From Gammaproteobacteria bacterium (GTDB lineage Bacteria > Pseudomonadota > Gammaproteobacteria > Pseudomonadales > Azotimanducaceae): a stretch of DNA of 64,000 bases. The notes below the pieces were generated by a model that searched no databases, had not been told where the DNA came from, and saw only the letters and a list, made by a program, of their open reading frames with translations. Each line of letters starts with the position of its first letter. Within the stretch, counting starts at the first letter, position 1. Both the position numbers and the translations under genes were made by a program. This document shows, one piece after another, positions 1 through 64,000 of this stretch. The stretch covers positions 186,001 to 250,000 of the forward strand of contig VXNY01000029.1 in assembly GCA_009840305.1 (NCBI GenBank). The letters run 5' to 3'.

Positions 1-600
1 TGGATGAAATTGGGCAAAGTGTTCCGCGGTTAGTCCCCGTCGCTGTTGAACACAAATCGCTAGTACGTCGCACAAGCTCAGCGTGGTTAGGGTACTGGTG
101 GTTGGTGCTAAGTCCCATTCGTCAATCTCGGGTAGCTTAGGGATGTGAAGTGCAATATCACCAAACGACTCGAGATTGGAATTGGGTTCCGTGAGCGTTA
201 TCACGGGCCCGTGCGCGACCGATTTAAACTGCCTTGCGAACTCAATCGTCTCAGCGTTGCCACCACCTTTAGAGATCGCTAGTAATGCTGCGTCTGGTTC
301 GATAACGCCGGAGTCTCCGTGGAGTGCTTCTACTGGGTGAACAAAGACCGCTCGCGTACCAGTGCTAGAAAAGGTCGCTGCAGCTTTTTGTCCAATGAGA
401 CCACTTTTGCCCAATCCTGTGAGGACTAATAGGGCATCAAGTTGCACAAGAACGTCCACGGCGCGTTGAAAGTTTGCATCCAATAACTCTGCGGTTTCTT
501 GGATCGCTTGAGTGTAATGCGCTAACTTTGCTCGTGCGCGGTTGATGTCGTCAGTCACGGAGTTTAGAATTTGTTGTAAAGTTAGTTGCTGAAGACACAA
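1..600 (-). CDS. SIS-domain sugar-phosphate isomerase, KpsF/GutQ (KdsD)-like, 3'-truncated by window edge
   Basis: The reading frame runs from about 600 down to base 1 and continues past the edge, so only the N-terminal ~200 residues are visible. It shows a SIS sugar-phosphate-binding fold: a TGLGKSGLIGQKAAATFSST segment, then FVHPVEALHGDSG, then LTAEHFAQFHP, all matching the arabinose-5-phosphate isomerase family (ribulose-5-P to arabinose-5-P, the first step of Kdo synthesis). The family loop SNSGET reads SKGGGN here, and PTSST reads PTTST, so substrate specificity is uncertain. Any CBS domains would lie outside the window. The start is either TTG at 600 or GTG at 558; an in-frame TGA at 604-606 limits it upstream. 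It is divergent from the VOC gene at 651, sharing an operator-like palindrome. Family assignment is firm; the exact substrate is inferred. Confidence 0.8.
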   Translation of the reverse strand, partial: MCLQQLTLQQILNSVTDDINRARAKLAHYTQAIQETAELLDANFQRAVDVLVQLDALLVLTGLGKSGLIGQKAAATFSSTGTRAVFVHPVEALHGDSGVIEPDAALLAISKGGGNAETIEFARQFKSVAHGPVITLTEPNSNLESFGDIALHIPKLPEIDEWDLAPTTSTLTTLSLCDVLAICVQQRRGLTAEHFAQFHP

Positions 601-607
601 ACTTCAT

Positions 608-630
608 GAAACCGTTTCGGAAACCGAAAC
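608..630. promoter_or_regulatory. Palindromic operator-like element between divergent genes
   Basis: GAAACCGTTTC (608-618) is an odd-centred palindrome. It overlaps a second inverted repeat, GTTTCGG-AAA-CCGAAAC (614-630). Their position between a sugar-phosphate isomerase and a VOC gene fits a repressor site; the half-site GAAAC resembles LacI-type operators. No regulator gene is adjacent, so the assignment is an inference. Confidence 0.35.
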
Positions 631-650
631 CGTAAATCGAGAGGATGACG

Positions 651-1046
651 ATGGCGCAAGAAGCTGATGGACAAACCATGTCCGTGGTACCATTACTATG
701 GGTAAAAAACATCGAAAGATCAATTCGATTCTATGAAAAAATTGGATTCAAAATTTCGGAAACCTGGAAACCCCTGGCAAGAACTCAGTGGTGTCGTGTC
801 GAACTTCACGGAGCAGCGTTAATGTTACAGCAATCCGACGATTTAGAATCTCAATACCCAATTGGCCAAGACAATGGGATTCAGTTGTACTTCATCACTG
901 ACGATGTCGATGTTATATATCACCAAATGCGAGCCCGTGGAATTGAAGTGTCTGCACCCAAGATAGAATTTTATGGGATGAAGCAAGTATTCTTGACAGA
1001 CCCGGATGGTCGAACTCTGTGTTTTGAATCGTTACAACCCGAGTGA
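651..1046 (+). CDS. VOC-superfamily (glyoxalase/bleomycin-resistance-like) protein
   Basis: A ~131-residue single-module VOC protein: the N-terminal VPLLWVKNIERSIRFYEKIGF strand-helix and the C-terminal FLTDPDGRTLCFES are the classic betaalphabetabetabeta halves. These proteins usually dimerise around a divalent metal; substrate cannot be read from sequence. I prefer ATG 651 over ATG 645 because GAGG at 641-644 sits six bases before 651 but directly abuts 645. It is convergent with another VOC gene (1075-1470) that shares only family-level similarity. No membrane segment or signal peptide. Confidence 0.85.
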   Translation: MAQEADGQTMSVVPLLWVKNIERSIRFYEKIGFKISETWKPLARTQWCRVELHGAALMLQQSDDLESQYPIGQDNGIQLYFITDDVDVIYHQMRARGIEVSAPKIEFYGMKQVFLTDPDGRTLCFESLQPE

Positions 1047-1074
1047 AAGTCTCAATGTCTCGGAAGCGAACCAA

Positions 1075-1470
1075 TTACTCTGGATGTTCGATTGTTTCAG
1101 CAAAAATGATCCGATGACCCTCTGGGTCCACTAGTTCAAACTCTCGATTTCCGTAGAAGCGATTTTCGACAGTACCAACGGGGTACTCTTTCGCGACAAT
1201 TTCCTCGCGTAACTCCGACAGTGTATTTACGTCAACATAAAGAACGACTTGGTTAAGTACCGATTCATCATCGGCTGGAGCGGGAATGTAGGATGGACTC
1301 GCAAGCATGAGTTCAAAGTTATCTCGAGCTATAGCGGCCCAACCGCTTAAGCCTACGTCATCCATTCGGTCGACAATTCGAAAGTTCAGAGTTTCAACAT
1401 AAAACCGAATCATCGCTTGCACGTCGCGACAAATCAAAATTGGTCTGAGTCGCGCAAATTTGACACTCAT
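1075..1470 (-). CDS. VOC-superfamily (glyoxalase/bleomycin-resistance-like) protein
   Basis: 131 residues forming one VOC module: LRPILICRDVQAMIRFYVETL at the N terminus and FELVDPEGHRIIFAE at the C terminus, the latter carrying the usual Glu ligand position. It lies tail-to-tail with the VOC gene at 651-1046, 28 bases apart. The two proteins are only distantly similar, so this is family co-location rather than a recent duplication. Cytoplasmic; substrate unknown. It could be an antibiotic-binding or lyase/isomerase-type VOC. Confidence 0.85.
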   Translation of the reverse strand: MSVKFARLRPILICRDVQAMIRFYVETLNFRIVDRMDDVGLSGWAAIARDNFELMLASPSYIPAPADDESVLNQVVLYVDVNTLSELREEIVAKEYPVGTVENRFYGNREFELVDPEGHRIIFAETIEHPE

Positions 1471-1885
1471 TGCTGTGTTGTGCCGCCGCCTGAATTCGAA
1501 TTCATTTCTCTACTCACTCAGAAATCGTTGAATTCTAAACTTAAGCCTCCCATTTGACCGTAAATGTCGCGTAAACCAAATCATTCCCAAAAAGCCCTTA
1601 TGTATTTGTTCTTGAGATTTGACCTTCGTTGATCCCCATTACTTTTGTAAGAAGTAACAAAGAGGGGAACTAGAATGAAGTATCGTCTTAAGGTGCAACT
1701 ATTGAATGGGGAGGAGTTGGTTGTTGGGTGGGCACCGCTTGGAACAGGAGTTGTCTCACGGTTGTCTGAGTATTTCCCGCTCTCACTAAACAAGATCAGT
1801 TCTTCGTGGTTTCACTCGCTAAAATTTGTTGAGTTCTTACTCAACATTTCGTTCGCCCTTATATCCAACAGCGTAGGTGGTTCAA
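1471..1885. other. Gap without a well-supported gene
   Basis: About 415 bases between the VOC gene and the first YIP1-like gene. It is fairly AT-rich and must hold the promoter of the YIP1-like pair. I see only one possible short gene (1675-1914, listed separately), no RNA gene and no strong hairpin. Confidence 0.5.
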
Positions 1886-1914
1886 ATGCACGATCTTCTC
1901 AGAGTCTTTATTGA
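1675..1914 (+). CDS. Possible small ORF, unsupported by homology
   Basis: 79 codons preceded by a strong ribosome-binding site: GAGGGGA at 1662-1668, six bases before the ATG. The product starts MKYRLKVQLLNGEELVVGW and then becomes low-complexity (Ser/Leu/Phe-rich). It overlaps the first 29 bases of the next gene in another frame. The good Shine-Dalgarno is the only argument for it; composition of the second half argues against it. It may be a leader peptide or chance. Confidence 0.25.
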   Translation: MKYRLKVQLLNGEELVVGWAPLGTGVVSRLSEYFPLSLNKISSSWFHSLKFVEFLLNISFALISNSVGGSNARSSQSLY

Positions 1915-2683
1915 TCCCGGAACAGTTTTTAGTTCTATGAAGGATGACATAAAAGGCGTTCAGCCACTATTAGTATTGTTGTTGTGCGTTGTAGTATTTA
2001 CCGGTGCTCAGCCATTGTTTATTTCAGATCAAGCTCTTATAGAACAAACTGAGGAAACAGTAGACTCTGGACTAGGTATGTTCAATCGAATCGGCAAAGC
2101 TTTGCTCGGCGAGGAAGCCATGGAAGAAATTAAACGTGAGGTTTCCGCAGCGGCTGAGGCTGAGGGTACGACCGTTGACGAATTGAAGGAACAAGCGATT
2201 GCGGATCAAACCTCTCCAGAACAATTGCAAATCATACGTATTACTTCCGCGATATTCTCACCCGTCGGTGCTTTAATTTGGCTCGGTCTTGGCGTGCTTA
2301 TTCTCGCGACTTATTTCAACTTTGCTGGAACGTCGGGAGAAACTCGCCGACCATGGGCTGACTGGTTCGCATTTACATTGTGGTCGATGATGCCGGTGTT
2401 GGTACACTACCTACTGTATTTGGTAGTCACGATCGTTACAGGAGAAATATCTCCCCGAAGCTACCTTGCACCATTAGCTTGGCTACCAGGTTTACAGGAG
2501 AATGCCTTCGCAGTGAATCTGACAATTGGTATGATTTGGGCAATCTGGATTCAAACTGTAGGTCTGCATCGATGGCTCGACCGATCAATTCCGGTCTGTT
2601 TGTCGATCGCGCTGGTTCCTTGGGTAATTCAATGGCTGATAGCCTCGGGTATCGCAGAGTTAACAAAGGCCATAGGAAATTGA
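1886..2683 (+). CDS. YIP1-family multi-spanning membrane protein
   Basis: 265 residues with an N-terminal MHDLLRVFIDPGTVFSSM segment, a first membrane helix (LLVLLLCVVVFTGAQPLF), a ~85-residue charged soluble insertion, and then about four more helices. The core WADWFAFTLWSMMPVLVHYLL matches the YIP1-like inner-membrane proteins that are common and uncharacterised in marine gammaproteobacteria. I choose ATG 1886 rather than GTG 1877 because AGGTGG (1875-1880) lies five bases before it and the start then aligns with the downstream paralogue. It is one of three related proteins in the window (also 2871-3659 and 63092-63742). Function is unknown. Confidence 0.75.
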   Translation: MHDLLRVFIDPGTVFSSMKDDIKGVQPLLVLLLCVVVFTGAQPLFISDQALIEQTEETVDSGLGMFNRIGKALLGEEAMEEIKREVSAAAEAEGTTVDELKEQAIADQTSPEQLQIIRITSAIFSPVGALIWLGLGVLILATYFNFAGTSGETRRPWADWFAFTLWSMMPVLVHYLLYLVVTIVTGEISPRSYLAPLAWLPGLQENAFAVNLTIGMIWAIWIQTVGLHRWLDRSIPVCLSIALVPWVIQWLIASGIAELTKAIGN

Positions 2684-2870
2684 AACTGGATGATACGCTC
2701 TTCCCGACCGTTCGAGCTGACGACCGGTTGAGTGGTAGGATTGGTAGCAATTATTTGAATGTAAATCCACTTGCTAGTGGAAAGAACTAGTGTTGTGAGA
2801 AACATTTCTTGTCAAGTAAGTTTTTTTATAGTTGTAAAACGATGGTTCTTCTCCTAAGGAGCTCTAACTA

Positions 2871-3659
2871 GTGATCAATTTACTCAAAGTCTTTGTCTCT
2901 CCCGGAGAGGTCTTTGAGTCCATGCGAGAGTACATCCCTTCGATTCCCCCGTTAGTGACCCTATTACTTTGCCTTTGTATATTCCCAGCATTGGCAGCAT
3001 GGTACCTTTCGGATGAAGAGTATTTACGTACGATTGAAGCATCCTTTGATAGTTCAAGTGAGATTTCAAACCAATTTGCCGTGTCGTTCGAACGGACACT
3101 GCTACGAGGAGACCGTTCTGACGAGGAAATTGAAGCTAGTCTGGAGCGTCTGCGAGAAATGAACGCGGAGCAGCGGAAGAGTCTCACGTCGGAAGATGGA
3201 ATCCAGTCAGCGAGAAGATTTCAGACCGTCTTTGGTCCGCTTCTTGCAATATTTGTTTATGGTTTGGTCGTGTTACTCGAAGCGACTTACTTCCTCATCG
3301 CTGGCAACATGATGCAGAGTTCAAAACAATGGAGCGATTGGATCGGATTTACGCTTTGGTCGATGATGCCAGTGGTACTGTACTTATTGCTTTCAACCCT
3401 TCCAACGCTTTGGTCTGGCGCATTAGATCCTTACAGTTGGCAAGCACCGATATCTTGGATTCCAGGCCTTGAAACGAACGTATTTGCGTTAACACTTACG
3501 ATTCCTACTCTATGGGTCGTATGGATCAGAGTAGTTGGGATGCATAGATGGATCGAAAAGCCAATACCCATTTGTTTCGTAGTCGTACTTATACCTACAT
3601 TTATTGCCTGGTTAATCAGTGCAGGGTCATTACAACTTGCAAACCCGTACACCATGTAG
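2871..3659 (+). CDS. YIP1-family membrane protein, tandem paralogue
   Basis: 262 residues, clearly paralogous to the protein at 1886-2683 throughout: MINLLKVFVSPGEVFESM, a charged soluble stretch after helix 1, WSDWIGFTLWSMMPVVLYLLL, then PISWIPGLETNVF and a final MHRWIEKPIPICF helix. The start is GTG with AAGGAG at 2856-2861, nine bases upstream. The 187-base gap to its neighbour means it may have its own promoter. Tandem duplication followed by divergence is the simplest history. Inner-membrane location is inferred; no function can be assigned. Confidence 0.75.
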   Translation: MINLLKVFVSPGEVFESMREYIPSIPPLVTLLLCLCIFPALAAWYLSDEEYLRTIEASFDSSSEISNQFAVSFERTLLRGDRSDEEIEASLERLREMNAEQRKSLTSEDGIQSARRFQTVFGPLLAIFVYGLVVLLEATYFLIAGNMMQSSKQWSDWIGFTLWSMMPVVLYLLLSTLPTLWSGALDPYSWQAPISWIPGLETNVFALTLTIPTLWVVWIRVVGMHRWIEKPIPICFVVVLIPTFIAWLISAGSLQLANPYTM

Positions 3660-3816
3660 TCGATCTCGCAGTGCATGGACTAATTAATTGGTTGTTACGC
3701 AACCGGCATGCGTCTCAATTCATCTGTGCGGATTTAAACGCCAGCGACTCAGAGGTTCAGCTCGTAGCCAAGTGAACAAAGCAATTACAATACGAGTAGT
3801 TGAGCCCTTGGGACCT

Positions 3817-4356
3817 ATGTGGATGAAAACAGTCATGACTTGGATTGTTAACACTGGACTGTTGCTAGTGTTAACGGGCTGTGCCAGTATAACCTACGAA
3901 GCCCCAAAGTCGTTTGATCTCACAGGACGTTGGAATCTAGTAGTCGATGCGAGTGACCCGGCTCCGGATGTCGACAAGATTTGGGATACCGAACAACAAG
4001 CTTCTGTCGAAGGAAGACGAAGTGACCCAGCTGCCTCTGCAATTTTCATCGAGCAAGATTTCCCGGTCGTGAAATCGAGTTTCATTGAAATCGCCCAGGA
4101 CGAAAATTTCATAGGCTTGCAGTACGAAGACACACCTTATGTAGATTTGAAATGGGGTATTCAAGTACGGGACGGGTGGTATTTGGAGGTTGGCTGGATA
4201 GGTCAAGCGCTGATCATCAGCAAAACGAGAGAGGCGATTCAAGGTGTTGAGAAACTCTCGCTGACCGAATCAGGTGATCGCCTCGAAATCAAAGTAGAGG
4301 TTACCGCTAATCGCGAAAAATTTTCACTAAAGCGTGTTTACGACAAAGAGAAGTAA
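3817..4356 (+). CDS. Hypothetical lipoprotein
   Basis: About 180 residues starting MWMKTVMTWIVNTGLL with a lipobox L-T-G-C directly after the hydrophobic core, so the mature protein should begin at that Cys and be lipid-anchored. The rest is beta-rich (FDLTGRWNLVVDAS, DLKWGIQVRDGWYLEV, KLSLTESGDRLEIKVEV), like small lipocalin/META-type barrels, but I cannot name the family. ATG 3823 is an equally possible start; GGGA at 3809-3812 serves either. It stands alone between the YIP1 pair and the deaminase gene. Confidence 0.7.
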   Translation: MWMKTVMTWIVNTGLLLVLTGCASITYEAPKSFDLTGRWNLVVDASDPAPDVDKIWDTEQQASVEGRRSDPAASAIFIEQDFPVVKSSFIEIAQDENFIGLQYEDTPYVDLKWGIQVRDGWYLEVGWIGQALIISKTREAIQGVEKLSLTESGDRLEIKVEVTANREKFSLKRVYDKEK

Positions 4357-4431
4357 CCTAACCGAAAAGATAGTACGAGTCGGTTCGCTGGATCCAGATC
4401 CGCGGTACGGATTTCTCACCCAATATTGAAT

Positions 4432-5778
4432 ATGCCACCGCAAATCGTCGAAAAAATAATTTTTGGCGACTATGTACTGACTATGGACGACGCGCGTCCA
4501 ATTGTTTCGGAGGGTGCCCTCGCGGTTGACCAAGGAAAAATCGTGGCAGTCGGGAATGCTCGCGACATCCGTAGGAAATTTACATCAAACACAGAGTACT
4601 CGGGAAAAGACAACGTTGTTCTTCCGGGTCTCGTAAACGGGCACACGCATGCGGCGATGACCTTGCTGCGAGGATACTCCGATGACATTCCACTAGTGGA
4701 GTGGCTCAACGAACACATTAATCCGATCGAAGCTGCTGTTGTGAGTGAAGAATTCGTCGAGGTGGGCACGCAGCTAGCATGCTGGGAAATGATCAGAGGG
4801 GGTACGACAACGTTTGTCGACATGTATTTTTTTCATGAAGTGGCCGCGTCCGTAGTAGACGAAATCGGAATTCGCGCTCTCATTTCTGCTTCTATCGTAG
4901 ATCAACCCAGAAATGATGCGGTAGACATCGACGATCAGTGGATGCAAGCCAAAGAGTTTATTCACAACTGGTCCTCTAAAAGCCGGTGCTCTACGGTTAG
5001 ACCGATTTTGGGCGGTCATGCGATTTACACGCTTCAACAAGAACACTTGATACAGTTAAGGGAACTTGCAATAAAGTACGAACTACCCGTGCACATTCAC
5101 CTAGCTGAGTCGCAATTTGAAACAAGCTATTCGCAGACAACATACGGAAACACACCTATTAACTTTCTGGAAAGTATTGATTTTTTTGAACCGCATGTCA
5201 TCGCAGCTCATGTGATTTGGTCGACAGCGGAAGAGATTGAAATTCTGGCACAACGCAAAGTTGGCGTAATACACAATCCAACGTCAAACACAAAAATCGC
5301 ATCTGGGATCTCACCAATCGCCAAATATCTGGACGCGGGAGTCATCGTTGGTTTAGGCACCGACGGCGCAGCTACAAACAACGATCTTGACATGTGGGAG
5401 GAAATGCGTCTCGCTGCGTACTTACAAAAAGTTACGAATATGGATCCAACGGTCTTACCCGCGAAGGTTGTTCTTGAAATGGCAACAAAAAAAGGAGCAG
5501 AAGCGATCGGGCTAGAAAGCGAGATTGGCACATTGCGTGAGGGGATGCGAGCTGATGTCATTCAAGTGGGTTTGAAAAATGTACATCAGTTGCCTATGTA
5601 TGACTTACAGTCGCATCTTGTATATGCGACTCATGCGAGCGATGTGAATGGAGTGTTCGTTGACGGCCAATGCCTATACAACAACGGAAAGTTTCCGACC
5701 CTTGATACCGAAAGAGTACATACGCAGGTATTACAGCTAGCGGAATCGATCCGATACAACAAGCAAAGTCTTATTTAA
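4432..5778 (+). CDS. mtaD: 5-methylthioadenosine/S-adenosylhomocysteine deaminase (amidohydrolase)
   Basis: 448 residues of the metal-dependent amidohydrolase superfamily. The NGHTHAAMTLLRGYSDD segment (metal His71 and His73) and a GTDGAATNNDLDMWEEM segment (metal Asp) are typical of the MtaD/TrzA group. The middle HIHLAES and AAHVIW supply the other metal and substrate histidines. The enzyme deaminates MTA or SAH to the inosyl forms in purine salvage. ATG 4432 is preferred over an in-frame TTG at 4426, although neither has a strong ribosome-binding site. Its stop overlaps the stop region of the convergent serine hydrolase. Other adenosine-like or triazine substrates cannot be excluded. Confidence 0.88.
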   Translation: MPPQIVEKIIFGDYVLTMDDARPIVSEGALAVDQGKIVAVGNARDIRRKFTSNTEYSGKDNVVLPGLVNGHTHAAMTLLRGYSDDIPLVEWLNEHINPIEAAVVSEEFVEVGTQLACWEMIRGGTTTFVDMYFFHEVAASVVDEIGIRALISASIVDQPRNDAVDIDDQWMQAKEFIHNWSSKSRCSTVRPILGGHAIYTLQQEHLIQLRELAIKYELPVHIHLAESQFETSYSQTTYGNTPINFLESIDFFEPHVIAAHVIWSTAEEIEILAQRKVGVIHNPTSNTKIASGISPIAKYLDAGVIVGLGTDGAATNNDLDMWEEMRLAAYLQKVTNMDPTVLPAKVVLEMATKKGAEAIGLESEIGTLREGMRADVIQVGLKNVHQLPMYDLQSHLVYATHASDVNGVFVDGQCLYNNGKFPTLDTERVHTQVLQLAESIRYNKQSLI

Positions 5779-7430
5779 TTACTTTCTTCATCGATTCGCG
5801 GAGCGCGAAATTCCCCGGCTTGATGAAATACTACCCCCGTGACCTTGCCGTCCTCATCTTTTTCAAATTCAATCTCTGCATCTGCCACTTTGAAGAAAAA
5901 TCGGGTAGGGGACAAGGGAAATACCCGAACCTCTGCTTGCCCCGTTACGTGAACGAAAAGACGATCTTTAACTCGCTTTACTGTTGCAACTTGATTGAGC
6001 GGTAGTTGATATTTCCCCACATAATCCGTCAAGAGTTCAGAGTCAATTGACACTTCTTCTCGAGTTGCGATTCCGTAGCTGTCGTCGACTCGTTTGGCAT
6101 CGATAGATCCTCCAGGTTGTGACCACATCAGAGTTGTAGCCACTCCTTCCTCACCGATTTCAAATGTGGCGGAATAATTCAGTGCCTCAAGCTTGAATTG
6201 GTGGTCTTTGACGTGCTCAAGCACCAAAGGCGGCTGCCCAGTCACCTGCATCTGAAGTCTTCCATAACTATCCGATAAGGTCATGTATCGATTTGCTCCA
6301 AGGGAGTACACTCCGGAATATGGAGAGAGATCCATCAATTCGGAAGGCTCAATGTCTCTGTACAAAGAAGAACCTAGTTTTGCGATGGCATCGGACTCGG
6401 TCGAAGCGGCGAGGATCACCCAACCCCGTTTAGCTGTAGGATCTAACGCTAAGAAACTCGCATATCCACCAGTCTGACCATTGTGTAGGTACACCGTCGT
6501 ATCGTTCCGACTGGTTTCAGTGATCCATCCCAAAGCATGGCTTGATTCGTTCTGTAATTCTCGAATCGAGCGGATAGCACGGTGAATCGCATCATCAACC
6601 TCGCGGAAGTTTGCTAAGATGAATTTGTTTAGATCCTGCGCCGTCGAGCGGATTACACCTGCACCAGCATGGATGTTGAAATTCCACACGCCCATGTTTG
6701 CTGTGTAGCTGTAGCCGGCAGCAAGTTCCGTGTCGTCATCGATTGAATCAAACGCCGAGGAATTGTTCATTTCAAGAGGTTTGAAGACTCTTTGGTACAT
6801 CGCTTCCGCATAGCTAACTTCAAGAGTTTTTGCGGCTATATAACCCAGTAACGCGAATCCCAAATTGGAGTAGCCATACTCGTTTTTCAGTTCCGGTGGG
6901 TCGAAAGACTCGAAGAATGCGACTAGATTCTGCTCGCCATAGGTCGCGTAGGGATCCATCGCAGGAGCGGGAACTGCAGTTTCCGCGAAATTGTTAGGGA
7001 GTCGTGGCAATCCCGATCGATGTGTAGCAAGTTCTCGCAAAGTCACAGTTGCTACCGCTTCGTTGGCAAATTCAACATCCGGCAGACACTCACTAATTGT
7101 TTTGTCCCAGTGAAGCAACTCATCGTCGACCAAAGTTTGTACTAACAGCGCGGTAAACACTTTTGTTATTGATCCAATTTCGAAGACCGTGGTGTTTTCG
7201 TTCGGAGGCTCGCGTCTACTATCCGAAATTTCCCCTAATTTCATAATTCCAATTGAATCAGATTCATCAATGGATATCACAACCGCGGCTCGTACTCTGT
7301 GGTCGTTGATTAGCTGTAGAAGCTCATTCTTCACGTCGATTTCTTCGTTAGTCGGCGATGCGGTAGTGAAAAGGAATGAAGGCAAGGTGAGGACTATGAA
7401 ACTAAGAAAAAACTTGATTGTTGAATTCAT
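5775..7430 (-). CDS. Exported class C beta-lactamase-family serine hydrolase
   Basis: 551 residues with a signal peptide (hydrophobic 5-22). The beta-lactamase/DD-peptidase fold follows: S87-I-T-K90 nucleophile motif, Y187-S-N189, and an HNGQTGG motif near residue 318 in place of KTG. The C-terminal ~150 residues are a beta-rich extension of the kind seen in esterase/aminopeptidase members of this family rather than in resistance enzymes. Probably periplasmic and acts on an ester or D-amino-acid peptide. Convergent with the MtaD-like gene with overlapping stops. Whether it hydrolyses beta-lactams is unknown; I consider this unlikely. Confidence 0.88.
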   Translation of the reverse strand: MNSTIKFFLSFIVLTLPSFLFTTASPTNEEIDVKNELLQLINDHRVRAAVVISIDESDSIGIMKLGEISDSRREPPNENTTVFEIGSITKVFTALLVQTLVDDELLHWDKTISECLPDVEFANEAVATVTLRELATHRSGLPRLPNNFAETAVPAPAMDPYATYGEQNLVAFFESFDPPELKNEYGYSNLGFALLGYIAAKTLEVSYAEAMYQRVFKPLEMNNSSAFDSIDDDTELAAGYSYTANMGVWNFNIHAGAGVIRSTAQDLNKFILANFREVDDAIHRAIRSIRELQNESSHALGWITETSRNDTTVYLHNGQTGGYASFLALDPTAKRGWVILAASTESDAIAKLGSSLYRDIEPSELMDLSPYSGVYSLGANRYMTLSDSYGRLQMQVTGQPPLVLEHVKDHQFKLEALNYSATFEIGEEGVATTLMWSQPGGSIDAKRVDDSYGIATREEVSIDSELLTDYVGKYQLPLNQVATVKRVKDRLFVHVTGQAEVRVFPLSPTRFFFKVADAEIEFEKDEDGKVTGVVFHQAGEFRAPRIDEESN

Positions 7431-7613
7431 TGACTCCTCTATTGACGATCGCGAAAAGGCTTAGAACAGCGTGCCTTTGTGTTGTGAGAGAAATACATCG
7501 CAGCTGAAGAGTGTGTCGAGCGTCTTCAATCAATGCATACAGCTCAGTATATTGAATCGGGTCTCTAAGCCCGATTAACATATGCATTTTGCAATAGAAA
7601 CGAGACCACACAA

Positions 7614-8354
7614 TTGATAGACCTTTATTATTGGCCGACTCCTAATGGCTGGAAGATTTCGATAATGCTCGAAGAGTGTACTACGCCTTATAAGCTAATT
7701 CCTGTCGATATTGGAGCTGGAGATCAATTTAAGCCAGAATTTTTGAAGATTAGTCCCAATAATCGGATGCCTGCCATTGTCGATCATAGTCCAGTTGACG
7801 GCGGGTCACCGTTGTCCGTATTCGAATCTGGAGCAATATTGGAATACCTTGCCACGAAAGAGCAAAAGTTCATACCTCCAGATCCAAGAGGTCGAGTACT
7901 AGTCCTGCAATGGGTTCACTGGCAGATGGCAAATCTGGGTCCCATGATGGGAAATGCGAATCACTTTGTCAGTTATGCGCCAAAAATTGAACCAGACCTA
8001 AGTCTGTTGGAATACGGCAAGAAGCGATTTCTCGGGGAAGTCGATCGATTGTGCGGTGTTTTAAACAGACAACTCTCCTCCAGTACCTATGTTGCGATGA
8101 ACGAGCTAACAATAGCCGATATCGCGATCTGGTCTTGGGCGCATCTGTCGGCACGAATCTTAGGTGAAGATGCCTGGAAAACATTTCCACACGTTAAGGA
8201 GTGGACTGATAGATTGGGTGAGCGACGGGGTTTTCAAAGAGGTCGACAATTAGGAGAGGAACTCGCGAAAAAAGATCTCACACCAGAGGAAGAACAACGC
8301 CGACGAGAGCTCTTGTTTAACCAGTCGAGTGAATCACTGCCAGAGAATCAATAA
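7614..8354 (+). CDS. yfcG: YfcG-like glutathione transferase / disulfide-bond oxidoreductase
   Basis: 246 residues. The thioredoxin-like N-terminal domain begins MIDLYYWPTPNGWKIS and continues FLKISPNNRMPAIVDH and SVFESGAILEYLA, matching E. coli YfcG closely. A helical C-terminal domain carries LTIADIAIWSW. YfcG reduces disulfides using two bound glutathiones rather than conjugating. The start is TTG, fixed by the family N terminus (MIDLY). A ~25-residue charged tail beyond the usual end (KKDLTPEEEQRRR) is extra. It precedes a second GST gene by 140 bases. Confidence 0.9.
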   Translation: MIDLYYWPTPNGWKISIMLEECTTPYKLIPVDIGAGDQFKPEFLKISPNNRMPAIVDHSPVDGGSPLSVFESGAILEYLATKEQKFIPPDPRGRVLVLQWVHWQMANLGPMMGNANHFVSYAPKIEPDLSLLEYGKKRFLGEVDRLCGVLNRQLSSSTYVAMNELTIADIAIWSWAHLSARILGEDAWKTFPHVKEWTDRLGERRGFQRGRQLGEELAKKDLTPEEEQRRRELLFNQSSESLPENQ

Positions 8355-8494
8355 CACCAGTAACAAAACCAACCGACAGACTTTCAAACATGTCAGAAAT
8401 TGCACGTGGAAGTGGACGACCAAAGTCACTCAAACCAGCATGATTTTGAACCTATAATTTTGTCTCATTTTTACTCAAGCCCAAGGAAAGACTG

Positions 8495-9106
8495 TTGAAT
8501 AAACCACTTACTCTCTATACCAATCCTATGTCTCGCGGTCGGATTGTCCGTTGGATGCTAGAAGAATTAAATGCCACCTATGACACCGTTATTGTGCAAT
8601 ACGGACCGGAAATGAAGGGTCCAGAGTATTTAGCGATTAATCCAATGGGGAAGGTTCCTGCGATCAAACATGGAGACATAGTTGTCACCGAGTGTGCAGC
8701 AATTTGTGCATACCTCGCGGATGCGTTTCCAGAAGCCGGACTTGCACCTGATCTAAACGATCGTGGAAGCTACTATCGCTGGTTGTTCTTTGCGGCGGGT
8801 CCTGTGGAACACGCTGTTACGAACAAGACTTTGAACGTGGAACTCACCGATCGGCAACAAGGTATGGTTGGATACGGAAGTTTGTCTCGAGTACAAAACG
8901 CGTTAGAGCATGCATTACAACAGTCATCTTTTGTTGCCGGCGACAAGTTCACCGCGGCAGATGTTTATGTTGGCTCACACGTGTATTGGGCATTGAAATA
9001 TGCAAGACTTGAATCAAAACCGGTGTTCACTGATTACGTAGACAGATTGGGAGCAAGGAAGGCGAATCGTCGCGCTGAAGAATTGGATGGTCCTACTGAT
9101 ATGTGA
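8495..9106 (+). CDS. Glutathione S-transferase family protein
   Basis: 203 residues with the GST N-terminal fold (LTLYTNPMSRGRIVRWMLEEL, INPMGKVPAIKHGD, VTECAAICAYLAD) and a helical C-terminal domain containing FTAADVYVGS. The start is TTG with AAGGAAAG at 8483-8490, a strong ribosome-binding site. Same direction as the YfcG-like gene but a different GST subgroup. Substrate cannot be predicted; detoxification of electrophiles is the family role. Confidence 0.88.
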   Translation: MNKPLTLYTNPMSRGRIVRWMLEELNATYDTVIVQYGPEMKGPEYLAINPMGKVPAIKHGDIVVTECAAICAYLADAFPEAGLAPDLNDRGSYYRWLFFAAGPVEHAVTNKTLNVELTDRQQGMVGYGSLSRVQNALEHALQQSSFVAGDKFTAADVYVGSHVYWALKYARLESKPVFTDYVDRLGARKANRRAEELDGPTDM

Positions 9107-9223
9107 CTCGTCGGTTAAGTACGAACGCACACATCGTAAATAGTCTCCCTTTGGGACATACCACTCATATCGAAGAGCCAGCCAAAGGCTGACTTGAAAA
9201 CACAACTGTTCGTGAGGAAATAG

Positions 9224-10702
9224 TTGACTGAAGAAAACACAACGTCGCACGCGTTTTTCTTTACTATCATTTTCATGACGTCAGTCGTCATTTTGACAAT
9301 TGTCGGCTACTTTCTTTTTCTACCTAAGACTGCACCCAAACTCATAACTGTCGCGGTCTTACCCTTCGACGGACCAGAGGAATTTCCCGAACATCTAACC
9401 CGAGCACTTCCTCGACATCTTACCGAAATCATTGCTGAGAGTCGAGAAGTATTCGTCGTGGACTACGATGCTGCTGAAGAAGCAGTCGCTTTGAAAGAAA
9501 AGTCAAGGGGTTTTAGAAACGAACTCGGTACCACGCATATTGTCGACGGTACTTTCGAAGTTTCGGACGCATCGGCCGATTCGTGGGTATTGAAAATGAG
9601 GTTAATTGACGTTGGCAAAGATGTGTGGAAATTGAAGTGGTCGAATGAATTCTCGTATCCGGAGCTTTCGTTGCTAGAAATTCGCGACGCCATCGCGATT
9701 GAAGTAGCGGATGGCTTGTACGACAATAGCATCCCAGAATCCGATTCGACGAATATAAGCGCTACAGGTTTTGAACAGTTTCTTCATGCAAGTCTTTTGT
9801 TCCATTCCGGCGATCGTGAAGGAGCATTGACAATCGTCCAAGATCTACCTACGGAACAACAAACCGCTTATAGTACGTTCCTCTTGTCGGAATTATTACC
9901 CCAGTCTCAAGAGCTCTATGTAGAACAGACTCTCTCGTTACTGTCGAGTTACTACCCAGCCAAGGTAGTGCAAACGAAATCGCGCTTCAAAGAAAAAAAG
10001 AACCTGGTAAACTTTTTGAGTCATATGACTGATTTGGCGGGGCAATATCCAAATTCCGATGCAGTACCGGCGTTAGCATTACTCTATTCTGATTTGGGTT
10101 GGTTCAACGAAGCTGAAAACGTTCTTTTGCGATGGTCGCAAATTCGTCCTCGATCTAGCGATCCCGCATTGGCTATCGCATTTAATAGATTTCGTAAGAA
10201 CGATCTGAAGGGTGTGGAACACGCGCTGGAAATTGCGAGTCTTAGAGAGACTAGTAATGAAAGGGTGGATCGCTATCGTGCTTTATTCGAGTGGAAGGTC
10301 AAGGAAAACGAATTGAACACAGACGGGTCGGACTACCTGACATGGGTCGCCCGATACGAAAGTGGGGAGTTTTCGAAGACTGATCCAGCATGGACAATCT
10401 TCATCAATAGTCTGTCGTGCTATGATCAGGTAGAGATAAGTCTATACCTTAATAATCAAGATTATATATTTGATGACATTGACTGTATTGATTTAAGGAT
10501 TTGGTTACAACCGCCGCCGTGGTGGACTAACGACGATCCCAATTGGACGGCATTTCGAGAAGATCCGAGATACGACGCTTGGATGGAAGACAAAGGTATT
10601 CGATCGGATGTATTGGAGTCTATCGCGCCAATTCCCGCAAGCGAACTTTTCGCACCCAGGAGGCAGGTACTAAAGTCTAACGATCCTCAATCTGATCAAT
10701 AG
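9224..10702 (+). CDS. Membrane-anchored TolB-like / TPR protein
   Basis: 492 residues. One N-terminal membrane helix (about 10-33) is followed by an ITVAVLPFDGPEE segment typical of the TolB-like N-terminal domain that accompanies CadC-type and adenylate-cyclase regulators. The rest is helical, TPR-like, and ends with the WWTNDDPNWTAFREDPRYDAW signature seen at the C terminus of winged-helix/TPR regulators. Here the DNA-binding domain is absent. The start is TTG with GAGGAAA just upstream (9214-9220). Predicted to face the periplasm. It could be the sensor or output half of a regulator that lost its DNA-binding part. Confidence 0.75.
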   Translation: MTEENTTSHAFFFTIIFMTSVVILTIVGYFLFLPKTAPKLITVAVLPFDGPEEFPEHLTRALPRHLTEIIAESREVFVVDYDAAEEAVALKEKSRGFRNELGTTHIVDGTFEVSDASADSWVLKMRLIDVGKDVWKLKWSNEFSYPELSLLEIRDAIAIEVADGLYDNSIPESDSTNISATGFEQFLHASLLFHSGDREGALTIVQDLPTEQQTAYSTFLLSELLPQSQELYVEQTLSLLSSYYPAKVVQTKSRFKEKKNLVNFLSHMTDLAGQYPNSDAVPALALLYSDLGWFNEAENVLLRWSQIRPRSSDPALAIAFNRFRKNDLKGVEHALEIASLRETSNERVDRYRALFEWKVKENELNTDGSDYLTWVARYESGEFSKTDPAWTIFINSLSCYDQVEISLYLNNQDYIFDDIDCIDLRIWLQPPPWWTNDDPNWTAFREDPRYDAWMEDKGIRSDVLESIAPIPASELFAPRRQVLKSNDPQSDQ

Positions 10703-10714
10703 CATTCTTTCCAC

Positions 10715-11911
10715 TTAATTCAGTTTTAACTTGTCAACTCCGACCCATCGATCAAAGACTACGTATAAGATTAGAACGCTCACCAGTACGATTACCGAAA
10801 TTGCCGCAGCTAAGCCCCAGTTGTTCGTGTCGATATGGTAAGCGATCATATTGGAAATCAACTGCCCGTCAGTGCCACCCACAATTGCAGGTGTGATGAA
10901 GAAGCCAATAGAGAGAATGAAGACCAGAAGGCACCCTGACGCGACTCCCGGCAAAGATTGCGGCCAATACACACGTACGAAAGCTTGCACAGGATTTGCG
11001 CCTAGGGAAGCCGCCGCGCGCATATAAGTCGGAGGAATCGAACTAAGAACCGCATAGGTCGGTAAGACTACGAATGGCAACAAGTTCTGGGTCATGGCAA
11101 TCAACGTACCTGTCATGTTGTAGATTAACGAAAGCCGACCTTCATCTGGAATGATGCGTAGCCATACCAAGAAGTCGTTTATCACGCCTTGCGATTGCAA
11201 CAGCACGATCCACGATGTAGCTCGAGCTAACAGCGATGTCCAAAATGGTACTAACACGCAAAGCAGCAAGATCTTTGATAGAGTCGGCGGCGTATGCGCA
11301 ATAGCGTATGCGATCGGATACCCTATCACCAAACAGAGTAGCGTGACGACAGTTGCGACGTACAGCGTTCGAACGTATAAAGTGTTGTACACGCGTCGCT
11401 GTTCATCGACAGAAACAATCGAACCATCATCAGCTCGAGTAAGATCAATGGCGTGAAGATAGTTTTTGGCTGAGTATCGTTGTCCAGCTGTTTTGATTCC
11501 TTGCCAAAGATCGAGCTCACTCCAGCGGTCATCGATTTCGACCATGGTTGTAATCATGTTGTCAGTTTCAACATCTTTTACCCGACGTGCGGTTTTGCCC
11601 CACACACTTCGCGTTCCCGACACCACGCGATTGACTCGAATTCCAATCTTTCCAATCGTACGGTTTTCCTGTAAAACGACGATTTCTTCTGCTATGGTGC
11701 GAAAGACTTCTTCAGTAGGTAGCTCCACTCCGTTCCAGTCATTCAATAGTCGCATCGTATTGGGTAATGCGTCTGCTACTTCGGCATCGTACACACTCTC
11801 TTTTAACATATTTCCAAGCGGCATCAGAAACGTTATTGCAATAAAAGCGACTAGGGGCAGTGCTAGACTGATCGGCCTTATTCTGCTTTTGATGCCTTGT
11901 TTCGCTGCCAT
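10715..11911 (-). CDS. ABC transporter permease, PotB-type, with large extracytoplasmic insertion
   Basis: 398 residues. The first membrane helix (about 18-37) is followed by a ~130-residue hydrophilic segment before the usual five-helix permease core, so it is over 100 residues longer than PotB. The EAA loop reads LRAAASLGANPVQAFVRVYWP-like (YMRAAASLGANPVQAF). ATG 11911 follows the stop of the other permease (11913-11915) with a one-base gap, so the pair is translationally coupled. Last gene of the ATPase-binding protein-permease-permease operon. Polyamine or related cationic substrate is inferred from the family. Confidence 0.88.
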   Translation of the reverse strand: MAAKQGIKSRIRPISLALPLVAFIAITFLMPLGNMLKESVYDAEVADALPNTMRLLNDWNGVELPTEEVFRTIAEEIVVLQENRTIGKIGIRVNRVVSGTRSVWGKTARRVKDVETDNMITTMVEIDDRWSELDLWQGIKTAGQRYSAKNYLHAIDLTRADDGSIVSVDEQRRVYNTLYVRTLYVATVVTLLCLVIGYPIAYAIAHTPPTLSKILLLCVLVPFWTSLLARATSWIVLLQSQGVINDFLVWLRIIPDEGRLSLIYNMTGTLIAMTQNLLPFVVLPTYAVLSSIPPTYMRAAASLGANPVQAFVRVYWPQSLPGVASGCLLVFILSIGFFITPAIVGGTDGQLISNMIAYHIDTNNWGLAAAISVIVLVSVLILYVVFDRWVGVDKLKLN

Positions 11912-11912
11912 A

Positions 11913-12746
11913 TTAATTCGCAGAGAGCTTGTGCTTTTCACCAATACTTTTCAGCAATTCCACTGTAATCAGTACGAGAATCACAAAGAGAATAAGAAGT
12001 GTCGCCACGGCTAAGATAGTGGGGCTAATTTCCTCGCGAATGCCAGACCACATTTCCCTTGGAATTGTCCGTTGTTTAAGTCCGGCCATGAAGAGAACAA
12101 TCACGACCTCGTCAAATGAGTTGATAAAAGCGAATAACGCACCAGTGATAACTCCACGCGAAATGATCGGTAATTGCACACGTCTAAACGCCGTCCAAGG
12201 ATTCGCTCCAAGACTCGCCGCCGCGCGTAAGAGTGTGTAATCGAAATTCGCGAGTGTTGCGGAAACTGTGATCACTACATATGGTGCTCCAATCATTGCA
12301 TGCGCGAGGATGATTCCCAAATACGTTTGACCGAGCCCAATGTCAGTGTAGAAGAAATACACTCCAACAGCTACAACGATTATGGGAGTAACTATTGGGG
12401 AGATGATGAGTGCCCCAACAAGCTTTCGAAAGGGTAGACGGGGGTCATTCAATCCCAGTGCGGCTAACGTACCCAAAATTGTGGCGATGATGGTTGCAAA
12501 AATACCGATGAAAAAGCTGTTTTGAATCGCACGCAACCATTCCTCACTTTCAAATATATTGCGGTACCAACGCAATGAATAAGCTTCACTATCAAGACGA
12601 AGCATTCCTTCCGTGAACGTAAAGTAGGGTTCAGCGTTAAAACTGAGCGGGATGACGACGATCAACGGCGCGACAAGAAAGATAAATCCCAAAACGACAA
12701 AGAGAGTAAGGACTCCTTTGCCGATATTCCACAGCGCGCGTTCCAC
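11913..12746 (-). CDS. ABC transporter permease, PotC-type
   Basis: 277 residues with six predicted membrane helices and an EAA loop LLRAAASLGANPWTAFRRVQLP. It pairs with the permease encoded just downstream to form the membrane channel of the importer. The start is GTG at 12746, 56 bases after the binding-protein stop. The AAASLGANP motif is shared almost exactly with its partner, as expected for subunits docking on the same ATPase. Confidence 0.88.
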   Translation of the reverse strand: MERALWNIGKGVLTLFVVLGFIFLVAPLIVVIPLSFNAEPYFTFTEGMLRLDSEAYSLRWYRNIFESEEWLRAIQNSFFIGIFATIIATILGTLAALGLNDPRLPFRKLVGALIISPIVTPIIVVAVGVYFFYTDIGLGQTYLGIILAHAMIGAPYVVITVSATLANFDYTLLRAAASLGANPWTAFRRVQLPIISRGVITGALFAFINSFDEVVIVLFMAGLKQRTIPREMWSGIREEISPTILAVATLLILFVILVLITVELLKSIGEKHKLSAN

Positions 12747-12802
12747 GAGTTAGCCTGCTCGCCTAGTGAGTCGAACTCTGCAAGCGGTCGGGTACGATCT
12801 AG

Positions 12803-13876
12803 TTAACGATTCAACCACGCGTTGAAGCGGAAAACGAGGTCGTCTCTATGCTCTGCCCACCATTCCGCGTCATTGACAAGAAAATTCTTTGAGTTTTCTG
12901 GGTCGGTTGGCATGTGTGGTTTCATGTCAATATCGGTGTCGACGTGCTTGCCAACCAATTCCCATGCCGAATGTCTTAACGGACCGTAAGAAATCCGATT
13001 TGAAACTTCAGCCATCGACGAACTTCGAGCCGCATATTGAAGGAATTTCTTTGCGTTTTCTAAATTCGGCGCGCCAGCAACAATCACCCACTGTCCGAAG
13101 TCGCGTACATGCGAATCCCAGACGATGACAAAGGGTTGTTTCTCTAAGTTGATTGCGTTAAATATCCGTCCGTTGTACGCGGTGGTCATGGCGACCTCTT
13201 TATCTGCTAGCAGCTGTGGAGGTTGTGCCCCAGCTTGCCAAAACAGGATGGAGTCCTTGATAGTATCTAGTTTTTTAAATGCTCGATCAATACCTTCGTC
13301 GGTCGACAAGAGATCGTAGATCTCCGCAGGAGGTACGCCATCTGCCATCAGCGCGAACTCTAGATTGACTTCTGGTGTGCGACGCATGCCGCGTTTACCG
13401 GGATACTTTTCTATGTCAAAAAAGTCACTCATGGTTGACGGTGGGTCGTTCTCGTATGCCGAAGAGTTGTATGCGATGACGGTAGCCCATACGATGTTTC
13501 CGAGACCGCAGTCAGAGTTTGCACCCTCAAAAAAATCTTCCTCTGCTGGTGTCCCATCGGGAGCGTCCGGTAACTCAAGATCGTCTAGGTACTCCAGGAG
13601 CCCCTCATCACAACCGATGAGGTCGTCTTGTGACTCGACATCGACCACATCCCAGTGAACGTTTCCGGTCTCGACTTGAGCGCGTATTTGTGCCAAACCG
13701 CCGTTATAGTCTTCAACATTCACTTTGATTCCAGTCTCTTCTTCGAAGGGTTTAAAGATCCCGTCGATACTTGCCTTCGCGTAAGAACCGCCCCAAGACA
13801 CAATCGTAAGCTCTCCGGCAGCGTTTAAGTTGAACGCGAATAGGAAGGCAAAACTAACGAATATATTTCTTTTCAT
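12803..13876 (-). CDS. ABC transporter periplasmic binding protein, PotD-type
   Basis: About 357 residues. A short signal peptide (MKRNIFVSFAFLFAFNLNAAG) is followed by LTIVSWGGSYAKASIDGIFKPFEEETGIKV-type N-terminal lobe features of spermidine/putrescine and related binding proteins. WGGSYAKA and the VNLEFALMADG region are typical of this group. I choose ATG 13876 because AAGGAG lies ten bases upstream. The start overlaps the end of the ATPase gene by 23 bases, indicating an operon. Substrate could be a polyamine or another small cation. Confidence 0.87.
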   Translation of the reverse strand: MKRNIFVSFAFLFAFNLNAAGELTIVSWGGSYAKASIDGIFKPFEEETGIKVNVEDYNGGLAQIRAQVETGNVHWDVVDVESQDDLIGCDEGLLEYLDDLELPDAPDGTPAEEDFFEGANSDCGLGNIVWATVIAYNSSAYENDPPSTMSDFFDIEKYPGKRGMRRTPEVNLEFALMADGVPPAEIYDLLSTDEGIDRAFKKLDTIKDSILFWQAGAQPPQLLADKEVAMTTAYNGRIFNAINLEKQPFVIVWDSHVRDFGQWVIVAGAPNLENAKKFLQYAARSSSMAEVSNRISYGPLRHSAWELVGKHVDTDIDMKPHMPTDPENSKNFLVNDAEWWAEHRDDLVFRFNAWLNR

Positions 13877-15038
13877 CGTGTTGAATCTCCTTTTTGTTCT
13901 CAATTGTTATTTCAGGTTCTCGTGCTATCGCGCGGCAATCGAGTGCTGCCCAGCCGATTCGAATTTCGTCCCCCGGTAGCACGCCGCCGTGCCCAACGAT
14001 GTTGGGAATCTTGATAATAAAATCACGTACTCCACACGTTGTTACATTCAAACGTAAATGGTCTCCCATAAACACGACATCATTAACACTGGCTGGGAAG
14101 TCGTTGGAGTACATGTCCTTCTCGGGTCGAATACTGATTCGTTCCGGACGAATCGTTAGCCACACTTCGTCGCCAGGATTGTGATGAGTTACCGCGAGGG
14201 CTTGAACTCGATTGTCTCCATCTAAATCGACATGACAGATTTCGTTGTCTTCGATTTCTTTGACTACACCGTAAAGAACGTTGTTGTCTCCAATGAAAGA
14301 TGAAACAAAGACGCGTCCAGGTTCCTCATACAGCGTCTCAGGGCTCGCAATCTGTTGCACAAGCCCATCTTGAAAAACGGCAACTCGGTCTGACAACACC
14401 ATAGCTTCCTGTTGGTCATGAGTAACGTAGATCATCGTAACTTCGAGTTGTTGGTGCAAACGCCGAATCTCGTATTGCATTTCCTCTCTAAGCCGCCGGT
14501 CGAGAGCCCCTAGTGGTTCATCCATTAACACGATGCTGGGTTCATACACCAAGGCTCGAGCTATAGCCACGCGCTGCTGTTGGCCACCCGACAATTGTGC
14601 TGGTTTCCGATTTTCAAACCCACCTAATTGAACTAACTCGAGAACCCGTTGAACTTGTTGCTCTCGTTGCGACTTGTTCACTCCGCGTACTTCCAACGGA
14701 AATTCAAGATTCTTGCCGACGCTCATATGCGGAAACAAGGCGTAATTTTGAAAAACCATTCCAATGTTCCGTTTGTGCGGTAGGATATCCTGAATAGGTT
14801 GCCCAAAAATCTTGATCGAACCGGAGCTGATCGGTTCGAAGCCCGCCAAGAGCATTAAACAGGTCGTCTTTCCTGATCCGGACGGACCTAGGAGTGTAAG
14901 AAATTCGTTTTCCTCAATCTTTAGATTGAGATCACAAACGACGTGTGTTTTATTATCGTAACTCTTATAGACGTGTTCAAACTCGATGTGAGGGTGCGAA
15001 CCCGATTCAGAGATTTGAACTACTTCGTCAGTTTGCAA
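13854..15038 (-). CDS. ABC transporter ATPase, PotA-type
   Basis: 394 residues. Walker A GPSGSGKTT (about 53-61), Q-loop VFQNYALFPHMSV, signature LSGGQQQRVAIARAL, Walker B SIVLMDEPLGALD, and a C-terminal TOBE-type regulatory domain (NDVVFMGDHLRLNV). This is the PotA/FbpC/ CysA class. The only usable start is TTG at 15038. It heads the transporter genes and follows a rhodanese gene by 33 bases, so both may be co-transcribed. Confidence 0.9.
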   Translation of the reverse strand: MQTDEVVQISESGSHPHIEFEHVYKSYDNKTHVVCDLNLKIEENEFLTLLGPSGSGKTTCLMLLAGFEPISSGSIKIFGQPIQDILPHKRNIGMVFQNYALFPHMSVGKNLEFPLEVRGVNKSQREQQVQRVLELVQLGGFENRKPAQLSGGQQQRVAIARALVYEPSIVLMDEPLGALDRRLREEMQYEIRRLHQQLEVTMIYVTHDQQEAMVLSDRVAVFQDGLVQQIASPETLYEEPGRVFVSSFIGDNNVLYGVVKEIEDNEICHVDLDGDNRVQALAVTHHNPGDEVWLTIRPERISIRPEKDMYSNDFPASVNDVVFMGDHLRLNVTTCGVRDFIIKIPNIVGHGGVLPGDEIRIGWAALDCRAIAREPEITIENKKEIQHDEKKYIR

Positions 15039-15071
15039 GACTATTTCGAGAAGCTAGAGTTGAGTCTTTGA

Positions 15072-15497
15072 CTATTTAAAAACTTTCCGAATCCAACGAG
15101 ATTTGCTCGCGGTTTCTTCAACAGGGCGTTTCTCCTTAGCCCAACCAACGAAACCAGGTTCCAGATGTGCTACATCGGAAAAGCCCATTTCGTGCATAGC
15201 TTTGACAGCTAACGCTGACCGAGCACCTCCAGCGCAGTAAAGTACGATACGTTTATCTTCCTTGAAATATTTTCTGTGATAGGGGCTAGAAGGATCGGCC
15301 CAGAATTCCAACATACCTCGCGGCGCATGGACCGAGTCTGGTATTGCACCGGAATCGACACGTTCCTGCATTTCGCGAATATCGACGAGCAAAGGCTTAC
15401 TGTCATTACCCATTTCTTGGGCGAGTTCCTCGCAGCTCAAGTTTTGAATGTCCTGCTTGATTTCCTTTATCGTATCAAAGATTGGCTTGATTGACAT
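15072..15497 (-). CDS. Rhodanese-like sulfurtransferase
   Basis: 141 residues, one rhodanese domain: VDIREMQERVDSGAIPDSVHAPRGMLEF and an active-site loop CAGGARSALAV that carries the catalytic Cys, then a GFVGWAKEKRPV tail. It belongs to the single-domain type (GlpE-like but with a ~20-residue insertion). No signal peptide. Directly upstream of the ABC importer on the same strand; a functional link is not evident. The partner sulfur acceptor is unknown. Confidence 0.88.
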   Translation of the reverse strand: MSIKPIFDTIKEIKQDIQNLSCEELAQEMGNDSKPLLVDIREMQERVDSGAIPDSVHAPRGMLEFWADPSSPYHRKYFKEDKRIVLYCAGGARSALAVKAMHEMGFSDVAHLEPGFVGWAKEKRPVEETASKSRWIRKVFK

Positions 15498-15630
15498 ATC
15501 TCACTCTGTTAATTTTGTGTTTAGTGGGTAAGAATAGACGTGTTAGTCAGGACTACACATCTGCCCCTTATAAAGAATCAATTTTATTGTATGAGCGGGA
15601 GCGAGTTGCCATGCTCCTTGAATCGTTGAA

Positions 15631-16494
15631 TCAGGTTGCTTGAATGATCTCGTTCATGTATCGAGAGATTGAGTCGATTTGATCCCGCACGGAGACACAA
15701 CCTTGGCTCATGGTAACCACGGAGATGTGAGTTACTCCAATGTCTCTGCAATGTTTAATCCTATCGATCGCGTCTTTAGTGGATTGGTTCGCCCGTAATA
15801 CGCACTCTATTCCTATAGCGTTAGGATCTCGGTCGTAGGCTTGTGCTTGAGCCTGCATCTGTTGAATCTGAGTTTCAATTTCTGGGTTGTAAAACGGAAA
15901 CCAGCCATCACCGAGTCTCGCGACCCGATCGATCACCTGTGGTGCGACACCACCCAACCAAATAGGGATGATCCGCTTTTCGGGGAGTGGATTCAAACCT
16001 GCTTCGGTGATTTTGTGCCATTGACCCTCGTAGGTAATGGTTGGCTCTGCCCAGAGACGACGTAATACTTCGATTTGTTCAGCGGAACGACGGCCGCGAT
16101 TTCGAAAATTTTCTCCTAACGCTTCATACTCTACCGCATTCCAACCGATTCCGACGCCGAGTCTCAATCGACCCTGGCTAAATATGTCGAGGCATGCGGC
16201 TTGTTTCGCAACTAGGGCAGTTTGTCGTTGGGGCAGTATCAGAATTCCCGTCACAAATTCGACACGCTTACATATTGCCGCGAGGTAACTAAATAACACG
16301 AATGGCTCGTGGAACATGTCATCAGAAGTGTAGACTCCACTCCAATCCGGACGGTTTGTTGTATCAGCTCCTAGGACATGATCGTAGGTTAGGATGTGGT
16401 TGTATCCAATTTCTTCGGCCGCTATCGCAAACGCGGCGATGTCATCAGGATTGGTCCCAATTTCTGTTTGTGGAAAAACTACGCCAAATTTCAT
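15631..16494 (-). CDS. LLM-class flavin/F420-type oxidoreductase
   Basis: 287 residues of the luciferase-like monooxygenase fold: MKFGVVFPQTEIG start, ILTYDHVLGAD, FVTGILILPQRQTALVAKQAACLD, GRLRLGVGIGWNAVEYEALG, and IPIWLGG. This is the subgroup annotated as F420-dependent in actinobacteria; in gammaproteobacteria the cofactor is more probably FMN or unknown. The gene starts nine bases after the aminotransferase gene and may be co-transcribed with it. Confidence 0.85.
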   Translation of the reverse strand: MKFGVVFPQTEIGTNPDDIAAFAIAAEEIGYNHILTYDHVLGADTTNRPDWSGVYTSDDMFHEPFVLFSYLAAICKRVEFVTGILILPQRQTALVAKQAACLDIFSQGRLRLGVGIGWNAVEYEALGENFRNRGRRSAEQIEVLRRLWAEPTITYEGQWHKITEAGLNPLPEKRIIPIWLGGVAPQVIDRVARLGDGWFPFYNPEIETQIQQMQAQAQAYDRDPNAIGIECVLRANQSTKDAIDRIKHCRDIGVTHISVVTMSQGCVSVRDQIDSISRYMNEIIQAT

Positions 16495-16503
16495 TACTAT
16501 CTC

Positions 16504-17688
16504 TTAGTTGTGGGTCCGGAGAGCAACCTTGCTACAGTACTCATGCAGTCGTTCAACAGCAACCTTTAAATCGTCGAGTGAAGCCGCATAAGAAAACCGC
16601 AGATAGCCCTCGCCATGTAAACCAAAGCTGGTACCAGCAACAGTAGCTACATAGTAGTTGTTCAGTAGTTCGTTTTGAATCTGCTCGGCAGATCTTCCTA
16701 GTTGCGAGATGTTAGGGAACGCATAGAACGCACCCGTGGGTAACGTACAACTGACGCTTTCAATGGAATTTAGCGCTTTGACCAAGTAATCTCTTCGCAC
16801 CAGAAAAGCCTGATTCATTTCAGCGACGAAGTCCTGCGGTCCCTCAAGGGCAGCTATAGCACCGAATTGGGCCGGCGTATTCACGCAGGAATGGCAGTTT
16901 ATCGCGAGCCGTTGTGCGGGTTCGATCAACTCTTGTGGCCACACAGAATAGCCTAAACGCCAACCTGTCATCGCGTATGTCTTACTCCAACCGTCAAGTA
17001 GGATGAGTCTGTCTCGAATTTCAGGGTACGCTAATAATGTGGTGTGCTCTTGGTCGTAGCAAATTCGGGAATAGATTTCATCACTCAAAATCGCGACATG
17101 TGGAAACTCTTGAAGTCCTGCTACGAGTTTGTCAATTTCGGACTTGGGAACCGTACCGCCAGTGGGATTAGCAGGTGAGTTTACGATGATCAGCCTCGTA
17201 TTCTCCGTGATCAAATTCAGGACGTCATCAGCAGAAAACGCGAATTTGTTCTCTTCCAGCAGGGGTATAGGTACCGCGCGGGCACCTGAAAATTCAATTA
17301 CAGATTGATAAATAGGAAAACTGGGATTCGGATAGAGAATCTCAGCACCTGATTCGCCAAACATGAGGATGGCAAAGAACAATACGACTTTCCCACCGGG
17401 TACGACAAGAATTTCGTCTGGGTGGACGCTGATGTTGCGATATTTCAAAATGTCATTAGCGACCGCTTCTCGAAGGGGAAGAATTCCCGGCGCTGGCGTG
17501 TATCCGTGGTGTCCATCGTGTAGCGCTCGCACTGCGGCTTCGACCACGTGTTGCGGCGTATTGAAATCTGGTTGCCCAATCCCCAAGTTGATGACGGACT
17601 TACCTTCTCCACGAAGAGTTTCGGCGCGTGCTAGAACTTCAAAAGCGGTTTCGGTATGCAAGCGTTGCATTTTCTGGGACAATTTCAC
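16504..17688 (-). CDS. PLP-dependent class I aminotransferase
   Basis: 394 residues, fold type I. Hallmarks are VNLGIGQPDFNTP, the AAVRALHDGHHGYTPAPG region, NSPANPTGG, and the PLP-lysine motif SKTYAMTGWRLGY. The start is GTG with AAGAG upstream. Members of this group act on aspartate, aromatic or branched amino acids; which one cannot be decided here. It sits between selO (38 bases upstream) and the LLM oxidoreductase. Confidence 0.9.
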   Translation of the reverse strand: MKLSQKMQRLHTETAFEVLARAETLRGEGKSVINLGIGQPDFNTPQHVVEAAVRALHDGHHGYTPAPGILPLREAVANDILKYRNISVHPDEILVVPGGKVVLFFAILMFGESGAEILYPNPSFPIYQSVIEFSGARAVPIPLLEENKFAFSADDVLNLITENTRLIIVNSPANPTGGTVPKSEIDKLVAGLQEFPHVAILSDEIYSRICYDQEHTTLLAYPEIRDRLILLDGWSKTYAMTGWRLGYSVWPQELIEPAQRLAINCHSCVNTPAQFGAIAALEGPQDFVAEMNQAFLVRRDYLVKALNSIESVSCTLPTGAFYAFPNISQLGRSAEQIQNELLNNYYVATVAGTSFGLHGEGYLRFSYAASLDDLKVAVERLHEYCSKVALRTHN

Positions 17689-17726
17689 GATTGAATCTCT
17701 TAAAGTGTGAGTCTTCCGCTAGTTTG

Positions 17727-19310
17727 CTATGAACTGCACGACAACATCGAACAACCGGCTCGAGTCCTCGCCCAATCAGGTCGCTTTGCTGCAAATTGAT
17801 CCATTCCGGACTGTTCCTGATAAGGATTTTTGAGCACTTCCATCCATTGTCGGAGCAGGGCATAGTCGCCTTTATCTGCGTCGTCAATCGCTAATTGCGC
17901 AAGATAGTTTCTTGGAACGTAAAGGGGGTTTGAATTGTTCATGAGTTCAGTGCGTGTACCGGGATTTAAACTTTGATGTTGAACTCTAGCTGCATAGGCG
18001 CGCAACCAATTTTCAAGTTTTTCGTGAAGTTCGCTCGATAATGCGTCAGGATTGTAGAGAGCAGGTCGAACGGTTTGAAACCAGTTATGATCGGAGGAGG
18101 AGTCACTGCTAATATTTGCTAGCGACCTGAAAAACAACGTCATATCAATTTCGATTGACTCGAAGACTCTATAGAGTTCTTGTACCAATTGCATGTCATC
18201 GTCGCCAAATTCTCGTAGTCCTAGTTTGCAACGCATTACTTCCATGTAGTACTTCTCGAAGATTTGGTCATATTCGTCTAAAGCTTCTTGTAAGGGTCCA
18301 GGCTCTTCGACGAGGAGGCAAAGGACATTTGCTAGTTGCAGTAAGTTCCACTTAGCGATCTGAGGTTGCTTTCCAAAGGTGTACCGCTTCGTTTGGGCGT
18401 CGGTGGTATTGGGTGTCCAGCCAAAATCGAAATCTTCTAACCACCCGTACGGACCGTAGTCGATCGTTAACCCTGTAATCGACATGTTGTCTGTGTTCAT
18501 TACACCATGTACAAAACCGACCCGCCACCATTCGGCCATGAGGAAGGCAGTACGATCTAAGACTGCTCTAAACCACCTAACGTAGCAGTCTGGGGATTCA
18601 TCGGATTTGATACTAGGAAATTGCGTTCGGATCGTGAAGTTTGCTAATTTTTTGAGTACATCAATATTTCGCTGGGCAGCGAAAATCTCGAAGTTTCCGA
18701 AGCGTAAGAACGTTGGAGCCACCCGGCACACAATCGCTCCCGTTTCTAATTCAGGATTACCGTCATAGAACATGTCTCGAACCACTTGATCTCCCGTACG
18801 AATCAAAGAGAGTGCTCGTGTCGTCGGGACACGTAGATAGTGCATTGCTTCACTACACACGAACTCACGTAGAGAGGATCGGAGAACCGCCAAGCCATCG
18901 GCGGTTCGGGAATAGGGAGTTAACCCTGATCCCTTTAGTTGCAGCGCGTACGAGAGTCCGTCTTTACCATCAATTTCACCGAGCGTAATGGCTCGGCCGT
19001 CACCGAGCTGACCAGCCCAGTGGCCAAACTGATGGCCACCGTAACACATAGCATAAGGCGTAGATCCAGGTACTGTTCGATTACCAGCGAATACTTCCGT
19101 GAATGTCTCGGTTCCAATTGTTTCTGGCGATATTCCTAGCAACTCAGCTAGTTCTTGCGAGTAAGTAATGAGCGAAGGTTTTGAAGTAGCAGTTGGCTGT
19201 ACCAAAGAGTAGCAAGAATCCCGTACAAGACGTACGAAGTTTCTTGGTTCGGTGTCGCCTGGCAGGTTATCTACAAATGGATTGAGAAATTTGAGATTGT
19301 TGCTATTCAC
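17727..19310 (-). CDS. selO: Protein adenylyltransferase SelO (YdiU)
   Basis: 527 residues, pseudokinase-fold SelO, which AMPylates Ser/Thr/Tyr on redox proteins. Visible motifs are YGGHQFGHWAGQLGDGRA, LQLKGSGLTPYSR, GLAVLRSSLREF, NTDNMSITGLTIDYGPYGW and the C-terminal SCSS, in which Cys replaces the selenocysteine found in animal SelO. GTG start. The enzyme responds to oxidative stress in E. coli. It heads a short minus-strand string with the aminotransferase and LLM oxidoreductase genes. Confidence 0.93.
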   Translation of the reverse strand: MNSNNLKFLNPFVDNLPGDTEPRNFVRLVRDSCYSLVQPTATSKPSLITYSQELAELLGISPETIGTETFTEVFAGNRTVPGSTPYAMCYGGHQFGHWAGQLGDGRAITLGEIDGKDGLSYALQLKGSGLTPYSRTADGLAVLRSSLREFVCSEAMHYLRVPTTRALSLIRTGDQVVRDMFYDGNPELETGAIVCRVAPTFLRFGNFEIFAAQRNIDVLKKLANFTIRTQFPSIKSDESPDCYVRWFRAVLDRTAFLMAEWWRVGFVHGVMNTDNMSITGLTIDYGPYGWLEDFDFGWTPNTTDAQTKRYTFGKQPQIAKWNLLQLANVLCLLVEEPGPLQEALDEYDQIFEKYYMEVMRCKLGLREFGDDDMQLVQELYRVFESIEIDMTLFFRSLANISSDSSSDHNWFQTVRPALYNPDALSSELHEKLENWLRAYAARVQHQSLNPGTRTELMNNSNPLYVPRNYLAQLAIDDADKGDYALLRQWMEVLKNPYQEQSGMDQFAAKRPDWARTRAGCSMLSCSS

Positions 19311-19436
19311 AAGTTTTAGCTAGATTTAGACCCGTTCAGGTCCGTATTCAATATAGCAGACTTTGACATGAAGAGTGTTATCCCTGGTGGTTGATCCCAC
19401 CTCTGCGTAATCTTTACACGCCAGCAGACTTGCGCC

Positions 19437-22400
19437 CTACCGCTCTATCTTGGTCCAACGAATAGCATCAGCGTAGACTCTCGCAGGTGGCGACGATGGC
19501 TTCGGTCGATATACGAGCTTCGCCGAGACCGGATCACTACTTAGCTCAAATCGTTCAACTCTGTTCCAACCATAGGACATAGACTTAACGTCTAACGGAA
19601 TTTTGAAAGTTTTATCGTTTTGGGTGATCACAAGCAACAAAGCGTCTTTTTCAGGGATCTCGGACTCCCTCATCCACTCCGTAGGCGCAAACCAAGGATA
19701 GTGGTAGTCCAGCTGCCACTTGCCTGCTTCTGTTAAGTTCGTTTTAAATTCTACGATCGGTACCTCTTTTTCGGCCCAGACGTACGCGAATGATTGACGG
19801 AATCTTCCGAATGGAATCTCCATTAAGCTCTGAGTTCGACGTTGCCAATAGTTTGGAAGTGGACGGCTCAAACCATTACTTGGTTGAATCGGTAAATTTT
19901 TGTCTAGTTCGATTTCAGTGTGTTGACTATTTATCCACGCTAAGGGACCGAAGCGTCGTGAAGTGGCGAGACGCGGGGAGATTTGATTCACTATAAAACC
20001 TTCGTCTAAGTCGTCCACCAAGATACTACGATCTGCCGAGGGAGAGTCGACAACTTCTGTAAATGGAGATTGTGACTGACTGGGACCATATGAATCTTCT
20101 TGCTCAACTACGTCATAGTAAAGCTCTCGCCGATTAAAAGACAGACCAGGTTGGATTTTGAAACCGCCGATTTTATATGCTGTTAGAAATTTGACGCGCA
20201 GAGCCGAATTTCCGTCGATTTGAATGAAGTCGAGATGTTCGAACATTGGTAAAGACCATTGAGCAGATTCCATTGTGGGAATCTTGAGTTCGACGTGTCC
20301 TTCAACCGGTTGTTTATTTTCTAGTACAAACGTCGTTTGATACCTCGCGTCGCCCCTGTCATCGTTGGAGATTTGACGAATTGAGGGTCCGTGAACGAGG
20401 AAAGCTGGGACTGTACTCTTCGTAATCCAATCAGTTAGAAACGGTGCATACACGACTTCGTGCTCCTTCGCACTACTAATGAAATCGACATATGTGAAGT
20501 TCCGAGCATGGTATTGTTGTCGTAATTGATCTATCCATCGAAAGGTTTTTTCTTGTCCGTTGACATTGAGTAATCCTTCTGCAATCTCTCGACTCTTTAA
20601 GAGTGATGCTTCCAAGTCCATTTGAGACTTATTTGAGGATCGTAATCGAGAAAATTCATTTCGTTCGACGTGACTCCAGATTGACGAGCGTTCTATAAAG
20701 GTACGTTCAACGCTGTTAACATCTGATTCATACCGTCTGTGAACGATGTTTGGATTTGTCAAAACATCGTTAACTCCTTGCCGAGCTGCCGCGTACTGTA
20801 ACATGGTAAAGTCCGATATACGCATCGTTGAATAGATCGAGAACTGCCGTTTGGGTCGGCTCAATTCTGACGGAAAGGCTGTAAGAAGCCAGTTCACGAC
20901 TTGGTCAAGGGACTCGGCATACTCACCCATAGGAGCGGTTTGATGTTTCCATAGAAGTTTGTTGAGACTTGTCCACGGAGCATCTGTACCCTTACCTTTG
21001 TCGAAATAGAGGGTTAATAGTCTTAGCGGAGCTAATTCAGCAACCTCCGAAAAATCGGGGCCGTACGAACTCACCCGTTTTATGTAACGCGCAAGGGCTA
21101 GTTGTAGTTTTGCGCGAGGGAAACCGTGTTCCTTTAATAGTATTAAGCCACCTGGTAGGGTGTCGACCGCATCCATCCGCCAACCACCCCCAACAGTTCG
21201 AAGGCTTCGCGGAATCTCAACAAAATTTATACCTATTTCAAGGGGAGCGAGTCCCAGCTCTTGGCACTCGTCAATCCAGGAGTACGCTTTTTCGCGCAGA
21301 GTATCATTCCAATCAGTAATAGGATGGAGATTGTTGGTGTGCTTAGCATGTAAATACATGGAGAAGTGAATACCGCTGATTTCAATCGAAGCTTGTTCAA
21401 ATCGAGATGCAAAGATTCCTAATTCTGGGATCGCAGAACCCGACTGGATCTCGTACGTGTTTGGCATCTCCGATAACTCAGCATGTTGTGCCGAGGCGAC
21501 GAGGCTCCAGTCTTTGCGACTGAGTGCCACACTCAGGTTAACTTCAAAGAAGTCTCTGTTCGGTTCTGAGTCGCGGTGTATTGTGTTGACTGGACCAGGT
21601 GTGGGATACCAATGTGCGCCGGGCATCAACGCGACGTACGAACTACTGTAAATTGTTCCATCTTTACCGAGCAACTTTGTCAAGTGCGCTGGAATTTCAG
21701 GGTCTGTGAGATAGTTAACAACGCTGTCGAGATACGCGAAATTTGCCTTTGGTCTACCTTGGACTTCAATCACGAGCTCGATGGGTTTTCCAATCTCAAC
21801 ATTTACATTTGGAATTTCCAGAAGCCCGTTATTGAAGTCGTTCTCGACTTGAACACCATCAATTTCTACACTTTGGATGTTCAGCCCCGGATTCAGTGTG
21901 AATACAAAAGGCTGTGTTGTACTTCCGGATTTGCGAACTAATCTGACGATATACTTAGCATCCATGGACTTGTGTGGGTCGATGTTGATAGTACCGCCAA
22001 GTTCTAGGACATCGATATCATCCGTCCATTCATATTCGGCATGAACTGCCTTCCAGTCATCAAACTGGTTGAATGGAGACATTACACTCCACGCCCCCAA
22101 AAAGAACGCTCCAACGCCGAAGGCTAAGCTAATCGGTAGTATGCTCTGATTTAGTCTTGTTGGCTTGGTACCATCCAAGCGACTATGAAAATACGCACCG
22201 CACGCTAGAAAGAACGCAGAGAACAAGACGTATGAAATTCGTATCAAAATCGTGCCGAAAGAAGGTAAACCAGGAGTTATCTCAGAGACTAATAGAGTGT
22301 CGTTACCTGAAGGACTCACTAGAGAGACCAATGAGTACGACGAACGAATGATCAACCAATACCAACAGAACATTGCAGTCGCTCCAACGAGCAACAGCAA

Positions 22401-22967
22401 TAATCGATTGCGGAACAGAACTGACAAAAGAATCAAAAAACTACTCCAGAATAGTAGATTAACAGGGCCATCGATCAAGAGCAGGTTGACTACTGAGTGC
22501 CACTGTAATGTCTCGGCGAAATTCCATCCAAAAATCGAAAAACTACCTACGAACTGCATAACCAAGATATTTACTGCCACCAGCACCCAAAGACTTCCAG
22601 TAACAGCTACCACTCGACCCACCAAGACTTCCAGATTGGTGGCTGGCTCAGTATCAATTACCTCGGCAATTCGATGTCGGTCATGTCGTTGTACTAAGTC
22701 AAACTGAATCAATAACAAAGCCCAATTGAAAAATAGTAAGATGGTTGGGTCGATGTTGCCAAGCAAGTACTTAGGTGCGTTTATCCCCGCAGTTGGGTCG
22801 TAGGGCAGATGGTACGCGAGGTACCAGCAAGCCAATATGTAACCCAATTGCATCGTTAAAGTTAACAACACTGCTAACACCCAAGCGCGGGTAAGCCGAC
22901 GCAGTATTCGAAATTCCATCAAACCGGTCGAAATCACGTGGATCAGCTTAGTTTTGGTCGATGTCAT
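19437..22967 (-). CDS. Large ABC-2-type membrane protein with M1-peptidase-like and golvesin-like extracytoplasmic region
   Basis: 1,176 residues. Residues ~20-310 contain about seven membrane helices like the permease half of ABC-2/M1-peptidase fusion proteins (ACWYLAYHLPYDP, LFFNWALLLIQFDLVQRHDRHRIAEVID). The remaining ~850 residues are extracytoplasmic and resemble the beta-rich and helical M1-type architecture, but I find no HExxH zinc motif. The C-terminal ~100 residues end YADAIRW, the typical edge of golvesin/Xly-type carbohydrate-binding folds. No ABC ATPase is encoded next to it, which is odd because relatives usually sit in an ABC operon. Function unknown; export or envelope role is inference. 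Confidence 0.7.
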   Translation of the reverse strand: MTSTKTKLIHVISTGLMEFRILRRLTRAWVLAVLLTLTMQLGYILACWYLAYHLPYDPTAGINAPKYLLGNIDPTILLFFNWALLLIQFDLVQRHDRHRIAEVIDTEPATNLEVLVGRVVAVTGSLWVLVAVNILVMQFVGSFSIFGWNFAETLQWHSVVNLLLIDGPVNLLFWSSFLILLSVLFRNRLLLLLVGATAMFCWYWLIIRSSYSLVSLVSPSGNDTLLVSEITPGLPSFGTILIRISYVLFSAFFLACGAYFHSRLDGTKPTRLNQSILPISLAFGVGAFFLGAWSVMSPFNQFDDWKAVHAEYEWTDDIDVLELGGTINIDPHKSMDAKYIVRLVRKSGSTTQPFVFTLNPGLNIQSVEIDGVQVENDFNNGLLEIPNVNVEIGKPIELVIEVQGRPKANFAYLDSVVNYLTDPEIPAHLTKLLGKDGTIYSSSYVALMPGAHWYPTPGPVNTIHRDSEPNRDFFEVNLSVALSRKDWSLVASAQHAELSEMPNTYEIQSGSAIPELGIFASRFEQASIEISGIHFSMYLHAKHTNNLHPITDWNDTLREKAYSWIDECQELGLAPLEIGINFVEIPRSLRTVGGGWRMDAVDTLPGGLILLKEHGFPRAKLQLALARYIKRVSSYGPDFSEVAELAPLRLLTLYFDKGKGTDAPWTSLNKLLWKHQTAPMGEYAESLDQVVNWLLTAFPSELSRPKRQFSIYSTMRISDFTMLQYAAARQGVNDVLTNPNIVHRRYESDVNSVERTFIERSSIWSHVERNEFSRLRSSNKSQMDLEASLLKSREIAEGLLNVNGQEKTFRWIDQLRQQYHARNFTYVDFISSAKEHEVVYAPFLTDWITKSTVPAFLVHGPSIRQISNDDRGDARYQTTFVLENKQPVEGHVELKIPTMESAQWSLPMFEHLDFIQIDGNSALRVKFLTAYKIGGFKIQPGLSFNRRELYYDVVEQEDSYGPSQSQSPFTEVVDSPSADRSILVDDLDEGFIVNQISPRLATSRRFGPLAWINSQHTEIELDKNLPIQPSNGLSRPLPNYWQRRTQSLMEIPFGRFRQSFAYVWAEKEVPIVEFKTNLTEAGKWQLDYHYPWFAPTEWMRESEIPEKDALLLVITQNDKTFKIPLDVKSMSYGWNRVERFELSSDPVSAKLVYRPKPSSPPARVYADAIRWTKIER

Positions 22968-23088
22968 ACTTCAATCCTTCCAAATCGTTTAGCATTGATC
23001 AAAGACGCACATTCCGCCGATGCTATGAAATCTACAACGACCGGTAGAGAACGGAACCACAAGCGAAAGAATCAATGTAATTTTTCCA

Positions 23089-23532
23089 TCATTTTGTAGT
23101 GCTGGAACTATCATCCTTCGCCGCCTCGTCTTGGAGTAGTTCTTGCATTAATTTGCGATTGTTTTCGCGCAATCGTTCCTGTTCTGCTATGACTTTGAGC
23201 CAGCTTTCGACCTTTTCAGGACATCGCAGACTATCCATTTCTGGTTCAGAGTCCTCGATGTCGGTGAATCGATTTGGATGCGATTCTCTCACAGTCTTGT
23301 TGCAATCTTCGATAAAGTCTTCATAGGTTAGACCTGACGGATTGTCGTCCTCAATATCAAGGTAGTTGCATACGCAACTCTCTACAGTTCGAGCGAATAG
23401 AGTCACGTTGGGATCTGGATTGTTCGGAGAACTACAGCTAGTAGCTATTACGATTGTGACGATCAGCAGTACAAGAAGCAATGACAGGTGTAATTGATCG
23501 TAGGTAGCCTCTGTGTTCTCGAGAAGTTTCAT
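23089..23532 (-). CDS. Small membrane-anchored hypothetical protein
   Basis: 147 residues with one strong hydrophobic helix (about 15-31) ending ATSCSS, a weak lipobox (Ala instead of Leu/Val at -3). The outer part has two CVC and DC cysteine sites and a long charged C-terminal helix (about 105-140, LKVIAEQERLRENNRKLMQ) likely to form a coiled coil. No family recognised. It could be a lipoprotein or a single-pass anchored protein. Isolated gene upstream of the permease-like protein. Confidence 0.6.
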   Translation of the reverse strand: MKLLENTEATYDQLHLSLLLVLLIVTIVIATSCSSPNNPDPNVTLFARTVESCVCNYLDIEDDNPSGLTYEDFIEDCNKTVRESHPNRFTDIEDSEPEMDSLRCPEKVESWLKVIAEQERLRENNRKLMQELLQDEAAKDDSSSTTK

Positions 23533-23606
23533 AGATTATTCGTACCCTGGGTTAGGGCAGCGTACATATAGATTTGAGGACGATTTGATGGTAACGAGAG
23601 GAGTGT

Positions 23607-23966
23607 TTATGCCCGCAAAATCTCAAGAACTTTCGCTGGAGATCGAGCAATAGACCACTTTCCGTTTTTTTGGATGAGAGGTCGTTGCATCAATTCGGGG
23701 TGTTCCAATAGTAAATTTACGACGGAGTCTTGAGTAGCGTAGTCCGAAGCATCCAGACTAAGTTCAGAAAACCTTCGATCTTTACGTACTAAATCGGAGA
23801 TGGGATCAGACAGATTATCCAATATGACTTCGAGTTGACCGCGTTCCAAAGGATGGTCTAAATACCTGACAACTTCGAAAGTCGAGTTTTCATCGTTCAG
23901 TATTTCCAGTGCCGAGCGGCACTTGCTACAGTTTGGATTGAAATATATTTGAAGATCTTCACTCAT
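23607..23966 (-). CDS. ArsC/YfgD-family thioredoxin-fold reductase
   Basis: 119 residues. NPNCSKCRSALEIL puts the catalytic Cys at 13 with a second Cys at 16, followed by the ArsC arginines in LVRKDRRF and WSIARSP. This is the glutaredoxin-dependent arsenate-reductase fold in the YfgD subgroup, where arsenate may not be the true substrate. No arsenic efflux or regulator gene is adjacent. Divergent from the class I aldolase gene. Confidence 0.87.
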   Translation of the reverse strand: MSEDLQIYFNPNCSKCRSALEILNDENSTFEVVRYLDHPLERGQLEVILDNLSDPISDLVRKDRRFSELSLDASDYATQDSVVNLLLEHPELMQRPLIQKNGKWSIARSPAKVLEILRA

Positions 23967-24086
23967 CAGTCTTGTCCAAAGAGAATTCAGAATTAGTATA
24001 TTGACCCTAAATGCTAAAAGACAAACACCGTGCCCGCCAAGCGACCATTAAATGCGGCCATACAACTATCAGTGGAACAATAGAGA

Positions 24087-25016
24087 ATGTCAATAGAGAC
24101 CCCGAGTAAACCAAGCACCGATACTGAAAAACAAGATCGAATGAAGTTCGGTACTGGCTTTATCGCCGCGTTAGATCAAAGTGGTGGAAGTACCCCGAAG
24201 GTACTGACAAACTACGGAGTACCAAATGAGGAGTATGAGCACGATGAAGCAAAGATGTTTGACCTTGTTCACGATATGCGGGTCCGCATTATGTCGCACC
24301 AAGATTTCGGCTATCCTCGCATCCTCGGAGCAATTCTATTCGAGCAAACCATGCACCGAAATGTAAATGGTTTGAACAGTAGCGTGTATCTCTGGCAAGA
24401 ACGAGGTGTTTTGCCATTCTTGAAGATTGACAACGGTCTAGCACCAGAAGCGAATGGCGTTAAGTTGATGAAACCAATTCAAGAAATCAGTCCCCGCTTG
24501 GAGACCGCGAAGAGCCTTGACGTCTTCGGTACGAAAATGCGCTCCGTAATAAAAGAACCCAATCGTCGTGCAATCTACGCGGTAGTTGAGCAACAGTTTG
24601 ATTACGCAAAGACTATTAACGAGCACGGACTGATACCAATAGTCGAACCAGAAATCGATATCAAGGCCGAAGCAAAAAAGGAATGCGAACAGATTTTGCT
24701 TGACGCATTAACCGTCCATCTGATGAAACTCAGCGATGAATACCGCGTGATTTTTAAACTCACGTTACCCGAGGTTGATGACTTTTATAAAGAGTTCACC
24801 GATCACCCTAAGGTGTTACGACTTGCTGCTCTGTCCGGAGGGTACTCGCGCTCCGAAGCGGTTCGTAGATTGAGTCGCAACGAGGGGATGATAGCGAGCT
24901 TTTCTCGCGCGTTAGTCGAGGGTCTAACTCGAGACATGTCGAGTGAGGACTTTGGTAAAGAATTACTGAAGTCGATTGTTCTGATCGCCGACCAATCAGG
25001 TAACGGACAAGCTTAG
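24087..25016 (+). CDS. Fructose-bisphosphate aldolase, class I
   Basis: 309 residues. The family start GFIAALDQSGGSTPKVLTNYG and the Schiff-base lysine in VIFKLTLPE (K224) identify a class I, metal-independent aldolase cleaving fructose-1,6-bisphosphate. The KIDNGL and VEPEID segments complete the barrel. ATG 24087 is preceded by a weak AGAGA. Single gene, convergent with an SDR gene whose stop lies 21 bases away. Confidence 0.92.
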   Translation: MSIETPSKPSTDTEKQDRMKFGTGFIAALDQSGGSTPKVLTNYGVPNEEYEHDEAKMFDLVHDMRVRIMSHQDFGYPRILGAILFEQTMHRNVNGLNSSVYLWQERGVLPFLKIDNGLAPEANGVKLMKPIQEISPRLETAKSLDVFGTKMRSVIKEPNRRAIYAVVEQQFDYAKTINEHGLIPIVEPEIDIKAEAKKECEQILLDALTVHLMKLSDEYRVIFKLTLPEVDDFYKEFTDHPKVLRLAALSGGYSRSEAVRRLSRNEGMIASFSRALVEGLTRDMSSEDFGKELLKSIVLIADQSGNGQA

Positions 25017-25037
25017 TCCGACTGCTAACTCAGGCAG

Positions 25038-25838
25038 TCAATTACTACAGGCGACGGAACCACCGTCGCAGGTAATGGTTTCTCCGACCGTATAAGCTCC
25101 GGCACGGGAACTTAGATAGATAGCGAGACCGCAGATGTCTTCCATGGTCCCGACTCGACCACGGGGATTTTTCTTTCCCACGATTGACCAGTCCACGCCG
25201 TCGACTTTGCCACCAAAACCTACTCCACCACTGAGCATCCAAGTGGGAAAGGGTCCTGGGGCGATAGCATTTACGTTAATGTTTTCGCGTACCAGTCGAG
25301 CGGCTAATTGACGTGTCAAATGATGGACCGCGGCTTTAGATGCTGCATAGGAGAAGTTCTCAAATTTAGGCGTTCGGATACCGTCTACGGATCCGATATT
25401 TACAACTCTGGCTGGGTCGTCGTACGTCGCAGCTTCACGGAGTAAAGGTAGGCACTTCTGTGTCAAGAAAAATAGTCCTTTCACGTTCGTGTCCATGACT
25501 TTGTCCCAACCGACCTCTGGGAATTCCATGATTGGCGCACCCCAAGACGCACCGGCATTGTTGATTAGTATGTCAAGTTTGTTTTCGTACTCTTGGAACC
25601 GAGCGACGACATCGTTGATTCCTTCCAACTTGCTAAGATCTCCTGGAATAGAAGTACACTCGCCTCCAAACTCTTCCTGTAACCGAACAGCAGTTGCGTC
25701 ACAGACGTCTGCTTTACGCGAGGAAATGTAAACTTTTGCCCCGTGTTGCAAGAATCCCGCGGCGATCATTTCACCGATACCACGAGAGCCACCTGTTACC
25801 AGCGTTATCTTGTTTTTGATCGAAAACCAGTCAGACAT
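25038..25838 (-). CDS. SDR-family oxidoreductase, RhlG-like
   Basis: About 266 residues, classical short-chain dehydrogenase: TGGSRGIG cofactor motif, NNAG, catalytic Ser in VVNIGSVDG and YAASK. The insertion WMLSGGVGFGGKVDGVDW and end ITCDGGSVACSN are like RhlG-type beta-ketoacyl reductases. ATG 25838 is chosen over an upstream in-frame codon because AGAGAAG precedes it. Probable NADP(H)-dependent reductase of acyl or polyol substrates. Confidence 0.87.
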   Translation of the reverse strand: MSDWFSIKNKITLVTGGSRGIGEMIAAGFLQHGAKVYISSRKADVCDATAVRLQEEFGGECTSIPGDLSKLEGINDVVARFQEYENKLDILINNAGASWGAPIMEFPEVGWDKVMDTNVKGLFFLTQKCLPLLREAATYDDPARVVNIGSVDGIRTPKFENFSYAASKAAVHHLTRQLAARLVRENINVNAIAPGPFPTWMLSGGVGFGGKVDGVDWSIVGKKNPRGRVGTMEDICGLAIYLSSRAGAYTVGETITCDGGSVACSN

Positions 25839-25990
25839 ACAAACTTCTCTCAAGTATCAAACTCATAAGTTAATGAATTTTGCATAGCAGAACAAAGAGT
25901 ATTTTGGACGGACAGAGCGCTCTTTGTGATCTTTGACTGACGAGATCGAGTCGATAGTTAAAGGTAAAGAAAAGGTCGGTGCAATTCACT

Positions 25991-26017
25991 TTGGTATATT
26001 GGATGTCGGTATACCAA
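25991..26017. promoter_or_regulatory. Perfect inverted repeat upstream of the secreted protein gene
   Basis: TTGGTATA and TATACCAA form 8-base perfect arms around an 11-base spacer, 109 bases before the ATG at 26127. This spacing fits a dimeric regulator site or a hairpin in the leader. No regulator gene lies nearby, so the role is inferred. Confidence 0.35.
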
Positions 26018-26126
26018 CATGTTCAATTTATGCATTGCAATCGTGAATTCAGGTTTTCTTTGAGTAGAAAGCTGGATTGAAAATTTTGTGGATAATTCAA
26101 AATAACGTATCGTGAGAAGAGCTCTA

Positions 26127-27413
26127 ATGTCGTATTGCAAGATTGTTTTGTGTTTTTTCTCATTATTGGTGGCAATAACGGGTGGAATCACGGAGGAGCA
26201 GGAGGAGGAAGAAGTTATTTTGTCTTCAGCCGACGCGCACGCAAAGTATCGAGTTCACGTACCAGCGAATCCAATCCACGAAAGCCAAGTTCCCGAAACT
26301 CAACTTAAAGCTTGGAAGAACGTGCTTAATCAATGTACGCCAGTGATTACAAATCAAGAATTGAGTGAATCCTGCATTTCTGCACTTGACGAATATTTTC
26401 CTTCTGAACCAGTTTGGGATAACAGGATGTACTACTACAGAGGGAGTCTTGGTTATCGAAATTTGAACCGGGGTCACTTATTTGGAGACTTCACAGACCG
26501 GGACAGAGCAGGTTCTCTGCCTTTTAGTTCCGCGGATTTCCTAGGAGACATTCCGCGTTGGCGCGATATTTTTGACGGAAATATTGAGCAACGGACAAGT
26601 CGATTTTTGCAGATTGTCAATGACGAAACTTGCATGGATCGAGTATCTTCTAAGAACAAAGGAATTGACAAGAATTTAGCGTCTCGATGCGCGGCTAGAG
26701 AGCTTTACAAATACTCTGCATACTTAGATGCATGCTCTTCAGCGACGCATCGACTGCACCAGTTGCAAATAGAGCGTCCCCACGAACTTCCCTGGAAGCA
26801 TGTCGAGCACATACCGACCGATTACGACATCAGCATCAAATTCATCAGAAGAGAGATTGAGAATCCAGAATCGCGCGCAATCGCAACACGAAGTATGCAA
26901 AGGGGATATTTACTCGCCTATTGGACTGTGCAGCAATGTGAATTGCATGATTACGTTTTGATACCGGGTTTGACCCACGGAACCAAGACTTCTGGTACAC
27001 ACGCACTCAAATGGGAGAACCTAGTACCTCGCCGATCTTCTAAAAGAGACGATATAAAACTTCTTGACCAAACGAGTCAACGGATTCTGAAAATCGCTGC
27101 AAAGAGTGGAGACGAATGGGCGATACGTAGCTTTGACTTTAGATATAGTCGAGGGAAAGAATTTCGATCCGATGTACATAAGGAGTATCCAATCTTGACT
27201 CATCGCTGGCTAGGAAGTCGTGGAAAGACCGAGAACGCAAGGCGACACCAAGCAAAGGCTTACCTCCTTTTGAAAGAAACAGCTAGTGAAGAGATAGCGC
27301 GGCTCGAATACGACCCAAATGACCTCTCAGAAGCAATTCTGTATATTCTCGATGGAGGTGAATTGAACTACCCACCTACATGGGTTGAAACGCCTGTAGA
27401 ACAACTCCAATAG
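26127..27413 (+). CDS. Secreted protein of unknown family
   Basis: 428 residues. A signal peptide (MSYCKIVLCFFSLLVAITGG) is followed by an acidic run (TEEQEEEEE) and a helical mature protein with conserved-looking features such as YYYRGSLGYRNLNRGHLFGDF, RWRDIFDG and a handful of cysteines that could pair (residues near 75, 88, 176, 189, 202). I recognise no domain. ATG 26127 has AGAAGAG upstream and is preferred to GTG 26112. It precedes the M14-lyase gene by 209 bases on the same strand, so it may belong to the same system, but the gap allows separate transcription. Confidence 0.7.
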   Translation: MSYCKIVLCFFSLLVAITGGITEEQEEEEVILSSADAHAKYRVHVPANPIHESQVPETQLKAWKNVLNQCTPVITNQELSESCISALDEYFPSEPVWDNRMYYYRGSLGYRNLNRGHLFGDFTDRDRAGSLPFSSADFLGDIPRWRDIFDGNIEQRTSRFLQIVNDETCMDRVSSKNKGIDKNLASRCAARELYKYSAYLDACSSATHRLHQLQIERPHELPWKHVEHIPTDYDISIKFIRREIENPESRAIATRSMQRGYLLAYWTVQQCELHDYVLIPGLTHGTKTSGTHALKWENLVPRRSSKRDDIKLLDQTSQRILKIAAKSGDEWAIRSFDFRYSRGKEFRSDVHKEYPILTHRWLGSRGKTENARRHQAKAYLLLKETASEEIARLEYDPNDLSEAILYILDGGELNYPPTWVETPVEQLQ

Positions 27414-27527
27414 TGTTCGCGCTGAATAGTCAGTAAAACCACATGTTGTATCTATTTAGTTTCCACCTCAGTGGGACTGGAAGTTCGATTTGTTTGATTT
27501 GCGTTTGAAACTGACTCAACAAAAATC

Positions 27528-27554
27528 TTGACGACACGGCCATCCGCCTAAAAT
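27528..27554 (+). promoter_or_regulatory. Candidate promoter for the M14-lyase gene
   Basis: TTGACG (27528-27533) and TAAAAT (27549-27554) are good -35 and -10 boxes, but the 15-base spacer is short. They lie 69 bases before the TTG start. Confidence 0.3.
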
Positions 27555-27622
27555 TTCTGGTTTGGTCTTCAACCTTTCGTGACCTTTAAACCCATCGTCG
27601 CTCTCGTTTAACATTTATTAAC

Positions 27623-30310
27623 TTGAAGTTTAAGTTTCTTGCTCTTTTAGTCGCTAGCTCATTAGTTAGTTTTGCCTGGTCCGCGACTCACGATTGTGAA
27701 TCCACTCTTTATGCAGTCTACACAGACTATCCAGGTGCGAATATTGCGTCATGCGAGGCGACGCCAACATACTTAGATGTTTTTGTCCTGCCCGAAGATT
27801 CCAATGTCGTCAATACTAGCCCTTGGTATGGATTTCGTATAGACCCAAAACCTGATACAGGTCCCATTGAACTGAACATCGTCCTGAACTATCCCAAGGA
27901 TTTCAAAAATCTCAAACATCGTTATGTACCAAAACTGAGCACGAACGGTGTGGATTGGGAAGCAATAGATCCCAATAGAGTTACCGTTGTCGACGAGGGT
28001 TTATCTGCACGTTTTACGATCCTGATGGAAGAGGAACCTCTCTACGTGTCTGCGCAAGAGAATCTAGCGAGCGATTGGTACAAGGGCTGGTTTGCTGAAT
28101 TACAAACAGCTTGGAACATAGGCGAACCACAAGTCGTTGGTTATTCCCACGAGTACCGGGCGATCGAAGTGTTTCAGACCAACCCACAAACAAATAAACA
28201 CTTGTTGTTCTTAGGTCGTGCGCATCCACCAGAAATTCCAGGAGCGATGGCAATGCGAGCGTTTTTAAATGATTTAAGTGAAACCCGACTTGAAGAATGC
28301 TCGTCAGGCTTGTCTCCTGTCTGTGGATTTTTTGCACGGTACAACTTAGTCTTGGTACCGGCCCTTAATCCTGACGGGGTTGTACACGGTCATTGGCGAC
28401 ACAACTCTGGAGAGTTAGATCTGAATCGTGACTGGGGAAACTTTTCTCAACCGGAGACCTCTGCTGTGAGAAGGTTTCTTGACAAGCTTGATTTGTCGTC
28501 CCGCTTACGACTGATGTTAGACTTTCACTCGACTAATCGCGATGTGCTCTACATCCAGCAACAAAGTGATCCAATGGATCCTGAAAATTTCATATCCGAT
28601 TGGTTGGACTTAGTAAGCGTTCGAGCGGTAGATCAGAATGAAAATGGCTATCCCGCTGGTTTTGAACCCGCCGAACGAGAGTTATCGGATTTGGGCACGT
28701 CTAAAAACTACTTTTATCGAACCTACGGCGTACCTTCTATAACCTTTGAAACCGGAGATAACGTAGATCGGGATACATTACCAGAACGACTATCTTTCTT
28801 TTCACAGGCGATGATTGAATTTTTTGTCAACGAACGGGCATTGGACACCCAAGATCAAGGAGCTCCTATTTGCAGAACGGTATATGATCGACAAAATCCG
28901 TGCGACGATTTCTATTGCTTCATGATCGAAGCTAATAAGGCCACATTGGTTTCGTCAGCGAAGGACAGCATCGTCTCATCGGCGGACGTCCCGTTATTTG
29001 CATCAGCGCTACTTCAAGATAGTGCCAGAGCCTCTTTAGATGCGGATTTACGAACATCGAACTATGCAGTTCTTGAGCCACGGCTTATCGAATTAGCGGG
29101 GAGCGACATTTCTACTTTACATATCGGACGGTCGCGACAAGATTTGCACGGGACGGTGCGCCGGATGTTAGCTCGCCAAGATTGGTTGGAATTGTTGCAA
29201 CGAGTCCTTGATGCTCGGAAAGGACTACTAACGATGGTCGCTGAACATCACGAAACCGTAGTGCCAACCTATACTCACGGAGTACCAGCGGAGCCAACAA
29301 CTTACGCTCACATATTGTTAGCGTACTCAGAGTCGTTTGATCGGATTAGCGAAAGATTTCAAGAGGGTTTTAGTAGAGTCAACCTAAGTCCATATGGTGC
29401 TGGCGTAGGCAACACAAGCGGCGTACGACTTGATCGAAATCGATTAGCTAGGTTATTAGGCTTTGATGACATCGTCGAAAACAGTTTTGACGCCAATTTT
29501 GTCAGTAGTCTAGACTATGCCGTCGAGTTAGCATCGCTACTGAAGAATACTGCTTTAGTAGTCAATCAGTTTGTCGAGAACATTCACTCTCAACAACGCA
29601 ATCCCTGGCCGTGGATTTGGATTCAACCGACCGACGTTGGCGACAGCAAGAGTACATCAATGCCACAAAAGCGCAATCCGCGAGATCTCGATAGACTTCG
29701 AACTGCTGCAAACGATGTGCTCGCGATGGCAGATCGAGTAACTCTTAATGTACATAACGTCGATGCGGGCATGCACGACTATCGCATGGCGAATAACGTG
29801 AGCAAGATGGTCGAAACTGGTACGATTATGCTGACGAAATTTCAAGAATTGCTCACCCAAATTTTTCTGGATCCTGAGCGAGCAATTCAGGAAATCGACC
29901 GAAGTTTTGCGACCTCAGCACAAGTAACGGAAGTTCTCGTTTCACATACTGATCTATCTTTTCGCGATGCATTTGAGTTTACTGCTGAACTCGTAAAACT
30001 CGGCCGGAGCACCGGCAAAACTATTCAAGAACTTTCTGACGATGCAATCTCTGAACTCTATGAAGAGAAGCTTGGGGACGTCGAAGAATTAGATGTGACA
30101 GTTCTCAGGAATGCCTTAGACGCAAGAGAAATGGTGTTGAATCGTGCTGGTATAGGTGGCCCGCAACCTTCGGAAACAGCGCGAATGCTGGAGGAGCAAT
30201 ACAAGAAGTTGCACAAGGCTATGACTTGGCTAAAACATACTCATGCGTCCATCAATATAGCGGACATCGCCCTGCAAGATGCCGTATTTAAACTGTGTGT
30301 GGATAATTAA
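27623..30310 (+). CDS. Exported M14 zinc carboxypeptidase fused to an argininosuccinate-lyase/fumarase-superfamily domain
   Basis: 895 residues. A signal peptide (MKFKFLALLVASSLVSFAWS) is followed by a ~130-residue beta domain and then an M14 peptidase domain with all catalytic residues: zinc H201 and E204 (HPPE), N268-R269 (LNRDW), zinc H302 (DFHS) and general base E376 (TFETGD). From about residue 435 a second enzyme begins, of the aspartase/fumarase/argininosuccinate-lyase superfamily: HIGRSRQD (500-507), YTHGVPAEP (His552) and the signature SMPQKRNP (679-686) in a Ser-rich loop. The lyase part is close to argininosuccinate lyase, which is normally cytoplasmic. TTG start, with no alternative in the short open frame upstream. 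Followed by a TonB receptor. See findings. Confidence 0.88.
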   Translation: MKFKFLALLVASSLVSFAWSATHDCESTLYAVYTDYPGANIASCEATPTYLDVFVLPEDSNVVNTSPWYGFRIDPKPDTGPIELNIVLNYPKDFKNLKHRYVPKLSTNGVDWEAIDPNRVTVVDEGLSARFTILMEEEPLYVSAQENLASDWYKGWFAELQTAWNIGEPQVVGYSHEYRAIEVFQTNPQTNKHLLFLGRAHPPEIPGAMAMRAFLNDLSETRLEECSSGLSPVCGFFARYNLVLVPALNPDGVVHGHWRHNSGELDLNRDWGNFSQPETSAVRRFLDKLDLSSRLRLMLDFHSTNRDVLYIQQQSDPMDPENFISDWLDLVSVRAVDQNENGYPAGFEPAERELSDLGTSKNYFYRTYGVPSITFETGDNVDRDTLPERLSFFSQAMIEFFVNERALDTQDQGAPICRTVYDRQNPCDDFYCFMIEANKATLVSSAKDSIVSSADVPLFASALLQDSARASLDADLRTSNYAVLEPRLIELAGSDISTLHIGRSRQDLHGTVRRMLARQDWLELLQRVLDARKGLLTMVAEHHETVVPTYTHGVPAEPTTYAHILLAYSESFDRISERFQEGFSRVNLSPYGAGVGNTSGVRLDRNRLARLLGFDDIVENSFDANFVSSLDYAVELASLLKNTALVVNQFVENIHSQQRNPWPWIWIQPTDVGDSKSTSMPQKRNPRDLDRLRTAANDVLAMADRVTLNVHNVDAGMHDYRMANNVSKMVETGTIMLTKFQELLTQIFLDPERAIQEIDRSFATSAQVTEVLVSHTDLSFRDAFEFTAELVKLGRSTGKTIQELSDDAISELYEEKLGDVEELDVTVLRNALDAREMVLNRAGIGGPQPSETARMLEEQYKKLHKAMTWLKHTHASINIADIALQDAVFKLCVDN

Positions 30311-30330
30311 GACGAGAACTAGTAATTCAC

Positions 30331-30399
30331 GCCCACGATTCACCCCAAAAAAGCACTTCATGTTGATACTTGAAAAAGTATTGTGTGTGGGCTTTTTTT
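30331..30399 (+). terminator. Intrinsic-terminator-like or attenuator structure
   Basis: GCCCAC (30331-30336) can pair with GTGGGC (30387-30392), followed immediately by seven T. Inside lies a perfect GAAA-loop hairpin (ATACTT-GAAA-AAGTAT, 30366-30381). AAAAAAGC (30347-30354) can also pair with GCTTTTTT (30391-30398), an alternative that would exclude the first stem. It either ends the M14-lyase transcript or attenuates the TonB receptor. Confidence 0.55.
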
Positions 30400-30422
30400 G
30401 TTATTACAAAGGAGAGAATTTC

Positions 30423-33400
30423 ATGAAGAGAAACAAATTTCGATGGATTGAGCGGTCATTTTTTCCAACTGTTTTTTCTGTTTTATTGATCGTCGGTGCA
30501 GGCAATGCAATCGGCCAAGAAGAGGAAGAAGAAGAGAATACAGACGAAGAAATCGAAGAGGTTGTAGTAACTGGCACTCAAATCAAAGGTGCTGACATCG
30601 GAGGCATATTGCCCGTAACAGTTTTTGAAGCCGAAGATGTCGAAGCTTTCGGAGTTTCCTCGGGCGATGAGTTACTAGATCTACTACCTGAACAAGGACA
30701 GAATTTCTTCAACGAGGAAGAGACAATTAGTGGTGGGGTAAATGCGGCGCGTGGAGACATCGGTGCGTTCAACCTACGCAATCTTGGCACAGGAAATACG
30801 CTAGTCCTGCTCAATGGGCGGCGATTGGTTAATGCCGCGAGCTATCAAACCGAAGAAGTAGGCGGTAGTTTCGTCCCGGTGAACACGGTGAATTCCAATA
30901 CGATTCCTGTTTTTGGTGTCGACCGAGTCGAGATTCTGCGTGATGGTGCTGCAGCAGTTTATGGTGCAGACGCGGTCGCAGGTGTGGTCAACACCGTTTT
31001 ACGCAGCGATTACGAAGGCGTAGTTTTCCGTTGGCGTGTATATGCCTATGATCTCGTAGGCCGGGTCAGTAATGATTTAACTGGTGAATGGGGACGGTAC
31101 TTCAACGACGGCAAAACCCACATAGGTTTGACCTTTAATTACTACACTCGCGACGCTATTCATGCAAGTGAAGATTCAAAGTGGGCGAATTCCGAGATGA
31201 GATATCTCGTTCCGGACGACTCTCCTTGGTCCGGTTCAACTTCATTTCGCAATACTAGTGCGAACTCGTTGTGGGGACAATACGATATCCGGCGCAGTGT
31301 GTCTCGCTTCGGCTTGAGCGGTATTACGGATCGAAGTGGGGAATTTGAGACGTTTCCCCTCGGTCACGAAGATTGTGATTGGGTGTTGAATGAAACCACC
31401 TGTGGAGCAGTAGACGGCAACGGAACTTACCGGTACAACTTGAATGAATTTCGAGATCTCTCCTCTGCTCTGAGTCGGTTTAGTACGTTTCTCTTCATGA
31501 ATCACGAATTGGACAATGGAATCGATTCCTTTACTGAAGTACTCTTCTATTCCTCGCAATCGGAACTTTGGCGCCATCCGTCCGCTCCCTTTTCCTCGGT
31601 AAAACTCCGAGTTGGTCCTGAAAATTACTACAACCCCTTCGGACCGTGCGGTTCTCCGAATCGATTGCCGGAGGATTTGATTCCAGACGTTCCCTGCGAA
31701 GGTTTGGAGTTGGAAATTGATAACTATAGATTCGCACAAGTCCCTCGGATCGTTCTCAATGACGGCAATGTGTTTCGATTTTTGCAAGGATTTCGTGGCA
31801 CGCGAGGTGAGTGGGACTGGGAAGCCGCTGGAGTTTGGTCGGTCGCGACTCGCGAAGACTTAACTCGAAACAGGGTTTCCAATTCGTTGGCTGCTGAAGC
31901 TCTCTTCGATCCAACTCCAGCCGCATATAACCCTTTCAGCGGTGGGATGAACAGCAACATTGAACGCATTTTGGTTGATGTGAGCCGAGATAACATGATG
32001 TCTCTCTTCATGGTCGATCTAAAAGTCTCGAACCAATCCTTCTTGGACCTACCTGCTGGACCCGTAAGTGCACTCCTAGGCACGGAGATTCGAACAGAAT
32101 CCTTTGACGACGACCGCGATCCCCGACTGGATGGTACTATCGTGTTCACCGATTATCAGGGTGATACCTATCCTTTCGTTTCAGACGTCGTAAACTCAAG
32201 CCCGACGCCCGATAGTAGTGGAGATCGACTAGTGTTTTCGCTATTTGGAGAACTCCACGTACCACTCGTTCCTAGGTTAGACTCGTTGATTGCACTGCGC
32301 TATGAAAACTTTTCGGATATAGGCGATACTTTTGTCGGTAGAGTCGCAGTAGGCTTTCGCCCAGTAGATGCGTTGCAATTACGCGGAGCTTGGTCGCAAG
32401 CTTTTAGAGCACCGAATTTGATTACCGTAAATGAAGATATTGTTGCGCGGCAGAATACAAGAACGGATTGGGCATGTACCTATGCTGCTCTAAACGGTGG
32501 AGATCCCGAGCAAGATGTAATAGACTGTGTGAACTCCACACAAAGAGTCGCACAAGGGAGCGAAGATTTAGTTTCCGAGGAGTCCGTGAATGTTACTTTT
32601 GGTGTCGTAGTCGAACCGTCTCCGTGGTTAACTTTCACAGTGGACTATTGGTCCATTGAAAAGGAAAATACCATTGGACTCTTTGGGGAAGAGAACCACA
32701 CAGTCTATGACTTGCTACTTCGAATACGAAATGGACTGAACAACTGTGAATCGTTCACTGGAAATCCTGCTGTGAATCGGTTAGAAGACATCGAAGATGA
32801 CGAGGCTGCAATCTACACAGCGGCAGGTATATGTCCTGCTGGGTTGATCCACAACATCGTTGATAACTACGCAAATCTAGACACGCGATCTCTCTCAGGG
32901 ATCGATTTTGGGATCTATCTCGACTTTGAAACAGACTTTGGTTCATTTTCGTTCAAGTATCTTCGAGCTCAAACTGATGAATTTTCTCAAGAACCAGGCG
33001 GACCATCATTAGAACTTGTTAACGCAAAAGAGGCCGGAATTATTCCGGCAGACATACCAGTAGCAGGATTTGCGGATTTGATTGGTCAGGACGGAAATCA
33101 AGAGTACGAATCGACCTTTTTGCTACGCTGGCGCAACTTCCCCTACGCAGCAACATTGTTCGGCAATCAACTCGGGGAGTTCTATCAAGATTCATTGACG
33201 ATCGACGACGGTACCCCAGAAGGGATAAGATACGTCATTCCGGAATTCATGACTTGGAACGTATCGTTTGATTACACTCGAGATTTCTTTGGAGAACGTA
33301 CTCGGTTCCGTTTTGGTATTAAAAACGTTACGGGAGAACGAGCTCCATTAGCTGACCGGTACTTTGGATTTTTCTCCGATGCACACCGTGATTATGGCAG

Positions 33401-33437
33401 ATATTATTACTTCGACATTCGATTCCGAAAGAGTTAA
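30423..33437 (+). CDS. TonB-dependent outer-membrane receptor
   Basis: 1,004 residues. A signal peptide is followed by a Glu-rich spacer and the TonB-box-like EEVVVTGTQIKGADIGG, the plug (LRNLGTGNTLVLLNGRRLVN and VEILRDGAAAVYGADAVAGVVN) and a long beta-barrel ending YYYFDIRFRKS. ATG 30423 has GGAGAG seven bases upstream; the in-frame extension to 30279 overlaps the previous gene and the hairpin and is rejected. The length and plug type suggest uptake of a peptide, carbohydrate or similar ligand rather than a simple siderophore, but substrate is unknown. Immediately downstream of the exported M14-lyase. Confidence 0.93.
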   Translation: MKRNKFRWIERSFFPTVFSVLLIVGAGNAIGQEEEEEENTDEEIEEVVVTGTQIKGADIGGILPVTVFEAEDVEAFGVSSGDELLDLLPEQGQNFFNEEETISGGVNAARGDIGAFNLRNLGTGNTLVLLNGRRLVNAASYQTEEVGGSFVPVNTVNSNTIPVFGVDRVEILRDGAAAVYGADAVAGVVNTVLRSDYEGVVFRWRVYAYDLVGRVSNDLTGEWGRYFNDGKTHIGLTFNYYTRDAIHASEDSKWANSEMRYLVPDDSPWSGSTSFRNTSANSLWGQYDIRRSVSRFGLSGITDRSGEFETFPLGHEDCDWVLNETTCGAVDGNGTYRYNLNEFRDLSSALSRFSTFLFMNHELDNGIDSFTEVLFYSSQSELWRHPSAPFSSVKLRVGPENYYNPFGPCGSPNRLPEDLIPDVPCEGLELEIDNYRFAQVPRIVLNDGNVFRFLQGFRGTRGEWDWEAAGVWSVATREDLTRNRVSNSLAAEALFDPTPAAYNPFSGGMNSNIERILVDVSRDNMMSLFMVDLKVSNQSFLDLPAGPVSALLGTEIRTESFDDDRDPRLDGTIVFTDYQGDTYPFVSDVVNSSPTPDSSGDRLVFSLFGELHVPLVPRLDSLIALRYENFSDIGDTFVGRVAVGFRPVDALQLRGAWSQAFRAPNLITVNEDIVARQNTRTDWACTYAALNGGDPEQDVIDCVNSTQRVAQGSEDLVSEESVNVTFGVVVEPSPWLTFTVDYWSIEKENTIGLFGEENHTVYDLLLRIRNGLNNCESFTGNPAVNRLEDIEDDEAAIYTAAGICPAGLIHNIVDNYANLDTRSLSGIDFGIYLDFETDFGSFSFKYLRAQTDEFSQEPGGPSLELVNAKEAGIIPADIPVAGFADLIGQDGNQEYESTFLLRWRNFPYAATLFGNQLGEFYQDSLTIDDGTPEGIRYVIPEFMTWNVSFDYTRDFFGERTRFRFGIKNVTGERAPLADRYFGFFSDAHRDYGRYYYFDIRFRKS

Positions 33438-33455
33438 TAACTTTGAACACAGCAT

Positions 33456-33486
33456 GAGTTCTCAGTGTCCAAGACACTGAGAGCTC
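33456..33486 (+). terminator. Strong hairpin after the TonB receptor
   Basis: CTCAGTGTC-CAA-GACACTGAG (33461-33481) is a perfect 9-base stem with a 3-base loop, extendable to 14 pairs with one G-T wobble. No T run follows, so it may be a transcript-end stabiliser rather than a canonical terminator. Confidence 0.5.
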
Positions 33487-33538
33487 TTGCAATCCGACAC
33501 ATATTCGGCGGTGCGAGTACGCGGGAGATTGTTAGTGG

Positions 33539-34693
33539 ATGTCGTATAGAGTAGTCCCATTTCCCCTATCCAAAGATCAGATCTGCAAAGCCAGTACTGA
33601 GGTATTGATTGAAGAGTTGAACTCGCGCTTTGACTCGAGCGATCTCTCCATAGTCAAATCGGACGATCGATACGAGGTTCACTTACGACAAGCAACTGTG
33701 AGTTATGTGGAGACTGTTGTCAAAGACTTGCAAAATGACAATCGCCACGACACTACCATACTGTCCAGTTTTCTGTCTACCATAAAAGAACAGAGCAGCT
33801 ATGGTCTGCGAGGCGATAAGCGTGTTTACGTGGACTACAACGCTGAACGAAAAATTGAAGGGAGAAAAGAGAAGGAAGCTCGCCGCGGTCGTCATTTCTA
33901 TACCAATGGAGCGTTGTTTGACGACAAGGCTCATGCACTTCCAGAACCTTACATTGATCAAATTCTTTGCGGCGACAGTGAAAACGTCCTGAGACAGTTA
34001 CCAAATAACTGTATTGATTTAATCTTCACATCCCCTCCGTACAACTTTGGATTAGGGTACGACGCGCAAGAAGACTCAACCCAGTGGCAAAACTATTTCG
34101 AAAAATTGTTTGCTATTCTTGACGAGTGTATCCGTGTCCTCAAATATGGTGGCCGCTTGGCGATCAACATACAGCCTTTGTACTCTGATTACATTCCCAG
34201 TCATCATATGATCTCACAAAAACTCATGGAATCGAAACTCATTTGGAAGGGTGAGATCTTGTGGGAAAAGAACAACTATAACTGTAAATACACTGCGTGG
34301 GGAAGTTGGAAGAGCCCATCCAATCCCTATTTGAAGTACACCTGGGAATTTATTGAAGTGTTCTGTAAAGGTACGCTACAAAAAGCAGGTAACCGCGTCG
34401 ACGCAGACATCAGTGCAGACGATTTCAAGAAGTGGGTTGTTGGGAAGTGGTCGATCGCTCCCGAAAAGAACATGAAAGCGTACGACCATCCGGCAGTGTT
34501 TCCCGAAGAGTTAGCTCGTCGCGTTATCCAGTTGTTCAGCTTCAGAGGGGATACGGTGCTCGATCCCTTTGTCGGAGTCGGTACTACTTGCGTCGTGGCA
34601 AAGAAACTGGGTCGAGGATTCTTAGGCGTAGATAACTCTGCGAAATATTGCGAAACGGCTCGATCTCGACTACAAGAACAAATGCCTATCTGA
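33539..34693 (+). CDS. Beta-class DNA methyltransferase, orphan
   Basis: 384 residues. Catalytic motif IV TSPPYN (164-169) precedes motif I DPFVGVGTT (342-350), the beta-class order used by N6-adenine and N4-cytosine enzymes. Residues 1-~130 are an N-terminal extension with no recognised domain. ATG 33539 has a GGGAG 11 bases upstream. No restriction endonuclease gene lies on either side, so this looks like a solitary methyltransferase that may act in regulation or phage defence. Recognition site unknown. Confidence 0.88.
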   Translation: MSYRVVPFPLSKDQICKASTEVLIEELNSRFDSSDLSIVKSDDRYEVHLRQATVSYVETVVKDLQNDNRHDTTILSSFLSTIKEQSSYGLRGDKRVYVDYNAERKIEGRKEKEARRGRHFYTNGALFDDKAHALPEPYIDQILCGDSENVLRQLPNNCIDLIFTSPPYNFGLGYDAQEDSTQWQNYFEKLFAILDECIRVLKYGGRLAINIQPLYSDYIPSHHMISQKLMESKLIWKGEILWEKNNYNCKYTAWGSWKSPSNPYLKYTWEFIEVFCKGTLQKAGNRVDADISADDFKKWVVGKWSIAPEKNMKAYDHPAVFPEELARRVIQLFSFRGDTVLDPFVGVGTTCVVAKKLGRGFLGVDNSAKYCETARSRLQEQMPI

Positions 34694-34714
34694 CACTAGT
34701 TTGGTGTCGTAGTA

Positions 34715-35854
34715 CTAGTCCGAAATACTCTCGTTCAGTCGTTCGTAGGCTTCGAGAAAGTCTTCCATGAAGTCGTAGACCACTTGGCGGGAAGTTTGTA
34801 CGGAATTCATAAGTCCGACTCCTTGTCCAACCCAATAAGTAGCCAGGTCTCGCGCGCCCTCATGTCCTTTGTCTGCCATTTGCGAAATTCGATGGAGTGG
34901 TGGTTCACTCACTAAAGATTGAATCGGCATCGGCAATGGCTCAGGTGCACCTTCGGCATCCCAAGCTTCCGTCCACGACGAGCGTAGTTGCCTAGAGTAT
35001 TTTCCAGTGCGCTGTTTCGATCGCACAGTATGTGCAGATGTCGCTTCGATGTACTTCTCTTTGATCGCTTGAGGTGTTTCTGACTCGATTGTCGTCAACC
35101 AAACTGAACCTGTCCAAGCCCCATCGGCTCCCATTGCCATGCATGCGGCCATCTGGCGGCCGGTTACTATGCCACCCGCAGCGAGAACCGGTACGTTACT
35201 ATCTTTCAACGTGGCACAAATCTCGGGTACCAGAACTAAGGTCGAAACTTCACCGCAGTGTCCACCCGCTTCGTATCCAGATACTACCAAAATGTCGACT
35301 CCTGCTTCCACTTGCTTCATCGCATGTTCTTTACTACCGATGAGTGCGGCAGTTGGCACGTTCTCTTTCTTCGCACGGTCGATCATGTATTGCGGCGGTA
35401 CGCCCAGAGCATTTGCAATCAATCCAATGGGATGCGAAAAAGCGACATCAATTATGGCTCCTGCCTGATCATTCGTAAGAAAGCCTGTGATGGCATTCTG
35501 GGTATCCTTCTCCGTATAGGTGTAAATGTTTTTGGTGTCAACTTCATGTTGCTCTAAGACTCTCAAAGCGAACTCGCGATTTTCGTCTGGTACGGAATCG
35601 ATTTGTTCCTGAGCGCCTGCGGCAGCGACAGGAGATAGGTTCGTCGGTGCGATGATGTCGACCCCGTAAGGCTTACCTTCGATGTTCTCGTCGATCCAGT
35701 TCAGTTCTATTTCTAGCTCATCAGGACCGAACGCAGCAGCACCCAGTACGCCCATTCCCCCGGCTTTGGATACTTCGGCAACGACGTCGCGACAGTGACT
35801 AAAAGCCAGCAACGGAAACTCAATCCCGAGAAGGTCGCAAATCTTTGATTTCAT
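34715..35854 (-). CDS. Nitronate monooxygenase-family flavoprotein
   Basis: 379 residues, FMN-binding TIM barrel of the 2-nitropropane dioxygenase family: IEFPLLAFSHCRDVVAEVSKAGGMGVLGAAAFGPDELEIEL near the N terminus and the YEAGGHCGEVSTLVLVPEI segment with the active-site His. NMOs oxidise alkyl nitronates; some members are enoyl reductases. Last gene of the acyl-CoA string, 139 bases after the enoyl-CoA hydratase. Confidence 0.88.
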   Translation of the reverse strand: MKSKICDLLGIEFPLLAFSHCRDVVAEVSKAGGMGVLGAAAFGPDELEIELNWIDENIEGKPYGVDIIAPTNLSPVAAAGAQEQIDSVPDENREFALRVLEQHEVDTKNIYTYTEKDTQNAITGFLTNDQAGAIIDVAFSHPIGLIANALGVPPQYMIDRAKKENVPTAALIGSKEHAMKQVEAGVDILVVSGYEAGGHCGEVSTLVLVPEICATLKDSNVPVLAAGGIVTGRQMAACMAMGADGAWTGSVWLTTIESETPQAIKEKYIEATSAHTVRSKQRTGKYSRQLRSSWTEAWDAEGAPEPLPMPIQSLVSEPPLHRISQMADKGHEGARDLATYWVGQGVGLMNSVQTSRQVVYDFMEDFLEAYERLNESISD

Positions 35855-35993
35855 TTAACGCTCGTCACTGTTTTCGTTTTCTTTAAGAGAAAGAACGAAA
35901 ACAGAATAATCTCCAATTCCCCATTTTATTCTATAAGCACTTTGAGAGTAAACCGCTCGTTCCAGACACAAACTGAGACAGCGATCAAGACAC

Positions 35994-36767
35994 TCAATCT
36001 TTAATCCAAGAAGCGTTTCGTTTTGCGATGAACGCAGCAATTCCTTCAGCGGCTTCGTCAGACTGAAAGATTTCGGTACTCCATTTTTGGGTTTCGACCA
36101 AGCCTTCGTCGCGACTCCAAGTTGGAACCTGCCTTACTAAGCGTTTGCATTCTTTGATAGCATTCGGTCCACCTAGTTTGATTGCATCGAGTTCGGAGTT
36201 AACTGCGGAAACCAATTGTTCTCGAGGTACAACACGATGCACTAAACCATAATCAACGGCTTGTTCACTGGTGAATCGTTCGCCGGTAAGAAATAGTTTC
36301 ATGGCAATGTGGGGTCCAATTTTGGGTAAACACACAACTGCGATTACTCCAGGAATAACGCCAACCCGCACTTCGCGGAAACTAAAGTGTGCATCGTCGA
36401 CTGAAATGACGATGTCTGCTGCTCCAATGAGACCAAGTCCACCTGCTGCGGCACTACCATTGATAGCAGCGATGACTGGTTTAGAACAATCCATGATGCG
36501 TTTTAATACATCGCCGTAGGGTACAGACTGTGAACCATCGACGGTCGAGCCTGGAGGGCTCTTCAAGTCTGCTCCGGAACAAAACGCCGGACCTGCACCA
36601 GTGATTACGATCCCGCGAATACTGGAATCTTCCTCAGCTGAACCGAGAAACTCGTAAAGCAGGTTGACTAACTCAGCGGTAAGCGCGTTTCGGTTTTGTG
36701 GCCGGTTTAGGGTAACCCATACAGCATCATTCTTAAATTTGAAAGTTATTGCCGAATTCTCAGTCAT
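35994..36767 (-). CDS. Enoyl-CoA hydratase/isomerase family protein
   Basis: 257 residues of the crotonase fold: VTLNRPQNRNALTAELV, the oxyanion-hole segments AGPAFCSGADLK and INGSAAAGGLGLIGAADIVIS, and LTGERFTSEQAVDYGLVHRVV. Clusters with a biotin carboxylase and an HMG-CoA-lyase family gene, which suggests branched acyl-CoA hydration (methylglutaconyl-like). The exact CoA ester is not deducible. Confidence 0.88.
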   Translation of the reverse strand: MTENSAITFKFKNDAVWVTLNRPQNRNALTAELVNLLYEFLGSAEEDSSIRGIVITGAGPAFCSGADLKSPPGSTVDGSQSVPYGDVLKRIMDCSKPVIAAINGSAAAGGLGLIGAADIVISVDDAHFSFREVRVGVIPGVIAVVCLPKIGPHIAMKLFLTGERFTSEQAVDYGLVHRVVPREQLVSAVNSELDAIKLGGPNAIKECKRLVRQVPTWSRDEGLVETQKWSTEIFQSDEAAEGIAAFIAKRNASWIKD

Positions 36768-36813
36768 CGGTCATGCGTCTCGTAGTTATTTTGAACGTCC
36801 AAGGTCGGTCCTA

Positions 36814-38775
36814 CTAAGTCTGTTCTGTGGCTGCCATTTCAACTAGTAGTACATCCTTCTCGACTATATCTCCAACGGAAACATGAACAGCCGAAACGAC
36901 CCCGTCGTAGGGAGCGACTATGCGATGCTCCATTTTCATCGCTTCCAGCACCAGCAAAAGTTCACCTGATTGAACTTGGGAGTTGTTTTCAACTTCAAGG
37001 GTAAGCACTTTTCCTGGCATGGGTGCACTGAGATTGCCAGTGAGAAGCGTCGTGTCCTGCAATGAGAACAATGGTCGAGTACGAATTTCACAATCGCCGG
37101 ATGTAGTGTGTACATACCAGGTGTTCTCGTCAAGATAGAGGTTGCACCTCACTCGGCGGCTATCTAATTCAATGTCGATAAAGTCATCTTCCATGAGCAT
37201 AACTCTCGCGTCTAACTGCTCACCACTAATAACAACTCGATAGACTTGATCGACGATAAGATCACACTTCACATCATAGTCTTGGCCGTTGAATTCAAAA
37301 GCGTGGTGTTGTGCTGGCAGTTGAGACCTCAATTTCGGTTGATCGGGTTCGTCCTTGTCGTTCGTTTGATGCTGTGTAAACAGTGCGACAGCCACTAACA
37401 CGCTATTCAATTCTTCCCGCTCGATTGGTCGCTCACGAAGTGGTGCTACGCGCTCAATGAAATCTGTTGTTGTATCACCTTGAACAAACTCTGGTGTCTT
37501 CAACAATTGCACAAGAAAATCTCGATTGTTCTTGATCCCTTGAATTTGTGTTTGCTCAAGCGCACGAGTCAGTTTGCGAATCGACTCAAATCGATTGCCG
37601 CCGTGGGAAATCACCTTTGCAATCATTGGATCGAACTCGATATTCACAGTGGTACCGCTTTCTACGCCAGAGTCAAATCTAGCTATTGGGGCGGGTTTCC
37701 ATTTTTTAAGAGTGCCTGAGGTCGGTAGGAAGTCTTGTGCGGGATCTTCGGCGTACAAACGAGCCTCGATCGCATGTCCGGTGATGTTTAAGTCTCCTTG
37801 AGTGTAACCAAGTCGTTCTCCTGCCGCGATTCGCAGTTGTTCATACACTAGATCAAAGCCAGTGATCGCCTCAGTAACGGGGTGTTCGACTTGCAATCGA
37901 GTGTTGACCTCGAGGAACCAAAATTCATCTCCGCTCAACAAAAATTCGACAGTTCCTGCTGACGAATAATTCAATGCTTCAGCGACAGCAACAGCGGCTT
38001 CGCCTAACCGAACGCGAAGCTCGGAAGTCATTGCAGGGGAAGGGGCTTCTTCAATGATTTTCTGATGCCGACGCTGTATGGAACACTCGCGTTCGAAGAA
38101 GTGCACTACATTGCCATGCAAGTCGCCCATTATTTGTACTTCTATGTGTCGAGTAGCAGCGATCCAACGTTCTAGGAATACGGTAGCATTCCCAAACGCA
38201 GACTTTGCTTCCCGCTGTGCGCTCGTTATGGCTGCTTTAAGGTCGTCGCCATTGTGAACGACACGCATTCCGCGCCCGCCACCTCCGGAGGTGGCTTTGA
38301 TTAGCACTGGGAATCCTAACTCTTCGGCGGCAACTAACGCATCGGTGTCCGAGGTAATGGGAATAGCCTTGAGCGTGGGTACGCCGGCATCCTGCATTCT
38401 CCTCTTAGCCGTGAGTTTGTCGCCCATTTGCTCAATTGCGTCGGCTGGTGGACCAATCCAAATAAGTCTTTTATCTTGCACGGCTCTTGCGAACTTCGCG
38501 TTCTCGGAAAGGAAACCATACCCTGGATGGACGGCATCTGCACTCGTGGTTGCACAAGCATTGAGAATTTTCTCAGTGCTCAAATAGGTATTAAGCGGAG
38601 TTTGCCCTTGCAACGCAATCGCGTGGTCAGCCGCGCGGACGAAGGGTGCATTCGCGTCTCCGTCCGCATACACGGCTATCGTTTCAATCCCCAAGCTGCG
38701 AGCAGTGCGAAATATACGGCTTGCTATTTCGCCTCTGTTAGCTACTAAAAGTCGCCCTATGGGTTCGGAAGTCAC
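36814..38775 (-). CDS. Acyl-CoA carboxylase alpha subunit (biotin carboxylase plus biotin carrier)
   Basis: 653 residues. An N-terminal biotin-carboxylase (LLVANRGEIASRIFRTARSLG, ATP-grasp GGGGRGMRVV, EAPSPAM, EVNTRLQVEHPVTE) is followed by a linker domain and a C-terminal biotinyl domain with the lysine in EAMKM at about residue 614. The whole resembles methylcrotonyl- or propionyl-CoA carboxylase alpha. GTG start. The carboxyltransferase beta subunit is not in this window, so the acyl-CoA substrate is inferred only from the HMG-CoA-lyase neighbour. Confidence 0.92.
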   Translation of the reverse strand: MTSEPIGRLLVANRGEIASRIFRTARSLGIETIAVYADGDANAPFVRAADHAIALQGQTPLNTYLSTEKILNACATTSADAVHPGYGFLSENAKFARAVQDKRLIWIGPPADAIEQMGDKLTAKRRMQDAGVPTLKAIPITSDTDALVAAEELGFPVLIKATSGGGGRGMRVVHNGDDLKAAITSAQREAKSAFGNATVFLERWIAATRHIEVQIMGDLHGNVVHFFERECSIQRRHQKIIEEAPSPAMTSELRVRLGEAAVAVAEALNYSSAGTVEFLLSGDEFWFLEVNTRLQVEHPVTEAITGFDLVYEQLRIAAGERLGYTQGDLNITGHAIEARLYAEDPAQDFLPTSGTLKKWKPAPIARFDSGVESGTTVNIEFDPMIAKVISHGGNRFESIRKLTRALEQTQIQGIKNNRDFLVQLLKTPEFVQGDTTTDFIERVAPLRERPIEREELNSVLVAVALFTQHQTNDKDEPDQPKLRSQLPAQHHAFEFNGQDYDVKCDLIVDQVYRVVISGEQLDARVMLMEDDFIDIELDSRRVRCNLYLDENTWYVHTTSGDCEIRTRPLFSLQDTTLLTGNLSAPMPGKVLTLEVENNSQVQSGELLLVLEAMKMEHRIVAPYDGVVSAVHVSVGDIVEKDVLLVEMAATEQT

Positions 38776-38878
38776 GTCTGAATAACTGTTGGCTAGAAAC
38801 GAGTGATTATGTACTTAGCGTTAAGTTATGAGTTCGTGACTGATCTGCAGATCGAACTTCGTTTCACACTAAGCACAC

Positions 38879-39970
38879 TTAATCCTTTTCTGTACCAACG
38901 AGTGCGTTCGGATCGGACCAAGGTGATCGTTGTTCTTGATAAACGTGAGCACCATTACGAAAGTGAGTAGCTTCCTCCAACGATTCAATGAATGGCATGT
39001 TCGCGGGGTACAGAGCCTCACCATTTGGTAAAGGTCCAGCCTTGGAGACGTGTCCGTTTAACGGATGACCCACTACTTCCTCAGCGATTACCGCAGCTTC
39101 AATCACTTTGTCTAAATCGTAGCCGGTTTCTATTCCCATCTCATGGCAGAGTAGGATGAAGTCTTCAGTGGGTACGTGCCCTGCGGCGCGTCCGTTTCCA
39201 CAATAGGGACAACCGCCTAGACCGCCCAGCGAAGTATCGAATCGGGTCACACCGTGCCGCAACGCTTCATAGTAACTTGCAATCCCCACGCCTCTGGTAT
39301 TGTGAAAGTGTAAGTGAAATGTCCGAATTTCTGGATACCGGTCGCGAATTGCGAGTATGGTGTCCTCAACTGTATGTGGCATGTTCCATCCCATGCCGTC
39401 TAATAACGAAAGCTCTAAGACTTCAAGCCCTACCTCGTGCCACTTTTCGATCAACAAGGTGAGTAGTTCCATACGTTGTTCCAGACTGAACGGGCCTTCA
39501 AAGTTGGAACCGAACGGGCTACCAAGAGTCACCGAACCGTAATCCCGATTTGCTTCGACAGCATTCTGGACGAGAGAGTTGGCAGAGTCAATTTGTTCAC
39601 GTTGAGTTCGATTGTAATTTCTGCGGGCGAATGTGTCGCAGAGTTCGACGTGGGTTGAGAAGCTCCGTTGCCTGACATCTATCTTTGGGTAATAAGCGTC
39701 GGCACGTTCAAATCCAACTTCATTAAACACGAGAGCGGTATATTTCACACCAGGTTTTGGCGTGAAGCGCTTTGCGAGTTCGTCAATATTAGCCATGGAC
39801 GGCGTCCATTTCGGGTGAGCAAATGAACCAATCGAAATCGTCTTAGCACCCATATCACCGATAGCATCCAATAACCTCAATTTATCGTCAATTGTGATGG
39901 CTGGACTCTCGATTTGAAGTCCTTCTCTCATGGTATCGTCGAAGATCTCGACGGATTTGGGTAGCGTCAT
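38879..39970 (-). CDS. HMG-CoA lyase-family (pyruvate carboxyltransferase-type) enzyme
   Basis: About 363 residues, TIM barrel: EIFDDTMREGLQIE N terminus with the metal Asp, HLHFHNTRGVG (metal His pair) and the GLGGCPYCGNGRAAGHVPTED loop with the catalytic Cys. Longer than classical HMG-CoA lyase (about 300), and Asn-Gly replaces Ala-x-Gly in the loop, so it may cleave a related substrate. ATG 39970 is preferred over an upstream TTG. It is 103 bases upstream of the carboxylase alpha gene. Confidence 0.82.
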   Translation of the reverse strand: MTLPKSVEIFDDTMREGLQIESPAITIDDKLRLLDAIGDMGAKTISIGSFAHPKWTPSMANIDELAKRFTPKPGVKYTALVFNEVGFERADAYYPKIDVRQRSFSTHVELCDTFARRNYNRTQREQIDSANSLVQNAVEANRDYGSVTLGSPFGSNFEGPFSLEQRMELLTLLIEKWHEVGLEVLELSLLDGMGWNMPHTVEDTILAIRDRYPEIRTFHLHFHNTRGVGIASYYEALRHGVTRFDTSLGGLGGCPYCGNGRAAGHVPTEDFILLCHEMGIETGYDLDKVIEAAVIAEEVVGHPLNGHVSKAGPLPNGEALYPANMPFIESLEEATHFRNGAHVYQEQRSPWSDPNALVGTEKD

Positions 39971-40052
39971 AGTGATAAAAGAGCGTTTTGAACTCAAAAC
40001 TGTTCAAAAACGTCTTATTACATTATAAAAACCGGAATTGGGAGCTTTGACG

Positions 40053-40445
40053 CTATGTTGCGGGTACGACAGAGTTATGGTGGTGAAGAATTCGCCATTG
40101 ACGATCAACCTCTTTCGTCCAGACAAAGCTAAATCGTGCCGTAACTTGGTTTTCCGTGTTATGGTTCGGGTTACCTAGAGTCAAGGTCATAGTACCGCTA
40201 TAGAGAAAGGAGCGATCATCTAGACTCAGAAAATCCCCTGTAAAGGAACGTACTCGAGGATTCTTTGCTAGAAAGTTGACGAAGTAATCTCGAGTACGGG
40301 AGCGATCGCGGATGTGTTCGTTCCAAAGGGTAGGGTGGAAGCTCAACCGAGCGTCCGAATAGAGTGAAACTAGCTGGTCTAAATCTCGTTGGTCGAGTTG
40401 TTTAAACCAATTTGATGCAATTTCAAACTGTTCCTTCTCAGTCAT
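40053..40445 (-). CDS. SnoaL/NTF2-like small protein
   Basis: 130 residues with a predicted NTF2-like alpha+beta fold: an N-terminal helix (EQFEIASNWFKQLDQRDLDQLVSLYSD), then beta strands such as FLYSGTMTLTLG and ARFSFVWTKEVDRQWRILHHHNS, which end like the DUF4440/CaMKII-association group. Ligand or reaction unknown. Head-to-head with gloB. Confidence 0.75.
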   Translation of the reverse strand: MTEKEQFEIASNWFKQLDQRDLDQLVSLYSDARLSFHPTLWNEHIRDRSRTRDYFVNFLAKNPRVRSFTGDFLSLDDRSFLYSGTMTLTLGNPNHNTENQVTARFSFVWTKEVDRQWRILHHHNSVVPAT

Positions 40446-40516
40446 AAGTTGAAGCTCTTACTAGTGCTAAAATTAAGGTCTCTGCACTATTTGACAAAAA
40501 CCGAAAGGACAAATAT

Positions 40517-41314
40517 ATGATGCTTGTGGAACAAATTTGGACGGGAAACTCATTCCGAAATTTTAACTACCTGGTTGCATGCAGCGAGACCGGAGAAGCC
40601 TTAGCAATCGATCCATTGGACTACGAAAAGTGCCTGACCCGAGCGAAAAAACATGGTTGGCGTATAACACAGGTTTTGAACACACATGAGCATGGAGATC
40701 ATACGGGCGGAAATGGTCCTGTCATCGAGGCAACAGGCGCAAAGTTATTAGCGCATGCCGGAGCTGGGAAACGAATCAAAGGGATTGATCGAGGTTTAAG
40801 TGCAGGTGATGTCATTAAAGTCGGTAATTCCGTAGAGTTCGAAGCCATGGACACTCCGGGTCATACGATGAGTCACGTGTGTATTCGTTCGCTCGGTGAT
40901 GAACCCGTACTGTTTTCCGGCGATACTCTATTTAACGCGGGTGCGGGAAACTGTCATCAAGGTGGTCATCCCGAAGAGTTGTACCATACCTTCGTGTCAC
41001 AGTTGACCAAGTTACACGATGATACAAAAATATATCCAGGGCACGACTATATAACTAATAATTTAGAATTTACTTTAAATAGAGAGCCAACCAATCAACA
41101 AGCTCGACGTCTATTAGAAGACCTAAAAGAAACGCACGATCCAAATGACCCGATTGTGACCACACTTGCTCTGGAAAAGGAAGTCAATACCTTTTTTCGC
41201 CTACAAAGTGCATCGGTCATCGAACAATTGAGAAAGGAATTTCCGAATTTAGAAGACGAACCGTCACCAAAGACCGTGTTTCTAAAGCTACGGGAATTGC
41301 GCAACAGCTGGTGA
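40517..41314 (+). CDS. gloB: Hydroxyacylglutathione hydrolase (glyoxalase II)
   Basis: 265 residues. The metallo-beta-lactamase motif THEHGDHTGG gives H57, H59, D61, H62; further ligands are in DTPGHTMSH, FSGDTLFNAGAGN and YPGHDY. The C-terminal glutathione-binding region ends FLKLRELRN. It hydrolyses S-lactoylglutathione, the last step of methylglyoxal detoxification. The stop TGA overlaps the GTG of the next gene (GTGA), so the two are coupled. Confidence 0.93.
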   Translation: MMLVEQIWTGNSFRNFNYLVACSETGEALAIDPLDYEKCLTRAKKHGWRITQVLNTHEHGDHTGGNGPVIEATGAKLLAHAGAGKRIKGIDRGLSAGDVIKVGNSVEFEAMDTPGHTMSHVCIRSLGDEPVLFSGDTLFNAGAGNCHQGGHPEELYHTFVSQLTKLHDDTKIYPGHDYITNNLEFTLNREPTNQQARRLLEDLKETHDPNDPIVTTLALEKEVNTFFRLQSASVIEQLRKEFPNLEDEPSPKTVFLKLRELRNSW

Positions 41315-42072
41315 GATCAATACGTCCAGAGTTCAAATGCTTGGTATTGCTATTTAGCATGTTCACTCCAGTGTTTCTTTATGCTGACATCGATCAAATG
41401 ATCGAAGAAATCGAAGAGACCACGAAGGAGTTAGCTAGTTATACCAAAGTCTCTGCGATCAGCGAGAAGGTTATTGATGCTCTCCGCAATGTGGATCGAT
41501 CGAAATTTGTTTCGAAGAAATTGGGTAAAGAAGCGTTTGCGAACTCACCGCTTCCCATTGGACACGGACAGACGATTTCGCAACCATTTATCGTAGCGCT
41601 GATGACTGAAGTCTTAGATGTGCAGAAGACTGATAACGTACTAGAGATTGGAACTGGTTCAGGATATCAAGCTGCAGTTCTAAGTAAATTAGCGCAGAGC
41701 GTTTACACCATAGAGATAGTGAGTGAACTCGCGCAAGAAGCTACTTCAAGACTCAAAGAGCTTGGATATGACAACGTAGAAGTGCGAGAAGGCGATGGGT
41801 GGTATGGTTGGCCTGATGTTGCTCCCTTCGACAAGATTATGGTTACAGCTACGGCCGAGGAAATCCCAAAGAAACTGATCGCACAATTACAACCTGGCGG
41901 CTTACTCGTCATGCCCGTGGGAAACTGGCGAGGGGCACAAACACTCACGCTTGTAACAAAATCAGAAGACGGAGAGTCTTACACTACGAAATCGCTGTTA
42001 CCAGTACGATTCGTCCCGATGACTGGGGACGGTGTTTTGACACTTGACCGCAAAGCTGAGGATGCAGAGTAA
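41311..42072 (+). CDS. pcm: Protein-L-isoaspartate O-methyltransferase, apparently exported
   Basis: 253 residues. Hydrophobic residues ~9-24 (CLVLLFSMFTPVFLYA) form a signal peptide. The body is a class I methyltransferase with PLPIGHGQTISQPFIVALMTE and VLEIGTGSGYQAAVLSKLA, the PIMT hallmarks. The enzyme methylates isoaspartyl residues to start repair; an exported form would act on envelope proteins, though the methyl donor AdoMet is cytosolic. Translation is coupled to gloB by a GTGA overlap. Confidence 0.88.
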   Translation: MRSIRPEFKCLVLLFSMFTPVFLYADIDQMIEEIEETTKELASYTKVSAISEKVIDALRNVDRSKFVSKKLGKEAFANSPLPIGHGQTISQPFIVALMTEVLDVQKTDNVLEIGTGSGYQAAVLSKLAQSVYTIEIVSELAQEATSRLKELGYDNVEVREGDGWYGWPDVAPFDKIMVTATAEEIPKKLIAQLQPGGLLVMPVGNWRGAQTLTLVTKSEDGESYTTKSLLPVRFVPMTGDGVLTLDRKAEDAE

Positions 42073-42136
42073 CGACCGCATCGCTGGAGAATGTCGTTAA
42101 TCGGGCGACCGAGAATACGCTCGTAAAGGAGTGTAA

Positions 42137-42151
42137 AGCTCTTCGAGAGCT
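42137..42151. terminator. Short hairpin between convergent genes
   Basis: AGCTCT-TCG-AGAGCT is a perfect 6-base stem between pcm (+) and the gene at 42182 (-). No T run follows on either side, so its role is unclear. Confidence 0.3.
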
Positions 42152-42181
42152 AGGACTGTTGTAAGAAAAGCAATCGCTGGG

Positions 42182-42817
42182 TTATGACTGCGTCTTTTCA
42201 GGTTCTAGGTCTTTTGATTCGTTAGTATCTGTTTTTCGATGATTTGGAGATTCGGAGACGAAGTTCAAAACTCGAGGATCGAGGTGCTGAATTGAATCGA
42301 CATCGGTCGAGAGAAATCCCTCCAGCGATTTAATAGTATCGAGAGAAGTGCCGAGGTGATTTACGATATTCATACTTCGGTCCGCAGTGCCGGTTACTCT
42401 CTCGCCATCCAGCAGTACCAAGATGCGCCTCTTCCATGTTCGTTCAGTTCGACTTGAAATCGGTTTCGCATTCGACACTGAGGTGGTGTTGTTTGTTTTG
42501 TGTACCGCAGATGATTCACTGGTCCGATGTGCTTTCAGCTTCTCTGCCGTTAGTCCGGAAATTATTTCAATGAGATCTCCGTACGTAGCTACTTCTGTAT
42601 TGAGATGATGTTCTGCAGAAACCTCGAAGTATCCATTCGGCTGGACTGTGACGGAATCGTCTGACTCGCTCGGTTCATTACTCTTGGAGGGTTCCCCGGC
42701 ACACAGGGTGAAACTATTGAGTGCGAAGAGCGCAAGCCAGGTGAGCTTACTGACTTGTTTTGTTGAGGTCTGTAGAAGGTGTGGAGTTGGAAGAGGAGCG
42801 ATGATCAGTGAAAACAA
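42182..42817 (-). CDS. Hypothetical protein, probably exported
   Basis: 211 residues if started at TTG 42817. A hydrophobic stretch (LTWLALFALNSFTLCAG, about 27-43) could be a signal peptide or anchor, and the mature part is hydrophilic, Ser/Thr/Glu-rich, with VQPNGYFEVSAEHHL, YGDLIEIISGLTAEKL and RILVLLDGERV segments of normal coding character. No family recognised. Start and reality are uncertain because no good initiation codon precedes the signal-like stretch. Confidence 0.45.
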   Translation of the reverse strand: MFSLIIAPLPTPHLLQTSTKQVSKLTWLALFALNSFTLCAGEPSKSNEPSESDDSVTVQPNGYFEVSAEHHLNTEVATYGDLIEIISGLTAEKLKAHRTSESSAVHKTNNTTSVSNAKPISSRTERTWKRRILVLLDGERVTGTADRSMNIVNHLGTSLDTIKSLEGFLSTDVDSIQHLDPRVLNFVSESPNHRKTDTNESKDLEPEKTQS

Positions 42818-43090
42818 ACTATGGCGTTTGTGCGAATTTAAAGCGAGGTATTTTAAGCAAATTTCGCAAATAGTAACTTGTTGGAGAGAGCACGTGCGCG
42901 ACTCACCAAATGCTTCTGGATGAAGAGGTTTTGTGGGCTATTTATTACGCGGGTAGGTTTCGTCAAACACTCCATAGTAAAATGCTTTTTATTCACACTT
43001 CTCGTTGTGAGCAGTGTAAGGTATATACAGATAGAAAAAATACAAAAATAAACTTTTTTAAAAAACTATTAGAGTTCGAGGAATTAAGTT

Positions 43091-44038
43091 ATGCGAACGC
43101 AAGTAGCAGTGTTTGTCGATGCCGGTTATCTCTTTGCTTTAGGTTCCATCGCAGTAGCTGGACAAACTTCAAAACGAGAGAGGATCGGTATCAAAAGCGA
43201 TGTCTTTTTATCCGAGGTCAAGAGCCTAGTAAGACAACTAACTGGAGCAAAACCACTGTTACGAGTCTATTGGTACGAGACTAGTACATCGAACCGCGTA
43301 CTTGGCACTGAACACGTTCATATTGGACAAACCAACGAAATAAAACTTCGGATCGTTCCCTTACACCAGCACAACTTTCGAACTGCTGTTACTTCGGCAA
43401 TTGCCCGAGATCTGGCCGAGTTAGGACGCAATGGAGCTATCTCAGACGCGTTGTTATTGGCTCGAAACGATGCTCTACGGACCGGTGTCGAATTCTCACA
43501 GTCTTACGGCGTTCGAATCCACATGCTTGAAATATTTGCTGAGCAGGATAGTGAGTTTTCGTCGTTGTGCTCTGAAGCTGACACTAACACCGCGTGGCGG
43601 CGAGCCGATGTAGAAAAGTTTCTGATTGAACAAGATCTCGCTACGATTGCCGATTATGACACGACTTTGCGTTCATATCAAAAACCTCCGGCTCTGGAAA
43701 GATCGTTGGCTATGGAACCACACTATGAATCTCCACAGTTGGCTAGGGAGATTCCTGAAGAAACAAGAGACGCTATTCATAACGTTGTAATCGAATACAT
43801 CGAACAACTCTACGATGAGGAACTTGAAGCTTGCATGGGTTATTGGCGCAATGGTCGCGGGGTACCCAATTCTTACGACAAATCGTTGCTCTTTGAGTGT
43901 CGAAATGCTCTAGAACGAAATCTCACCGAAGACGAGCGCGTTGTGATGCGAAGTAGCTTTCGAGAATTTGTAGTCGAACGGGTACAAGCCGACGACGACT
44001 CGCAATCCGCTTCACGACAAGATGAAGACTTGTTGTGA
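43091..44038 (+). CDS. NYN (PIN-like nuclease) domain protein
   Basis: 315 residues. The N-terminal ~170 residues form an NYN/PIN-like fold: AVFVDAGYLF with the first acidic residue at Asp10, ISDALLLARNDAL with the second acidic cluster, and GVRIHMLEI. The C-terminal ~100 residues are helical and charged. NYN proteins are predicted RNA nucleases. A good GAGGAA lies eight bases before the ATG. It stands alone; the long AT-rich region upstream (42930-43085) likely holds its promoter. Convergent with an aldo/keto reductase, one base apart. Confidence 0.8.
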   Translation: MRTQVAVFVDAGYLFALGSIAVAGQTSKRERIGIKSDVFLSEVKSLVRQLTGAKPLLRVYWYETSTSNRVLGTEHVHIGQTNEIKLRIVPLHQHNFRTAVTSAIARDLAELGRNGAISDALLLARNDALRTGVEFSQSYGVRIHMLEIFAEQDSEFSSLCSEADTNTAWRRADVEKFLIEQDLATIADYDTTLRSYQKPPALERSLAMEPHYESPQLAREIPEETRDAIHNVVIEYIEQLYDEELEACMGYWRNGRGVPNSYDKSLLFECRNALERNLTEDERVVMRSSFREFVVERVQADDDSQSASRQDEDLL

Positions 44039-44039
44039 G

Positions 44040-45071
44040 CTACGAGGTTCCGAGCGAGAGCAGGTTTTCAACTGGTTGATACAGTTCTTCCAGATAGGTT
44101 ACGTCTTCTTCGTCTAGCGAAATAGTAGTCGCTTCCGCTAGTTCTGCTAGTTGCTCCACTTTGGACACGCCAATTATGGGTGCGGTGATTTCAGGTTTGT
44201 TTGTTAACCAGGCGATTGCGATCTGCCCTGGTTTCTTGTCGTATTTTTTCGCAATTTTTGCTACGCGGTCGGCGATTTTAAAGTCGGCGACACCTCGGTA
44301 GAGACTCGCAGTACGTTTGCTGTCGCGTCCAGACGAGCGCTCAGTTTTTCCTTCCTTAAGACTTTTGCCGTACGACCCTGCAAGAATTCCACGCGCCAGC
44401 GGCGACCACGGAGTGAGTGCAATTCCAGCATGTTTGCAGTAGGGAATCATTTCACGTTCTTCCTCGCGATAAATCAGGTTATAGTGGTTTTGCATAGATA
44501 CAAATTCGGTCCAACCGTTCAGCTTTGCGACCGACTGCAACTCTACAAACTGCCAGGTGAACATCGACGAAGCTCCTAAATATAGTGCTTTCCCAGCTTT
44601 CACGACATCGTGCAAGGCTTCCATGGTTTCTTCAATGGGTACGTGTGGCTGATCGCGAATGCCATGTGGATGGCGATGGATGATATATTGATCGACGTAG
44701 TCGAGACCTAAACGTTTGAGACTTGAGTCGATCCCTTCCATGATGTGTTTTCGCGTGAGTCCGCCGAGATTTGGAGCGGGTCCCATGGGGTATGAAACCT
44801 TGGTTGTAATCACATATTCCCAACGGTTGAACATAGACCGCAGGATCGATCCGACAACTTCTTCACTTGCGCCAAGACCATAGTTGTTTGCACAATCAAA
44901 ATAAAATAACCCATGCTCAAACGCTGCTTGGAAGATTGGCTTTGCTTGGTCTTCCGTTAACGTCCAGTCTCCGTGGAGACCACGCCCAGGCACCCCAAAA
45001 TTCATGGTACCTAAACAAAGTTCGGAAACTTTCATGCCACACTTTTGCCCTAGCGACACGGCTTTTAACAT
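44040..45071 (-). CDS. Aldo/keto reductase
   Basis: 343 residues with the full AKR tetrad: Asp in FDCANNYG, Tyr in the same segment, Lys in YVITTKV, and His in VDQYIIHRHPHG. ALTPWSPLARGILAGSYG and KPGQIAIAWL are the usual NADPH-binding and late helices of the YghZ/Tas-type subgroup. Substrate unknown. Convergent with the NYN gene. Confidence 0.9.
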   Translation of the reverse strand: MLKAVSLGQKCGMKVSELCLGTMNFGVPGRGLHGDWTLTEDQAKPIFQAAFEHGLFYFDCANNYGLGASEEVVGSILRSMFNRWEYVITTKVSYPMGPAPNLGGLTRKHIMEGIDSSLKRLGLDYVDQYIIHRHPHGIRDQPHVPIEETMEALHDVVKAGKALYLGASSMFTWQFVELQSVAKLNGWTEFVSMQNHYNLIYREEEREMIPYCKHAGIALTPWSPLARGILAGSYGKSLKEGKTERSSGRDSKRTASLYRGVADFKIADRVAKIAKKYDKKPGQIAIAWLTNKPEITAPIIGVSKVEQLAELAEATTISLDEEDVTYLEELYQPVENLLSLGTS

Positions 45072-45258
45072 CTGTGTATTCCCTTATTGAGTTGTTGCTA
45101 TTGGAACGAGATTTGCAAACACCTTGTATTGTGATAGACGCACTAGCAAGCAATTTGCTCTTTGGTTGCGATTGAAGGATTGTAAGTAGTACTTGTGGTT
45201 ACTTTTGCTGATCAAGCATTAGTTAATGTGAGTTGAGACACTCAGGTAGTAAATTGTT

Positions 45259-46917
45259 ATGGTAGCAGAGCAACCAATCGAACCATCAAGACTGCAAGAC
45301 GAGTTTGACACACTACTGTCGGACTACAGTACGTGGCGAATGGCATCGCCGTTTGCTCTTTTGTTTTTCTTCGGCAGTCGATTAGCGATGGTATCCAAAG
45401 CGCTATTCCAACAGGTCACTAATTTTGTTCCGATCGTCGGAGTCACTTCGCTCGCCGTAATAAACACCGAGCTAACCTGGTACCAGGGCATTCTGATTGT
45501 CGTAGCGCTGATTTTGATTATTGTGTTCATTGTGGCAGTACTAGCGTACCGACGCTTTCGTTTCCGTATCACTAACGAGAGTATTGCGGTGAAGTCGGGT
45601 ATCTTGCGGATCACCCAGACCGATGTTCGATGGGAGCGAGTTCGCGCGGTGAATTTAGAGCGTGGTCCGATCGAACGAGCGTTGGGCTTGGCTCAAATCT
45701 CATTAGACACAGCAGGTTCAGCTGCAGCTGAAGTCCAAGTGCCGGCGATAAAGTTACAGTTAGCCGAACTCATTCGCGCTAAGGTGAGCATGGAAACCAC
45801 GGTATCCGATACCATCGGCGATGAGGTGTCGAACAATGGGCAGCAGATGTATCGGATGGACCTGATTCCATTAGTTAAGGCAAGTTTCTGTACACAGGGA
45901 ACTCTAGCGATGATGGCCGCCGCACTCGGTGCGTTTTTTTGGTTGGGAGCTACACTGTACAACATGTTGGACCCAGACGAAAACAGCGACAACGAGGCGT
46001 TTTTGCATCAGGCCTTTAATGTCGCTGAACAATACTACTTAACGTTTGCGGACAAAATTGAGCAAATTACATCTATTCCTATCACACAGTCCTGGTTAGG
46101 AATGACGATACCAGGTATTCTGACGGTTTTCATGCTAATCACAGTGCTGTTTTTAGCTCGAGCTCTCTATTTTAGCGTGACGAACTATGACCTGCAATTA
46201 CTTCGGCGAAACAATGCTCTTTCGACCGTACGCGGTCTGTTTACGAAGAAACGAACCAACGTTAAACTTGAACGAGTTCAATCCGTTTCCTTAAAGATGA
46301 ACGTACGGGAAATTGGGTTAAAACTTTGTCGCTTAACTGCAAAGCAGTCGATGAGCGGGAAAGAGCACATGTTATCACTTCCTTCCGTTCCTACTTCGGT
46401 GCGCGATGAGATTGTGGAACTCGCTGCACTAGAAGCTGGAAGCCAGTTGCGCCTTGATCCAAAGACGCAATCGTTTCAGCCAATTTCGATCGTATATTTT
46501 TGGCAAATGTTTATCGGGCTAATCATAGTGCCATTCCTCGTGGTGCTTATCACTTCGCTGTTCTCAGACTTTAGTTGGCTGCAATGGGTTTGGTTAGGAT
46601 TTCTTTGCGGTTGGGTTCCGATCTGCGCCACTGTATCGCTGGTGCGCTGGCGCAAGGCAGGTTACGTTGTAGACTTGTATTCGATGATCTCGAAATCTGG
46701 TCTGTTGGGGTATACGCTTGACATGGGCAAATTCAAAAAGGTGCAACGAGTACGAATCGAACAGAGTTTCATTCAGCGATTCACCGGAAAATCCACACTC
46801 ACCGTGTCTTATGCGACAACGAATATCGTGGTGCCATTCTTAGCGCGAGCGCGGGCAATTCAGTTGCATGATTACATTTCGCACGTTATCACTGTACGCA
46901 ATTCGGAGTGGCATTGA
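45259..46917 (+). CDS. Bacterial PH-domain membrane protein, YdbT-like
   Basis: 552 residues with about six membrane helices in pairs, each followed by a bPH2 domain: RFRITNESIAVKSGILRITQTDVRWERVRAVNLERGPIERALGLAQISLDT, then NVKLERVQSVSLKMNVRE and FKKVQRVRIEQSFIQRF. This three-PH arrangement is that of B. subtilis YdbT. It is usually the second of two genes with the YdbS type first; here the order is reversed. Possible role in envelope stress or toxin resistance is inference. Confidence 0.85.
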   Translation: MVAEQPIEPSRLQDEFDTLLSDYSTWRMASPFALLFFFGSRLAMVSKALFQQVTNFVPIVGVTSLAVINTELTWYQGILIVVALILIIVFIVAVLAYRRFRFRITNESIAVKSGILRITQTDVRWERVRAVNLERGPIERALGLAQISLDTAGSAAAEVQVPAIKLQLAELIRAKVSMETTVSDTIGDEVSNNGQQMYRMDLIPLVKASFCTQGTLAMMAAALGAFFWLGATLYNMLDPDENSDNEAFLHQAFNVAEQYYLTFADKIEQITSIPITQSWLGMTIPGILTVFMLITVLFLARALYFSVTNYDLQLLRRNNALSTVRGLFTKKRTNVKLERVQSVSLKMNVREIGLKLCRLTAKQSMSGKEHMLSLPSVPTSVRDEIVELAALEAGSQLRLDPKTQSFQPISIVYFWQMFIGLIIVPFLVVLITSLFSDFSWLQWVWLGFLCGWVPICATVSLVRWRKAGYVVDLYSMISKSGLLGYTLDMGKFKKVQRVRIEQSFIQRFTGKSTLTVSYATTNIVVPFLARARAIQLHDYISHVITVRNSEWH

Positions 46918-47047
46918 CTTCCTACGAAAAAGTAAGTTCGCGAGCATCTATTCGCGTCTGTTCCATTCTTGCATGGCTAATCTCGGTAACAACAAGGCAG
47001 GCTAGAAACTGCACCGACTTTTTCGAATTTATGGAGATACTCTTCGT

Positions 47048-47626
47048 ATGAACGAACACACTAACGATCAGCTTGCAATCGAAGATTTACCTTCGATAGA
47101 AGAAATTGATTGGGTGGAGATGGATCGTAATCTAATCGTTCGTGACATGTTGCGAAACTGTATAGTGGGTATTCTTAATTTAGTAATAATTGCGGTGGTT
47201 GGAATCCTCTTCCTGATTTCAAATACGGCTCTGCTTAAATTGCTTGGGGTTGTTGGACTTTGTATTGGATGTGGTTTTATTATCTTGCTCATATCATGGC
47301 CTCGCCTGGAATTTCCACATCGGGGTTATGCTTTACGTGAAATGGATATTGCACAAAAACATGGATTCGTGACTCGGTATCTAGCCACTGCACCTTTCAG
47401 TAGGGTACAACACGTTGCAGTAAGTCAGGGTGTTCTCGACCGTATGTTCGGCTTAGCCACACTGCAAATTTACACTGCGGGTGTTGTATCCTCCATAAAA
47501 GGATTTCATGTCGACAATGCGCACGCAATACGTGAACACATCCTTGAGAGAGTAGCCGAAATCAATTTAATGAGCGTCGAAGAGTTCGAGGGTCAAGCCG
47601 AGCAGATGTATCCTGCAAACGAATGA
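47048..47626 (+). CDS. Bacterial PH-domain membrane protein, YdbS-like
   Basis: 192 residues: two adjacent membrane helices (about 37-85) followed by one bPH2 domain (GYALREMDIAQKHGFVTRYLATAPFSRVQHVAVSQGVLDRMFGLATLQIYTAG). It is the small partner of the three-PH protein encoded 131 bases upstream. No further neighbour on this strand. Confidence 0.85.
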   Translation: MNEHTNDQLAIEDLPSIEEIDWVEMDRNLIVRDMLRNCIVGILNLVIIAVVGILFLISNTALLKLLGVVGLCIGCGFIILLISWPRLEFPHRGYALREMDIAQKHGFVTRYLATAPFSRVQHVAVSQGVLDRMFGLATLQIYTAGVVSSIKGFHVDNAHAIREHILERVAEINLMSVEEFEGQAEQMYPANE

Positions 47627-47822
47627 TGGGATGTTACTTGGGACTTGAGCTCGGATCAGGAATTTTCTACATCGAACGAACTAATAAGTTCGAATTCCAA
47701 ATATTCGGCTGGTATTAATGCGAGCTGGCACTCAGCACCGCGCGCGGTGATCATATGACAGATCCTGAGATGATCTAAGTCTAAAGTTCTGATAGAACTG
47801 TAGCTAGCGATTAAACCTCTGG

Positions 47823-49175
47823 CTAGTCAGTTTGCGACTCTGAATTGTCTTTTCTTAAAGTCAGTCTAAGCCGTTCTTGTTCATCACGCAACACGTCGAC
47901 CGCGATGATTTGATTGCCTTCAATGTCTGAGTACACTTCGCTTTTTATGATCTGATCGTAGACTTTGATGCCTAGCTTTTCTGCTTCGCTATCTGGTTCA
48001 ACTCTAGTTACATTGTGTACCGCACCGTGGTAGTATCTAGAAGACCCGTTTCTCCAGAAGGGAACGTCGTCTGTTGGGACTCGAGGAATCCAGGTACTGT
48101 CACCGAAGAGTGTGGCGCCTGAGAACGAAAATTTCTGTTCGCTGTAGAGGGGGCGAATTTCTGTATACACAGTCAATTTCTTGCCCTCACGGAAAAGTTC
48201 AATAGGTACGCTAGCACCTAATTTGGCTCTTCGAATCCGATTAGCTAATTCGTACGTTGCTTTTATTGGTTCACCGTCGAATGAAACAATTACATCGTAA
48301 TCTTGAATACCAGACTCTTCAGCGGCTGAGCCTATATCAACTGAGTTAATTCTGACACCATCAAAGTCATCCAGTCCGTACATTCTGGCATATGTCGCCG
48401 CGTCGAAATCCTCCATTTCAACGCCAAGATATCCACGAGAAACCGATCCAAACTCGATGAGTTGTTCGATTGATTCTTTCACCAAGTTTGAAGGAATGGC
48501 AAAGCCTATTCCTACACTTCCGCTTGCACCACCTATGATCGCAGTGTTGATTCCGATGACCTCACCATAGAAATTGATGAGCGGCCCCCCTGAGTTTCCT
48601 TGATTGATCGAGGCATCGGTTTGAATGAAATCTTCGACCTCTTCAATGTCTAAATTTTTTCTTCCGAGGGCACTGACGATTCCAGAAGTTACGGAGTGTT
48701 GTAGCCTAAAGGGATTTCCAATCGCAACAACAAAGTCTCCCACGCGAGTCTTGTCTGAATCAGCAAGTGTGAGCGCTTTCAGGTTTTCTGCTTCAATCGC
48801 CAGAAGAGCTACATCTGAGTATCTATCTTCACCAACAATCGTCGCGTTGAAAGTTGTTCCATCGTTCAAAGATACGCGAAGTTCAGTCGCATCACGAATT
48901 ACATGTTCGTTAGTAACGATGTAGCCTTTGTCTGCGTCAATGATAACACCAGATCCAATGGCTGTACGTTCCCCTGATCGATATCGATTCCTAACAATTT
49001 CGTCATCAGAAGACGGCTTAGTCGCAGAGATGTTTACCACCGAAGGAGTCACCGCTTCAATCAACGGTGCGATCGTCTTGGGTCCGGTAAGCGCTGGAAC
49101 TCCGCTCGCGAACGACCCAATCGCGATCAACGAAAGTACAAACAACGACCCAAATTGAACTCTACTATAGTTCAT
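47823..49175 (-). CDS. Deg/HtrA-family periplasmic serine protease
   Basis: 450 residues. Signal peptide (residues ~8-27), then the trypsin-like core with H91 (VTNEHVI), D121 (YSDVALL) and S195 (GNSGGP). A PDZ domain (about 245-340, GYLGVEMEDFDAATYARMYGL onward) and a second PDZ-like C-terminal domain (about 365-440, VTRVEPDSEAEKLGI) follow. ATG with GGAG upstream. Envelope protein quality control is the family role. Relatively divergent from DegP. Confidence 0.92.
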   Translation of the reverse strand: MNYSRVQFGSLFVLSLIAIGSFASGVPALTGPKTIAPLIEAVTPSVVNISATKPSSDDEIVRNRYRSGERTAIGSGVIIDADKGYIVTNEHVIRDATELRVSLNDGTTFNATIVGEDRYSDVALLAIEAENLKALTLADSDKTRVGDFVVAIGNPFRLQHSVTSGIVSALGRKNLDIEEVEDFIQTDASINQGNSGGPLINFYGEVIGINTAIIGGASGSVGIGFAIPSNLVKESIEQLIEFGSVSRGYLGVEMEDFDAATYARMYGLDDFDGVRINSVDIGSAAEESGIQDYDVIVSFDGEPIKATYELANRIRRAKLGASVPIELFREGKKLTVYTEIRPLYSEQKFSFSGATLFGDSTWIPRVPTDDVPFWRNGSSRYYHGAVHNVTRVEPDSEAEKLGIKVYDQIIKSEVYSDIEGNQIIAVDVLRDEQERLRLTLRKDNSESQTD

Positions 49176-49300
49176 TTATTACTCCATTAAAAATAGTATT
49201 CAACACTCATGTGGAATATAGTTGTTTTGATTATATTGAGACAAGCATTGTCAGATTTCGTTCAAGTTGGGGAACAATATCCAGTCCTGTAGCTTGCGCT

Positions 49301-50467
49301 TTAGTCTGTTTCATACGCGTATACATCTCTCGCAAGATTTGTTACAGCCCATGTCGTACCCCAGTCCCGAATCACCGACCAAGGTGAATCTAAGTGATAG
49401 ATAACTCCCATTTTCTCGGATCGTGCCTGAATTCGTTCAACCCGTTTCTTCCGACACGCTACGAAAGACTCGATTGCTCTGTGCACGTTCATTGAGCAAG
49501 TTTTCATTCGATTCGCAATGGCGACCGCATCTTCAATAGCCAATGCTGCTCCTTGTGCGAGAAAGGGCATGGTCGTGTGAATGGCGTCTCCCAACAACAC
49601 GACCCGATCGTGGTTCCACGACATTTTCATTCGCGCATGATGGAATAATCCCCACCGAAACAGATGTCGTTCACTGATCTGTTCTATTATCTCGTTCACT
49701 TCACGATGCCATCCATCAAAGTACTCGCGTAATTCTGAGATACTACCGGTTTGTTTCCACTTACTAGACAGGGTTTCCGACGATTTGGTTACGAACACGA
49801 AGTTGTAGGTCCGCTGGGTATTGACTGGGTAGTGGACGATATGTCCTGTCGGCCCGCACCATACGTTCGTATTCGACAAGTCGTGGACATCTGAGCTAGG
49901 CAATTGCAGTACAGTTCGCCATGCTTGCCATTTGGAAAACTTCGGTTCTTCCGTGTTCCCCAAGTACCTACTGATCGTTGAATGAGTACCGTCTGCACCG
50001 ACCACCATCTGTGCAACGAATTTTCCTTGTGAAGAGTACAGATTTACCGTGTTTTTAGATTGCTCGACTTCGGCAACGTCTACCTGAGACATCAGCTCAA
50101 TTTTTTTTTGTTTTTCACACTCACCGCGTAGAACTCTCACTAATTCAGATCGTTGTATCTGTAGATAGGGGTACGAACAATATTGAGCGACTATTTCTTG
50201 CAAAGGAATCCTACGTAGTACTTTGCCCGTCTTCCAATGCCTAGTCTCTAGGATTTGTGGTTCGTAAGACACTTCAACTAGTGGTCTCTCTAGCCCAAGA
50301 TGAAATAAGACTCGCGTAGCATTTGGCGTGAGTTGTATCCCGGCTCCTGATTCGTCTTCATAGTTTGATCTTTCGAGTACCAAAGACGATATTCCTACGT
50401 GGCTGAGAGTTAATGCCGTGGTTAGTCCGGCAATGCCACCTCCAACAATAATGACTTGGGCATTCAT
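49301..50467 (-). CDS. FAD-dependent aromatic-ring-type monooxygenase
   Basis: About 388 residues of the salicylate-hydroxylase-type group: QVIIVGGGIAGLTTALTL (dinucleotide fold), VVGADGTHSTI and LLGDAIHTTMPFLAQGAALAIEDA. ATG 50467 is the natural start because it puts the FAD motif near the N terminus. Substrate unknown. The next gene, peroxiredoxin, is divided from it by an 80-base gap. Confidence 0.87.
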   Translation of the reverse strand: MNAQVIIVGGGIAGLTTALTLSHVGISSLVLERSNYEDESGAGIQLTPNATRVLFHLGLERPLVEVSYEPQILETRHWKTGKVLRRIPLQEIVAQYCSYPYLQIQRSELVRVLRGECEKQKKIELMSQVDVAEVEQSKNTVNLYSSQGKFVAQMVVGADGTHSTISRYLGNTEEPKFSKWQAWRTVLQLPSSDVHDLSNTNVWCGPTGHIVHYPVNTQRTYNFVFVTKSSETLSSKWKQTGSISELREYFDGWHREVNEIIEQISERHLFRWGLFHHARMKMSWNHDRVVLLGDAIHTTMPFLAQGAALAIEDAVAIANRMKTCSMNVHRAIESFVACRKKRVERIQARSEKMGVIYHLDSPWSVIRDWGTTWAVTNLARDVYAYETD

Positions 50468-50547
50468 GTTCCCAATCGAAGTCACCGCGGGTTCGACCTA
50501 ACTTAATCGAAAGTTAGGTTGGCTAAAAGAAGGTGTGTTATGTCGTT

Positions 50548-51207
50548 CTATGTTTGATGTGGTACGAATCTAAGATAGGGGAGAGGAGCATTCCAACCGT
50601 TCGGGTATCGTTTTCGCGCCTCTTCGTCTGGAATACTCGGTACGATAATTACCGGGTCTCCGTGACTCCAATTTACGGGCGTTGCGACTGCTTGTTTCAC
50701 CGTGAGTTGGCAGGAGTCAATCAGTCGAAGAACTTCGTCGAAATTTCTACCCGATGTCATGGGATAGGTCAGAATCGCCTTGATTTTTTTGTCTGGTGCG
50801 ATGATAAAAACCGATCTCACGGTGGCATTCTCCGCAGCGGTTCGACCGACGCTTGATTCGCCGGCACCAGCGGGTAGCATGTCGTAAATTTTTGCGATGG
50901 AAAGATGAGGATCCCCGATAATGGGGTAGGTGACCTTATTTCCTTGACTTGATTCGATGTCCGGTAGCCAATCTAAATGACTGTCTACCGAATCTACCGA
51001 GAGACCGATAATCTTGCAGTTGCGAGCGCTAAACTCCTCTGACAAACCTGCTAAGCAACCCAGCTCTGTAGTACACACCGGAGTAAAGTCTTTTGGATGC
51101 GAGAATAATACGACCCAGCTGTCTCCAATCCAGTTGTGGAAGGAAATTTCTCCATGTGTCGTTTGAGCCGTGAAATCTGGCGCGATCGAGTCGATTCTTA
51201 AAGTCAT
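50548..51207 (-). CDS. 1-Cys peroxiredoxin (Prx6 type)
   Basis: 219 residues: the peroxidatic Cys in HPKDFTPVCTTELG, an FSARNCKIIGLSVDSVDSH segment, and the C-terminal Prx6-type extension PVNWSHGDPVIIVPSIPDEEARKRYPNGW. It reduces peroxides using a thiol. No linked reductase. Minus-strand neighbour of modABC. Confidence 0.93.
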   Translation of the reverse strand: MTLRIDSIAPDFTAQTTHGEISFHNWIGDSWVVLFSHPKDFTPVCTTELGCLAGLSEEFSARNCKIIGLSVDSVDSHLDWLPDIESSQGNKVTYPIIGDPHLSIAKIYDMLPAGAGESSVGRTAAENATVRSVFIIAPDKKIKAILTYPMTSGRNFDEVLRLIDSCQLTVKQAVATPVNWSHGDPVIIVPSIPDEEARKRYPNGWNAPLPYLRFVPHQT

Positions 51208-51275
51208 TATTTAGTCCAAAGCATAAGTGAAAGTAAGTAAGGAAAGCAAATTATGCAAACGGTTCGAGGCACTAA

Positions 51276-52361
51276 TTACGCCTCTAGAGTCACACTCTTT
51301 ATCAATGCATAAACCTCGGTGTGTTCTTGAAGACCAAGTTCTTGCACAGAAGCTAGCGTAATTGTCGCACGAAAATTTTCAGTACCACATACAAGACGAA
51401 TCAACACGAACGGATTAGCAGACGAATGTTCAATTGCTAAAACGTTACACTTCAGCAAGTTGCGTATGCTTGTTTGGACGGGTCTTGTGGTCGCAATCGC
51501 AACCTCGCGATCTGGTATTCGGATGGGTACTAGTCCTTTGAAATGCGGCTTCTCTGACATTGGAATGACCAAGGTTTGGTCGTTGATTTTGAAGTACGCT
51601 AGATACAGCTCCTCGTCGTAATGCATGTATTCGGCGTTTATCAAGGAACTCTTCATTGTCTGTTCTGGCAGGTCAGTGTCAGAAATGGCACGAATCACTT
51701 CTTCAACGGGGCCGTTGGCAAGCACTCTTCCATCCCTTAACACCAGCGCGTCGGTACACAGACGCGCGACTTCTGTGAAGTCGTGAGTGACATATAGCAT
51801 CGGTATTGGTCGATCTTCAAGAATCCCTTCCAGATAGGGTAATAGGTCGCGTTTCCGATCCAAATCAATAGTCGAAAGCGGTTCATCTAGTAATAACAAA
51901 TCTGGGTCGGAGAGTAGTGCTCTCGCTAACGCAACGCGACTTGTTTCCCCTCCTGATAGAGTCGTCGGTTTTCTTTTGAGTAACGATTCGAGTTCAAATC
52001 TCGTGATCAAATCGGATAGAGCGTTCATCGAGTCCTTATCGCTACGCTTGGTTGCTAGCTGGTAAGCGAATTGAAGATTGCGATCGACGGTCATATAAGG
52101 GAACAGCTTTGGAGATTGTGATACGTAACCCAGTCGGCGATTTCGCGTGGGCACAGCTACATTGCGATCACTTTCTAGCCAGGTAGCATCATTCACATGG
52201 ATGGTTCCTGTTGCCTCATCTAATCCCGCGATCGCGCGGAGTAAGCTAGTTTTACCACTCCCATTTCGGCCGACGATCGCAGTCGCGCCGCTGTCGCGAA
52301 GATCGGCTTGAACCCTTAACTCAAAGGCTCCCCTTTTGGATTGAAGGTCTAAATTCAGCAT
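51276..52361 (-). CDS. modC: Molybdate ABC transporter ATPase ModC
   Basis: 361 residues. Walker A GRNGSGKTSLLRAIAG, signature LSGGETSRVALARALL, Walker B LLLLDEPLSTID, and the C-terminal TOBE/Mop domain (NVLAIEHSSANPFVLIRL, TEVYALIKSVTL) typical of ModC. ATG 52361 overlaps the modB stop by one base (TGATG), so the two are coupled. The TOBE domain is present, which is the type that binds molybdate. Confidence 0.92.
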   Translation of the reverse strand: MLNLDLQSKRGAFELRVQADLRDSGATAIVGRNGSGKTSLLRAIAGLDEATGTIHVNDATWLESDRNVAVPTRNRRLGYVSQSPKLFPYMTVDRNLQFAYQLATKRSDKDSMNALSDLITRFELESLLKRKPTTLSGGETSRVALARALLSDPDLLLLDEPLSTIDLDRKRDLLPYLEGILEDRPIPMLYVTHDFTEVARLCTDALVLRDGRVLANGPVEEVIRAISDTDLPEQTMKSSLINAEYMHYDEELYLAYFKINDQTLVIPMSEKPHFKGLVPIRIPDREVAIATTRPVQTSIRNLLKCNVLAIEHSSANPFVLIRLVCGTENFRATITLASVQELGLQEHTEVYALIKSVTLEA

Positions 52362-53038
52362 CAACTCAATCCTATTCGCGTACGGCGATTCCACGAATAC
52401 ACAAAAACCAGTGTGATAAAACTAAACACCAATAGACCACCTGCGAGCCAGTGTGCGTCCGTGTAGTTCAACGTTTCAACGTTTTCATAGATCGCGATGG
52501 AGACTACACGGGTTTTTCCCGGAATGTTTCCACCAATCATGAGGACAACACCAAATTCACCTACCGTGTGTGCAAAGGTGAGCACAAACGCTGTGAGCAC
52601 TCCTCTCACAGAAGAGGGAAGAATCACTTTCACAATGGTGGTCCAGGTGTTTGCGCCCAGAACTTTCGCGGTTTCGAGAAGTTCTTGATCTAATTGCTCA
52701 AAAGCGACCTTCAGTGGTTGGATCATAAACGGCATCGAGTAGATCACCGATGCTAGCACTAGGCCATGAAACGTGAATGTGAGAGTCTCTCCGGTAATCC
52801 ACACAAAAAAGGAACCAAGGGGCGCGTGCGGATTAAAAAACAACAAAAAGTAAAAACCGAGTACGGTAGGGGGTAGTACTAGAGGTAGTGTCGTCAGTGC
52901 TTCCACTACAGACTTGCCTTGTGCTTGGGTACGGGCTAGCCACCACGCTATTGGTGCACCTATTAGAAAAAGTACAACAGTGGTTACTGCTGCTAGCTGG
53001 ATTGTTATCCAGATAGCTGAAAGATTAGCGGAGTTCAA
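52361..53038 (-). CDS. modB: Molybdate ABC transporter permease ModB
   Basis: 225 residues, five to six membrane helices. The LETAKVLGANTWTTIVKVILP EAA loop and PLVLPPTVLGFYFLLF are typical of ModB. The start is TTG at 53038, overlapping the end of modA by four bases (TTGA). Pairs with ModC and ModA. Confidence 0.92.
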   Translation of the reverse strand: MNSANLSAIWITIQLAAVTTVVLFLIGAPIAWWLARTQAQGKSVVEALTTLPLVLPPTVLGFYFLLFFNPHAPLGSFFVWITGETLTFTFHGLVLASVIYSMPFMIQPLKVAFEQLDQELLETAKVLGANTWTTIVKVILPSSVRGVLTAFVLTFAHTVGEFGVVLMIGGNIPGKTRVVSIAIYENVETLNYTDAHWLAGGLLVFSFITLVFVYSWNRRTRIGLS

Positions 53039-53802
53039 TCCAGCGCATAGCCATTGCTTCGAATAATTGCCTTCGCATCACTACTCTGAACAAAGTCAAT
53101 AAACTCGCGAGCATTCACTTCATTCTCCGATCGACTCAAGATTATGGCATCCTGCCGTAAAGGACTGTAGTACTCCTCAGGGATAACGTAGAAGTATTCG
53201 CTGCTCAATTCGTCATCAAGAACGGATGACAACGCGACCATTCCAGCATCGGAGTTGCCCGTGAAAGCAATCGCGTAGGCCTTTCCAACATTGTCTGCAA
53301 AAATCACTTTTTTCTTCTCGTTTGACAAATCGACTTCTAACGAGTCAAAGACCTCTTCTGCGGCGGTACCGTACGGGGCGAGCTTCGGATTCGCCCAAAC
53401 GATGCGATTGAACTCAAGGTTTTCAAATAATTCATGGGCTTTCTGTTCGTACTCTCTTTGAGGATTCAACATAAAACATAAACGACCAATTGCATAAGTT
53501 ATACGGGAGTCAGTTATACCAAGATTCTCGTTAATAATCGCTTCGATTTTCTCTTGGTCTGCGGAAAAGAAAACATCGTAAGGTGCACCATTTTTAGCTT
53601 GGGCAAAGAGCTGTCCCGATGAACCAGCCACTACAGTTATATCTATGTCCGATTGTTCTTCAAACTGTTCAATCAACTCTTCAGCAGTAGTTAGAAAGTT
53701 TGTCGCTACCGCAACCGTGAGTTCCTCAGCAACGACGTTGACATTGCTCCACAGATACAGTGTGAAACAACAACTTGCAATCAAAAAATTAATTCGATTC
53801 AC
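53035..53802 (-). CDS. modA: Molybdate-binding periplasmic protein ModA
   Basis: About 255 residues. A signal peptide (MNRINFLIASCCFTLYLWS after the GTG) is followed by LTVAVATNFLTTAEELIEQFEEQ, SGQLFAQAKNGAPYDVFFSAD and VPEEYYSPLRQDAIIL, characteristic of ModA. GTG 53802 is chosen because GAGAG lies six bases upstream and gives a compact signal peptide. It overlaps the end of the upstream SDR gene by 14 bases. Binds molybdate or tungstate. Confidence 0.92.
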   Translation of the reverse strand: MNRINFLIASCCFTLYLWSNVNVVAEELTVAVATNFLTTAEELIEQFEEQSDIDITVVAGSSGQLFAQAKNGAPYDVFFSADQEKIEAIINENLGITDSRITYAIGRLCFMLNPQREYEQKAHELFENLEFNRIVWANPKLAPYGTAAEEVFDSLEVDLSNEKKKVIFADNVGKAYAIAFTGNSDAGMVALSSVLDDELSSEYFYVIPEEYYSPLRQDAIILSRSENEVNAREFIDFVQSSDAKAIIRSNGYALD

Positions 53803-54553
53803 GATAACTCTCTGCAGAGTCGATCGGAGAAAATCCAACAGCGTCGTACGCGTGGGTCAAATCTCGATAGCCCCATTTATTGTTTGAAGTGACGAAAAAC
53901 GTTGTGAATTTCACTGGGTCCGTCTTGGTGACGCAAGCCATAAGTGCATTGACAACATCTCTTTGACTACACCATGTTGCCCAATCTCGATCCTTTAGTG
54001 GTTTGTTTTCTCGGTTCACATAGCCTATCCGTACACAAAACACATTCATATCCGATGAATCGGCAAAGTTGCGACAAATCGCTTCACCCCAGATCTTAGT
54101 TGACCCGTAGGTACCGGATGACCAAGGAGGTTGCGTGTGATCTATCCTAACGAAATCTTCCGGTACATTTGAGTATTGACCCTTGACTATCGATAGGTAA
54201 GGCTGGATTGTTTCGTACCCAGTCACTGTAGCACCACTACTCGCGAAGATAAAGCGTCGACAGTTAGACTTTCTTGCGAGTTTTAGTACGTTATAGGTGC
54301 CAACGATATTTGTTGTGAGGAGATCTGACCACGGGTGCCGACCACCTGCTTTGGCTGCTAGGTGAATTACGGTGTCAATACCGTCGAATGCCGGGCGAAT
54401 CGCGGCTTCATCGGCAATGTCGGCTTGAGTGGTTGGTATACCATCGACTGCACTTCGATTTAACGCAGTTACTTCGCAGACGCGCTCAAGCTCAGGACCT
54501 AGAAGCGACCCGATCAACCCACTCAGACCGGTAACAAGTACTTTATGTGCCAT
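53789..54553 (-). CDS. NAD-dependent epimerase/dehydratase (extended SDR)
   Basis: About 254 residues: VLVTGLSGLIGSLLGPELE (GxxGxxG), DTVIHLAAKAGG, FIFASSGATVTG and catalytic YGSTK. Resembles uronate dehydrogenase-type short epimerases. ATG 54553 is preferred over GTG 54556. It overlaps modA, so it is probably the first gene of the mod operon although it has no obvious role in molybdate metabolism. Divergent from rubredoxin. Confidence 0.85.
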   Translation of the reverse strand: MAHKVLVTGLSGLIGSLLGPELERVCEVTALNRSAVDGIPTTQADIADEAAIRPAFDGIDTVIHLAAKAGGRHPWSDLLTTNIVGTYNVLKLARKSNCRRFIFASSGATVTGYETIQPYLSIVKGQYSNVPEDFVRIDHTQPPWSSGTYGSTKIWGEAICRNFADSSDMNVFCVRIGYVNRENKPLKDRDWATWCSQRDVVNALMACVTKTDPVKFTTFFVTSNNKWGYRDLTHAYDAVGFSPIDSAESYRESN

Positions 54554-54673
54554 CACGCGTCCTCAATGTTCTTCTTTTAGGGTCGCTTCGCTTAACTCAA
54601 GTAATGGTAAACGTTTCGAGAATAAAATTGTCGTATATATTTACTTCAATCGTATTTCAAACAAGGGAGTGTA

Positions 54674-54838
54674 ATGAACAAGTACCAGTGTTTAACTTGC
54701 GGCTACGTATATGACGAAGCCATAGGTGAGCCTATCGACGGCATTCCTCCTGGAACTCGTTGGGAAGATGTTCCAGAGGATTGGATATGTCCTGAATGTG
54801 GTACGCCAAAAAGTGACTTTGACATGGTGGAAGTATAA
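54674..54838 (+). CDS. Rubredoxin
   Basis: 54 residues, too short to be obvious: [18 protein letters not shown] and [16 protein letters not shown] give the two CxxCG knuckles that bind one iron, plus the invariant PPGTRW. AAGGGAG at 54663-54669 lies four bases before the ATG. It transfers electrons to an alkane hydroxylase, oxygen or peroxide reductase; none is adjacent. Confidence 0.96.
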
Positions 54839-54877
54839 GATTTTTTATTCTTCAAACCAAAACCAGATCGATACCAA

Positions 54878-56503
54878 CTAGCTCAGTAGTTTGACGATAT
54901 TCTCATACCCGCGTTTTCTTGCCCAGAACAAAGGTGTTTTGAACTTTTCGTCGGCATCCGTAGGATTGGAGGTCTTTAAGTCAGCATCATACGATAACAG
55001 GAAGTTCACAAAGTCCGTTTGCCCTTCCCGAGCTGCCCATCCCAAAGGAGTAGTACCGTACTCCGCATCAACCAATAATGGATTGGCACCGTAGTTCAAA
55101 AAGAGCTTAGCCGCAGAAACATTTCCTTGTCCCGCCATGTGATGCAACGGTGTTACTCGTTGCCAGTTTGGTAAATTTGGATCCATGCCATTTTTCAGTA
55201 GTAGCTCGGCCAAGTCGAGATCATACCAAAGATACGTTTGGCATATCGATAAGCTAGACGGTACTTTGAATCCATTGTTGAGTAACAACTTCACCAATTG
55301 CGTATCGCTGTTCCGCACGGCAGCCGCAAATCCTTGACCGATCTCGGTCTCCGTCAATTGATCCGGATGTTGGTCTAAATATTTCTCGACGTAGTCGATG
55401 TTTTTGTTGTGAAAGTGTGCGATAATCGATATTCGACCACCACATTGAGATAAGAGTGTTCGAATTTCCGCGTCGTTTGTTGCCTCGATCGGGGAACCTG
55501 AGGAATCTACTTCGGCGTTAGGGTCTGCACCGTGATCCAACAATAACTTGACAACATCTGTATATCCGAAGCGAGCGGCACTCCACAATGCATAACCATT
55601 CGGGCAATAAGGTCCTTCAGGAAGATTTGGGTTCGCGTCATGTTGAAGCAATTCCTCAACGATAATTAGGTGATTTCGTTCGGCTGCCGCGGACAAAGCT
55701 CTTTTTCCGCTAGGTTCGGCGTAGTCCGGATCTCTGTCCCGTCGATTTAACAAAGCTTTCACTCGATTGAGGTCGCCACAGGCTGCAGCGATAGGGAGTG
55801 TATAGTCCGAACCCTTTGAAACCAAATACTCTACGATTTCATAGTTATTTCGCTGACGCCAAAATCCATGGAACCAAAGTGCCGATGCAACTGGTCGAAA
55901 CCCAAAAGTGCCAAGTCGGTTATGACTACTGTACGCTATCTGATCTACCTTCGCTCCCGTCTCCACTAAGAGTTCAATCATGTCGATATCTTCATTCTCG
56001 ACCGCATAATGCAGTGGTGTTTTTGCGCGAGAACCGATCACGTCCAAATTGGACGAATCATCGTTCAGAATAGTGTTGACTGTTTCGACCTCTCGTTGTT
56101 GTACCGCACAATGAATGGCTAGATCTTTTGCGGCGAGCGAGGAATTTTGATTCCTCAAGTACAACGCAAGTTCTTGGTGTCCATGATCGAGGGCTATCTG
56201 CGCTACGTTGTCTCGGTCGTCGATCGGATCCTCGTCCCAGATCGACTTGTGTCGCAGAAGTTCCTGAACAACGTTCCCGTTTCCCTCTCGCGCAGCAATA
56301 CGAAGAGGGGAAGTGTACCAGTAGTTTGCATGAACGAGAGTAGGATCTTTCTTCAAAAGTTTCCGTACCGAGTCTACATCGCCGGTCCGCGCCGCTACCA
56401 GCAGGTTCCAAACGTCTTCCGGCAACCATCGATTCAACCACTTCGGTTGTTCAGGTTGTAGTTCAAACGGGCGTATTAAACTCAATCTATCGAGTACATT
56501 CAT
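54878..56503 (-). CDS. Ankyrin-repeat protein
   Basis: 541 residues. After a short N-terminal region, at least ten ankyrin repeats run to the C terminus (TPLHYAVENEDIDMIELLVETGAKVD, ALWSAARFGYTDVVKLLLDHGADPN, TPLGWAAREGQTDFVNFLLSYDADL). No signal peptide or membrane segment. Such proteins mediate protein-protein contacts; bacterial examples range from envelope stress to phage-interaction roles. Partner unknown. Convergent with rubredoxin. Confidence 0.9.
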   Translation of the reverse strand: MNVLDRLSLIRPFELQPEQPKWLNRWLPEDVWNLLVAARTGDVDSVRKLLKKDPTLVHANYWYTSPLRIAAREGNGNVVQELLRHKSIWDEDPIDDRDNVAQIALDHGHQELALYLRNQNSSLAAKDLAIHCAVQQREVETVNTILNDDSSNLDVIGSRAKTPLHYAVENEDIDMIELLVETGAKVDQIAYSSHNRLGTFGFRPVASALWFHGFWRQRNNYEIVEYLVSKGSDYTLPIAAACGDLNRVKALLNRRDRDPDYAEPSGKRALSAAAERNHLIIVEELLQHDANPNLPEGPYCPNGYALWSAARFGYTDVVKLLLDHGADPNAEVDSSGSPIEATNDAEIRTLLSQCGGRISIIAHFHNKNIDYVEKYLDQHPDQLTETEIGQGFAAAVRNSDTQLVKLLLNNGFKVPSSLSICQTYLWYDLDLAELLLKNGMDPNLPNWQRVTPLHHMAGQGNVSAAKLFLNYGANPLLVDAEYGTTPLGWAAREGQTDFVNFLLSYDADLKTSNPTDADEKFKTPLFWARKRGYENIVKLLS

Positions 56504-56643
56504 ATCTCGTTACAGCTTAAAGAAGACGTTTTGCAGATGTTATCATTCGAAAAGTCGCAGAATAAAGTCGGTACTAGGTTTTCTACATACAATTTTTTGC
56601 ACTTCGCACCTTATCGGACAAATCATTTTCCAAGGGAGTCCGT

Positions 56644-57753
56644 TTGTTTAGCTTAAGCCTGAAACAATTAGTTTATTTGCAACCTTACCATCGAAGACTC
56701 AGTAGTGGGTGCAAGATTCTATGCGTCCTTGGTATCAGCTACTTTTTGGCTAGTTGTGTAGTTGTATCCGATGTACCGGAGATATCGAAATACGAGCTTC
56801 AACAAGAGGTTAAAAAACAGCTTGAATTTGCCGAACAAACTATAGTCGAACGAACACATAAGTTGGCCAATCTGTCTTGGCCTATATTGGTCAATAATCT
56901 AGAGATGTGCGATGACTTTGTTCGACATCGAACAGGCTTGTGGTTGTCAAGGCAGTCTTCCATCCTTACCAGCCTATCTTGGGTATCTGAAGTTGAGCAA
57001 ACTATCGGGGAAGAGCCAGTTGTATGGGGAGTAGCGGCCGATTCGCCAGCAGCCAGGGCAGGAATTGAAGTCGGAGATCGCATTCTTGCAATTGACTCGA
57101 AAGTACCTAAATCGAGTGCTGCCGCACGTCGTCTCCTGGCAAAGTCCACGAGAGAATTCTCGGCTAAACGCACAGATCCAATCCAAATGCTGATTCAACG
57201 AGATGACGAACAAATACGTGTGGAAGTGAAACCAGTCTTAGCGTGTCGATCTGAAATTTCGCTGGCTGGTGGTTCCCGCATTAACGCCTATGCAACAGGC
57301 AACCACATAAAGATTTTTAACGGCATATTCACGTTCGTCGAAACGGATGAAGAGCTGCAATATGTCATTGCACACGAACTAGCTCACAACATATCAAATC
57401 ACGTGGTCTATGCTCGAGCAAGAGGCACCGTCGGAGTCGTGGTTGATCTGCTTGTATTACGTTGGAAGGTATGGACGAACGGGGGATTTAGTCGACTGTC
57501 GGTCCGGGCGTTCACCAAACCGTACGAAGTAGAAGCGGATTACTTAGCGCTTTATTTATTAGCGAATGCTGGGATCGACTCGACAGGTGTCGAAAACTTG
57601 TGGCGTCGCTTAGCGACCGAGGACATCTCCCGCATAGGTTGGATTCTGACCCATCCGTCCACACCGGAACGATTTTTACAGTTGCGAAAAACCCGTGAAG
57701 AAATCGAAGCTAAGCAGCGCAATAACGAAAAGTTACTTCCGGAGCGTAAGTAA
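56644..57753 (+). CDS. M48-family metalloprotease lipoprotein with PDZ domain
   Basis: 369 residues. A lipoprotein signal (ISYFLASC lipobox) gives an anchored protein. A PDZ domain (about 115-195, VVWGVAADSPAARAGIEVGDRILAI) precedes the protease domain with HELAHNISNH (HExxH) and EVEADYLALYLLANAG (third ligand Glu). TTG start with AAGGGAG upstream. The PDZ-then-protease order differs from BepA/YfgC. Probably acts on outer-membrane or periplasmic proteins. Confidence 0.88.
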   Translation: MFSLSLKQLVYLQPYHRRLSSGCKILCVLGISYFLASCVVVSDVPEISKYELQQEVKKQLEFAEQTIVERTHKLANLSWPILVNNLEMCDDFVRHRTGLWLSRQSSILTSLSWVSEVEQTIGEEPVVWGVAADSPAARAGIEVGDRILAIDSKVPKSSAAARRLLAKSTREFSAKRTDPIQMLIQRDDEQIRVEVKPVLACRSEISLAGGSRINAYATGNHIKIFNGIFTFVETDEELQYVIAHELAHNISNHVVYARARGTVGVVVDLLVLRWKVWTNGGFSRLSVRAFTKPYEVEADYLALYLLANAGIDSTGVENLWRRLATEDISRIGWILTHPSTPERFLQLRKTREEIEAKQRNNEKLLPERK

Positions 57754-57814
57754 CTTCAAACCGATCGAACTTCGGCAAAGACTGTCGCCTCCGCCAAGGT
57801 GTAACTGCGAACTG

Positions 57815-57831
57815 GGGAGCAAGAAGCTCCC
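57815..57831. terminator. Hairpin between the M48 gene and tRNA-Asn
   Basis: GGGAGC-AAGAA-GCTCCC is a perfect 6-base GC-rich stem in the convergent gap. It could end either the + strand protease transcript or the - strand tRNA transcript. No T run follows. Confidence 0.4.
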
Positions 57832-57929
57832 ACGCATCTAGCTCACATACTGTCACTGCTAATGCAAGGACAGACAGGCAATGGGTTCTAGTTGTGGTTA
57901 CGAGCCTACGGAATAGACTCGAAAAGGAA

Positions 57930-58005
57930 TGGCTCCACCTGCTGGGCTCGAACCAGCGACAAGCTGATTAACAGTCAGCTGCTCTACCAACTGAGCTAAG
58001 GTGGA
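57930..58005 (-). tRNA. trnN(GUU): tRNA-Asn (GTT)
   Basis: 76 bases with a complete cloverleaf on the minus strand: acceptor TCCACCT/AGGTGGA, D-arm GCTC-AGTTGGTA-GAGC, anticodon stem GCTGA/TCAGC with loop CTGTTAA (anticodon GTT), T-arm GCTGG-TTCGAGC-CCAGC. G73 and the CCA end are encoded. Confidence 0.97.
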
Positions 58006-58015
58006 ACGGTTACAA

Positions 58016-58021
58016 ATTATA
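58016..58021 (-). promoter_or_regulatory. -10 box of the tRNA-Asn promoter
   Basis: A perfect TATAAT on the minus strand ends 10 bases before the mature tRNA. No clear -35 box at 17 bases. A transcript starting near 58009 would be trimmed only slightly. Confidence 0.5.
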
Positions 58022-58119
58022 AGGAGAAGAATTTGACGATTCTTGGAGGCGAATCACTGCCGGCGGTCGAGATATAGGGCTTTACTCGAACTCCAAAATC
58101 TCCAAATGATGAAGCGAAA

Positions 58120-58557
58120 CTACTCCGTTAAAGCTAACCCCATGAGTTCAGCAGGAGTAACCCCAAGGGCATCGGACACCATGTTAAAGAATGTAATTTC
58201 TCGAGAACTCACTCGTTCGTCCGAATGAATGACACGGACGACCGATTCTAGCAATGAGATTTTTTGCTTGAGGTTTAGTACTTTACCCACGGATCCGAGA
58301 TACCGATCCAACGTAGCCGACTCGAACAGGTGAGATTTTGCTGCAACGCCTATATCGGTAAGACTCACTTCTTCGCCGGTAGTTTCCCTGACGATTGACT
58401 GTACCGCTTCTAGTTCGATGTGCTTAATGTTCGTGTCTGCGTTGGTCGTACGAGCAAGTGTCATCAGGACCGTTTCGTTAAAAATGTCCGTAGTTGACTG
58501 TTTTGCGGAACCGGATTGAAAAAGTTTGAGTATTGAATTTAAGCCTGAGCTGATCAT
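58120..58557 (-). CDS. TerB-like domain protein
   Basis: 145 residues, all helical: FNETVLMTLARTTNADTNIKHIELEAVQSIVRETTGEEVS and SLLESVVRVIHSDERVSSREITFFNMVSDALGV. The two acidic EF-hand-like turns are typical of TerB/DjlA-N domains. Tellurite resistance is not implied. No other ter gene nearby. Confidence 0.8.
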   Translation of the reverse strand: MISSGLNSILKLFQSGSAKQSTTDIFNETVLMTLARTTNADTNIKHIELEAVQSIVRETTGEEVSLTDIGVAAKSHLFESATLDRYLGSVGKVLNLKQKISLLESVVRVIHSDERVSSREITFFNMVSDALGVTPAELMGLALTE

Positions 58558-58755
58558 AAATTACCGCTACCAGTGAAGTGGATAAGTTGCTAAACAAAAA
58601 CCAAAAGAGTGGAAGGTTGCAACCTCGCGCACTACTTTGGAGGTTACTTTCCTAAAAGGACGATACTCCTTAGGTTCAACCGTTGTATTTTGCATGATTG
58701 TACTTCATTTCTGTCGAATCGTTCGTGTTAGAAACCGAGGTATAACAGCTGTCAG

Positions 58756-59529
58756 TCAATCAACGCTTGTTCTGCTAGCAGCACACCATTCGAGTAGTTG
58801 ATTACATATGAATTCGAAGGAGTAGTCGAACTCAGAGAGTGGTACCGCAGCGTGCTTTCCTGGATTTTCCCTTAGTTGCTTAGAAGGACTCGCCAGTGAG
58901 CCGAATAGTTCGAAACAAGCTGCAGGACTGAACATTTCGTCTTCTTGTTGTATTAGAAAGTTCAATGGACAATGAACATTCGAAGCGTCTCTTAGTAGTC
59001 GTTTTCGAAATGGTGAGACCACACCCGTCGGAGCCATTAGACCGAGAACTGCGACTGTGGTCGACTTTCCACTCAAGTGTCTGTTGGCTAAATAAGGGAT
59101 GCCGAAGAAAGTGCCCATTGACAAGCCAAAATAGGCGATGGTTTCAATGGAAAATTGCAGTTTCCTCTCGACCAGTTCTAATGCGAGTTCCCAATCCTTG
59201 AATAGATAGTTTAATGCTTTTGGCTTACTCATCTCTGCATACAACGCGATTCGTCCGCCGTCCAACTTTTTTCTTAGACCATGAACTGGACCGTCTATCG
59301 CAAGTGAAGTTATTCCTCTGTTTGTGAACAGATTAGAAAGATAGGGAATCGGGGCTTGCAATCGATTTCCCGATGCACCGTGCATGAAAGTAACTACAAC
59401 TCCAGGACGCACTTCTTTTTCAGGAATCCACAGACTTCCAGTTACTTTACGATGATCAGTGTAGTCGACGACGAATTGATGCGTCGTATTACCGAGTGGA
59501 TCTTTAGTGAGAGTCCAGTTAGAGTTCAT
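58756..59529 (-). CDS. Alpha/beta hydrolase
   Basis: About 257 residues. The nucleophile elbow YFGLSMGTFFG is GxSxG, and VVVTFMHGASGN is the oxyanion-hole strand. The fold is dienelactone-hydrolase/esterase-like. No signal peptide, no membrane helix. Start is uncertain: ATG 59529 or TTG 59565 (12 residues earlier), with no clear ribosome-binding site for either. Substrate unknown. Confidence 0.8.
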   Translation of the reverse strand: MNSNWTLTKDPLGNTTHQFVVDYTDHRKVTGSLWIPEKEVRPGVVVTFMHGASGNRLQAPIPYLSNLFTNRGITSLAIDGPVHGLRKKLDGGRIALYAEMSKPKALNYLFKDWELALELVERKLQFSIETIAYFGLSMGTFFGIPYLANRHLSGKSTTVAVLGLMAPTGVVSPFRKRLLRDASNVHCPLNFLIQQEDEMFSPAACFELFGSLASPSKQLRENPGKHAAVPLSEFDYSFEFICNQLLEWCAASRTSVD

Positions 59530-59661
59530 TGGAACTGAAGCGCGTGGATACCACTCGAAAGCCAATGTGTGGTCTGTGATAACCCAGCTGTCGTTGGCTT
59601 CTAAAGATAAAGCGCAATACTACAACTATAACAGAAAGTCCAGCGTGCCCTGACTATCGCA

Positions 59662-60675
59662 TCAATCGACATATTCGCCGGAAGTTGCCGCGGCGAGAAA
59701 GTTCTCTTCTAAGATGTCGAAGTTTTGGATATCGGAATTTACAACATCCATCCCGTTCTCCAGAACGTATGCATAGCTTTGTTGAAATACCGACAACTCG
59801 GCGTTTTTTAGCTTTTCGGAGTAATGTGATTCATAAACACTTTTAACGTTTTTACCTCCAAACATTCTGGGCGCAAGGTGTCGGGCTACTTTCATACCAA
59901 CCAATGCGATTCCCGCTTTTTTTGCATCTTCAAATGCAGATTTGAGGTCTACCATGGGCGGTGAGTCTGGTAAAACAGTCTTGCGGTTCCAGTCGTACCA
60001 TCCTGCAGGTGTAATAGCCACCATAGCTAGGTGATACCAGTCTGTCTCCGCTGCGGCGGCAAGTACTTCAGCGGCGCGGTTATGCGTACTTAAGCCGAAG
60101 TATGAGACTTTACCATCCTGTTTGGCACGTTCAAATTCTCGATAGATTTCCTCGTTCTTCACTATCAAAGGATTTTTTGCGTCCATCGTGTAGTAGGCGT
60201 CAACGTTTTCCTGTTTAAGTTGGGACAAGCTTTGCTCCATATCTTTACGCCATTGTTGTGCAAGTTCTTTCGCACGTTTTACAGAAGGTTCTTCGTTTTC
60301 TGATGCGTTGAGAAAGGATTTAGAAATCAAGAAAATGTCATCACGATGCTCTGTTACAAAATCAGCTAAGTTGCGCTCTGCACTTCCATAGTATCGACTC
60401 GTTCCGACATCGTATACATTAATTCCAGCATCGAATGCGACGTTTAAAAGAGCGTCATTCTTTCTACGCGACAGCGCTGCTCCGCATCCATACACTAAAC
60501 GGCTAGCTTTAAAGTTGGTACGACCGAGTGTCGTATATTTCATGGTCGGCCATTCTTTTACTCGGGCTAAATCAATGGAGTCCGATTGGGCAAACAACGG
60601 TCGCGCGCGCAAAAGGGTTGGCGCACCTAAACCGAACAGTATGGAATTGCGAAGAAATTTACGTCTTACAGTCAT
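59662..60675 (-). CDS. Tat-exported aldo/keto reductase-like protein
   Basis: 337 residues. A twin-arginine signal (RRKFLRN followed by SILFGLGAPTLLRARPLFA) predicts folded export. The AKR barrel has Asp and Tyr in VYDVGTSRYYGSAE and Lys in FLISKSF, but the catalytic His region reads VDAYYTMDAKNP, with no His. It may therefore not be an active reductase, or uses another residue. Unlike the cytoplasmic AKR at 44040-45071. Confidence 0.85.
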   Translation of the reverse strand: MTVRRKFLRNSILFGLGAPTLLRARPLFAQSDSIDLARVKEWPTMKYTTLGRTNFKASRLVYGCGAALSRRKNDALLNVAFDAGINVYDVGTSRYYGSAERNLADFVTEHRDDIFLISKSFLNASENEEPSVKRAKELAQQWRKDMEQSLSQLKQENVDAYYTMDAKNPLIVKNEEIYREFERAKQDGKVSYFGLSTHNRAAEVLAAAAETDWYHLAMVAITPAGWYDWNRKTVLPDSPPMVDLKSAFEDAKKAGIALVGMKVARHLAPRMFGGKNVKSVYESHYSEKLKNAELSVFQQSYAYVLENGMDVVNSDIQNFDILEENFLAAATSGEYVD

Positions 60676-60861
60676 AGTAGGGTATTGGAGAAAACAACTC
60701 CACCAAATTTTATCAAGTCGAGGAACTAAATTTAATTAATGATGTCATAAGCGTTTGACACCTAAATTGTCTGTGATGGTTTTCATGATTCGATGAAAGT
60801 TTTAGGACATGATCATGTGTGATGAAGTGAGTCGCTGACAGAAGTTTTGGAAGTCGAAATA

Positions 60862-60901
60862 TTTACTTTTATTGAGGATTTTGATATGATAATCGTTCTC
60901 A
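60862..60901 (+). promoter_or_regulatory. Promoter with Fur box
   Basis: TTTACT (60862-60867), 17-base spacer, TATGAT (60885-60890) form a good sigma-70-type promoter. TGATAATCGTTCTCA (60887-60901) overlaps the -10 and matches the 7-1-7 Fur consensus TGATAATNATTATCA at 12 of its 14 specified positions. Iron-repressed expression of the next gene is inferred. Confidence 0.75.
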
Positions 60902-60922
60902 ACTCTTACAAGGATGTAATTC

Positions 60923-61192
60923 ATGAGCATATATGAGCATAAACAAGGCAAGTACACAAGCTACCGGGTAGCCCGTTCGGTTAACGGTGTACTTCGACAA
61001 AAATATTTTCCAATGACTAGGGATGGTCTTGCGGACGCGCGAAGTCTTGATGATGAGTGGGCCGCCGAACAGGCAGACGCACAAACAAGATTTACAGGTG
61101 CGCGTTCACGCTGGCGTCGAGAGCCCGTGCAAGCCGGACCCCACACCAGCCGTTATACCGATAAACGGGTAGCAAACTCTTCTAGCGGTTAG
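60923..61192 (+). CDS. Small Fur-controlled protein with arm-type/AP2-like N-terminal fold
   Basis: 89 residues, basic. MSIYEHKQGKYTSYRVARSVNGVLRQKYFPMTRDGLADARSLDDEW has the strand-turn-strand-helix pattern of arm-type DNA-binding domains of integrases, without any recombinase domain. AAGGA lies eight bases before the ATG. Only weak similarity by eye; other functions are possible. The Fur-type promoter immediately upstream argues that it is a real gene. Confidence 0.65.
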   Translation: MSIYEHKQGKYTSYRVARSVNGVLRQKYFPMTRDGLADARSLDDEWAAEQADAQTRFTGARSRWRREPVQAGPHTSRYTDKRVANSSSG

Positions 61193-61233
61193 AACAAGCC
61201 ACATTCCGTAAAACTTCCCTGATCTCTTGATTG

Positions 61234-61257
61234 ATTAACGACTTCTGAGTCGTTGAT
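61234..61257. terminator. Hairpin between convergent genes
   Basis: AACGACT-TCTG-AGTCGTT is a perfect 7-base stem, extendable to ten pairs with one wobble. It separates the Fur-controlled gene (+) and xthA (-) and could serve both. No T run is visible. Confidence 0.4.
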
Positions 61258-61280
61258 ACTCCGCGCGCCACAGTTACGCC

Positions 61281-62060
61281 TCACCGAGTTTTCAGATCAA
61301 CCCCTATGGGGCAGTGGTCTGAGCCTTTAATGTGAGGCCAGATAAACGCTGAACATACTCGCCTGTTCGCCGTTCGTGACGCAAAAACATAGTCAATCCT
61401 CCATCCTACGTTATTTTCGCGGCTCCCTCCCCATTGTCGCCACCAGGTATAGTGCCCGGTTTGTTTAGGATGTCGTTTGCGAAACGTGTCAATCCATCCT
61501 TCTCGCATCCAGAGATCAAGAGCTTCTCGCTCAATAGGAAGAAATCCTGAAGTCTTTTCATTAGATTTTGGTCGTGCGAGATCAATCTCTGTATGAGCAG
61601 TGTTGAAATCTCCAGTAACGAAGACCGGACCGATCTTTCGTAATCGTTCAAGTTCATACCGGGCAGTCTCGTAGAAATCGAGTTTGTACGGCACGCGACT
61701 GTTGTCTCGTTCTTTTCCAGCCCCATTAGGAAAGTAGACTGAGGCAATAGACATGCGCCCGTACCGAGCGACGAGATAACGACCCTCGATGTTGAATCTC
61801 GGTTCGGGTAGAGTGGTGATGACTTTGTCGGCTGGTTTCCTACTAAAGATCGCCACACCAGAGTATCCCAAGCGTTCGGCTGCCGAAAAATATGTGTGCC
61901 AACCTTCCAGAGTGCGAACTTCAGGTGGTAGTTGAGCCTCGTTTACCCTCGTCTCTTGCAGAGTAACGACATCTGCTTGGGAACGCTCAAGGAAATCAAG
62001 CAACACGCCCTTTTTGACTAAGGCACGTAAACCGTTTACATTCCAACTAATAATCCGCAA
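61281..62060 (-). CDS. xthA: Exodeoxyribonuclease III
   Basis: 259 residues: RIISWNVNGLRAL at the N terminus, LQETRVNEAQLP (metal Glu), GYSGVAIFSR, FVTGDFNTAHTEIDLA (catalytic Asp/Asn), WRIDYVFASR and GSDHCPIGVDL (catalytic Asp-His). Base-excision-repair AP endonuclease. TTG start, fixed by the family N terminus. It follows larE by only eight bases, so the two are co-transcribed. Confidence 0.95.
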   Translation of the reverse strand: MRIISWNVNGLRALVKKGVLLDFLERSQADVVTLQETRVNEAQLPPEVRTLEGWHTYFSAAERLGYSGVAIFSRKPADKVITTLPEPRFNIEGRYLVARYGRMSIASVYFPNGAGKERDNSRVPYKLDFYETARYELERLRKIGPVFVTGDFNTAHTEIDLARPKSNEKTSGFLPIEREALDLWMREGWIDTFRKRHPKQTGHYTWWRQWGGSRENNVGWRIDYVFASRTANRRVCSAFIWPHIKGSDHCPIGVDLKTR

Positions 62061-62068
62061 CAGGCTCG

Positions 62069-62905
62069 CTACGAATTGACCGAGAGAGTTTTAACCAATC
62101 CCTCGTTGAGCGATCCCGATTTAAAACCTGCTAGATCTAATGCAACGAAGCGGTAGCCGAATGCTTTTAGTTGATCATCGATAGTCGACTTGTGTGCTAG
62201 TGCTCTATCCATCTCCTCTGGAATGAGTTCTAATCTGGCAACGTCCCCGTGGTGTCGGACGCGATACTGAGTGAATCCCAGTTCCGCGAGGCAGTTCTCT
62301 GCTTTTTCTATCCGATCGAGAATACTCTCGTCGATGGTCATACCGTAGGGGACTCGACTGGACAGGCAAGCAGCTTGAGGTTTTTGCGCGTTCTCTAAAT
62401 TCAAGTACTCAGCTACTGCTCGAACATCCGCCTTTGAGAAATCTGCATCACTAAGAGGAGATACGACGTTGAAATTGTTAGCAGCGACCAGCCCAGGTCT
62501 GTGGTCTTGCAAATCATCCCGATTCGTACCGTTGAGTATCCATTGAATTCCTTCTTTTTCAGCGATGTCGTAGAGAGCTTGGTAGAGCGACGTTTTGCAA
62601 TGGAAGCAGCGATTGACGGGATTCTTTAAGTACGAGTCCTTACTTAGTTCGTCGGTAACGATAACTTGATGATTGAGATGCCATTTTTCAGCAAGTGTCT
62701 CGGTAAGTGTCAAATCGTTACGCTTGAGACTCTTAGAACCTGAAGTTACGATAAGAGCATCTTGCTTGAGTTCCTGATTTGCTACATAGGCAACGAGAGA
62801 ACTGTCAACTCCGCCTGAAAAAGCCACAATAACACGTCGCATTCGACGGAGATCGGAACAAAGTTTCTCGTATTTGGACTGTACGTTCTGCGACAGAGAT
62901 TTCAC
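62069..62905 (-). CDS. larE: LarE, sacrificial sulfur transferase of nickel-pincer nucleotide synthesis
   Basis: 278 residues. PP-loop SGGVDSS (30-36), RCFHCK (100-104 region), and PQAACLSSR with Cys180, the equivalent of the sulfur-donating Cys176 of L. plantarum LarE. LarE adds sulfur to the pyridinium dicarboxylate mononucleotide made by LarB. GTG start. xthA follows in the same operon. Larger PP-loop relatives (NAD synthase, GuaA) lack the C-terminal motif, so the call is firm. Confidence 0.95.
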   Translation of the reverse strand: MKSLSQNVQSKYEKLCSDLRRMRRVIVAFSGGVDSSLVAYVANQELKQDALIVTSGSKSLKRNDLTLTETLAEKWHLNHQVIVTDELSKDSYLKNPVNRCFHCKTSLYQALYDIAEKEGIQWILNGTNRDDLQDHRPGLVAANNFNVVSPLSDADFSKADVRAVAEYLNLENAQKPQAACLSSRVPYGMTIDESILDRIEKAENCLAELGFTQYRVRHHGDVARLELIPEEMDRALAHKSTIDDQLKAFGYRFVALDLAGFKSGSLNEGLVKTLSVNS

Positions 62906-63091
62906 GGTGTTGAGCAGAGTTGAAAGTGTGTTGAGTGAAGTGTATCAGTATAACGTAGAAACCGAAATTTGTTTACATGCGTCTATTGTTTATATGACTA
63001 ACAACTTCTCCCGCGAAACGCTTGCCGGCATGTAGTGGAGAATGTTTCCAAATCTTTATTTGTGTGCGATGAACAGAGAGTGAGAGAGTAG

Positions 63092-63742
63092 ATGAAGAGA
63101 TTGTGGCAAATATGTTTTACTGACACCCGTGTGGGTTTCGACGGGATGAAAGACTCGACCCCAATACTGTTTCCCGCTATTTCTACACTGGTGTGTGTGA
63201 CACTTCCGTTCGCTTTTGTGGGATTTGCAACGTTCACGACCGGATCGGATGATATTAATGCGACTAATGCTGGTTCCAGCGAAGCATGGTTGCAGTTAAG
63301 CACGGGAGTGATTTGGACGATTACCTTTGTTTTGTGTGTGGTTGGCTTTGTTTGCACTTGGTGGCTTCTCACATCAGTGTATTTTTTTGGAATGGCGAGA
63401 CTGTTCAACATCTCAATTCCTTGGCAGAAATGGCTCGGATTTAGTTGTTGGTCAGCGGTCCCGTTGATCACCGTGCCACTAGTCTTAGTAATAGCAATAC
63501 TTGTTCAGATTATTCCGATTCCGAGCAGAGAGGTGGACCCTTGGTATATCGAACTAATATCGGCTTGCTTTTTGATTGTGCCGTTTATTTGGTGCGCCCG
63601 TATCGCGGCCTTAGGATTACGCAGCTGGACAGAGCCGCACGGTCGAGGAAATGTGTATTGGCGAGTAGTAGCTTTTGTGCCGTATGGTTTGCTACTATCT
63701 GCATTTATGATTTTCTGTATTCGGCATATGCGGTTGATCTAG
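63092..63742 (+). CDS. YIP1-like membrane protein, third copy
   Basis: 216 residues with about five membrane helices. KRLWQICFTDTRVGFDGMKDSTP at the N terminus and WQKWLGFSCWSAVPLITVPLVLV in the middle align with the WSDWIGFTLWSMMPV core of the pair at 1886-3659, but it lacks their charged insertion. GAGAGAGTAG precedes the ATG. It is on the opposite strand, between larE and larB. Function unknown. Confidence 0.65.
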   Translation: MKRLWQICFTDTRVGFDGMKDSTPILFPAISTLVCVTLPFAFVGFATFTTGSDDINATNAGSSEAWLQLSTGVIWTITFVLCVVGFVCTWWLLTSVYFFGMARLFNISIPWQKWLGFSCWSAVPLITVPLVLVIAILVQIIPIPSREVDPWYIELISACFLIVPFIWCARIAALGLRSWTEPHGRGNVYWRVVAFVPYGLLLSAFMIFCIRHMRLI

Positions 63743-63828
63743 GGATCTATAGCATTTCCTAGACACCGTGTTAGAAGTTTCATTCTGCCTTACGACTTAG
63801 AAACCTCTTGACTAATGTACGCGATGAT

Positions 63829-63999
63829 TTAGAGCCGATTAACTAGATTCGCAAGAAAACCAGCACCAAACCCATTGTCAATATTGACCACAGAAACACC
63901 TGACGCGCACGAAGTCAACATGCCTAGTAAGGCAGCGATCCCTTGAAAGGATGCACCATATCCGACGCTGGTAGGAACTGCAATCACCGGTTTGTCTAC
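63829..63999 (-). CDS. larB: LarB C-terminus (pyridinium-3,5-biscarboxylate mononucleotide synthase), truncated
   Basis: The last 56 codons, entering from the right edge. [20 protein letters not shown] and [18 protein letters not shown] are the LarB C-terminal signature. LarB carboxylates and hydrolyses nicotinic acid adenine dinucleotide, the first step to the nickel-pincer cofactor. The start is outside the window. Same strand as larE, about 920 bases apart, with a divergent gene in between. Confidence 0.92.
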
Positions 64000-64000
64000 T

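Follow-up and report, generated by a model that had tools for sequence, protein, structure and literature searches.

A leader-bearing carboxypeptidase–lyase fusion encoded beside a TonB-dependent receptor: a candidate enzyme for periplasmic conjugate disassembly

Enzymes of the argininosuccinate lyase (ASL) superfamily are known mainly as cytosolic proteins, and the reaction most common among them is C–N elimination. 2SL, a member that releases fumarate, cleaves S-(2-succino)-N-acetylcysteine within the cell; it sits in yxe loci with an acetyltransferase and a deacetylase, showed no detected activity with GSH, tested as succination, and is held by the authors of its description to require prior proteolytic release for salvage from succinated proteins (PMC9706529). 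Here we describe a lyase domain of this superfamily that follows a putative leader and an M14 carboxypeptidase in one protein, encoded in a 64,000-nucleotide stretch of a gammaproteobacterial contig (VXNY01000029.1; hereafter the window).

The frame at 27623-30310 on the + strand comprises 895 codons without an internal stop, TTG being the first start listed, and its product is ordered as leader, CCP-like M14 zinc carboxypeptidase and ASL-type domain. The features of the locus are listed below; leaders were called by eye throughout, 18/18 refers to homologues, and 19/19 to an M14 alignment of 19 rows that includes 14 M14 proteins without this lyase.

27623..27685, + strand: putative leader (signal) peptide, residues ~1-21; hydrophobic N-terminus by eye, likewise in homologues
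27695..28822, + strand: M14 part (N-terminal beta domain and catalytic domain), residues 25-400; Pfam M14, AlphaFold model, Foldseek
28223..28234, + strand: zinc ligands H201-PP-E204; invariant 18/18 and 19/19
28424..28429, + strand: N268-R269, predicted carboxylate binding; invariant 18/18 and 19/19
28526..28528, + strand: third zinc ligand H302; invariant 18/18 and 19/19
28703..28705, + strand: K361, predicted S1' pocket base (CPA position 255); invariant 18/18 and 19/19
28748..28750, + strand: catalytic glutamate E376; invariant 18/18 and 19/19
28904..30301, + strand: ASL-superfamily lyase domain, residues 428-893; Pfam Lyase_1 and ASL_C2, Foldseek, tree
29126..29143, + strand: GRSRQD motif, residues 502-507; Q506 where ArgH and EDDS lyase carry N
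29273..29278, + strand: T551-H552; invariant 18/18; ArgH also has H here, EDDS lyase has Q
29651..29677, + strand: mobile catalytic loop S677...K683, N685; all three residues invariant
29681..29683, + strand: R687, replacing the Asp of ArgH and EDDS lyase (D290); alignment
30423..33437, + strand: TonB-dependent receptor; Pfam Plug and barrel, adjoins the fusion at 20/20 loci

An earlier note on this DNA had described a single exported-looking 895-residue fusion, and the uninterrupted frame agrees with that description, as does the leader called by eye. Matches without internal stops occur in 17/17 other genomes of the same genus at 37-89% identity (the G012 copy is truncated at its 5' end by a contig edge), so that the fusion is present in 18/18 genomes of the genus, and at least two more are found in a sister genus. 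Because the same fusion recurs in at least 20 genomes, the assembly artefact that had been considered as an explanation is ruled out. Searches beyond the genus scored the best 8 (in some cases the best 4) candidates per genome, and counts there are lower bounds; among the matches listed, the fusion is restricted to two genera. A literature search limited to an open library found no paper matching such a system.

The carboxypeptidase part is recognized by Pfam as Peptidase_M14 (residues 165-382, 50.8 bits against a cut-off of 21.6). Its AlphaFold model (pLDDT 82.3) retrieved with Foldseek, as the first 15 matches, bacterial M14 enzymes (4b6z, 3l2n, 4a37, 3k2k), which we take to be CCP-like, together with CCP5, all at TMq 0.66-0.69 and 15-18% identity. 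The CCP-type N-terminal domain and fold are found in these matches, and the complete HxxE, R, NR, H, E set in the alignments; R259, just ahead of N268-R269, presumably corresponds to CPA Arg127, and model confidence is low at residues 254-265. K361, which we place at CPA position 255 by counting back from E376, predicts a preference of the M14 domain for an acidic C-terminus. According to PMC9925722, a basic residue at M14 position 255 accompanies acidic specificity, a rule derived from A/B-type rather than CCP-type enzymes. The aspartyl- or succinyl-type acidic substrate proposed earlier is plausible.

The second half of the protein belongs to the aspartase/fumarase superfamily: Lyase_1 (residues 497-699) scores 88.4 bits against a gathering cut-off of 27, ASL_C2 (residues 762-815) 28.8 against 27.3, the catalytic S677 is invariant, and Foldseek matches the domain to EDDS lyase and ASLs at TMt of ~0.8. 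Every residue that the earlier note had named is present (H201, E204, N268-R269, H302, E376, GRSRQD at 502-507, H552 and SMPQKRNP at 679-686), and both active sites appear intact by sequence, with catalytic residues invariant in 18 homologues. For the lyase this holds down to 36% overall identity, and a stand-alone relative without M14 (G022) keeps the same residues; within the catalytic loop, the model has low pLDDT at 673-682. Two further positions set the domain apart. At the position of Q506, ArgH and EDDS lyase carry N, so the reaction may differ. On the leaving-group side, the Asp that EDDS lyase and 6/6 ArgH rows have in the alignment gives way to R687, with R in G022 and in 11/11 fusion rows. 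In a tree that took in 11 of the 20 fusions and left out Cupriavidus CH34, the fusion lyase falls into an exported clade (leader-bearing by eye) apart from ArgH and EDDS lyase; lyase matches of ~205-235 bits were assigned to ArgH as a group, and six of the 235-264-bit group were placed in the tree.

The ArgH model TIGR00838 gives 178.9 bits against a curated cut-off of 279.5 (170-226 bits for 13 same-genus fusions), the SRND and QEDK-region substrate motifs are changed, and a role in arginine biosynthesis beside ArgG does not fit the distribution of argG and ArgH over cut-off among fusion-bearing genomes; ArgH identity is ruled out by the score and the altered motifs. The best solved sequence match is EDDS lyase (26% identity over 444 columns). 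Among its residues R112, N113, Q159, N288, D290 and Y320, the fusion keeps R112 and N288 (2/6), the positions of N113, Q159, D290 and Y320 being occupied by Q506, H552, R687 and M717, which makes EDDS unlikely as a substrate.

Downstream, the frame at 30279-33437 exceeds the Pfam cut-offs for Plug and barrel (51.1 and 78.1 bits); as listed it overlaps the fusion, and 30423 is the likelier start. One TonB-receptor family adjoins all 20 fusions found, in tandem in 19 and divergently in G1287, with ~0.1-1.4 kb between the matched stretches; a 115-codon frame lies in between in G016, and the G012 contig carries the start of the receptor only. The receptor reported earlier beside the fusion is supported by these 20/20 loci. 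The preceding frame (26112-27413) had been put forward as a secreted protein of unclassified family. Its N-terminus is leader-like by eye, and it has no Pfam or NCBIfam match at E 0.1, but it is not a conserved part of the locus: it occurs at 2 of the 16 same-genus fusion loci that reach upstream (the stretches of G003 and G012 stop short of that side and are left out), with a distant copy at the G1281 locus, the search having covered the loci themselves, and its membership in the unit is ruled out.

We examined 44 receptor loci, from 44 of the at least 48 genomes with a match (G1175, G1221, G1258, G1277 and second matches in G1133, G1279 and G1281 were left out), scoring the best 4 of up to 54 candidates per genome, so that counts are lower bounds. 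An M14 gene is present at 31/44 loci, fused to the lyase in 20; an ASL-type lyase at 21/44, another lyase type at 2/44, a gamma-glutamyltransferase (GGT) within 2.6 kb at 9/44, and at least one of M14, either lyase type or GGT at 39/44. M14 without a lyase adjoins the same receptor family at 11 further loci (receptors 34-60% identical to that of the window), and GGT is seen with neither M14 nor lyase at five. Judging by these 11 and five loci, the ligand of the receptor does not require the lyase. A comparison set of 22 stretches (412 kb) contained one GGT; it is non-random, having been picked earlier around lyases or M14s, with three stretches being receptor loci without enzyme. In G1222 and G1253, the gene for the other lyase type is flanked by those for receptor and GGT, and its product has a leader by eye. 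This lyase is from a different subfamily of the same superfamily, scores best with the AdSL, PcaB and XcbD models (XcbD highest or nearly so), all far below cut-off, and is read as a separate recruitment. In G1286, M14 is fused to an amidohydrolase, and a PGA_cap protein, an amidohydrolase and a D-amino-acid-dehydrogenase-like gene occur at related loci; the loci of G1129, G1130 and G1133 carry RND-pump-like genes instead (RND and LysR names were given by eye), and the M14 of these three genomes is encoded at another place. The distance between M14 and receptor in G1277 is ~90 bases. What is new here is the modularity of the locus, in which the receptor stays constant; in related genera it is usually accompanied by M14, and the lyase is one of several interchangeable modules (GGT, amidohydrolase, second lyase type).

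A two-site enzyme adjoins the receptor, and relatives place other peptide-cutting enzymes there, which gives the locus the look of a capture and disassembly system. As our best reading, which we hold at about even chances, the fusion is an exported two-step enzyme for the periplasmic disassembly of an acidic peptide conjugate. At the outer membrane, the receptor would capture a conjugate of acidic, peptide-like nature and pass it to the periplasm, where the M14 domain would cut off a C-terminal residue, glutamate or aspartate being the likeliest. The remainder would carry a succino (1,2-dicarboxyethyl) adduct, from which the ASL-type domain might then eliminate fumarate; the cell could use the amino acid(s), the fumarate and the leaving group. 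Export, catalysis, step order, acidic specificity and the fumarate product are all inferred. A leader-bearing lyase branch, a carboxypeptidase fusion and one receptor family together point to an extracellular succino-adduct pool that bacteria may harvest, and the related loci with M14, lyase, GGT or amidohydrolase allow their common ligand to be triangulated.

Among specific ligands, N-succino (iminodiacid), opine-like compounds are a rather unlikely choice: from N-(1,2-dicarboxyethyl) amino acids or peptides with a glutamate neighbor, the lyase would release fumarate and an amino acid. The prevalence of C–N elimination in the superfamily favors them, R687 would fit an anionic amino-acid leaving group, and K361 together with the GGT, PGA_cap protein and amidohydrolase of related loci is compatible with glutamate conjugates, but we know of no N-succino ligand of this kind. 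More broadly, one receptor family might anchor a modular periplasmic disassembly of succinated peptides: GGT or M14 would take off the peptide part, and fumarate would be released by either of two exported lyases that were recruited separately, here within one bifunctional protein. We consider this unlikely; if true, we know of no earlier example of an exported pathway that salvages fumarate adducts, and many of the cells concerned seem to lack cysteine synthesis.

Succinated thiols are an attractive candidate ligand, although a dedicated salvage of S-(2-succino) peptides such as succinated glutathione, trimmed by GGT or M14 and split into fumarate and a cysteine compound for cysteine auxotrophs, is distinctly unlikely. 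The 2SL precedent of cleaving a succinated cysteine derivative (PMC9706529) speaks for it, as do the GGT at 9/44 loci and the far-below-cut-off proximity of the second lyase type to XcbD, a cysteine-adduct synthase by model name. Moreover, searches with two models (CysKM above 68 bits for cysteine synthase, CysI-family at E 0.001 for sulfite reductase) gave no convincing match in 11 of the 18 genomes that carry the fusion. Against this, the M14 pocket predicts an acidic C-terminus, not glycine; the other seven same-genus genomes, in which CysKM-like matches score 259-279 bits and those to the CysI family are weak, keep the fusion all the same; 0/18 genomes reach the curated cut-off of either model; and auxotrophy may merely mirror genome reduction.

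Plain acidic-peptide scavenging, with the lyase domain turned structural or binding and M14 alone mattering, would suit the 11 receptor loci that have M14 without lyase. It is nevertheless improbable, as the lyase catalytic residues are invariant even in the most divergent homologues and in the stand-alone relative of G022. Poly-gamma-glutamate or peptidoglycan was considered as ligand because of the GGT, PGA_cap and D-amino-acid-dehydrogenase-like genes, but would leave the lyase unexplained. Uptake and breakdown of an EDDS- or aspergillomarasmine-type metal chelator, the former suggested earlier, is highly improbable: among solved structures, EDDS lyase matches best in sequence and tops Foldseek by E-value and TMq (0.45-0.46 versus 0.41-0.43 for ASLs), but four of its six substrate-proximal residues differ, the tree sets it on the ArgH side, if on a long branch, TMt places ASLs and delta crystallins at least as close (up to 0.84), and an unsystematic look noticed no chelator or metal genes at the loci. 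Equally remote is an exported argininosuccinate lyase feeding arginine to an auxotroph, for although argG over cut-off is absent in 8/18 same-genus fusion-bearing genomes, the source genome included, and none of the seven of these checked has ArgH over cut-off, the ArgH cut-off is unreached, the SRND, QEDK-region and Asp positions are altered, and genomes with argG and ArgH over cut-offs retain the fusion too, a separate over-cut-off ArgH coexisting with it in 6 of 13 examined.

Compared with described proteins, the fusion lyase shares with ArgH (TIGR00838) the domain order, the TH motif and the SS-MPQK-NP loop, but has SRQD for SRND, a two-residue insert, HN..GM.D for the QEDK region, R for D after KxNP and a leader peptide. 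EDDS lyase from Chelativorans sp. BNC1 (PDB 6g3d, 6rx8) has the ASL-superfamily fold and catalytic loop in common with it, but is unfused and sits on a separate branch, besides its differing substrate residues. The XcbC model (NCBIfam NF052535/NF052536, XcbC/XcbD) gives 170.8 bits on the fusion, nearly the score of ArgH and far below cut-off. On the same side of the tree (support 100/99) are leader-bearing lyases of Caballeronia (WP_008345650.1), Agrobacterium, Paracoccus and a Comamonadaceae plasmid, annotated as 'argininosuccinate lyase' or 'lyase family protein', which share the SQD motif and the insert, but lack M14 and have N for H552 and, in 7/8 such rows, further genomes included, S for R505; no TonB receptor is found in the annotated neighborhoods, where gene tables may lack entries. 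Similar to 4b6z, 3l2n, 4a37, 3k2k and CCP5 (8v3m-8v3s), the carboxypeptidase part combines an N-terminal beta domain with an M14 catalytic domain and the full catalytic set; unlike them, it is preceded by a leader and fused to a lyase, a place that an amidohydrolase takes in the relative from G1286.

The 895-codon frame at 27623-30310 (+) encodes a real, conserved enzyme architecture within a modular, receptor-linked locus. Pfam profiles place an M14 domain and Lyase_1/ASL_C2 domains in it above their cut-offs and identify a TonB-dependent receptor as the next gene, confirming the fusion and neighbor described in an earlier note. The two complete-looking active sites claimed there also hold up at the level of sequence: an alignment of the 18 same-genus fusions (A1; the G012 row lacks the N-terminus) shows no substitution at M14 residues H201, E204, R259, N268, R269, H302, K361, and E376 or at lyase residues R503, R505, D507, T551, H552, S677, K683, and N685. 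Four cysteines (C25, C44, C427, C432), each conserved in at least 90% of rows, would fit a periplasmic location; leader peptides in all proteins were assigned by eye. The AlphaFold model of the whole fusion has a mean pLDDT of 82.8 and a pTM of 0.81, but confidence is low around R259 (254-265) and in the catalytic loop (673-682); the M14 part by itself gave 82.3 and 0.82. The source genome is a 2.62-Mb draft, 95.6% complete, with the window on contig 34. The window also encodes a 433-aa leader-bearing protein of no known family (26112-27413, +), whose homologues sit beside the fusion of G002 (61%) and, in G1281, close to a paired M14 and receptor (29%), and a 1176-aa protein with apparent N-terminal membrane segments and no Pfam match (19437-22967, -), relatives of which lie near the fusion at several same-genus loci.

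The fusion occurs in all 18 same-genus genomes, the window's own included, and, among the matches listed, in two genomes of a sister genus, G411 and G1287. The named relatives are MAG contigs (e.g. VXLL01000023.1) labelled Gammaproteobacteria, OMG group, or Pseudomonadales, some presumably of sponge origin. A lyase profile (A2), run on overlapping sets of 390, 369, 398, and 206 genomes (limits 1e-60 or 1e-66; up to 4 or 8 candidates per genome scored), set its members clearly apart: the fusions and the stand-alone lyase of G022 scored 585-736 bits, four lyases from other lineages 373-393 bits, and every other match listed 264 bits or less. Those of the lower-scoring lyases that were inspected are ArgH or another cytosolic form.

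Asked whether the fusion recurs beside a TonB receptor, we found one receptor family next to it in 20/20 cases, 19 in tandem and one divergent (G1287), although in G012 the contig ends just inside the receptor and holds only its start. Among 206 genomes of the family, at least 48 matched this receptor at E 1e-100 or better, and loci were examined in 44 of those 48. M14 domains occur at 31, 20 of them lyase-fused and 11 without a lyase, the receptors of the latter being 34-60% identical to that of the window. ASL-type lyases occur at 21, stand-alone only in G022, where the locus also holds two gamma-glutamyltransferase (GGT) genes, a LysR-like regulator, and a D-amino-acid-dehydrogenase-like gene. 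A second lyase type lies at two loci (G1222 and G1253):

L172:5709-7139 (+), AdSL/PcaB/XcbD-type lyase, leader by eye, between the receptor family and GGT
L177:4477-5856 (+), AdSL/PcaB/XcbD-type lyase, leader by eye, between the receptor family and GGT

These two carry TL in place of TH, with the Ser loop intact; TH is frequent at that position in aspartase/fumarase-superfamily lyases. Nine of the 44 loci hold a GGT within 2.6 kb (in two, the contig ends just past its start), together with M14 only in G1206; an amidohydrolase adjoins M14 in G1206 and G1208. As a rough, non-random control, 22 stretches (412 kb) picked earlier around lyases or M14s, the loci of G1129, G1130, and G1133 included, hold one GGT. 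At least one of M14, lyase, and GGT is present at 39 loci. None was found at those of G1129, G1130, and G1133, which have an apparent RND pump instead, or on the short contigs of G1177 and G1205, the latter with a PGA_cap-like protein. From these counts, the receptor is the constant part of the locus, M14 its most frequent partner, and the lyase one module among several, drawn from two different subfamilies.

The first 15 Foldseek matches of the M14 part are bacterial M14 structures (4b6z, 3l2n, 4a37, 3k2k, some multi-chain) and CCP5. K361, 15 residues before E376, matches the spacing of 255 and E270 in carboxypeptidase A. All 18 same-genus fusions have this lysine, and so do all 19 M14 sequences of a further alignment, 14 of which lack a fusion-type lyase. 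A basic residue at 255 is associated with cutting acidic C-terminal residues (PMC9925722); carried over from A/B-type to CCP-type enzymes, this rule would suggest the same preference here. The same M14 family is fused to an Amidohydro_3-type amidohydrolase rather than a lyase in L127:7448-10087 (-; 880 aa, leader by eye), and the 19 kb seen around the M14-amidohydrolase fusion of G1286 holds no member of the receptor family described above.

As ArgH, the fusion lyase scores 178.9 bits against a cut-off of 279.5. A tree of 33 lyases contains a branch (support 100/99) with 11 of the fusion lyases, that of G022, and eight more leader-bearing lyases (including Caballeronia, Agrobacterium, Paracoccus, and a Comamonadaceae plasmid) on one side, and six ArgH, EDDS lyase (on a long branch), and six cytosolic lyases on the other. 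The leader-bearing side shares SQD where ArgH has SRND, a two-residue insert near residue 624, and HN..GM.D in place of the ASL QEDK region. After KxNP, where EDDS lyase and all six ArgH rows have Asp, the fusions and G022 have Arg, which would suit an anionic rather than a cationic leaving group. Among solved proteins, the best match is EDDS lyase; nevertheless, of six residues placed near its substrate (PMC12363623), the fusion retains only R112 and N288, and this, with the position of EDDS lyase on the ArgH side, argues against the EDDS-type substrate suggested earlier. The leader-bearing plasmid lyases L114:8917-10416, L115:8920-10419, L116:8914-10422, and L117:8890-10416 (hosts Caballeronia, Agrobacterium, a Comamonadaceae bacterium, and Paracoccus), annotated as argininosuccinate lyase or lyase family protein in differing gene contexts, have the first Arg of SRQD replaced by S and H552 by N. 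Another lyase of the exported clade, L106:9148-10752 (-), lies near a lysA-like PLP decarboxylase gene.

In the simplest reading, the receptor would bind an acidic peptide-like conjugate, M14 or GGT would trim it, and the lyase would eliminate fumarate from a succino adduct. The characterised cytosolic superfamily member 2SL cleaves S-(2-succino)-N-acetylcysteine; no activity with GSH was detected in a succination assay, and prior proteolysis is held to be needed for salvage from succinated proteins (PMC9706529). A peptidase fused to a lyase would meet that need. In 11 of the 18 same-genus genomes, the window's included, no CysKM match exceeds 68 bits and the CysI family is unmatched, making salvage of sulfur from S-succino adducts an attractive possibility. 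Against it, a basic-pocket M14 does not predict glycine removal, no lyase is seen at five GGT loci, and the remaining seven genomes retain the fusion despite CysKM-like matches of 259-279 bits (their CysI-family matches are weak, and neither CysKM nor CysI exceeds curated cut-offs). An N-succino adduct fits equally well. A role in arginine synthesis is ruled out for the 8/18 genomes in which argG above cut-off is absent.

Our search of the open literature found no paper on this carboxypeptidase-lyase architecture. The kinds of parts assembled at this locus are already known, whereas their combination and the branch of lyases putatively exported by their leaders look new.
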